Assembly (NCBI GenBank): GCA_020630715.1
Contig: JAHDIQ010000013.1
Coordinates: 1 to 32,101 of the forward strand
DNA: 32,101 bases
Direction: 5' to 3'
From: Nonlabens sp.
GTDB taxonomy: Bacteria > Bacteroidota > Bacteroidia > Flavobacteriales > Flavobacteriaceae
The notes beneath the pieces are model-generated. The model ran no database searches, was not told the DNA's origin, and was given only the letters and a program-made list of their open reading frames with translations. Shown here in pieces: positions 1 through 32,101 of the stretch. The translations under genes and the position numbers were made by a program. Each line of letters begins with the position of its first letter. The stretch's first letter is position 1.

Positions 1-53
1 TTTGATTTTAGTGAATCCTAAAGATACTCGACAGGCTGCTTTTACATAGATGC

Positions 54-171
54 TATAAAAAATTGCTATTAAGTGTTTAATCCATTGGTTTTTTTATATA
101 TTTAAGGTTACAACAAAACCGAAAATATTGCGCTTTTTACACGCAACTTTTCATATACAAGAACGTTACCT
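54..171 (+). repeat. attC-like site 0, left end degraded
   Basis: The right half (GCAACTTTTCATATAC, six bases, then GTT at 165-167) pairs with the left half TATAAAAAATTGC (54-66). It shows the same two A/C mismatches in the stem as the other sites. The interior, TTAAGTG.TTAATCCA then AAACCGAAAA, is clearly homologous to attC-like site 1. The left outer arm (about 40-53) no longer matches, and no AAC box is found at the expected place, so this site is probably decayed on the left or its upstream neighbour was lost. Confidence 0.6.
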
Positions 172-343
172 GCAAGCGAATCCAGCCACACAGTCAAGCA
201 CATTTCATTTTGCTCGTACCTCACAAAACAAAAAGAGCTTGCCTTTTCCCAACGCTTAATCCGAACAAAAATCAGAATTAAATAGGAATTTAAAAAAATG
301 TCCGTAAATTTGTCCGTGTACGTAAAAACGTCCGTAAATAATT
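165..343 (+). promoter_or_regulatory. Leader of the R-M cassette with GTCCGTAAA iterons
   Basis: This is the noncoding leader of cassette 1. Near the methyltransferase start are four related decamers: TGTCCGTAAA at 299, TGTCCGTGTA at 311, TGTACGTAAA at 317 and CGTCCGTAAA at 329. Starts are 12 bp apart (299 to 311, 317 to 329). The ATG follows at 344. Direct repeats this close to a start suggest an operator. Because the encoded protein begins with an integrase arm-type DNA-binding domain, whose known targets in integrases are short direct repeats, autoregulation is a reasonable inference. The rest of the leader shows nothing else recognisable. Confidence 0.45.
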
Positions 344-2551
344 ATGGCAACAATTAATTTTTATTTAGACAAGGCTGACAAAAAAGGGTTCGCACCAATT
401 CATCTACGAATCAACTGCAACGGAAGTCAAGTTAAAATTTCAACTGGTAAAAAAATAGAACCGAAAAACTTCGATAAATCAAAACAAAAAGCAATTGGAT
501 TGTCTGTAGAATCACACGAAATCAATCATTATTTGGATTTTCTAAGAGAACGAGCAGATGAACTTCTGCACCATTCCAACAAAAAGACTTTTATTCAAGA
601 CGAAGTTAAAAGCGTTTTAAATGAACACATAGAAAATTATAAAGAAAATAGTAATGTAAATATTGTAAAAGAACAGGTTTCGCTTTACGGAAAACCATTC
701 ACTTTTGTTGATTTATTTGCAGGAGCTGGTGGTTTTAGTGAGGGATTTTTACAAGCTGAACATAATAACAAATTCTTTGATTTTGTAGTAGCTAACGATA
801 TAAATGAAAATTGCGAACTCACTCACGTTGTTCGTTACAATCATCAATTGGGTTTAGATGCTAAATTTCTCCAACAAGATATTACTGAACCAGACTTTTT
901 AGACAATTTGTTAGAAAAAATAGATGGTCGAAAAATAGACGTTGTTTGTGGTGGACCACCTTGTCAAAGTTTTAGCCTTGCAGGAAAAAGAAAGAAATTC
1001 GACAAAAAAGACGACTTATTTTCTCATTATTTAGAAGTCATTAAGGTTTTACAGCCGAAATACTTCATAATGGAAAATGTAAAAGGCATTTTAACAAAAG
1101 AAAACGGTAAGATAAAAGAACTTATAATAAAAGAGATAAACTCTATTGTTGACATTAAAGAGATTCCTTCACTTACATCTTTTATAAAAAAGGTACGAGA
1201 TGAATCAAATTCTTTTCTATTTGACAGCATTATAAAACGTGTTGAACTTGAAAAGTTACTCGAAAAAGATAAAGAAAGCGGAAAAGCTGATTTTATCAAT
1301 TTTGTAGAAAATAGATTTAGAAAATTAACCCCAAAAATTGCAGATTACAAAACCAGTAAAACGGACGAGAATATAAATACTATTCGTCACGGCTTTAACC
1401 TTTTAGCGCGAGCGAAAGAATGGGAAAAACTGAAACGTGATATTATAAAAGAAAAAGACTTTTGCAATATTGATAGTGATAATTTTGTAAATGCTTTTAC
1501 TGATTTCCTAACAGAAATCAGTTCAGAAAATGTTATATCGAAAATTGAAAATGCTTTCAAAATCTTAAAAGTTCCAAATACTTATAAAAAAGATTGTGAT
1601 GACATCATTACTGCGTTAAAAATCTATACAACTTCTTTTGATGAGTCAATCGAGATATTAAAATCCCATTGCAATAAATCACAGAAAAAGGAATTAGAAA
1701 CTATTCTTGAAAGTATTAGACTTTACAAAATCGAAAAACCTTTTGTCGCTAACGCCTCAAATTATGGTGTTCCACAAAATAGAGAAAGAGTGCTTTTCAT
1801 TGGTTGTCGCAAAGACCAAAAATATATTTCTGAAATTCCTGCAACCGTTTCTGAAGAAGAAAAGGTTACCATTTTTGAAGCTTTGTATGATTTAGATTTT
1901 ATCGGTAACAATCAAGAAGCTCACCGATACGAATTAGTTGATATTTCAACTCAATACAATGGAACCGCAAAGAAAATGGCTAAACTTTTAAAGAAAAGAA
2001 AAATTGATGGAAAGCCAATTTCTAAAGGTGGAAAATCTTTTGCAGAATGGTCAAGAAAAGGTAGATTAATTCAACGTTTCAAACCTCAAACAAAACCTTT
2101 TTACGTAAGGAATACAGAAGCACTTGAAAATGGGGAAAAGTATTTCGACATACTCAATAATCACAAAACAAGTAATCAAAACGAAACAGTTATTGAGAGA
2201 CTTGGAGTTATTTTAAAAAATGGAGATTATAAAAAAGCGCAACCTGAATTAGAAAAATTAGGTCTTTCGACAAACAAGCGAAATTATAATGTTTTAAAAC
2301 CAGATGAACAAAGCTCTACAATAATGACCATCGCAGATGATTATATTCATTACAATTCGCCAAGGTCTTTAACAGTTAGAGAAATGGCACGTTTACAGTC
2401 TTTTGACGACTCTTTTGTATTTCAAGGGAAACGTTCAACAGGAGGAAATAATAGAAAAACGGAAGTGCCACAATACACTTTAGTTGGTAACGCTGTTCCA
2501 CCTTTATTAGCACGAGCAGTCGCAAGTGAAATTTTAAAACATATCAAGTGA
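344..2551 (+). CDS. DNA (cytosine-5) methyltransferase with N-terminal integrase-type arm-DNA-binding domain
   Basis: Modification enzyme of a restriction-modification pair, methylating cytosine C5 using S-adenosylmethionine. Motif I DLFAGAGG is at 123-130, motif IV GGPPCQSF at 203-210 with catalytic Cys207, motif VI ENVKG at 244-248, motif VIII NYGVPQNRER at 473-482, a target-recognition stretch at about 490-650, and RSLTVREMARLQSF plus YTLVGNAVPP (motifs IX and X) near the C-terminus. Two features are odd. Residues 1 to about 100 (MATINFYLDK, HLRINCNGSQVKISTGKKI) resemble the arm-DNA-binding domain that starts many Bacteroidota tyrosine integrases, but no integrase catalytic domain follows. 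About 215 residues, helical and charged, separate motifs VI and VIII, where a few dozen is usual. The stop overlaps the GTG start of the endonuclease by 4 bp. Target sequence is unknown; the CCWGG or CCSGG class is suggested only by the partner's family. Confidence 0.9.
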   Translation: MATINFYLDKADKKGFAPIHLRINCNGSQVKISTGKKIEPKNFDKSKQKAIGLSVESHEINHYLDFLRERADELLHHSNKKTFIQDEVKSVLNEHIENYKENSNVNIVKEQVSLYGKPFTFVDLFAGAGGFSEGFLQAEHNNKFFDFVVANDINENCELTHVVRYNHQLGLDAKFLQQDITEPDFLDNLLEKIDGRKIDVVCGGPPCQSFSLAGKRKKFDKKDDLFSHYLEVIKVLQPKYFIMENVKGILTKENGKIKELIIKEINSIVDIKEIPSLTSFIKKVRDESNSFLFDSIIKRVELEKLLEKDKESGKADFINFVENRFRKLTPKIADYKTSKTDENINTIRHGFNLLARAKEWEKLKRDIIKEKDFCNIDSDNFVNAFTDFLTEISSENVISKIENAFKILKVPNTYKKDCDDIITALKIYTTSFDESIEILKSHCNKSQKKELETILESIRLYKIEKPFVANASNYGVPQNRERVLFIGCRKDQKYISEIPATVSEEEKVTIFEALYDLDFIGNNQEAHRYELVDISTQYNGTAKKMAKLLKKRKIDGKPISKGGKSFAEWSRKGRLIQRFKPQTKPFYVRNTEALENGEKYFDILNNHKTSNQNETVIERLGVILKNGDYKKAQPELEKLGLSTNKRNYNVLKPDEQSSTIMTIADDYIHYNSPRSLTVREMARLQSFDDSFVFQGKRSTGGNNRKTEVPQYTLVGNAVPPLLARAVASEILKHIK

Positions 2552-3729
2552 GAAAACTTACAGACGAAGAACAAGAAAAAATAAAATTACTGACCAAAAA
2601 CCAAGTTTCTCTTACTTTAATTGAGCCAACCGAAACCGGATTGAAAAAATCCATTATGGATGCGACTGGTTCAGTTCGTAGCTATTTAAAAACTGAAAAC
2701 ATCCACGATTATGAATTGCAAAATCAAGGAACAGAAAGTAAAATAGTCATTCCAACAGTCATTCATACTGGATTTAAAACCATAAAGTCCAAAGCATCTT
2801 TGTATCGGCCTTTAACAAAAAAAGGAGACCCAAGAATTTGGTTTTATAGTTTAACAAAGGTTGCTGACCCAAATGATATAATAGCAATCACATATTTTAA
2901 CGATAATTTTCAGGTATTTAACTTGACAAAATTAGACATCCAAGAATTGATTAATTCTTCCATTCTAAATCCATTTCAAGAGTTAATTAATGCAATTAAT
3001 ACAACTGAGAACGAAGTCGCTTTTGAGCTTTTGGCTATGTTAAGAAAAATAGCAAATGCTGGTCCAATTCCTTCAATGGTTGAAGCTGACACTTCGGTTG
3101 GAAGAACACTTGAAACGGCACTCGGAATTGACATTAATTCCTCTAAACAACCAGATTATAAAGGAATTGAACTTAAATCATTTAGGAACAGCAGAACAAA
3201 TCGAAAAAATCTATTTGCACAAGTTCCAGATTGGAAATTAAGTAAATTTAAAAGTTCGGCAGAAATTCTTGATAATTTCGGTTATGAACGAGAAGATGAT
3301 TTTAAACTGTATTGTACAGTTTCGGCAATTACGAGAAACTCGCAAGGATTGAATTTAAGAATCGATAGTGATATTAAACAACTGATTGAAAACTCTGATA
3401 AACCAGAGGTTGGCGATTTTGTAGTTTGGACGTTAGACAAACTTCATAATCAACTAAAGTCAAAACATAAAGAGACCTTTTGGGTAGAAGCCGAAAGTAC
3501 CAGAATAAATGACCGAGAGCATTTTCAATATAAGTTGGTAGAACATACCAAAAAGCCAATCACTTCTCAATTTGATTTGTTAATTGAGCAAGGAATTATA
3601 ACACTTGACCATTTAATAAAGCGAAACTCAAAAGGAAAGGTTGTCGAAAAAGGTCCGTTATTTAAAATAAAACCGAAAGGAATTGAATTATTGTTTCCGC
3701 CAAGTGAAAGTTATAATTTAATGACATAG
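2548..3729 (+). CDS. MvaI/BcnI-family type II restriction endonuclease
   Basis: Restriction partner of the preceding methyltransferase. The diagnostic stretch GRTLETALGI, then PDYKGIELKS (residues 202-211), matches the PD-(D/E)xK active site of the MvaI/BcnI family, with Asp203, Glu208 and Lys210 as likely catalytic residues. MvaI (CCWGG) and BcnI (CCSGG) act as monomers that nick each strand in turn; applying this here is inference. The protein has 393 residues, longer than MvaI or BcnI (about 240), with an N-terminal region of roughly 170 residues I do not recognise. The start is GTG at 2548 inside GTGA, overlapping the methyltransferase stop, so translation is likely coupled. Both genes sit within one cassette. 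Confidence 0.8.
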   Translation: MRKLTDEEQEKIKLLTKNQVSLTLIEPTETGLKKSIMDATGSVRSYLKTENIHDYELQNQGTESKIVIPTVIHTGFKTIKSKASLYRPLTKKGDPRIWFYSLTKVADPNDIIAITYFNDNFQVFNLTKLDIQELINSSILNPFQELINAINTTENEVAFELLAMLRKIANAGPIPSMVEADTSVGRTLETALGIDINSSKQPDYKGIELKSFRNSRTNRKNLFAQVPDWKLSKFKSSAEILDNFGYEREDDFKLYCTVSAITRNSQGLNLRIDSDIKQLIENSDKPEVGDFVVWTLDKLHNQLKSKHKETFWVEAESTRINDREHFQYKLVEHTKKPITSQFDLLIEQGIITLDHLIKRNSKGKVVEKGPLFKIKPKGIELLFPPSESYNLMT

Positions 3730-3845
3730 CGGAATTGCCAACGCTGAAAGCCATACACATTTCCAGTCGCGCCATCCAAGCTACACCAAAACTGTAAAAG
3801 AGTATGTCTTTGCCAACGCTAGCAAGTTTGCGGAAAAACGCCAGC
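3730..3845. other. Noncoding 3' tail of the R-M cassette
   Basis: About 115 bases lie between the endonuclease stop and the attC-like site. They are more G+C-rich than the flanks and contain GCCAACGCT twice (3736 and 3811 areas). No gene or clear hairpin is seen; this may be debris of an older cassette junction. Confidence 0.3.
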
Positions 3846-3979
3846 CAGGTAACAACGTATATAAAAAATAGCGGTTTAAGTGCTTAATCCAAAGTGATTT
3901 TCATAAATTTAAAGCCAGTACTAAACCGAAAAGTTAGTGTTTAAAAATCCGCTACTTTTCATATACAACACCGTTGCCA
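3846..3979 (+). repeat. attC-like site 1
   Basis: Outer boxes are CAGGTAAC on the left and GTTGCCA on the right. After AAC plus three bases comes GTATATAAAAAATAGCGG. Before GTT and six unpaired bases comes CCGCTACTTTTCATATAC. The two arms form an 18-bp stem with only two mismatches (stem positions 7 and 12), both A opposite C on the top strand and therefore G-T wobbles on the bottom strand. The arms enclose a loop of about 80 bases homologous to site 0. Unequal spacers of 3 and 6 bases recall the unpaired central spacer of integron attC sites. Confidence 0.7.
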
Positions 3980-3991
3980 CCAATTTCAAAA

Positions 3992-4948
3992 ATGAACAGA
4001 CAATTAAAGAACATACTTATTGCAATTGGAATTCCAACTCTTTATGCAATAGTTTTAAGATTAGCTTTCGGAGTTAAAGATTGGAATGAATTATTTTCAG
4101 TAATGTCTGTTACATTCCTTTTTCTTCTTCCAACAATAGTCGGTGCATTAACCGTTTATCTTTCAGATAAAAATAAAGTTGAAAAACTATGGTATCGAAT
4201 TTTCACACCTTGGATTCCAATAATTTTATTTCTCATTATCACACTTGCTTTAGCAATTGAAGGTTGGGCGTGTTGGTTAATGATTCTTCCTGTTTTCTTA
4301 ATAGCTGCATCAATTGGAGGATTAATTGGAGGTTATTTAAAATTAAAAAGAAGAAATGACAGACTAAACATTTCGTTACTAATTCTTATTCCATTCCTAA
4401 TTTCACCAGTTGAACAATTAATTGAAAAGATTCCAGGAACATATAAAGCTTATACTTATATAGATATTAATTCAAGTGCTGAGAAAATCTGGGAAAATGT
4501 AACAAGAGTTAAAACGATTGAAAAAAATGAAGATACTGGATATTTGACAGAATTTTTGGGATTCCCAAGACCTTTAAAAGCTGAATTAAATTATAATGGA
4601 GTTGGTGCTTATCGAGAAGCAATTTTCACAAACGGACTAATATTCAGAGAAACCGTTACAGAATATGAGGAGAATAAGAAAATGGTCTTTTCAATTAAGG
4701 CTAATACTTACGAAATACCATCTACGACTCTTGACGAACACATTCTAATCGGAGGAGAATATTTTGATGTACTAAATGGGACATATGAACTTGAAAAACT
4801 TACTGAAGGAAAATATCGTTTACATTTATATAGTAATTTCAAAATGAATACAACTTTTAATTTTTATGCTGGTTGGTGGGGAAAAATAATAATGAAAGAT
4901 ATTCAAAACAATATACTGAAAGTTGAAAAGAAACGAGCAGAAGAATAA
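3992..4948 (+). CDS. Membrane protein with C-terminal SRPBCC (START-like) domain, cassette gene
   Basis: The N-terminal part (about 1-150) has four hydrophobic segments, for example ILIAIGIPTLYAIVLRLAF, VTFLFLLPTIVGALTVYL and WIPIILFLIITLALAI. The C-terminal part from YKAYTYIDINSSAEKIWENV onward fits an SRPBCC/polyketide-cyclase-like fold, a hydrophobic-ligand-binding cup. The ligand is unknown. I chose ATG at 3992; a TTG at 3974 is in frame but lies inside the GTTGCC recombination box, so it would change with each cassette exchange. It is the only gene of cassette 2. It has no visible promoter of its own, which is usual for cassette genes. Role unknown. Confidence 0.7.
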   Translation: MNRQLKNILIAIGIPTLYAIVLRLAFGVKDWNELFSVMSVTFLFLLPTIVGALTVYLSDKNKVEKLWYRIFTPWIPIILFLIITLALAIEGWACWLMILPVFLIAASIGGLIGGYLKLKRRNDRLNISLLILIPFLISPVEQLIEKIPGTYKAYTYIDINSSAEKIWENVTRVKTIEKNEDTGYLTEFLGFPRPLKAELNYNGVGAYREAIFTNGLIFRETVTEYEENKKMVFSIKANTYEIPSTTLDEHILIGGEYFDVLNGTYELEKLTEGKYRLHLYSNFKMNTTFNFYAGWWGKIIMKDIQNNILKVEKKRAEE

Positions 4949-4956
4949 AAAACTGG

Positions 4957-5090
4957 TGGCAACACCGTATATAATTTATTGCTGGCTTCTCGCCTACTTA
5001 CGAAAGTCCTCACGGACTTTCTTGGTCGGTAATTATTTACTAAATTAGTTGCTTAAGCCACGCAACAAACCATATACAAACACGTTATCT
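4957..5090 (+). repeat. attC-like site 2
   Basis: The left arm after AAC and ACC reads GTATATAATTTATTGC and then TGGCTT. The right arm, before six unpaired bases and GTT (5084), pairs with it at all but three positions (7, 8 and 12), all A opposite C on the top strand. The right arm also has one extra base next to TTGC, which would be extrahelical, as in integron attC sites. The loop holds the hairpin GAAAGTCC-TCAC-GGACTTTC (5002-5021). It is closely related to site 3. Confidence 0.7.
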
Positions 5091-5111
5091 ATAATTCAAA
5101 AACCAATCTAA

Positions 5112-6086
5112 TTGAAATTTTCAAAACCGAACATTTTGTATCTAATCAGAGTATTTTGTAGATATTATATTGCATATCAGATGTTTTCTTATGCATTTGC
5201 AAAAATACTTAAGTCACAATTTAATTTAGGCTTGTCATCAACTATTGATGAAAGTTTGAACAGTCTAAATGGACTTATGCTTACTTGGTACTACTATGGA
5301 TATTCTAGAACTTATGGTTTAGTCATCGCATTTACTCAGATTACAGCAGCTATTCTAATATTATTTAGAAAAACTGAACGAATTGGTATTGTACTTTTTT
5401 TGAGTTTTATGATAAACATATTGTTTATAAACTATTTTTATGAAATTGATGGAGCTAAATCAATGTCAATTAGGCTGACAATAATGGGTATCTTTTTATT
5501 ATTTTCTGATTGGAAAGCTTTTAAAAATTATTTCTTTAAATCAAATTTAAAGGAAAAATTAATCCCTAGTATTATTCCATTAAAAGTTAAAAATATTTAT
5601 TGGTTAAAATTTTTAATTATCCCATTCATTATATTTCATTCTTATAAATACATAACCGATATTAAAAAAGACTTTTTAGTTAAAAATGAACTTTTTGGAG
5701 TATGGGAAATAACACCTAGAAACTCAAATAATAGATTAGACAAATTATATATTGATTACGATAATGGAATAAAAGTCCGAGACACTTTAGATAATTTTTA
5801 CTACGGCGATTTAGAATTAAATAATAAAACTAAAACATTAAGTTTTAATGTACAACACTATTCTGATCGTGCTTATTATTTTATTGCAGATAGTATAGAT
5901 AAAATAGAAGTTGAGAAGGAAAAGATAAAAAGTATTAGAAAAGATATTAGAAACTTTTACAACAAAAAAAATAATTCTTTGCCGATAAAAATGGATTTGA
6001 ATTATAAATTAAAAGGAGATACTTTGATAATAATTGGAGAAAAAGAACATAAGTATTTGAATATAACAAAGGAATATAGGAACTAA
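5112..6086 (+). CDS. DoxX-like membrane protein with C-terminal soluble domain, cassette gene
   Basis: Single gene of cassette 3. Residues about 5-140 contain four hydrophobic segments in a DoxX-like arrangement (YLIRVFCRYYIAYQMF, TYGLVIAFTQITAAILILF, GIVLFLSFMINILFI, LTIMGIFLLFS). A fifth segment at about 165-180 precedes a polar region of about 145 residues that could be beta-rich (GVWEITPR, GDLELNNKTKTLSFNV). TTG at 5112 is taken as the start because it restores a full first membrane segment; the next ATG is 23 codons on and would cut it. Function is unknown; DoxX-like proteins are linked to respiratory or redox membrane processes, but nothing here specifies a substrate. Confidence 0.6.
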   Translation: MKFSKPNILYLIRVFCRYYIAYQMFSYAFAKILKSQFNLGLSSTIDESLNSLNGLMLTWYYYGYSRTYGLVIAFTQITAAILILFRKTERIGIVLFLSFMINILFINYFYEIDGAKSMSIRLTIMGIFLLFSDWKAFKNYFFKSNLKEKLIPSIIPLKVKNIYWLKFLIIPFIIFHSYKYITDIKKDFLVKNELFGVWEITPRNSNNRLDKLYIDYDNGIKVRDTLDNFYYGDLELNNKTKTLSFNVQHYSDRAYYFIADSIDKIEVEKEKIKSIRKDIRNFYNKKNNSLPIKMDLNYKLKGDTLIIIGEKEHKYLNITKEYRN

Positions 6087-6094
6087 AAAACTAT

Positions 6095-6227
6095 AGATAA
6101 CACCGTATAAAATTAATTGCTAGTTTCTAGCCTATTCACGAAAGTCCTCGCGGACTTTCTATCTGTGATTTATTTGCTAACTTTAGTGCTTAAATTACGC
6201 AACTAATCTTATACAAAAACGTTGTAG
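6095..6227 (+). repeat. attC-like site 3
   Basis: The left arm after AAC and ACC reads GTATAAAATTAATTGC. The right arm pairs with it at all but stem positions 7 and 12, again A opposite C on the top strand, and has one extrahelical base next to TTGC. The stem sequence differs from sites 1 and 2 but stays paired, so the arms have changed together. The loop carries GAAAGTCC-TCGC-GGACTTTC (6140-6159). The right box is GTTGTAG at 6221. Confidence 0.7.
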
Positions 6228-6251
6228 CACATTTAAACCAAACATTAAACT

Positions 6252-6944
6252 ATGGGATTATTTTTATCAATGTCCGGAATAATTGGAAAATCCGAAACGG
6301 AAGTTGAAAACTGCCTGCGAAAGTATGCGGAAAATAATTCTGGCGGATTAGAAAGTGCTGAACTCAACCATTTAGACGATAATTTCTGTGTAATAAGTGA
6401 AAATAAAAATAACACCGTAATATTCTATCCGTACGGATTTTTAGAATGGGATGATATTTCTATTTTCATTTCGGCTGAACTAAAATGTCCTGTTTTCTCA
6501 TTTCATATTCACGATGGCGATTTATGGATGTATTTACTTTATAACAATGGAAAAGTAATTGACCAATTCAATCCTATTCCAGATTATTGGGACGATAATT
6601 TGAGCGAAAAAGAAATCGCTGAACAAAAGGGAAATGCCAAATTGATTTCGGAATTGATACCAAACTTAAAAATTGAGGATATTGACAAATATCTCGTCAG
6701 ATGGAATTTAGAAGATGACGAACGGAAAGCGTATCCTGATGACGAATTTGAAAACATTGATTGGCAAGTAGTTGATTTTATGAAAAAAATTGGACTTGAA
6801 TATCCGATTGATGACTCGGACAAACCGAAAGGACAAGTATTTCGATTATGGACAAAGGAATTGAAAAAAGCAAATTCTGAACAGAAACCAATTAACTCGG
6901 AAAAGTCGAAAAAGAACAAATCTTGGTGGATATTTTGGGAATAA
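6252..6944 (+). CDS. Uncharacterised 230-residue cassette protein
   Basis: I do not recognise the family with confidence. The protein is acidic and soluble-looking, without signal peptide or membrane segment. It has a central conserved-looking stretch (FSFHIHDGDLWMYLLYNNGK, then FNPIPDYWDD, about 93-117), an acidic helical middle and a Lys/Ser-rich tail ending in WWIFWE. The HIHDGDLWMY region would be the place to look for family membership. It starts at ATG 6252, about 20 bases after the GTTGTAGCAC box, and is the only gene of the last unit, ending six bases before GTGCTACAAC. A role as an immunity or stress protein is possible but unsupported. Confidence 0.6.
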   Translation: MGLFLSMSGIIGKSETEVENCLRKYAENNSGGLESAELNHLDDNFCVISENKNNTVIFYPYGFLEWDDISIFISAELKCPVFSFHIHDGDLWMYLLYNNGKVIDQFNPIPDYWDDNLSEKEIAEQKGNAKLISELIPNLKIEDIDKYLVRWNLEDDERKAYPDDEFENIDWQVVDFMKKIGLEYPIDDSDKPKGQVFRLWTKELKKANSEQKPINSEKSKKNKSWWIFWE

Positions 6945-6959
6945 AAAACGTGCTACAAC

Positions 6960-7186
6960 AAAGAACTGAGGTAAAAAACAACAATTTCTTTCATTAATTT
7001 GAGACACTATTATTCTAGGCTCATAGATTCATTTGTTTGATTCTGAAGCTTTGTACAGTGCTACATTATATTTTTAACCTACGTAAACACATACCATCAC
7101 AATTCACAAATCATTTCACGTCTAGATTCCCTAATTTTGCACCACGAAAAAACAATCGAACGTAATACCAAATTTAGACTCAACAA
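6960..7186. other. Right junction of cassette region and popT leader
   Basis: The last unit ends with GTGCTACAAC at 6950-6959, but no GTATA arm or pairing partner follows, so the expected attC is missing. A flavobacterial -7-type box, TAATTTTG at 7132-7139, lies about 48 bases before the popT ATG, but no clear TTG box is found at the expected distance upstream. Nothing else is recognised. Confidence 0.4.
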
Positions 7187-8146
7187 ATGCCCTTAAAAAA
7201 CAACATTAGCACTGCTTTAAAAGGACTACTCATGGGCGCTGCAGACGTGGTTCCTGGAGTTAGCGGTGGAACGATTGCGTTTATAACCGGTATTTATGAA
7301 GAATTAATCACTACGATAGATAACTTAAACCTATCAGTAGTTAAAGAATTATTTTCAAACGGCGTTCTCAACACCATTAAAAAGTACAATCTTAATTTCT
7401 TGTTTTCATTGCTAGCAGGAATAGCGATTAGCATCATTAGTTTATCAAAGCTCCTTACCTATTTACTAAAAGCGCATCCTATTCTGGTTTGGGCATTTTT
7501 CTTTGGGTTAGTCCTTGCTAGTATTTTATATATCGCAAGACAAATTAAACGATGGAGCCTTGCCACTATCTCCATTATGACTGCAGGTGCTATCATCTCT
7601 TATTATATCACCATTGCAGAACCTCTTGCTTCTCCAGAAAGTTGGTGGTACTTACTATTATCTGGATTTATAGCAATCATTGCCATGATATTACCAGGAT
7701 TATCAGGTGCATTCTTGCTACTGTTATTAGGCAGTTATGAAGTAATTTTAGGTTCTATTTCTGGATTTTTTGAAGCATTAGTAGCAGGCGACTGGAACCA
7801 ATTTTGGGTTCATTTAAAAACCATTCTATTAGTTGCGACTGGAGCTATATTAGGTTTAAAACTATTTAGCAAGGCTTTACGCTGGTTGTTTAAAAACTAT
7901 GAAAACTACACACTAGCTGTGCTTACAGGTTTCATGATAGGATCACTTAATAAGCTGTGGCCATGGAAACTAGTGCTTAAAACTAGAGTGAATTCCCATG
8001 GCGAGGAAGTTCCCTTTTTAGAGCAATCCATACTACCACAAAATTTTCAAGGTGATACGCTTATTTTATCTGCAATCGGGCTTATGATTACAGGATTTTT
8101 ACTTATACTTATCTTAGAAAGAGTAGCCAGTAAAAAACAAGCATAG
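7187..8146 (+). CDS. popT: DUF368 family transporter (PopT-type undecaprenyl phosphate translocase), copy 1
   Basis: Multi-pass membrane protein of the DUF368 family, members of which (PopT) have been shown to recycle undecaprenyl phosphate across the cytoplasmic membrane for envelope polymer synthesis. The family signature is clear: MGAADVVPGVSGGTIAFITG at about residues 16-35, followed by IYEELI, with a second internal PGLSGAFLLLLLGSYE repeat in the middle, as expected for an inverted-repeat transporter. Its length of 319 residues fits the family. Its TAG stop shares one base with the GTG start of a second family member, so the two are probably cotranslated. Assignment of substrate is by family, not from residues seen here. 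Confidence 0.85.
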   Translation: MPLKNNISTALKGLLMGAADVVPGVSGGTIAFITGIYEELITTIDNLNLSVVKELFSNGVLNTIKKYNLNFLFSLLAGIAISIISLSKLLTYLLKAHPILVWAFFFGLVLASILYIARQIKRWSLATISIMTAGAIISYYITIAEPLASPESWWYLLLSGFIAIIAMILPGLSGAFLLLLLGSYEVILGSISGFFEALVAGDWNQFWVHLKTILLVATGAILGLKLFSKALRWLFKNYENYTLAVLTGFMIGSLNKLWPWKLVLKTRVNSHGEEVPFLEQSILPQNFQGDTLILSAIGLMITGFLLILILERVASKKQA

Positions 8147-9165
8147 TGCGACAACCTACACGTAGTTTAAGTGACAAGTTTTTTCTTGTCATTAAAGGAA
8201 TAGCTATGGGAACTGCAAATAAAGTTCCTGGAGTTAGTGGTGGCGTCGTGGCTTATGTCGCAGGTTTTTATGAAGAATTCATCTATTCTTTTCAAAAACT
8301 AAATCTCAAAGCGTTTAAATTATTAATCGATGGTCGTTTTAGAGTGTTTTGGGATTATGTGAATGCTCGATTTCTAGCGTTACTATTATTCGGCGAGGTG
8401 ATTAGTTACTTTACCGTAAGTAAAGGACTAGATCTACTGATAAAGAATTATCCTATTTTAGTTTGGTCCGCATTTTTCGGGATGATTCTAGGCTCAATTT
8501 ATTATATCTCAAGAGAATATGACGCGTGGACACGTAGGAATATTGCCATTCTAGCACTAGGTACTGCAATAGGAATAGGCACGTCCTTATTAGATCCGGC
8601 CACAGATAATGCAAATTTATTTTTTGTCTTCTTTTGTGGAATTGTTAGTATTTCTGGAATGACTTTACCAGGTTTAAGCGGTAGTTTTATATTGATTCTT
8701 TTAGGTAACTATGTGCTATTGCTAGTAGACAGTATCAATGCATTTTTTGACACGATGGTTGCTGTGCTACAATGGGATTTCTCATGGTGGAATGATCCAG
8801 TTCACATGAATTTAATGACCATTCTAGGTGTGTTTTTATTAGGATCATTTGTAGGATTAATCAGTTTATCGCATTTATTAGGATGGACTTTTAAGCATTA
8901 CCGTAATGAAACTAACGCCATGATCATAGGCTTTATTACGGGATCACTAGGCGTCGTATGGCCGTGGAAAAAAGAAGTATTTAAAACATCAGAAACTGGC
9001 AGTATGGTACTAGATCAATCGGGAAATCCTATTCTAGAAAACTACATCAGATTCTGGCCAGAAATCAATAGTACTCACACATGGATTGCAATAGGACTAA
9101 TAGCAGTAGGATTTGCAATCGTTTATATCATAGATCGTTATGGCCAGCAGGCAAATCCCGCATAG
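8146..9165 (+). CDS. DUF368 family transporter (PopT-type), copy 2
   Basis: Second DUF368 protein in tandem, with MGTANKVPGVSGGVVAYVAG, then FYEEFI, near the N-terminus and PGLSGSFILILLGNY in the middle. It is clearly paralogous to the preceding gene but well diverged, so the duplication is not recent. The start is GTG at 8146, overlapping the previous stop by one base (TAGTG). The 3' end overlaps aroE by 26 bp. The two products might form a heterodimer or serve different polyprenyl carriers; that is inference. It has 339 residues and multiple membrane segments throughout. Confidence 0.85.
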   Translation: MRQPTRSLSDKFFLVIKGIAMGTANKVPGVSGGVVAYVAGFYEEFIYSFQKLNLKAFKLLIDGRFRVFWDYVNARFLALLLFGEVISYFTVSKGLDLLIKNYPILVWSAFFGMILGSIYYISREYDAWTRRNIAILALGTAIGIGTSLLDPATDNANLFFVFFCGIVSISGMTLPGLSGSFILILLGNYVLLLVDSINAFFDTMVAVLQWDFSWWNDPVHMNLMTILGVFLLGSFVGLISLSHLLGWTFKHYRNETNAMIIGFITGSLGVVWPWKKEVFKTSETGSMVLDQSGNPILENYIRFWPEINSTHTWIAIGLIAVGFAIVYIIDRYGQQANPA

Positions 9166-9937
9166 TATTTTTGGACTTATAGGTAAACGTCTGGATTATA
9201 GCTTTTCAAAAGCCTATTTTACAGAAAAATTTGAGCGTATCAAACTGGATGATCATCACTACCGCAATTTTGAAATAGGTAGTGAGGAGGAATTATTACG
9301 CTTTCGCGAAAGCGTAATCTACAACAACCTCTCGCGCACTACAGACGGTAAACCTGAGATTTTAAGAGGCCTTAATGTTACGATTCCGTACAAAGAATCC
9401 ATCCTAGAAATTCTAGATGAAATTAGTGGTGAAGCCAAAGCAATAGGCGCGGTAAACACGATCACCATTGAGGATAATATCTGGACCGGTCATAATACCG
9501 ATGCGTACGGATTTGCAAAAAGTCTAGAACCACATCTACCTATTAAAGGTAACGCGTTGATTTTAGGAACTGGTGGCGCGTCAAAGGCGATTGCGTATAC
9601 ATTAGAAGCATTACAAATTCCGTATTTGTACGTATCCAGAACACCAACACCACAAGGTGATTATGAAATTCCGTATGATCTTGTGGATAAAGAACTACTG
9701 AAAGACATAGGCTTAATAGTCAATACAACGCCATTAGGCACTTATCCAGATGTGGATACTGCGCCAAATCTTCCTTATAAACATCTTCAAAAAGGAACCG
9801 TACTTCAAGATCTTACTTATAATCCTGCTAATACCCTATTCATGAAAAAAGGAACAATTCATGGTGCTGTTGCCATCAATGGTTACCAGATGCTGGTCCA
9901 ACAAGCAGAACGCGCCTGGGAATTATGGAATGAATGA
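9140..9937 (+). CDS. aroE: Shikimate dehydrogenase
   Basis: NADPH-dependent reduction of 3-dehydroshikimate to shikimate, fourth step of the common aromatic pathway. Substrate-site residues are visible: Ser21 and Ser23 (DYSFSKAYF), catalytic Lys85 (LNVTIPYK), Asn106 (GAVNT), Asp121 (HNTDAYGF) and the NGYQMLVQQ segment near the C-terminus. The nucleotide loop is GTGGASKA (143-150). The start at 9140 overlaps the upstream transporter; a few residues before FGLIGK exceed the usual N-terminus. A 24-bp genomic palindrome is embedded at 9295-9318 and encodes residues 52-60 (LLRFRESVI), in a region that looks about a dozen residues longer than in the flavobacterial AroE sequences I recall. The active-site residues are intact, so the enzyme is probably functional. 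Confidence 0.92.
   Translation: MASRQIPHSIFGLIGKRLDYSFSKAYFTEKFERIKLDDHHYRNFEIGSEEELLRFRESVIYNNLSRTTDGKPEILRGLNVTIPYKESILEILDEISGEAKAIGAVNTITIEDNIWTGHNTDAYGFAKSLEPHLPIKGNALILGTGGASKAIAYTLEALQIPYLYVSRTPTPQGDYEIPYDLVDKELLKDIGLIVNTTPLGTYPDVDTAPNLPYKHLQKGTVLQDLTYNPANTLFMKKGTIHGAVAINGYQMLVQQAERAWELWNE
9295..9318. repeat. Dispersed 24-bp palindrome, copy 1 (inside aroE)
   Basis: Perfect palindrome with core GCTTTCGCGAAAGC, flanked by ATTAC and GTAAT. It is read in frame as part of AroE. Other copies are at 17170, 23479, 23665 (degenerate), 25939 and 29845. Confidence 0.85.
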
Positions 9938-10493
9938 TTTAGGTAGTTGGGGTTTTATGCTTCAGGTTACTAGAAATTTAGGAATGAGAAACTTGGAACT
10001 TGTAATCCTTGTTGTCAGTTCGAGCGCAGTCGAGAACTAAATCCGTTCACAAGTGAGAAATTAAAAACTTTAAACTTTGAACCCGTCAATTGTTTTCCTT
10101 ATTGTCAGTTTGAGCGCAGTCGAGAACTAAATCCGTTCACAAGTGAAAACTTCAAAAGACTTTAAAATTGGAACCTGTCACCTGTTTTCCTGGTTGTCAG
10201 TTCGAGCGCAGTCGAGAACTAAATCCGTTTGCAAGTGAGAAATTAAAAAGACTTTAAACTTGGAACCTGTCACCTGTTTTCCTTGTTGTCAGTTTGAGCG
10301 CAGTCGAGAACTAAATCCGTACGCAAGTGAGAACTTCAAAAGACTTTAAACCTTGAACCATAAACCTTGAATTTTCCAGTTTAACAACATCACCTCTTAT
10401 TGCAACATCCTAAGGATGTCCGTATCTTGCACGTCCTTAATTAAAGGAATAAATGAAAGATAACCTGTGCTTAACACAGATGGATTTTAAATT
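9938..10493. repeat. Intergenic region with four tandem ~91-bp repeats
   Basis: Units start with TTGTCAGTT at 10012, 10102, 10194 and 10286 (periods 90, 92 and 92) and run to about 10377. Each contains AGTTcGAGCGCAGTCGAGAACT, able to form a short hairpin (AGTTC with GAACT), followed by AAATCCG and a variable A-rich part ending in TGTTTTCCT. Some units carry one-base differences that break the hairpin (AGTTT). The motif is of a type I associate with dispersed intergenic repeats in flavobacteria. No reading frame is supported. Confidence 0.8.
10400..10430 (+). promoter_or_regulatory. Candidate flavobacterial promoter of the DUF349 gene
   Basis: TTG at 10400-10402 and TATCTTGC at 10423-10430 are separated by 20 bases, close to the Bacteroidota pattern TTG, about 19 bases, TAnnTTTG. 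The gene starts at 10494. AAGGA and TCCTT flank the box as a small inverted repeat (10412-10436). Confidence 0.4.
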
Positions 10494-12638
10494 ATGAATA
10501 CAGAAGAACACGCAAACGATTCTTTAAACGAGTCGGAAAACACAAACAACACTCCAGAAGTTACAAAAACTCCTGAAGTTAAAACAGAAGACACAGCAAC
10601 TACAGAATCTACAGACACCGTAGTTGAGGCTACTGAAACAACAGAACCAGTTGAAGAATCTATAGCTGACTCTACTACAATAGAAGCGACAGAAACTGCT
10701 GTGGAAACCACGGAAGAACCATCACCATCAGAAGTTGAAACTCCATCTAAAGAACCTGTAGCAGAAACGACTACATCAACTGAAGATGAAGAAGATCATG
10801 AAGATGATGTAAAGGAGCAAACACTTCCAGAGACAGATTATAATACCTTAGATGAAGTTGCGTTAATCGCCGCAATGCGTCATTTAATTCAAGAATATCC
10901 TATCAATACAATTAAATCTCATGTGGACGAGATTAAAAAAGTATTTGAGGTAAAAAATAGCGCATCAGAAAAAGAAGCGCATGAAGCTCATGCTGCAGCG
11001 CATCCCGCAACAGAAGAAACTCCTACACCAGAATTTATATACGATAACAAACTAGGACGTGAGTTTAACGACTTGCATAGTCTATACCGCAAGCAACGTG
11101 GAGAATTCCAGCGTCAGCAACGTAAAATGCAAGAAGATAATCTTGCAAAACGTAAAGAAATCATAGAGTCTATTAAAAACTTAATAGACGAAGAAGAAAA
11201 TATAGGTACGACATTTAAAAAATTCAATGACCTGCAAGCAGCATGGCGCGAGACTGGTAAAATTCCTCACGATGCTTATAACATCGTATGGAACGATTAC
11301 CGTTTACACGTGCAAAACTTTTATGATTACATAGACTTAAGTAAAGAGTTGCGTGATAAAGACTTTGAACGTAATCTAGGATTCTTAAATAAAATCATCG
11401 CTCGTGCAGATGAACTGGCAACTGAACCTAATGTTCACAAGGCGTTACGTGAGTTACAAGAGCTACACCGCATGTGGAAAGAAGATGCTGGACCAGTTGC
11501 AAAAGAAGATCGCGAACCAGTCTGGCAACGATTTAAAGCGGCCAGCGATGTGATACATGATAAGCGAACTGCCTACTATGAAGAACGCGATAAACTAGCA
11601 GTTAAAAATCAAACCATCAAAGAAAACATCATTGCAGAGATTCAGAAAATCACTAGCGAAGGTGCTAAGAATCATAAAGGATGGCAAGATAAACTTCAAG
11701 AAATCAATGTTTTAAAGGAATTATTTACTACAACAGGTCCAGCACCTAAAGCTGTAAATAACAGTTTATGGGATCAATTTAGAACAGTTACAAGAGCATT
11801 CAACAGTGCAAAAAACGATTTCTACAAAGAGATCAAAAAAGAGCATCAGGCTAATCTGGATAAGAAAATGGCTTTAATCGCTATCGCCGAGGAACATCAG
11901 GATTCTGAAAACTTTAGAGAGTCTCTAGAGGTAATGAAACGCATACAACGCGAATGGAAAGAAATAGGTCATGTACCACGTAAGGTGAGTGATAAAATCT
12001 GGAAGCGTTTTCAAACGGCATGTAATAATTTCTTTGACAAACAAAAATCTCAAAAGAAATCTGAAAATGCAGAAGAGGTAGCAAACTTTGACGCAAAGAT
12101 GAAAATCTACGACGCTCTTAAGGAAATGTTGCCACAAGATGATCTAGACGCGATGAAAGCGAGTATTGAAAAGCACATGCAAGACTGGGCAGCCATAGGT
12201 CGCGTACCGTATGCAAAACGTCATATACAAGATAAATTTGACAAGCTATTGAAAGCAAAACTAAAAGCAGCTGGAATGAATGCGGTAGATGCAGAAATGA
12301 TGAAGTACGAGAACAAGCTGGAAAGTTTAAAGAATGGCGATGATCGTGACTTTAAAAATGAACGTTTCTACCTGCGCAAGCGACGCGAGGAAATAGAGAA
12401 TGAATTGAGACAACTGGATAACAACATGCAGTTTATCAATACAAAGGATGATAAGAATCCTTTTATGGTTCAAATCAAAAAGAACATTGCTAGTTTTAAT
12501 GAAGAACTTGCATTAATAAAAGAGAAGTCTAAGCAATTGAATATTCTACAGCGTCAAATAGAAAAAGCAGCTCAAGAAGAGGCAACAGCTCAAGAAGCTG
12601 AAGCTAATCCAGAAGTTGAAACAGAAGAAAACGAATAG
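10494..12638 (+). CDS. DUF349 domain protein with acidic N-terminal tail
   Basis: Cytoplasmic, highly charged 714-residue protein. Residues 1 to about 115 are low-complexity, rich in Thr, Glu, Val and Ser and probably disordered. From about 185 to 600 come repeated DUF349-type helical units, recognisable by Trp-containing spacings such as LQAAWRETGKIPHDAYNIVW, LHRMWKEDAGPVAKEDREPV, IQREWKEIGHVPRKVSDKIW and MQDWAAIGRVPYAKRHIQDK. A C-terminal coiled coil with an acidic tail follows. DUF349 proteins are widespread in Bacteroidota and their molecular role is not settled. The gene stands alone with its own promoter-like box and a strong terminator. Confidence 0.85.
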   Translation: MNTEEHANDSLNESENTNNTPEVTKTPEVKTEDTATTESTDTVVEATETTEPVEESIADSTTIEATETAVETTEEPSPSEVETPSKEPVAETTTSTEDEEDHEDDVKEQTLPETDYNTLDEVALIAAMRHLIQEYPINTIKSHVDEIKKVFEVKNSASEKEAHEAHAAAHPATEETPTPEFIYDNKLGREFNDLHSLYRKQRGEFQRQQRKMQEDNLAKRKEIIESIKNLIDEEENIGTTFKKFNDLQAAWRETGKIPHDAYNIVWNDYRLHVQNFYDYIDLSKELRDKDFERNLGFLNKIIARADELATEPNVHKALRELQELHRMWKEDAGPVAKEDREPVWQRFKAASDVIHDKRTAYYEERDKLAVKNQTIKENIIAEIQKITSEGAKNHKGWQDKLQEINVLKELFTTTGPAPKAVNNSLWDQFRTVTRAFNSAKNDFYKEIKKEHQANLDKKMALIAIAEEHQDSENFRESLEVMKRIQREWKEIGHVPRKVSDKIWKRFQTACNNFFDKQKSQKKSENAEEVANFDAKMKIYDALKEMLPQDDLDAMKASIEKHMQDWAAIGRVPYAKRHIQDKFDKLLKAKLKAAGMNAVDAEMMKYENKLESLKNGDDRDFKNERFYLRKRREEIENELRQLDNNMQFINTKDDKNPFMVQIKKNIASFNEELALIKEKSKQLNILQRQIEKAAQEEATAQEAEANPEVETEENE

Positions 12639-12660
12639 CAGTTTTCATTTTTATATCTTT

Positions 12661-12692
12661 AATGCGCTGGAACATTCCAGCGCATTTTTTTT
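12661..12692 (+). terminator. Intrinsic terminator of the DUF349 gene
   Basis: Perfect 12-bp stem AATGCGCTGGAA / TTCCAGCGCATT with a two-base CA loop, followed by a run of T. It lies 22 bases after the stop codon. Confidence 0.9.
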
Positions 12693-12769
12693 ATTCAGGT
12701 TTTGCTAGAGAGAATATCTGTAAGTCAATCATTTTAAAAACAGTGGTTACAAAACGAGATTAAAACATT

Positions 12770-13801
12770 ATGAGTGAGTTACAAAAATTAGAGAATTTTG
12801 TCATTTATCAAACCATCACAGGTAAAGTAAATGTTCAAGTTTATTATGCTGATAATACGATTTGGCTAACTCAAAAAGTAATAGCTCAGTTATTCAATAA
12901 AGGAAGAAGCACCATCACTGAACATTTAAAAAAAATATTTAAAGAAGGTGAATTAGATGAAAATCTGGTTTGTCAGGAATTCCGACATACCACTCAACAC
13001 GGAGCTATAAAAGGAAAAACACAGTCTAAATCTGTAAAATTTTATAATCTAAGAGCTGTTACCGCAGTAGGTTATAGAGTAAACTCACCTGAAGCAACCG
13101 CTTTTAGAAAATGGGCAACAGAACTTTTGCATGATTACATTGTTAAAGGTTTTATCATGGACGATGAACGGTTAAAGCAAGTACAACATTTTGGCAAAGA
13201 TTACTTTAACGAAATGCTGGAGCGAATAAGAGAAATCCGCTTAAGTGAAAGACGTTTTTATCAAAAAATAACGGATATATATGCTCTCTCTGCTGATTAT
13301 GATAAAGATGATTTCTTAACAAAAAAATTCTATGCTACAACCCAAAATAAATTGCATTGGGCAATACATGGTAAAACGGCAGCAGAGATTATTTATAGTA
13401 ATTCAGATGCTAAAAAAACAGCAATGGGCTTAAAAACTTGGAAAAATGCACCAGAAGGCAAGATTTTGAAAAGTGATGTAACCATAGCAAAAAATTATTT
13501 AGAAGAAGAACACTTAAACCAACTTAAAAGATTAGTCACTTCTTATTTAGACTTAGCCGAAAATAGAGCAAAGAGAAGCATTGTTATGAATATGAAAGAT
13601 TGGATCGTTTTTTTAGATAAATTCTTAGAATTATCTGATTATCCGTTACTAATGCACAAAGGAAAGGTCTCTGCATTAGAAGCTAAATTAAAAGCGGAGG
13701 GCGAATATGATGTATTTAGAATTAAACAAGACGAAAATTATCTTTCTGACTTTGACAAAATAATTGAAAAACTACCAAATGAAATTCAAGATAATTCTTA
13801 G
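12770..13801 (+). CDS. RhuM family protein
   Basis: 343 residues matching the RhuM (virulence protein RhuM) family along its length. The N-terminal DNA-binding-like region has the family pattern TIWLTQKVIAQLFNKGRSTITEHLKKIFKEGEL (about 30-62, residues matched in order), then FYNLRAVTAVGYRVNSPEATAFRKWA (about 96-121). The C-terminal half is helical with YLDLAENRAKR. RhuM was named from a Salmonella pathogenicity island; the biochemical role is unknown and homologues occur in accessory regions, often near restriction or defence genes. Here it is a single gene between core genes, without visible partners, and slightly more A+T-rich than its neighbours. ATG at 12770 is the natural start. Confidence 0.82.
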   Translation: MSELQKLENFVIYQTITGKVNVQVYYADNTIWLTQKVIAQLFNKGRSTITEHLKKIFKEGELDENLVCQEFRHTTQHGAIKGKTQSKSVKFYNLRAVTAVGYRVNSPEATAFRKWATELLHDYIVKGFIMDDERLKQVQHFGKDYFNEMLERIREIRLSERRFYQKITDIYALSADYDKDDFLTKKFYATTQNKLHWAIHGKTAAEIIYSNSDAKKTAMGLKTWKNAPEGKILKSDVTIAKNYLEEEHLNQLKRLVTSYLDLAENRAKRSIVMNMKDWIVFLDKFLELSDYPLLMHKGKVSALEAKLKAEGEYDVFRIKQDENYLSDFDKIIEKLPNEIQDNS

Positions 13802-13828
13802 TGTAAAAACCTAATCAAAATCAACCCA

Positions 13829-14548
13829 ATGCTCAAATTTCTCAATAAAATATTAGGTAGGTCATCGACGAGTTATGAAAATCTCATGAACTCAAAAGCA
13901 GAAACTAATTCCATAGACGCGATAACTATAACCAAGGCAAAACAATTGCTTAAAGAACTAAAAATTCCTGCGTTTGAATTGACCTATAGTGATACGCATA
14001 AATCTAGCCTTCCTAGAATACCAACTTCATGGCCTGTAAATAAAAAAGGGGAACCACTCGCCTATCACGGCGCATTGTGTATCAACGAAATGATTCTAGA
14101 AGTATTTATGCATGAAAAAAGTTTTATGAAAGATCCATTGAACTTACGGGTATTTCATACGTCTTCAACAGCTTATCAAACGGCACTAGAACTTCAAGTA
14201 GAAAAAACATCGCTAGTCTATAAAGAAACCTTAGAGCAACGATCTTGTGAATCGCTACCTATTTGGGAGGAGTTAATTCATAGAGACAAATCATTACATC
14301 AACAGATCGTACAACTTACACCATCAAATCCGTGGACCTTATTCAAAACCGCTAAAAAAGAGCTACTAAAAGATCAAAGTGCTTCCATAGCTGGATATTT
14401 AGGTGGCTATCCTCAATGGCAAATTAACGATATGGATTATCGTAAAATTGAAAAAGCAATGTTCTTAGTTCAATTGACTAAAGAAGGTGACCATGCCTAC
14501 CTGTTTTTAGATGGTGATGAAATAATGACTTACTATCAGCGCTATTAA
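13829..14548 (+). CDS. DUF1963-like protein
   Basis: A soluble protein of 239 residues with no signal peptide or membrane segment. Two segments, LPRIPTSWPVNKKGEPLAYH (about 61-80) and GYLGGYPQWQINDM (about 190-203), resemble the paired proline- and glycine-rich signatures of the DUF1963/YwqG group, and LFLDGDEIMTYYQRY at the end fits the final strand. The match is weak and the family has no established activity. It follows rhuM by 27 bases and precedes the CIA30-like gene by 39, so an operon is possible. Function unknown. Confidence 0.55.
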   Translation: MLKFLNKILGRSSTSYENLMNSKAETNSIDAITITKAKQLLKELKIPAFELTYSDTHKSSLPRIPTSWPVNKKGEPLAYHGALCINEMILEVFMHEKSFMKDPLNLRVFHTSSTAYQTALELQVEKTSLVYKETLEQRSCESLPIWEELIHRDKSLHQQIVQLTPSNPWTLFKTAKKELLKDQSASIAGYLGGYPQWQINDMDYRKIEKAMFLVQLTKEGDHAYLFLDGDEIMTYYQRY

Positions 14549-14587
14549 CGTTGCAAGTACAGACTACTTTTACCGACTTATATTTAT

Positions 14588-15121
14588 ATGAAGCAGTTAT
14601 TAATACTCTTATTACTACTACCTATGAGCGAAAAAACCGTTATTGATTTTAATAGTTCCAAGCCTAATGACTGGATGATTATTAACGATACGGTAATGGG
14701 TGGACGTAGCGATGCATCTATTGAAATTACTGGCGATAGCGTTGTATTTACAGGAACTGTTTCCTTACAAAATAACGGTGGTTTTGTAAGCTACCGCAGT
14801 CCATTCCAGAAATTTGATTTTTCTGATTACAATGGTATTGAGATTAAATATAAATCTACTGGTAGAAGGTTCTCCTTACAATTAGATACAAATAGACGCT
14901 GGTGGTTACCTAATTACAAACATCATTTTGAAAATAATTCTAATGAATGGGTTGTCGCTCGATTGCCTTTTGAAGATTTTCAAAAATATCAAATAGGAAA
15001 AGACACTGGAAAAAAAATGACCTCATCAAAGCTGGATGAAGTCATTAGAGTAGGTATTATTCTCCTAGATAAAAAGGAAGGTCCTTTTGAATTAGAAGTG
15101 GATTACATTAGTCTTTATTAG
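14588..15121 (+). CDS. CIA30 family (galactose-binding-like) protein
   Basis: 177 residues. A short hydrophobic N-terminus (KQLLILLLLLPM) could be a signal sequence. The rest is typical of the CIA30 / NADH:ubiquinone oxidoreductase intermediate-associated family beta-sandwich: DFNSSKPNDWMIINDTVMGGRS, GGFVSYRSPF, DYNGIEIKYKSTGRRFSLQL, then VGIILLDKKEGPFELEVDYI at the end. Bacterial members are mostly uncharacterised, and a role in complex I assembly should not be assumed. Its 3' end overlaps the convergent kinase gene by 14 bases. Confidence 0.8.
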   Translation: MKQLLILLLLLPMSEKTVIDFNSSKPNDWMIINDTVMGGRSDASIEITGDSVVFTGTVSLQNNGGFVSYRSPFQKFDFSDYNGIEIKYKSTGRRFSLQLDTNRRWWLPNYKHHFENNSNEWVVARLPFEDFQKYQIGKDTGKKMTSSKLDEVIRVGIILLDKKEGPFELEVDYISLY

Positions 15122-15974
15122 CTCGTAATTTTTGTCTGTGGTATTCTACTACACCATCAATAGGTCTACGCACGATGTTTCCTAGCTCATAGTTATATTC
15201 TGCAGCGACTTGTTTGATACGATCTTTTGCAAAAAAGGCAATACTACCCACAAAATGTACTTCGTGTGATTTTATCTCTTCTTTGAATTGAAGAATCATA
15301 TTACGTGAAAACTTACGTAACCCTTTACGCAAAAGCTTTTTAATATATCCTTTTTTCAGATTTTGAAAAATGAATTCGGCGTGATTTGCTAGAAACGCAT
15401 TAGGATTAGGTTGCTTGTATAAATTGAATTTGATGTAATCTGGATCCATGTTATACTTTGCAGCAAATAATTCTCTTAGATCTTCTGGCATATTCTTAAA
15501 AGCATAATCTCTAAGTAAGTTTTTACCATACCAGTTACCACTAGCTTCATCCATTAGGGTATAACCTAAGGAAACAACGCGCTGTTCAATAGTATTTCCA
15601 TCACTAAAACAGCAGTTAGAACCAGTTCCTAGAATACAGACAATTCCAGGTTCATCACCTACAGCAGCATATACTGCCGCAGCAGTATCTTCTTTAACGA
15701 CTACTTTACTATTGTGAAAATAAGATTGTAACAGTTGCTCTAGCGCAATTCTAGGCTGTTCAGTTCCACAACCTGCTCCATAGAAATAAACATTAGTAAT
15801 AGCGTCTTTATGAGCTATTAATTCCTCACTTTCTAGAATACGTTCTTGTAATTCTTCTACGGTTAAAATAGCAGGATTCATACCACGCGTACGTGATTTA
15901 AACACCTGTTCTCCTGCTGAATCTAGTGCTACCCAATCGCATTTAGTAGAACCACTATCTGTAATTATGATCAT
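15108..15974 (-). CDS. N-acetylglucosamine kinase-like BadF/BadG-family ATPase
   Basis: ASKHA-fold sugar kinase or ATPase of 288 residues. Phosphate-1 motif DSGSTKCDW is at 6-14, adenosine/phosphate-2 motif LGTGSN at 115-120, and GAGCG at 66-70 with EDTAAAVYAA at 95-104 are typical of bacterial N-acetylglucosamine kinase-like proteins of the BcrAD/BadFG family. The probable reaction is phosphorylation of GlcNAc, perhaps recovered from cell-wall turnover; the substrate is inferred from family. It lies downstream of gapA on the same strand, but a terminator hairpin at 15991-16027 separates them, so independent expression or read-through is likely. Confidence 0.8.
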   Translation of the reverse strand: MIIITDSGSTKCDWVALDSAGEQVFKSRTRGMNPAILTVEELQERILESEELIAHKDAITNVYFYGAGCGTEQPRIALEQLLQSYFHNSKVVVKEDTAAAVYAAVGDEPGIVCILGTGSNCCFSDGNTIEQRVVSLGYTLMDEASGNWYGKNLLRDYAFKNMPEDLRELFAAKYNMDPDYIKFNLYKQPNPNAFLANHAEFIFQNLKKGYIKKLLRKGLRKFSRNMILQFKEEIKSHEVHFVGSIAFFAKDRIKQVAAEYNYELGNIVRRPIDGVVEYHRQKLRANKD

Positions 15975-15990
15975 TTAAAACTTTTTAAAG

Positions 15991-16027
15991 TAAAAAAGAG
16001 AGGCTGTATCGTTATGATACAGCCTCT
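15991..16027 (-). terminator. Intrinsic terminator downstream of gapA
   Basis: A perfect 12-bp stem AGAGGCTGTATC / GATACAGCCTCT with a five-base loop (15999-16027). On the minus strand it is followed by CTTTTTTAC, giving the U tract expected after gapA. Confidence 0.88.
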
Positions 16028-16040
16028 TAAACAATACTTC

Positions 16041-17045
16041 TTATAAAGAATGTACTTTTTCTGCTAGGTCTACTAATTTATTTGAGTAACCAAATTCATT
16101 GTCATACCAGCTCACTAATTTAAAGAATGTTGGGTTTAACTCTATTGCTGCACCTGCGTCATAAATACTAGTACGTGCATCACTTACAAAATCTTGTGAA
16201 ACTACAGCCTCATCAGTATACCCTACTACACCAGCCATTGCACCTTCAGATGCATCTTTAAACGCTTTTCCTATAGCTTCTAGCGACGTTTCTTTTTGAA
16301 GTTTTACCGTTAAATCTACCACAGATACATCTACCGTAGGAACACGGAACGCCATACCAGTAAGTTTTCCTTTTAATGCAGGAATTACCTTTGTTACGGC
16401 AACGGCGGCACCAGTGGTAGCTGGAATGATATTATTCATCGCACTACGACCTAAACGGTAGTTCTTTTTACTAGGACCATCCACCGTTGTTTGTGTAGCC
16501 GTAGCTGCGTGAACCGTAGTCATTAACGCTTCTGCAATTCCAAAGTTATCATCTAGGATTTTTGCCATAGGCGCTAGACAATTTGTAGTACAGGAAGCAT
16601 TAGAAACGATCGTATGATCTGCTGTTAATTCATCATCGTTCACACCCATAACAAACATAGGTGCTGTTTTAGATGGTGCAGAGATTACTACTTTCTTAGC
16701 TCCAGCATCGATATGTGCTTGTGCGTTATCTAAATCTGTAAAAATTCCGGTACAATCTGCAACAACGTCTACATTTACGTCATCCCATTTAAGGTTTTTA
16801 GGATCACGCTCGCTAGTCACGCGTACGTGAATACCATCGATAATTAGATTTCCATCTTTTACCTCAATGCTTCCGCCGTATCTTCCATGAACTGAATCAT
16901 ATTCTAATAAATAGGCTAACTGATTAACGTCTACTAGATCGTTAATCGCAACTACTTCTACATTTTCACGCTCTAAAGTCGCTCTAAAAACGATTCTTCC
17001 TATACGACCAAATCCGTTGATTCCTAATCTTAATTTCTTACTCAT
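16041..17045 (-). CDS. gapA: Glyceraldehyde-3-phosphate dehydrogenase, type I
   Basis: NAD-dependent oxidation and phosphorylation of glyceraldehyde 3-phosphate in glycolysis, cytoplasmic. Residues 1-15 form the Rossmann start INGFGRIGR, and Asp36 (AINDL) suggests NAD preference. Catalytic Cys152 is in [12 protein letters not shown] and its partner His179 is in [20 protein letters not shown] is near the C-terminus. The length of 334 is standard. It is downstream of pfkA on the same strand, 170 bases apart, and ends at a strong terminator. Confidence 0.96.
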
Positions 17046-17129
17046 AATATGTTGTTCTAGTTATTCTCTTTTGATTATTATTCTGTTAATTCTATATATT
17101 TTACTGCGATGATTGCTACTTACATCTCG

Positions 17130-17193
17130 ACTATAGCTTGACTTTGTGCTATGCTATAGTGTTGTTTTTATTATGCTTTCGCGAAAGCGTAAT
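17130..17193. repeat. gapA leader: inverted repeat and dispersed palindrome copy 2
   Basis: ACTATAGC at 17130-17137 and GCTATAGT at 17153-17160 form an 8-bp inverted repeat with a 15-base spacer, upstream of gapA on the minus strand. At 17170-17193 is a copy of the 24-bp palindrome (core GCTTTCGCGAAAGC) with one arm mismatch. Whether either acts in gapA expression is unknown. Confidence 0.6.
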
Positions 17194-17215
17194 CACCACA
17201 ACCATACTACTACAT

Positions 17216-18202
17216 TTAAGTAGTCATGATGTCAGAAACCCTTAAAAGCTCTGTATCAATTTCAGTTTTTCCTTTTACGGCCAAATCTAATGGACATAAT
17301 TCCATTTTATTATCGCGTACACCTACCATGTAATTAGTTTTTCCTTCCATAAGGCTTTCTACCGCTTTCACGCCCATACGGCTGGCAAGCACACGATCAT
17401 AACAAGATGGCGCACCACCACGTTGCATGTGACCTAGTACAGAAACACGTACTTCATATTCTGGCATGTTTTGCTCAACATAGTCTTTGAGGTCAAATAC
17501 GTTCTCTCCAGTTGTATCACCTTCTGCAACGACCACAATACTAGAAGATTTACCGGACTGCCTACTGCGCTTTAAACTTTCTACCAGACGATCTTTTCCC
17601 ATGTCTTCTTCTGGGATCAAAATCTCCTCTGCTCCTGCACCTACGCCAGCATTTAATGCGATGTGACCTACATCACGTCCCATTACTTCTACAAAAAATA
17701 GACGGTTATGTGAACTGGCCGTATCTCTAATTTTGTCAATTACTTCTACCACAGTGTTCAATGCAGTATCATAGCCTAAGGTATAAGAGGTTCCATAGAT
17801 GTCATTATCAATCGTCCCAGGAATTCCCATTACTGGGAAATTATATTCTTCATTAAAGACCATACCACCGGTAAAACTACCATCACCACCTATGACGACT
17901 AGTGCTTCCATACCAGAAGCTATAACGTGATCGTAGGCTTTCTTACGACCTTCTTTAGTTCTAAATTCTTGTGAACGTGCACTTTTAAGAATAGTACCAC
18001 CTTTATTAATGATATTATTCACGCTACGTGCTGTCATTTCTTTAAAATCACCTTCTATCAATCCTTGATATCCGCGGTAGATTCCTATACACTCTATACC
18101 ATGAAAGGCACACGTACGCACTACAGATCGTATCGCGGCATTCATACCTGGAGAATCACCACCGCTGGTCATTACTCCTATCTTTTTCAATGTCTTAGTC
18201 AT
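17216..18202 (-). CDS. pfkA: ATP-dependent 6-phosphofructokinase
   Basis: Phosphorylates fructose 6-phosphate in the committed step of glycolysis. Motifs are GGDSPGMNA at 14-22 (ATP loop), GGDGS at 105-109 and PGTIDND at 128-134 with the catalytic aspartate Asp132. GGDGS with Gly in the fourth position is the ATP-type rather than the pyrophosphate-type signature. VLGHMQRGGAPS lies later, as expected. With 328 residues it is the standard bacterial length. It is upstream of gapA on the same strand and divergent from the symporter gene. Confidence 0.95.
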   Translation of the reverse strand: MTKTLKKIGVMTSGGDSPGMNAAIRSVVRTCAFHGIECIGIYRGYQGLIEGDFKEMTARSVNNIINKGGTILKSARSQEFRTKEGRKKAYDHVIASGMEALVVIGGDGSFTGGMVFNEEYNFPVMGIPGTIDNDIYGTSYTLGYDTALNTVVEVIDKIRDTASSHNRLFFVEVMGRDVGHIALNAGVGAGAEEILIPEEDMGKDRLVESLKRSRQSGKSSSIVVVAEGDTTGENVFDLKDYVEQNMPEYEVRVSVLGHMQRGGAPSCYDRVLASRMGVKAVESLMEGKTNYMVGVRDNKMELCPLDLAVKGKTEIDTELLRVSDIMTT

Positions 18203-18317
18203 ATATTGTTCCTAAAAACCGAGCCAATTTAGTGAAGAATTCGTATTAAAACTTGTGTTTTATTCTATATTTATAGTTTTCAAGAATTTCAAACGTTATC
18301 GTTAACAACTTTTACTT

Positions 18318-20048
18318 ATGAGTCTAGAAACCATTGACTTCATTATTCTGATTTCCTTTTTTATCCTATCGCTTGCTATAGGAATCATAGTTTCTAAAAA
18401 AAGTTCAAGTGATTCATCATCCTTTTATTTATCTGGAAGAAATATGCCGTGGTGGCTTCTAGGAGTTTCTATGGTTGCGACCACCTTTGCAGCAGATACT
18501 CCTAATCTTGTGGCTGGAATTGTACGTAGTGATGGAGTTGCAGGAAATTGGGTCTGGTGGGCTTTTCTACTTACAGGAATGCTTACGGTATTTTTCTATG
18601 CGCGTTTATGGAGACGTAGCGGTATTACTACAGATTTAGAATTTTACGAATTGCGCTATAGCGGTAAAAGCGCTGCCTTCTTGCGCGGTTTTAGAGCTAT
18701 TTATTTAGGTGTAGTTTTCAATATTATCATCATGGCAACCGTATGTCTAGCAGCGATTAAAATAGGTCATGTGATGTTTGGTTTTACAGTAGCGCAAACC
18801 TTAATTGTGTCCTCTATAGTTACCTTAGCGTATTCCTTATTAGGCGGATTAAAAGGCGTGCTCATAACAGATTTTGTACAGTTTATTATCGCTATGGTAG
18901 GTTCTATATGGGCAACCTGGTACATTCTAGATTTACCAGAAATTAATGGTATGGCACAATTAATCACTCATCCTAATGTGAGTGATAAACTCAATCTATT
19001 TCCAGATTTCTCTAATACGGACCTTATGATGGGAATTTTCATCATTCCTATTGCCGTACAATGGTGGAGCACCTGGTATCCTGGTGCCGAGCCTGGTGGT
19101 GGCGGATACATCGCACAGCGTATGCTAGCGGCAAAAGATGAAAAAAACGCAACCTATGCAGTACTATTTTTTAACCTAGCACATTATGCCTTACGTCCAT
19201 GGCCATGGATCATTATAGGATTAGCGTCTTTAATCATCTTTCCTAACTTAGAATCACTCGCCACAGCATTTCCGGATTTGGATGCGAGCTTTATTAAAGA
19301 TGATTTGAGTTATCCTGCTATGTTGACCTATTTACCAGCTGGTTTATTAGGTCTAGTCGTAACCTCATTAGTAGCAGCATTTATGAGTACGATTTCAACA
19401 CATTTAAATTGGGGTTCTAGTTATGTGGTTAATGATTTCTATGCCCGATTTGTAAAGCCAGAAGCTACTGAAAAAGAAAAGGTAGTGATAGGAAGAATTT
19501 CCATGGTCGTAATGATGATTATTGCTGGGTTTTTATCACTGGTATTAGAGGAAGCAAAAGTTGCCTTTGACCTGATCATTCAAATAGGCGCTGGTAGCGG
19601 ACTCCTTTTTATATTGCGCTGGTTCTGGTATCGTATCAATCCATGGAGCGAAATTACTGCGATGGTGAGCTCTTTTATCATGGCAATCTTATTCTTTGTC
19701 AATGCTAAAACAGACTTTGCTTTATTTGATGAATTAGCTACTTGGGAAATGATTTGTATAAACGTATTAATCACCAGTATCGCATGGCTTAGTGTTACTT
19801 TTATGACTTCGCCTAGTGCTAGTACTACCCTAGAAAAATTTGACCAACTCATTTATGGGACAGAATCTAAGTTTCATAATTTCCAGTATAAAACCGTTGC
19901 CTTTTTATTAGGTACTGCAGGAATCTATAGCTTACTATTTGCTACTGGTAAATTGCTCTATGGTGAATTAGGAATTGGTCTTGGTTTACTTGTCATAACG
20001 GTGGCTTGTGCACTTGGTATATTTGGGATTAGAAAAAGGTTGTTTTAA
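18318..20048 (+). CDS. Sodium:solute symporter family transporter
   Basis: 576-residue integral membrane protein of the SSS/SLC5 family, with about 14 hydrophobic segments from residue 7 (FIILISFFILSLAIGIIV). Family signs are SFYLSGRNMPWWLLGVSMVA near 40-58, TTFAADTPNLVAG, and a conserved central region GGGGYIAQRMLAAKDEKNA. Substrate cannot be told from sequence; sugars, amino acids and other organic solutes are all possible. It is divergent from pfkA, with a 115-base gap, and eight bases ahead of a lipoprotein gene on the same strand, so they are probably cotranscribed. Confidence 0.85.
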   Translation: MSLETIDFIILISFFILSLAIGIIVSKKSSSDSSSFYLSGRNMPWWLLGVSMVATTFAADTPNLVAGIVRSDGVAGNWVWWAFLLTGMLTVFFYARLWRRSGITTDLEFYELRYSGKSAAFLRGFRAIYLGVVFNIIIMATVCLAAIKIGHVMFGFTVAQTLIVSSIVTLAYSLLGGLKGVLITDFVQFIIAMVGSIWATWYILDLPEINGMAQLITHPNVSDKLNLFPDFSNTDLMMGIFIIPIAVQWWSTWYPGAEPGGGGYIAQRMLAAKDEKNATYAVLFFNLAHYALRPWPWIIIGLASLIIFPNLESLATAFPDLDASFIKDDLSYPAMLTYLPAGLLGLVVTSLVAAFMSTISTHLNWGSSYVVNDFYARFVKPEATEKEKVVIGRISMVVMMIIAGFLSLVLEEAKVAFDLIIQIGAGSGLLFILRWFWYRINPWSEITAMVSSFIMAILFFVNAKTDFALFDELATWEMICINVLITSIAWLSVTFMTSPSASTTLEKFDQLIYGTESKFHNFQYKTVAFLLGTAGIYSLLFATGKLLYGELGIGLGLLVITVACALGIFGIRKRLF

Positions 20049-20056
20049 TTTTAATT

Positions 20057-21028
20057 ATGAAATGTACTTTTTATGTATGGACGGTTTTATTGTTAATGAC
20101 AATTAGCAGTTGTATTAACAAAACGTCTGAAGTAGTATCACGAGATGACAAGTTAGCTTCAAAAGGCATCGAACTCGTTGTATTAGGGACCGCACAAGAT
20201 GCTGGTGCGCCACAAATTGCCTGTAAGAAAGATTGCTGTGCGAGTCGATTTGATGGTAGTTCAGAATCTTTTGAAGTAGTTTCTTTAGGTGTGGTGAACC
20301 ATGATCTAAAAAGCAGTTATTTATTTGAAGCCACGCCAGATATTACAACACAATCCTATTATTTAAATACCGTAATAGGTGGTTTTGAAAAACAAGTTCC
20401 AGATGCAGTGTTTTTAACACATGCGCACATAGGACATTATACCGGACTGATGTATTATGGTAAAGAAGCATTAAATGCAAAAAGCGTCAATGTCTATGCA
20501 ATGCCTAGATTTCAAGCGTTTTTAAGCAGTAATGGTCCGTGGGATCAATTAGTCGCTAATGAAAATATTGTACTTCAATCCATGAGCAGTGGCAAAGCAG
20601 TTGAACTAGAAAAAGAATTAAAAGTAACACCTTTACTAGTTCCACATCGCGATGAATATTCTGAAACCGTAGGATATCTCATTAAAGGACCGCGTAAAAC
20701 GGCTTTATTCATTCCAGATATTGATAAATGGAGCAAATGGAAAACGCCTATCGATAGTTTAGTAAGTGTGGTAGATTATGCATTTCTAGATGCTACTTTT
20801 TATGATGCTGTAGAAATCAATAATCGTGATATTTCACAAATACCACATCCATTTGTTATTGAGAGTTTTGAGCAGTTTAAAGATTTAGATACTACAGACA
20901 AATCAAAAATTCACTTTATCCATTTTAATCATACTAATCCGTTACTGAATAAAGATAGTGAAGCATTTAAACGCACTATTGAATTAGGATTTAAAGTAGC
21001 ACAAAAAGGAGATAGGTTTGCACTTTAA
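20057..21028 (+). CDS. PqqB-like metallo-beta-lactamase-fold lipoprotein
   Basis: 323 residues. A lipoprotein signal ends at TISSC with Cys19, so it is probably anchored in the envelope. The body resembles the PqqB branch of the metallo-beta-lactamase fold: VVLGTAQDAGAPQ, then Cys56, Cys60 and Cys61 (ACKKDCC), DAVFLTHAHIGHYTGL with His122, His124 and His127, LLVPHRDE, IPDIDKW, and FIHFNHTNPLL near the end. The metal-site motif is HAHIGH, with Gly in place of the usual Asp of HxHxDH. No other PQQ genes are nearby, so a role in PQQ synthesis is unlikely; it is better called a PqqB-like hydrolase of unknown substrate, coupled to the upstream symporter. Confidence 0.75.
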   Translation: MKCTFYVWTVLLLMTISSCINKTSEVVSRDDKLASKGIELVVLGTAQDAGAPQIACKKDCCASRFDGSSESFEVVSLGVVNHDLKSSYLFEATPDITTQSYYLNTVIGGFEKQVPDAVFLTHAHIGHYTGLMYYGKEALNAKSVNVYAMPRFQAFLSSNGPWDQLVANENIVLQSMSSGKAVELEKELKVTPLLVPHRDEYSETVGYLIKGPRKTALFIPDIDKWSKWKTPIDSLVSVVDYAFLDATFYDAVEINNRDISQIPHPFVIESFEQFKDLDTTDKSKIHFIHFNHTNPLLNKDSEAFKRTIELGFKVAQKGDRFAL

Positions 21029-21031
21029 GCA

Positions 21032-21085
21032 CGTGTGATTATTTTTAAATTAACACGTGTAAATAGTTTTTTTAGTATCTTTACC
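21032..21085 (+). promoter_or_regulatory. Leader of the toxin-antitoxin pair: weak hairpin and promoter box
   Basis: CACGTGT and ACACGTG form a 7-bp inverted repeat with a 16-base loop (21032-21061), followed after a few bases by a run of seven T, which could terminate the upstream lipoprotein gene. TATCTTTACC at 21076-21085 resembles the flavobacterial -7 box for the antitoxin gene at 21111. The inverted repeat might also be the antitoxin operator. Confidence 0.4.
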
Positions 21086-21110
21086 ATAAACAGCATTATA
21101 CTATTGAATT

Positions 21111-21365
21111 ATGAATACTAAGTTGACACTCACTATAGAGAAGCAAATCATAGAAAGAGCAAAACAATATGCCAAAGAAAAAAACAGGAGTCTATCAGAT
21201 ATCATCGCAAATTATTTAAAACTAATAACAGAAAAACCTGAAAAAGATATCGATGATGAACTACATCCATTAATTAGCTCATTAAAAGGTTCTATTAAGG
21301 ATTCTGGAATCAAAGACTATAAGAAAGAACTGCAAAAACGTAGCAGTTCAAAATACCTGAAATAA
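21111..21365 (+). CDS. Ribbon-helix-helix antitoxin (DUF6364-like)
   Basis: 84 residues. The N-terminal stretch TKLTLTIEKQIIERAKQYAK, then EKNRSLSDIIANYL, is a typical ribbon-helix-helix: a beta strand followed by two helices, for DNA binding as a dimer. The charged C-terminal tail would wrap the toxin. It matches the DUF6364 type often found just before PIN toxins in Bacteroidota. The TAA stop shares one base with the toxin ATG (TAATG). It probably represses its own promoter, as this class does. Confidence 0.78.
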   Translation: MNTKLTLTIEKQIIERAKQYAKEKNRSLSDIIANYLKLITEKPEKDIDDELHPLISSLKGSIKDSGIKDYKKELQKRSSSKYLK

Positions 21366-21781
21366 TGGAGTCCGTATTAATAGACACTGATGTATTATTA
21401 GATTTCTTCTTAGATCGCAAACCATTTTCTGACCACGCCTCTACTGTTTTAAACGAATGTATTCATAATAAGATTAAAGGATTCACGACGCCTGTTATTA
21501 TTACTAATGTTTATTATATCTTACGAAAATCAGAATCTCATAAAATAGTTCTTGAGAAACTAAAACAGCTATTGTTATTTATTCACGTCACTCCTATGAA
21601 TCATGCGGTAGTCATAAAAGCATTACAATCAGAATTCAAGGATTTTGAGGACGCACTTCAAAATTTTACCGCTATAGAAGCAGATGATATTAAAATCATT
21701 TTAACTAGAAATATAAAAGATTTTAAGAAAAGTGAACTATCTGTTTTAACACCAGAAACTTATTTAAGAGGAAAACGATAA
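21365..21781 (+). CDS. PIN domain toxin (VapC-like ribonuclease)
   Basis: 138-residue PIN domain. Acidic active-site candidates are Asp7 and Asp9 (LIDTDVLLDFF), Asp96 (DFEDALQ) and Asp119 (TRNIKDF), the usual magnesium-binding set; the pattern EDALQ...TRNIKDF is that of PIN_3-type toxins. Partnered with the overlapping antitoxin gene. Target RNA is unknown. The gene ends six bases from the convergent DUF2141 gene. Confidence 0.8.
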   Translation: MESVLIDTDVLLDFFLDRKPFSDHASTVLNECIHNKIKGFTTPVIITNVYYILRKSESHKIVLEKLKQLLLFIHVTPMNHAVVIKALQSEFKDFEDALQNFTAIEADDIKIILTRNIKDFKKSELSVLTPETYLRGKR

Positions 21782-21786
21782 CCTAC

Positions 21787-22200
21787 CTACAACCTCACTT
21801 CTATAGACCTACTTTCTGTAAGATTAAATTTTGCATCGCTCCATGATGGCGGACCCATAAAACCTTTAGCATCATTAGAACAGCCATAATCTTCCTTAGG
21901 AATTCCCATAAAATTAGAATCCAGTTTATTGTTTTTATTCTCGTCATGAAATAAGGAAACAGCATAATTACCTTTGGGAACATTGTTAAAGGTTACCGTT
22001 GCTTTACCATTGACAACTGGACTTAATTGCCCCATATAGGTATCCCTTAAAAAACTAGATTCAGAATTATAAAGTCCTATTACTAGTTGACCATCATCAG
22101 ATGAGGCGTTTGTAATTTCGATGGTTAAAGAATAACTGTCTTGTGCACTAGTCATAAAACTTGCCAAAACAAAAACGGAAACTAAAATAAAACGGATCAT
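21787..22200 (-). CDS. DUF2141 secreted protein
   Basis: The start is set at the ATG at 22200 (MIRFILVSVFVLASFMTSAQ), which gives a clean signal peptide cut after about residue 19; an ATG nine codons upstream would place charged residues before it. The mature part has the DUF2141 pattern: LTIEITNASSDDGQLVIGLYN, VPKGNYAVSLFHDENKNNKL, then MGIPKEDYGCSNDAKGFMGP, a beta-sandwich with Asp/Asn-rich loop DENKNNKLD that may bind calcium. 137 residues. Function is not established for the family. Exported to periplasm or beyond. Confidence 0.82.
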   Translation of the reverse strand: MIRFILVSVFVLASFMTSAQDSYSLTIEITNASSDDGQLVIGLYNSESSFLRDTYMGQLSPVVNGKATVTFNNVPKGNYAVSLFHDENKNNKLDSNFMGIPKEDYGCSNDAKGFMGPPSWSDAKFNLTESRSIEVRL

Positions 22201-22358
22201 AACTGTTATTTTAAATTGATAAGACAAATATGATACCTAATTAACTACAACAAAGAACTAATTGAACTCAACTGTTAAAATCAATCACCGAATTACATAA
22301 AACACAATCTTATTAAGATAAAAGACATCATCTTTAATGACACCGCAGTGCTTTTTAC

Positions 22359-23324
22359 CTACATAAAATTATTCTCAAACCAGTCTGCGACGTTTGATTT
22401 GATGCGTTTATTGATATTAGAGGTATCTGCTTTTTCAAACTTCTTACCCGTAATTTGTTCGTACAATTCTATGTAGCGTTCACTAACAGAAAGGATGTAT
22501 TCATCATCCATTTCTGGTAAGGTTTGACCTTCTAGGCCTTGAAAGTCATTTGCGATTAACCATTGTCTTACAAACTCCTTACTCAATTGTTTTTGTGGTT
22601 CATTACGATCTTGACGTTCCTGATAACCTTGTGCATAGAAATAACGTGAAGAATCTGGAGTATGGATTTCATCTATCAGCACAATCACGCCATCTTTTGT
22701 TTTGCCAAACTCATACTTAGTATCCACCAGAATTAAACCACGTTTTTCTGCCAGTTCAGTACCGCGTTTAAAAAGATCTCTGGTGTATTTTTCTAGTATC
22801 TCATAATCATGTTGCGACACGATACCGCGAGCGATGATATCTTCTTTTGAAATATCCTCGTCGTGATCACCTTGTTCTGCCTTAGTCGCTGGTGTGATGA
22901 TAGGTTCTGGGAAAGGATCATTTTCTTTCATCCCATCAGGCATTGCAACACCGCAAATCATGCGTTTTCCTGCTTTATATTCTCTCGCCGCATGACCGCT
23001 CATATATCCACGGATCACCATTTCTACCTTGAACGGTTCACACTGATAACCTATAGCCACATTAGGATCTGGCGTTCCTAGTAACCAGTTAGGAACTAGA
23101 TCTTCTGTGTCTTTCATCATTTGGGTAGCGATCTGATTCAGGATCTGACCTTTATATGGAATCCCACGAGGCATCACCACGTCAAAAGCACTTAAACGAT
23201 CACTAGCAATCATCACTAGCAAATCATCTTTAATAGAATATACCTCACGTACCTTTCCTTTATAGACCTTAGTCTGATGCGGGAATTCAAAATTAGTATC
23301 TGTTATCGTGCTAGGGAAACTCAT
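22359..23324 (-). CDS. purC: Phosphoribosylaminoimidazole-succinocarboxamide synthase
   Basis: Joins aspartate to CAIR with ATP to form SAICAR in purine synthesis. Family motifs are [13 protein letters not shown] near the N-terminus (ATP-binding loop), [47 protein letters not shown] and [19 protein letters not shown]. At 321 residues it is the longer, yeast-type form common in Bacteroidota rather than the E. coli form of about 237. Intergenic distance to its neighbours suggests a single-gene unit. No purine riboswitch was found upstream on the minus strand. Confidence 0.95.
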
Positions 23325-23691
23325 AATATGCCATTTAATTTGTAAAAATGCTTCTTTATTTTCTAGGATTTAAAGATCGTGAATTCATTTTTCCACAAAG
23401 TTATTTACCGTTGATATTTTTTTTGAGGTTTGTTTTTGTTTTTGATTTTGTTTTTGATTTTCACTTTAATGTTATTCTTATTCCGCTTTCGCGAAAGCGT
23501 AATCTTTATCACAATGTTACTTTGAAGAGCAGATTGCTTCCTCGCAAGCTCGTCGCAATTTGCGGTATTTCGACGTTGAAGTTCTAAGTTCTCGACACTT
23601 CGATAGACTCAGTGCGACGCTCACGATCGAAGTGAAATTGAGTTTTCATTTTGTATTTCATTTTATTCCGCTTTCCCGAAAGCGAAAACAA
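23325..23691. repeat. Repeat-rich intergenic region between purC and dnaK
   Basis: It contains a T-rich stretch with repeated TTTTTGATTTTG (about 23425-23462), palindrome copy 3 (23479-23502, core GCTTTCGCGAAAGC), a copy of a dispersed repeat AGCAGATTGCTTC...GCAATTTGCGGT (23526-23563) related to copies at 26154 and 26301, an inverted pair CTTCGAT / ATCGAAG (about 23598-23634), and a degenerate palindrome copy (23665-23688, GCTTTCCCGAAAGC). No gene is supported; reading frames here are Phe-rich by-products of T-rich DNA. Confidence 0.65.
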
Positions 23692-23753
23692 AATGACATA
23701 ACTACTTCTAAAATGACATCATGTCATTCAAATTGTCATGGCACAAACATTGA
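23692..23753 (+). promoter_or_regulatory. dnaK control region: TGACA operators and sigma-54-like promoter
   Basis: AATGACAT occurs at 23692-23699 and 23712-23719, exactly 20 bp apart. The second forms a perfect 17-bp inverted repeat with ATGTCATT at 23721-23728, and TTGTCAT follows at 23733-23739. Then TGGCAC (23739-23744), five bases and TTGA (23750-23753) match the sigma-54 -24/-12 pattern TGGCAC-N5-TTGC except for the last base. A start about 11 bases later would leave a leader of about 35 bases before the dnaK ATG at 23799. The sigma assignment is inference. Confidence 0.45.
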
Positions 23754-23798
23754 CTTATGGAAAGCGTAAAACAATGAATCTTACTAAAACAATTTATA

Positions 23799-25703
23799 AT
23801 GAGTAAAATAATAGGAATCGATTTAGGTACCACTAACAGCTGTGTTTCTGTAATGGAAGGAAGCGAGCCTGTAGTAATTCCTAATGCCGAAGGAAAACGT
23901 ACGACTCCATCTGTGATCGCCTTTGTAGAAGGTGGCGAGATTAAAGTAGGTGATCCAGCAAAAAGACAAGCCGTAACTAACCCTACAAAAACGGTTGCTT
24001 CTATCAAGCGTTTTATGGGTAATAAATTTAGCGAGGTCTCTAATGAGGCAGATCGCGTACCATATAGTGTGGTAAAAGGTGATAACGATACACCACGTGT
24101 AGATATCGATGGTCGTTTATACACACCACAAGAATTAAGTGCAATGATTCTTCAAAAGATGAAGAAAACTGCCGAAGATTATTTAGGAACTGAAGTAACT
24201 GGAGCTGTAATTACAGTACCAGCATACTTTAACGATTCTCAACGTCAGGCTACTAAGGAAGCTGGAGAAATCGCAGGTCTTAAAGTAGAACGTATCATTA
24301 ATGAGCCTACTGCCGCGGCACTGGCTTATGGAATGGATAAAAAAGATACAGATCAGAAGATTGTGGTATTTGATTTTGGTGGTGGAACGCATGATGTTTC
24401 TATCCTAGAATTAGGTGATGGAGTATTTGAAGTACTTTCTACAGATGGTGATACACACTTAGGTGGTGATGATGTAGATGAAAAAATCATCGACTGGTTA
24501 GCAGATGAGTTCCAGGCCGCAGAGCAAATGGACCTACGTAAAGACCCTATGGCTTTACAACGTCTTAAAGAAGCGGCAGAGAAAGCTAAAATTGAGCTTT
24601 CATCTAGCGCACAGACAGAAATTAACTTGCCTTATGTAACTGCAACCGCTAGCGGACCTAAACACTTAGTTCAAACGCTAACTAAAGCCAAGTTTGAGCA
24701 ATTAATAGACGATTTAGTAAAAAGAACAATTGAGCCATGCCAGACGGCATTGAAAAATGCTGGTCTTTCCACTGGCGATATCGATGAAATTATCCTAGTA
24801 GGTGGATCTACTCGTATTCCTGCGGTACAGGAAGCAGTTGAGAAGTTTTTTGGCAAGAAGCCATCAAAAGGTGTGAATCCTGATGAAGTAGTTGCCGTAG
24901 GTGCAGCTATTCAAGGTGGAGTTCTTACCGGTGATGTAAAAGATGTTCTTCTATTAGACGTTACACCACTTTCTTTAGGAATTGAAACTATGGGTGGCGT
25001 GATGACTAAGTTAATCGATGCTAATACAACGATCCCAACTAAGAAATCACAGGTATTCTCTACTGCTGCAGATAATCAGCCTAGTGTAGAGATCCATGTG
25101 TTACAAGGTGAACGCTCTATGGCAGCAGATAATAAAACGATAGGTCGTTTCCATTTATCAGATATTCCACCAGCGCGACGTGGTACACCACAAATTGAGG
25201 TAACATTTGACATAGATGCAAATGGTATCATCAAAGTAAGTGCAGAGGATAAAGCAACTGGTAAGAAACAAGATATTCGTATCGAGGCATCTTCTGGATT
25301 AAGCGAGGAAGAAATCGAGAAAATGAAGCAAGACGCTGCTGCAAACGCTGATGCTGATGCAAAAGCAAAAGAAACAGCAGATAAACTGAATAGCGCTGAT
25401 CAGATGATTTTCCAGACAGAAAAGCAGTTAGAAGAATTTGGCGATAAGCTAGGTGATGATAAGAAAAAGCCTATTGAAGAAGCTCTAGAAGAGTTGAAGA
25501 AAGCTTATGAAACTAAAGACATCGCTGTAATTGATCCAGCACTAGAGAAAATGAATACCGTCTGGACTGCTGCTAGTGAAGAAATGTACAAAGCACAAGC
25601 AGATGCTCAAGGTGGACAACCTGGACCAGATGCTGGCGCACAACAAGAAGCTGGTGATGACACTAGTGATGTGGAAGATGTAGACTTTGAAGAGGTTAAA
25701 TAA
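23799..25703 (+). CDS. dnaK: Chaperone DnaK (Hsp70)
   Basis: ATP-driven folding chaperone of the cytoplasm, working with DnaJ and GrpE. It begins with the phosphate-1 loop [16 protein letters not shown], then [16 protein letters not shown] (phosphate-2), and [15 protein letters not shown] (adenosine). The conserved linker [16 protein letters not shown] leads into the substrate-binding domain, and the tail ends [10 protein letters not shown], the bacterial DnaK signature. 634 residues is standard. No grpE or dnaJ lies next to it. The FGGGTHD motif has His where many have Phe or another residue. Two hairpin terminators follow. Confidence 0.97.
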
Positions 25704-25753
25704 GCTGCGCTTATTTAGTTTACAGTCGCAGTGACAGTAAGCAGTTTATAATT

Positions 25754-25791
25754 CTAAAAAAGGCTCTGATTAATTTCAGGGTCTTTTCTTA
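25754..25791 (+). terminator. dnaK terminator 1 (imperfect)
   Basis: AAAAAAGGCTCTGA-TTAATT-TCAGGGTCTTTTCTT: an imperfect stem with T-rich tail, 51 bases after the dnaK stop. It is nearly identical to the perfect hairpin 100 bases further on. Confidence 0.6.
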
Positions 25792-25857
25792 TTTAGTTAT
25801 CAGTTAATGGTTATTAGTTAATTGTGATAACGCAGATGTAAAAGCTACTTTTAAAAA

Positions 25858-25893
25858 ATAAAAAGGCTCTGATTAATTTCAGAGCCTTTTTTT
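25858..25893 (+). terminator. dnaK terminator 2 (perfect)
   Basis: AAAAGGCTCTGA / TCAGAGCCTTTT, 12-bp stem with a TTAATT loop and seven T at the end. It is a direct near-copy of terminator 1, so one arose by duplication. Confidence 0.85.
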
Positions 25894-26475
25894 GTATTCC
25901 TGTTTTCGTGCTGTAGCGTTAACGGTTATTGGTTATTTGTGTTGCTTTCGCGAAAGCGTGATTATGAATAAAGTATAGAGTATATTAAAATAACAAGTTC
26001 AAAAGGCAATATTTAGCGGAATTTATTCCGCAAAAAAAAAGAACGCCGTAAGGCGACGAATGAATTACGTAGCGGTAGACTTTAGCCTACCGATGCAGAT
26101 TGTAAATAAGAATAGAGAACATACGAGTTTGGAGTTCCACTTTAGCAGATTGCTTCACTACACAAGCTTCGTTCGCAATATGCGGTGGTTTTAGGATGTT
26201 GGTTTTGAAATTTGATGTTGATTTTCATCTGAATTCTGATATCCGATAACGAATAGAGATTAACGAATAACGAGATTACGAATTCGGAGTTCCACTCTAG
26301 CAGATTGCTTCACTACGCAAGCTTCGTTCGCAATATGCGGTGGTTTTAGGATGTTGGTTTTGAAATTTAATCTTGATCTGAATTCTAATAACCGTTAACT
26401 GATAACTAATAACTAATAACTGACGACTGTTACTGATAACTGATAAAGAATGTGATATCCCAAAGTCAACCGTAG
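25894..26475. repeat. Structured, repeat-rich intergenic region upstream of the rlmI-like gene
   Basis: It contains palindrome copy 5 (25939-25962), a hairpin GCGGAA-TTTA-TTCCGC (26016-26031), a small hairpin CGCC-GTAA-GGCG (26044-26055) that with the adjacent A run would be an intrinsic terminator on the minus strand, and CGGTAGACTTTAGCCTACCG (about 26072-26091). Two direct copies of a repeat of about 105 bp follow (26131-26237 and 26286-26386), each starting GGAGTTCCACT and containing GCAGATTGCTTCACTAC. At 26394-26447 there is a run of TAACTGATAACTAATAAC-type short repeats whose reverse complement occurs at 25793-25828. No gene is supported. Confidence 0.65.
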
Positions 26476-26484
26476 TATCTTTAC
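26476..26484 (+). promoter_or_regulatory. Candidate -7 box of the rlmI-like gene
   Basis: TATCTTTAC resembles the Bacteroidota TAnnTTTG box and matches the box before the toxin-antitoxin pair. It implies a transcript start around 26490, a few bases before the non-ATG start proposed for the gene. No clear upstream TTG box was found. Confidence 0.35.
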
Positions 26485-26500
26485 AGCCTAAACCGTTACG

Positions 26501-27718
26501 ATTATCAAATCAAACCAAACCAGTCCCAAACGCCTCGCCGTAAAACTCAATGCAAAAGGAGAACAATTTGTCTTTAAAGGACATCCTTGGGTTTTTTCTG
26601 ATAACATCGTAAAGATTAATGATGATGCAAAGACCGGCGATCTTGCCATTGTTTTTAGCAAAAGTAAAAACAAGGTCATAGGGATAGGATTATACGATGC
26701 CCTATCTCCTATTCGCATTAAAATGATTCACAATGCGTCAAAAAAGGTTACGATAGATGCTGCGTTTTTTCATGATAGTATTCAGACTGCTTTTCAAAAA
26801 AGAGTAGCTTTATTAGAAACACAAACAACGAGTTACCGATTGCTTTTCGGAGAAAATGATGGTTTCCCTGGATTTATCGCAGATGTTTATGATCAAGTAC
26901 TAGTCGTAAAACTGTATTCAGAAATATGGTTGCCTTATCTGGATGATATTCTAAACAGCTTAAAAGAAGTATCACAAACGCAATGCCTAGTCATGCGACT
27001 GAGTAGAAATCTACAACGTAGTAAAAATCACAATCTCAAGGATGGGAAAATCATGTATGGCTCTTTAGAAAATGAGGTCGTACCATTTGTAGAACATGGA
27101 GTGAAATTTAGCGCAAATGTCATTAGAGGTCATAAAACAGGTTACTTTCTAGATCACCGTGATAATAGAAGACGCGTAGGCGAATTAAGTGATGGAAAAA
27201 CGGTACTAGATGTATTCTCTTATGCTGGTGGTTTTTCTGTACATGCGCTAGCTGGTAATGCTACAGAAGTGACGAGTCTAGACATTAGTACACATGCGCT
27301 AGAAACGGCAGTATCAAATGGTAAACTCAATAATTACAACGGTACGCATAACATCATCGCTGGTGATGCTTTTGAAGAAATGCAACAAATGATTAGTGCC
27401 GGAAAAACTTTTGACATCGTAGTGATCGATCCGCCTAGTTTTGCCAAACAACAATCTGATATTGATCTTGCTTTAAAAAAATATGCTCAATTAGCACGAT
27501 TAGGAATCCAACTCACTGCAACTAATGGACTGCTAGTACTAGCATCGTGCTCTAGTCGTGTACTAGCCACTGAATTTTTTCACCTCAATGAAGATGTCCT
27601 AGACGATCAATCTCGAGCTTATGAAACAGTGCTTACCACCCAACACGACATCGATCATCCAGTTACATTTCCAGAAGGTGCTTATTTGAAGTGTGGATAT
27701 TACAGGTTTAGGGATTAA
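26501..27718 (+). CDS. rlmI: RlmI-type 23S rRNA (cytosine) methyltransferase with PUA domain; non-ATG start
   Basis: S-adenosylmethionine-dependent methyltransferase of the RlmI (COG1092) family, which makes m5C in 23S rRNA. The N-terminal PUA-like region is present in frame upstream of the first ATG (26723): RLAVKLNAKGEQFVFKGHPW, then VFSDNIVKINDDAKTGDLAI and IGIGLYDALSPIRIK. The methyltransferase part has RLLFGENDGFPGFIADVYD, GHKTGYFLDHRDNRR, VLDVFSYAGGFSVHA (SAM site), the catalytic region VVIDPPSFAK, and ASCSSRV. From about 26498 the frame gives about 405 residues, close to RlmI's 396; from 26723 it would lack the PUA domain. No ATG, GTG or TTG exists between the upstream TAA (26489) and 26723. 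I place the start at ATT 26501; ACG at 26498, possibly a mutated ATG, is the alternative. Confidence 0.75.
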   Translation: MIKSNQTSPKRLAVKLNAKGEQFVFKGHPWVFSDNIVKINDDAKTGDLAIVFSKSKNKVIGIGLYDALSPIRIKMIHNASKKVTIDAAFFHDSIQTAFQKRVALLETQTTSYRLLFGENDGFPGFIADVYDQVLVVKLYSEIWLPYLDDILNSLKEVSQTQCLVMRLSRNLQRSKNHNLKDGKIMYGSLENEVVPFVEHGVKFSANVIRGHKTGYFLDHRDNRRRVGELSDGKTVLDVFSYAGGFSVHALAGNATEVTSLDISTHALETAVSNGKLNNYNGTHNIIAGDAFEEMQQMISAGKTFDIVVIDPPSFAKQQSDIDLALKKYAQLARLGIQLTATNGLLVLASCSSRVLATEFFHLNEDVLDDQSRAYETVLTTQHDIDHPVTFPEGAYLKCGYYRFRD

Positions 27719-27724
27719 TTCTTG

Positions 27725-28264
27725 TTTACAACTCGAAGTTTGAGATTCTTCGCAAGGCTCAGAATGACAGTTCATCAGATTGCCACGTCGATTTGCTCCA
27801 CGCAATGACAACTTAATGTCATTCCGAATGAAATGAGGAATCTCTTATTTACAATTCCAAGTTTGAGATTCTTTGCAAGGCTCAGAATGACAGTTCAGCA
27901 GATTCCCACGTTGCTGTGCTCCTCACAATGACAACTTAATGTCATTCCGAATGAAATGAGGAATCTCTTATTTACAACTTGAAGTTTGAGATTCTTCGAA
28001 AGGCTCAGAATGACAGTTCAGCAGATTGCAACGTCGATTTGCTCCTTGCAATGACAACTTAATGTCATTCCGAATGAAATGAGGAATCTCTTATTTACAA
28101 CTTGAAGTTTGAGATTCTTCGCAAGGCTCAGAATGACAGTTCATCAGATTGCCACGTTGCTCTGCTCCTCACAATGACAACTTATTGTCATTCCTAATGA
28201 AATGAGGAATCTCTTATTTACAACTTGAAGTTTGAGATTCTTCGCAAGGCTCAGAATGACAGTT
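27725..28264. repeat. Tandem array of ~123-bp repeats, four full units and one partial
   Basis: Units start with TTTACAA at 27725, 27848, 27971, 28094 and 28218 (periods 123, 123, 123 and 124). Each begins AGTTTGAGATTCTTCGCAAG, then GCTCAGAATGACAG, and ends with TGTCATTCCGAATGAAATGA then GGAATCTC, so outer arms GAGATTC...GAATGACA and TGTCATTC...GAATCTC form an imperfect inverted repeat. A central AATGACA / TGTCATT hairpin is also present. The fifth unit is cut after 45 bases, about 20 bases before the priA stop. No gene is supported. Confidence 0.85.
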
Positions 28265-28282
28265 TATAGGAGTTCGAGTTCT

Positions 28283-30739
28283 CTAGTAACAATCCACATC
28301 TACATTGCAACGTACACTACGATAGGCTTTTGTAGCTTCAAAACTACGTTTTACCTTACGTACGTAGTTTTTGATCACTTGAGGTTTGTGCTTTTTAGAC
28401 ATTTTGATCATCACGTTTACTTGGTATAAGTTACGTATGCGTGCTACTGGTGGGAATTCTGGACCTAGTACCTCTACTCCATGCGGTATTTGATTCATGG
28501 CACTTACAAACCAGTTAGCCGACTCTAGTGTGGTGTTATAATCTCGATGTTTAAAGGTAAGTCTGATAAGTCGCTGGTATGGCGGATATTTAAACTGGTA
28601 TCGTTCCTCTATCTGTTCTTTATACATCGTTGTATAATCGTAGGTACTTACTTGCTGTAAGATCACGTGTTCTGGATTATAGCTTTGGATCAATACTTTT
28701 CCTACTTCGTCTGTTCTACCGGCGCGACCTGCTACTTGTGTCAATAATTGAAAACAACGTTCATGTGCTCTAAAATCAGGGAAATTCAACATAGAATCTG
28801 CATTCATCACACCTACTAAAACCACGTTTCTAAAGTCTAATCCTTTAGTGAGCATTTGCGTTCCTACTAGACAATCGATAGCGCCAGTATCCACCTTTTC
28901 TATTAAAGTCGCATAACTATTTTTACCACGAGTGGTATCCAGATCCATTCTAGCGATTTTATGATCTGGAAAAAGCTCTTTAAATTCTTCTTCTATTTGT
29001 TGCGTGCCAAAACCTTTAGTATCCAGCGCTGTACTAGTACAAGCGACACATTCCTGCGGTACAAAATTGTGAAAGCCACAATAATGACATCGCAATTGCT
29101 TTTTATACTGGTGATAGGTTAAACTAACATCACAATTAGGACACTGTGGTGCGTGACCACAAGTATTACATTCCATAATAGGCGCATAACCACGCTTGTT
29201 TTGGAATAAAATCACTTGTTTTTGAGCCTTAAATGCATCTTTCATGGCATCAATTAAGGTATCAGAAAAGTGACCAGTCATTTTCTTGCGCTTGTACTTT
29301 TCCTTAAGATCTACCATGTTAATCTCTGGCATGCGCACGTTACCATATCGCTGGTGCAATTCAACCAACTCATACTTACCACTACTGGCGTTATAATAGC
29401 TTTCTATAGATGGCGTCGCGCTACCTAAAAGCACATTTGCTTTCTTTAAATGTGCGAGTACAATGGCCGTATCGCGAGCATGATACCTAGGATCTGGATC
29501 AAACTGCTTATAACTAGTCTCATGTTCCTCATCTACGATGATGAGTTTTAAGTTTTGGAACGGCAATAACACCGCACTTCTCGCTCCTATCACTACATAA
29601 GGCTCATCTGCCTGTAAGACATGTTGCCATACTTCTAGGCGTTCATTGAGGTTATATCTAGAGTGATATACCAGTACCTGATGTTTAAAATAATGTTTTA
29701 ATCTGGTGATTAATTGCGTGGTTAAAGCAATTTCTGGTAGTAAGTATAAGGCTTGATTTCCTTGTTCTAGTTGCTCTTTGATTAAGCGTACGTAGATCTC
29801 TGTCTTACCGCTAGAGGTGACGCCGTGTAGTAAGGTTGTTTTTGATTCCGCTTTCGCGAAAGCGGAATGAATTTCACCTAGTGCTCTATCCTGCTCTGGT
29901 TGTAGCTCCAGCAGGTCGTTATGATCGCTAGCCGAATCACGTACCCGATCGATTTGTTTTTCCTGTTCTATGAAAATAGCTTTGTCTATCAAGGATTTCA
30001 CCACAGATCTAGTGATATTTGCGCGTTCCTGAAGCTGTTTTGTAGTGACCTCACGATGACCAGTTTGCAACATAAAAAGCGTCATGATCGCGTCGCGCTG
30101 TTTTACGGCGCGTGCATTGAGATCATCCAGTAAGACTTTAAGCGCATCATCAGATTGATAAGCTGGTGCAAGGCTAATGTATTTTACCGTTTTAGGAACG
30201 TAGGTGCTGTACAATTCTTCTTGTAAAACGATGTATTCCTTATCCAGCATCTCGCGCAGGATAGGCAATACGGTTTTACGTTCTAGAATATCCATGACGT
30301 CCTGAACCTTAAGACTATTGCGATATTCTAGGGCTTCCATAATAAGGAATTCCTTATCGTTAAGCGCCTCATCATCCACCACATACTGCGGACTTTTAAT
30401 CACCAGCGTTTCACTTTCTAGCATCATGGATTTAGGCAAAGCGGCGCGCATGACTTGGCCTACGGTGCAAACGTAATAGCTGGCGATCCATTCCCAAAAT
30501 TTGATCTGGTCACCAGTAACGACTGGTTCATCATCTACGATTAATTCAATGTCTTTCACCTCATAAGCCACTGGTGCTTCCTGATGAACGCGATAGACAA
30601 TACCAGTATAGATTTTTGATTTACCAAAAGGCACCGCAACGCGCATACCTTGACGCAAGAAATCAGCTTCGGCAGTGGTGATACGATAGGCAAAGTATCG
30701 CTCTAGCGGTAACGGTAAAATGACATCTACATAATGCAT
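28283..30739 (-). CDS. priA: Primosomal protein N' (replication restart helicase PriA)
   Basis: 3'-to-5' DNA helicase that reloads the replisome at stalled forks. Residues 1 to about 100 form the 3' DNA-binding domain (YVDVILPLPLERYFAYRI). A winged-helix-like part follows. Walker A is GVTSSGKT at 305-312, and the DEEH box is at 403-406. Zinc-binding cysteines are Cys524, 527, 533, 536, 551, 554, 564 and 567, a full set of eight. GTQMLTKGLDF and QVAGRAGR lie further on. The 818-residue length fits Bacteroidota PriA. A perfect 24-bp genomic palindrome (29845-29868) is read in frame as residues 291-299 (HSAFAKAES), in the linker just before Walker A. Confidence 0.95.
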   Translation of the reverse strand: MHYVDVILPLPLERYFAYRITTAEADFLRQGMRVAVPFGKSKIYTGIVYRVHQEAPVAYEVKDIELIVDDEPVVTGDQIKFWEWIASYYVCTVGQVMRAALPKSMMLESETLVIKSPQYVVDDEALNDKEFLIMEALEYRNSLKVQDVMDILERKTVLPILREMLDKEYIVLQEELYSTYVPKTVKYISLAPAYQSDDALKVLLDDLNARAVKQRDAIMTLFMLQTGHREVTTKQLQERANITRSVVKSLIDKAIFIEQEKQIDRVRDSASDHNDLLELQPEQDRALGEIHSAFAKAESKTTLLHGVTSSGKTEIYVRLIKEQLEQGNQALYLLPEIALTTQLITRLKHYFKHQVLVYHSRYNLNERLEVWQHVLQADEPYVVIGARSAVLLPFQNLKLIIVDEEHETSYKQFDPDPRYHARDTAIVLAHLKKANVLLGSATPSIESYYNASSGKYELVELHQRYGNVRMPEINMVDLKEKYKRKKMTGHFSDTLIDAMKDAFKAQKQVILFQNKRGYAPIMECNTCGHAPQCPNCDVSLTYHQYKKQLRCHYCGFHNFVPQECVACTSTALDTKGFGTQQIEEEFKELFPDHKIARMDLDTTRGKNSYATLIEKVDTGAIDCLVGTQMLTKGLDFRNVVLVGVMNADSMLNFPDFRAHERCFQLLTQVAGRAGRTDEVGKVLIQSYNPEHVILQQVSTYDYTTMYKEQIEERYQFKYPPYQRLIRLTFKHRDYNTTLESANWFVSAMNQIPHGVEVLGPEFPPVARIRNLYQVNVMIKMSKKHKPQVIKNYVRKVKRSFEATKAYRSVRCNVDVDCY
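29845..29868. repeat. Dispersed 24-bp palindrome, copy 6 (inside priA)
   Basis: Perfect palindrome with core GCTTTCGCGAAAGC, flanked by ATTCC and GGAAT. It is in frame within priA and encodes an Ala/Lys-rich linker segment. The copies at 23479 and 23665 share the ATTCC arm. Confidence 0.85.
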
Positions 30740-30988
30740 AGCGATGCAAGGTACTACAGATCTTATGGATTCAAAACCTTAATGTAGGGTTGTTATTAAC
30801 TATGGTGTTTTTAGAATGGTGAGCTAGAAACTGTTAGTTAGGTGGATGGTTAAGAAATTGTAAAGTACCTAGAAAGTACTGTTATACTCTATAAGCGGTA
30901 ACTCTTAAAAACATTAAAAAAAGTCCTGTTATACTTCTAAAATTGTAAGTATATTAGTAACAAATAAGCGAGGTGCTTATATATACTA
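30740..30988. other. Intergenic region upstream of the solitary cassette
   Basis: A+T-rich with no gene. A small inverted repeat AATAAGC-GAGGT-GCTTAT (about 30963-30980) sits just before the cassette boundary. No attC arm is recognisable. Confidence 0.4.
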
Positions 30989-32040
30989 GTTAGCGGTTAT
31001 AATGACAAAAACTATGATAAGAATCTTCTGGATATTAATACTTCTACTTTTCATTTCTTGTAAAGAGCAATATAAAGAAGTGGAATTGGATTTAAAAAAT
31101 GACGTAACGATAGGTTCACATTTTGACAATGGAGATAGAATTTATCTGAAAATACCAACTAAAGATAAAGACAGTCTTTATGTATTTACAGACACAGGAG
31201 GAGGATATACAGCAATCTATCCAAATGTTGTGAAAAAATTCGGTTGGCAGAATAAAATAAAGAACTTCAAATCTGAAGGAGAAAGTGGTAATATCATCTT
31301 TTCAGAAGAAATTATCGAAAATAATTATTATTACCCCTATCTCAATCATAGGATGAGAAAAAGGATTGATAAACCATTTTATTTTGCACCTGATAACAAT
31401 ATGGTTTCCGAAAAAGAAATGGAATTAGCAGATGGTTTTTTTGGTCAATTTTTTTTTATGGGTAAGGCTTGGACATTTGATTACTTGAATAAAAAAGTCA
31501 TTCTTCACAAAGAATTAGATTTAGATATTAAATCAAAAAACACGCAAAAGGTAGGTTTTAAAAAGGATAGAAACAACAATCCTCTATTTGGTCATCCTTC
31601 TATTACAATATACGTAAATGGTGATGAAATACCGATGTTGTTTGATACTGGTGCGACATTTAATTTAAGTAAAAACGCTCAATTAACATTAAATTCAAAG
31701 GAAACAATTGGAGGTTCATTTATTGCGCAATCAGTTTATGAAAAATGGAAAAAGGAAAACCCAAGCTGGCGAGTTATTGAAAATGGAGACGTCATATCTG
31801 AAGCAGATAAACAGTATTCTTTTGATATGATAGAAGTGCCATTAATAAAACTTGGTCAGTATGAAGTTGGCCCTGTTTGGTTTTCTGTAAGGTCAGATGA
31901 GGCGTGGTCAAAGTATATGATAAAAACAATGGACAAAGTCGTAAAAGGAGCGATTGGTGGTTCTGGATTAAAATATTTGGTTGTCAGTATTGATTATAAA
32001 AACGAACTTATTGAATTTCGTGAAAATTACAACCGCTAAC
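30989..32040 (+). mobile_element. Solitary cassette-like unit
   Basis: GTTAGCGGTT at 30989-30998 and AACCGCTAAC at 32031-32040 are perfect inverse copies flanking one gene tightly; the stop codon TAA lies in the right copy. This is the same layout as the cassettes at 165-6959. GTTAGC / GCTAAC agrees with the integron core-site form. No attC-like element precedes it. Downstream only 61 bases are available; TATGAAAAG there (32050-32058) recurs in the stem arms of sites 0 and 1 (GTATATGAAAAG on the reverse strand), hinting that an attC begins. Confidence 0.55.
31002..32039 (+). CDS. Retropepsin-like aspartic protease-type lipoprotein with two DTG motifs
   Basis: 345 residues. The signal IRIFWILILLLFISC ends at Cys20, predicting a lipoprotein. 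Two Asp-Thr-Gly motifs are present: Asp64 (YVFTDTGGGYTAIYP) and Asp215 (PMLFDTGATFNLS). The segment ADGFFGQFFFMGKAWTFDYLNKKVILHK between them is typical of bacterial aspartyl protease-like proteins. Two motifs in one chain would allow an intramolecular, pepsin-like active site; this is inferred. ATG at 31002 is used; an ATG four codons later is equally possible. The first base of the frame is three bases after the GTTAGCGGTT box, so the whole unit is essentially gene plus ends. Substrate unknown. Confidence 0.7.
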   Translation: MTKTMIRIFWILILLLFISCKEQYKEVELDLKNDVTIGSHFDNGDRIYLKIPTKDKDSLYVFTDTGGGYTAIYPNVVKKFGWQNKIKNFKSEGESGNIIFSEEIIENNYYYPYLNHRMRKRIDKPFYFAPDNNMVSEKEMELADGFFGQFFFMGKAWTFDYLNKKVILHKELDLDIKSKNTQKVGFKKDRNNNPLFGHPSITIYVNGDEIPMLFDTGATFNLSKNAQLTLNSKETIGGSFIAQSVYEKWKKENPSWRVIENGDVISEADKQYSFDMIEVPLIKLGQYEVGPVWFSVRSDEAWSKYMIKTMDKVVKGAIGGSGLKYLVVSIDYKNELIEFRENYNR

Positions 32041-32101
32041 AATGGCTCCTATGAAAAGCCTTTTTCGAGTACTCTAAGATAATATTTATTTTTCAATTAA
32101 C

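Follow-up and report, generated by a model that had tools for sequence, protein, structure and literature searches.

The 32,101-nt stretch of a Nonlabens sp. genome considered here (the window; Flavobacteriaceae) opens with four neighbouring units that resemble the gene cassettes of an integron, in a group from which integrons are almost absent in published surveys, as these are recounted in PMC9024848. According to that account, an earlier survey met only integrases without cassettes in the Bacteroidetes, and a later one a single complete integron, that of Salinibacter ruber. The first-pass annotation of this DNA, made from its sequence alone, supposed that arrays of this kind may be little-studied, a supposition supported by literature searches among open-licence papers. 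On comparative sequence evidence, the four units are very probably gene cassettes of a Bacteroidota integron-like system with a XerA-like tyrosine recombinase.

The units occupy positions 165-3853, 3973-4963, 5084-6101 and 6221-6959 of the plus strand, each with GTT at its start, AAC at its end and an end sequence peculiar to itself. The unit-specific reverse-complementary ends reported for them are borne out, with pairing over 8, 10, 10 and 10 nt; beyond the fixed GTT/AAC, 5+7+7+7 end bases match, for which our own arithmetic gives a chance of approximately 4^-26 = 2e-16 at fixed positions. Cassette 1 with its attC-like site (165..3972; ends GTTACCTG/CAGGTAAC) encodes a DNA cytosine-5 methyltransferase (344-2551; PF00145, 187.6 bits) and an MvaI/BcnI-type restriction endonuclease (2548-3729; PF15515, 270.6 bits), and all genes of the array share the plus strand. 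Cassette 2 with its site (3973..5083; ends GTTGCCACC/GGTGGCAAC) and cassette 3 with its site (5084..6220; ends GTTATCTATA/TATAGATAAC) each carry a gene for a membrane protein of unknown family (3992-4948 and 5112-6086, respectively), that of cassette 3 remaining unmatched in both Pfam and NCBIfam at E<=0.01. Cassette 4 (6221..6959; ends GTTGTAGCAC/GTGCTACAAC) has lost its site and encodes an orphan protein (6252-6944), for which 198 other genomes of the family yielded no relative at E<=1e-10. The chromosomal flank bears an integral membrane protein gene on the plus strand (7187..8146), presumably DUF368-like, that directly follows purA in sister species, where the same chromosomal locus is present without the array.

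Separating the units are the homologous, foldable elements noted at first, which covariance model, alignment and predicted folds all bear out at a length of approximately 122 nt. The three complete intervening sites (3851-3975, 4961-5086 and 6099-6223) fold as hairpins and belong to plus-strand attC-like features at 3844..3982 (site 1, comprising R'' of cassette 1 and R' of cassette 2), 4954..5093 (site 2) and 6092..6230 (site 3), which score 113.3, 116.5 and 118.5 bits against covariance model R1; the E values of 5e-19 to 5e-20 come from a model in whose building all three were used. R1 was built in part from sites that the same pattern had picked out, so that its hits, unlike the controls, are no independent test of that pattern. 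The complementary R''/R' and L''/L' boxes, spacer and variable terminal structure of attC are present, and 8 of 13 consensus pairs in the site alignment display compensatory changes. A known RNA family was rejected, no Rfam match being found up to E 1 in window positions 1-7200. In predicted folds, the R stem is paired in 232 of 235 cases when the cassette's own start supplies the partner and in 52 of 235 when the chromosomal neighbour does, and predicted folding energies favour the bottom strand over the top in 229 of 235. The bottom strand of site 2 in its circular form reaches -31.4 kcal/mol, and that of site 1, given the start of its chromosomal neighbour, is equalled by 8 of 200 shuffles. 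The spacers measure 3 nt (R''-L'') and 5-6 nt (L'-R'), the longer lying on the L'-R' arm in 14 of 14 aligned sites, and the extra bases are thus placed on that arm; an extra single base is seen there in window sites 2 and 3, with none in site 1. The extrahelical bases that attC would have on the R''-L'' arm were not found in the three window sites, the ones inspected for single extra bases.

The covariance-model search proposed for this and related genomes was run. Of the 199 family genomes, 171 contain sites, as do 68 of 296 from the phylum at large, compared with none of 46 from other phyla. Site counts per genome are lower bounds, at most 17 candidates per genome having been scored in one scan and at most 11 in another; arrays reach up to 79 detected sites in 60 kb. 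Pairing of unit ends over at least 7 nt, assessed on 297 of 305 model matches (3 were cut by the end of a stretch and 5 others left out), is found in 236 of 268 units from 25 loci, mostly over 9-10 nt, as opposed to 242 of 4204 mismatched pairs in which start i was set against end j of the same locus; the remaining 32 units lack paired ends of this length. In 167 of 172 cassettes, the longest open frame runs in the direction of the array. The RYYYAAC/GTTRRRY halves, taken at first as the signature of these cassettes, turn out not to be the rule, since GTTRRRY begins 29 of 235 paired units and 11 of 104 distinct starts.

Comparison of shared and duplicated cassettes by sequence places their boundaries at G/TT, supporting the idea of exchange precisely at this point. 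Homology of moved cassettes extends from one G/TT to the following one, covering the gene together with the site downstream of it. In one genome (G157), the first cassette is a 100% copy of another located 16 kb away inside the array, and relatives of cassette 2 in two other genera (G078 and G132) possess the same ends at approximately 74% DNA identity; relatives of its protein in G117 and G127 have no paired ends at that spacing. Units built as transposons with terminal inverted repeats were rejected because the moved copies carry the downstream hairpin and not the upstream one, and the same copies dispose of a minus-strand polarity in which the site would precede the gene.

The statement that the array has no integrase holds for the window, where none is seen on the visible part of its contig (C11), but not for the genome. 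Contig C11 begins inside the array, and contig C7 of the same genome encodes a 280-aa tyrosine recombinase adjoining an attI-like junction and a cassette, the latter 106 nt from the integrase gene and with 9-nt paired ends. A tyrosine recombinase bearing the IntI-specific patch had been sought; a recombinase was found, but this additional domain is absent from it and from the other array recombinases. The C7 enzyme matches TIGR02249 at 191 bits (cut-off 265) as two separate segments, between which the model is left unmatched from position 180 to 243, and residues 202-248 of the IntI4 chain (2a3v) stand opposite residues 199-204 of the query. Flavobacterial recombinases score 186-209 bits against this model, compared with 430-486 for five true IntI, and they branch outside the patch-IntI clade with an SH-aLRT of 100. 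Six residues, R134, K159, H223, R226, H249 and Y258, are invariant in 16 aligned relatives, and these we take to be the catalytic ones.

By profile, sequence and predicted fold, XerA-type recombinases are the closest to the C7-type enzyme. Solved members of this type (5hxy and 4a8e) are Xer enzymes, and we know of none that lies beside cassette arrays. Three of five flavobacterial proteins pass the cut-off of NF040815, named 'site-specific tyrosine recombinase/integron integrase' by NCBI, of which the C7 enzyme falls 5 bits short. Most relatives of the C7 enzyme are longer, at approximately 375-420 aa, and display an extra N-terminal domain. HARP was rejected as a name for this domain, the match being too weak (a single one of 10 members, with a best E of 9e-5); a second domain search returned HARP in 2 of 16 members (best 0.0014) and DUF5710 in 4 of 16 (best 0.0044). 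Foldseek aligned the domain with XPB (probability 0.91-0.94, E 0.1-0.16) and placed the SMARCAL1 HARP at rank 14 (probability 0.25), and a profile search of PDB sequences gave chance-level matches only. Also set aside was an integrase of 428 aa that adjoins an array on contig C8, since it heads what seems to be a distinct mobile element and has a weak TIGR02249 match of 32.6 bits.

The association of these recombinases with sites recurs across the family. Among 27 integrases not picked for sites, taken roughly in score order, 23 are adjoined by sites (150 in total), lying downstream on the integrase strand in 22 cases (148 sites) and divergently in one (2 sites); 11 control stretches of the same genomes contain 0 sites. 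The sample excludes integrases with less than 2 kb of contig downstream, save L222, and loci examined earlier, some of them because sites were already known there. No site was found beside L220, L222, L225 and L238, with 181 bp of contig remaining at L222. In 22 loci picked for having sites (L008 and L051, which have no site list, were left out), the recombinase stands at the array head in every one, the first unit begins 26-149 nt from the integrase in 20, and its ends pair over at least 8 nt in 21. A TATA-like box precedes the GTT in most of these loci, as judged by eye, and an attI-like site at which the first cassette starts accordingly lies beside the integrase. For most long recombinases, the arrays are downstream of the gene. 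A broader collection of 83 stretches that each contain a recombinase relative, of which 80 are genome loci and 3 plasmids, shows a site at E<=0.01 in 12, many of the others being other recombinase types or from other phyla.

A mechanism can be proposed in which the XerA-like recombinase encoded on C7 captures circular cassettes, joining a cassette's own hairpin site to the attI-like site near the recombinase gene or to the site of another cassette. The enzyme would presumably cut at the G/TT point. Circularization would bring both ends of a unit side by side, where they complete the hairpin stem, so that each unit bears its own complementary ends. The folding energies would be consistent with a folded single strand, presumably the bottom one, as the substrate. 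Acting in trans, the C7 enzyme would also have filled the window array. The integron-cassette reading of the first-pass annotation stands as regards exchange at G/TT, a dedicated recombinase and an array-free sister locus, but not as regards the GTTRRRY rule.

An ordinary CALIN of a canonical integron, with its patch-bearing IntI elsewhere or lost, would share the cassette logic, polarity and G/TT point, and CALINs are common in known genomes by the account in PMC9024848. The window array by itself would indeed fit that label, with at least 2 sites and no integrase in the window. Against this, no gene of the genome exceeds the TIGR02249 cut-off, a different recombinase lineage adjoins the arrays, GTTRRRY starts are confined to just 29 of 235 units, and, unlike in a CALIN, a matching recombinase is present in the genome on C7, with C7, C8 and C11 each ending inside a site; we consider such an origin very unlikely. 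The sites could instead be real and acted upon by the housekeeping XerC/XerD or another recombinase, the neighbouring gene being a passenger. This gene is Xer-like in sequence and the genome does possess its own XerC- and XerD-like genes, but the neighbour keeps all catalytic residues, heads the array in all 22 of the loci picked for sites and is accompanied by sites in 23 of the 27 cases not so picked, which leaves the passenger role with scant probability. Passive repeats (terminators or REP-like) between which units move by homologous recombination would suit the mutual resemblance of the sites and the duplicated units within arrays, but leave unexplained the unit-specific complementary ends, the exact G/TT boundaries next to unrelated attI-like sequence and the one-strand arrays beside one recombinase type, and are exceedingly improbable.

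The system of cassettes and XerA-like recombinase would therefore best be read, from the sequences compared, as a Bacteroidota variant of the integron overlooked by published surveys. With IntI-attI-attC integrons, including sedentary chromosomal ones, it shares the GTT-gene-R''-site polarity and exchange at G/TT, cassette-specific complementary R ends, a folded site with the more stable bottom strand, an attI-like site near the integrase gene, arrays in which tens of genes lie mostly on one strand, and a cargo of restriction-modification and unknown genes. It differs in a recombinase that lacks the IntI insert, scores below the TIGR02249 cut-off and is mostly extended at its N-terminus; in paired ends mostly of 9-10 nt and mostly not GTTRRRY; in extra bases located on the L'-R' arm and not on the R''-L'' arm, to which the definition given in PMC2727003 assigns extrahelical bases; and in the many arrays that follow the integrase gene and run in its direction. 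There is perhaps an even chance that the Bacteroidota possess an integron class of their own, apart from IntI integrons, whose recombinases were without the IntI insert from the outset and mostly read the folded site by means of the N-terminal domain instead (weakly like the DNA-structure-recognition domains of HARP and XPB), and whose sites mirror attC in their asymmetry. If so, the IntI insert would be dispensable for an integron, and surveys requiring it would have overlooked the cassettes of the greater part of a family. A large mobile gene pool of restriction-modification systems, membrane proteins and unknowns would be added in a widespread family, along with a natural test of the roles of the IntI insert and of the attC extrahelical bases.

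The window array is now cut at both ends by a site-targeting insertion sequence. What was first annotated as a complete site 0 proved to be only its distal part, the L' side up to GTT (56..167, plus strand; R1 match 43-167, 48.6 bits, E 4.8e-6 in its own genome). Bases 1..55, with which C11 begins, appear to be a plus-strand insertion-sequence end, probably of the IS110 family, that splits the site; they recur without a mismatch as the opening 55 nt of the end of contig C8 when this is read as its reverse complement, beyond which the attC-like sites differ. At the other end, cassette 4 is followed not by a site but by a plus-strand IS110-family remnant (6960..7045) directly after R''AAC. The assignment derives from the coding remnant of another copy in this genome, which matches annotated IS110 transposases; only remnants were seen, and the assembly gave no PF02371 match that would indicate an intact transposase. 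IS1111-attC elements such as ISKpn4 and ISPst6, as described in PMC11187229, are likewise of the IS110/IS1111 type and insert at a constant point that lies at one end of the cassette sites. The present element, known from remnants alone, differs in its position directly after R''AAC, in the type of site and in its Flavobacteriaceae host. Its insertion point is fixed: in six genomes, AAC is followed by AAAGAACTGAG behind several cassette ends that differ from one another.

Four units stand head to tail on the + strand at the start of contig C11 of the source genome (2.98 Mb, 17 contigs; the window is the initial 32.1 kb of C11), each opening with GTT, closing with AAC and bearing reverse-complementary ends of a sequence distinct for that unit: unit 1 (165-3853; 8 nt paired), unit 2 (3973-4963; 10 nt), unit 3 (5084-6101; 10 nt) and unit 4 (6221-6959; 10 nt). 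They are separated by three complete homologous sites, as found with R1, a covariance model of attC-like sites. The additional site that the first-pass annotation placed ahead of unit 1 does contain site sequence, limited to its right-hand part. Window bases 1-55 recur without a difference at the end of contig C8, beyond which C11 and C8 run into different sites, from which we infer that a repeated insertion sequence splits the sites at both contig ends. Unit 1 carries a cytosine methyltransferase and an MvaI/BcnI-type endonuclease (profile search), units 2 and 3 one membrane protein each (judged by eye; no family profile match above cut-off), and unit 4 an orphan protein (family profile and relative searches). 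The methyltransferase (344-2551) also bears an N-terminal Arm-DNA-bind_5 domain (32.8 bits), a domain known from integrases.

The site alignment (14 sites from six genomes; R1 was built from 10 sites) gives a consensus fold of 13 pairs, with compensatory changes at 8. Among 268 units lying between adjacent sites, 236 pair their own ends over at least 7 nt, a degree of pairing reached by 242 of 4204 mismatched start-end pairs of one locus and, where both R boxes belong to a single chromosomal site, by 24 of 296; all parsed sites within any one locus of this data set lie on one strand. When a site is joined to the start of its own cassette, as in a circle, the outer stem is closed (at least 7 of 10 bases) in 232 of 235 cases, compared with 52 of 235 when it is joined to the start of the next cassette. 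Computed folding favours the bottom strand in 229 of 235 cases, with mean energies of -26.4 kcal/mol for bottom and -22.7 kcal/mol for top. In L091, a locus of genome G141, five units share the start GATGGAACACATTC yet differ in their ends, and an undetected site or element may perhaps lie at that start.

Comparison of genomes reveals the precise G/TT junctions anticipated by the first-pass annotation. An 850-bp unit common to G157 and G163 is 92.6% identical end to end and has unrelated sequence upstream; homology starts at G|TT, takes in the gene plus about 120 bp of site and ends at the next G|TT, and the G113 copy has the same gene with a different site. The G157 cassette that comes first after the integrase duplicates, at 100% identity and together with its site, a cassette 16 kb farther along. 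Upstream it adjoins integrase-proximal sequence rather than a site, an arrangement that insertion at attI would predict. Cassette 2 of the window is also found, its ends unchanged, in G078 and G132 (73.9% DNA identity), an IS end coming next in G132; in its more distant relatives in G117 and G127, no paired ends were found at that spacing.

The first-pass annotation had proposed searching for a tyrosine recombinase with the IntI-specific insert. The recombinase is present with an adjoining cassette; the insert is missing. Contig C7 (7 kb) encodes the genome's best integron-integrase match, a tyrosine recombinase of 280 aa. A unit with 9-nt paired ends begins 106 nt from the recombinase start codon, on the opposite strand and immediately after TTATACACTA. 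The unit encodes an HpaII-type restriction-modification pair (RE_HpaII 470.6 bits); after it come AACGTAT, where a site begins, and then, a short distance on, the contig end. A relative of the C7 recombinase in Flavobacterium sp. UBA7663 (L165; 57% in the best segment) is interrupted by in-frame stops, its locus contains no site, and it is perhaps a decayed system.

Of 199 genomes of the family Flavobacteriaceae, 146 have relatives of the recombinase at E<=1e-30. From the list of relatives, 27 integrases down to the G075 entry were taken blind to neighbouring sites (20, then 7 initially skipped), and sites (E<=0.01) adjoin 23 of them: in 22 the sites, 148 in total, lie downstream of the integrase gene and on its strand, and one, L242, has two sites upstream in divergent orientation. 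At this threshold no sites lie beside L220, L225, L238 or L222, the last with 181 bp of contig remaining, and 11 control stretches of the same genomes (220 kb) contain none. In a separate set of 22 loci picked for the presence of sites, the distance from integrase to first unit is 26-149 nt in 20, the ends of that unit pair over at least 8 nt in 21, and array and integrase are co-directed in 17 and divergent in five (four short recombinases and L108). L242 (from G132) and L108 encode long-type recombinases, with open frames of roughly 358-366 aa, yet unlike most of that type they have a divergent array on the upstream side; array orientation is therefore not simply set by recombinase length. 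By eye, several integrase-proximal junctions, in the attI-like regions of L082, L089, L103, L105 and L109, have a 20-26 bp palindrome directly ahead of the first GTT, perhaps a binding site for the recombinase or a regulator. Among 83 named stretches with a recombinase relative (80 genome loci and three plasmids, including other phyla and other recombinase types), 12 bear a site (E<=0.01), including Seonamhaeicola aphaedonensis, Algibacter onchidii and Winogradskyella ursingii, with weaker matches in Flavobacterium aciduliphilum and Algoriphagus ornithinivorans.

At the level of sequence, exact units, site structure, recombinase association and G/TT exchanges are all evident, and the system most probably works like an integron in which the recombinase connects the folded site of a cassette with attI or with a further site. 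The catalytic residues do not vary among 16 relatives, and the predicted fold of a long relative from L109 (mean pLDDT 83, pTM 0.56) is nearest to XerA (5hxy) and IntI4 (2a3v); long relatives have an N-terminal domain with weak HARP/XPB likeness. On the features tested, however, these are not integrons in the IntI sense. The IntI insert is missing: matches to TIGR02249, the integron-integrase profile, skip model positions between 180 and 243, and IntI4 residues 202-248 align to six residues of the flavobacterial recombinase. Six flavobacterial proteins score 186-209 bits against a cut-off of 265, whereas five true IntI score 430-486 and form their own clade (SH-aLRT 100) with the flavobacterial rows outside, in a quick 74-row tree that leaves deeper order unresolved. 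All 14 aligned sites have their longer spacer on the L'-R' arm, whereas the extrahelical bases of attC belong by definition to the R''-L'' arm (PMC2727003). GTTRRRY, which the first-pass annotation took as a signature of the cassettes, opens just 29 of 235 units, a further difference from IntI integrons.

In the published record, an earlier survey is cited as finding only In0 elements in Bacteroidetes, with one complete integron later reported from Salinibacter ruber (PMC9024848), and Bacteroidota are listed among integron-bearing phyla (PMC8618304, PMC9668308). Reports of intI in the Bacteroidetes/Chlorobi group come from integrases selected by the patch (PMC2426708), and the insert of an integron-like subgroup is described as not fully conserved, yet essential (PMC8138268). 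One study models attC for 11 taxa, Bacteroidetes not among them (PMC8352920). No description of these flavobacterial arrays was found in searches of an open-licence library.

The proposed covariance-model search of this and related genomes found sites in 171 of 199 family genomes, the present one included (R1, E<=1e-4); nine sites at E<1e-5 are spread here over contigs C1, C8 and C11. At E<=1e-4, a phylum-wide sample of Bacteroidota has sites in 68 of 296 genomes, 50 of these outside the family, and other phyla (assigned by record titles) in 0 of 46. Arrays are long: in G113, 79 parsed sites fall within three neighbouring stretches of 20 kb each. On a Flagellimonas plasmid (NZ_CP092416.1; L093:10816-11649), a dihydrofolate-reductase-family gene is flanked by a pair of cassette-type sites (E 7e-14 and 1e-3), with an annotated erm(F) and a short-recombinase relative nearby.

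The final AAC of the window array (6957-6959) leads directly into AAAGAACTGAG..., a sequence that stands after AAC in further arrays as well, both here and in five other genomes (G091, G001, G113, G131, G132). A coding remnant beside another copy in this genome resembles annotated IS110-family transposases, and 7 of 10 listed plasmid records (11 matched) carry an IS110-family name under the match. IS1111-type elements targeting one end of attC sites are a known precedent (PMC11187229). A probable mobile element on C8 (L011:2585-8001), encoding an integrase of 428 aa, starts some 110 bp away from a cassette site, a position suggesting insertion at or beside an array. A stretch of about 40 bp near 9290-9330 of the window is repeated across this genome, in the sister species and at many places in genomes of the genus, and by eye is perhaps a palindrome of the TTTCGCGAAAG type.

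In this genome the window array stands before the gene at 7187. Its homologue directly follows purA in 13 of 14 fetched sister-species loci, with a gap of about 38-255 bp and no site between the genes; the fourteenth locus is a contig end. In the present genome purA lies on C1, followed by a site, a cassette and an IS110 remnant (L183, C1:152887-154491). The two usual neighbours stand on separate contigs, each adjoining an array.
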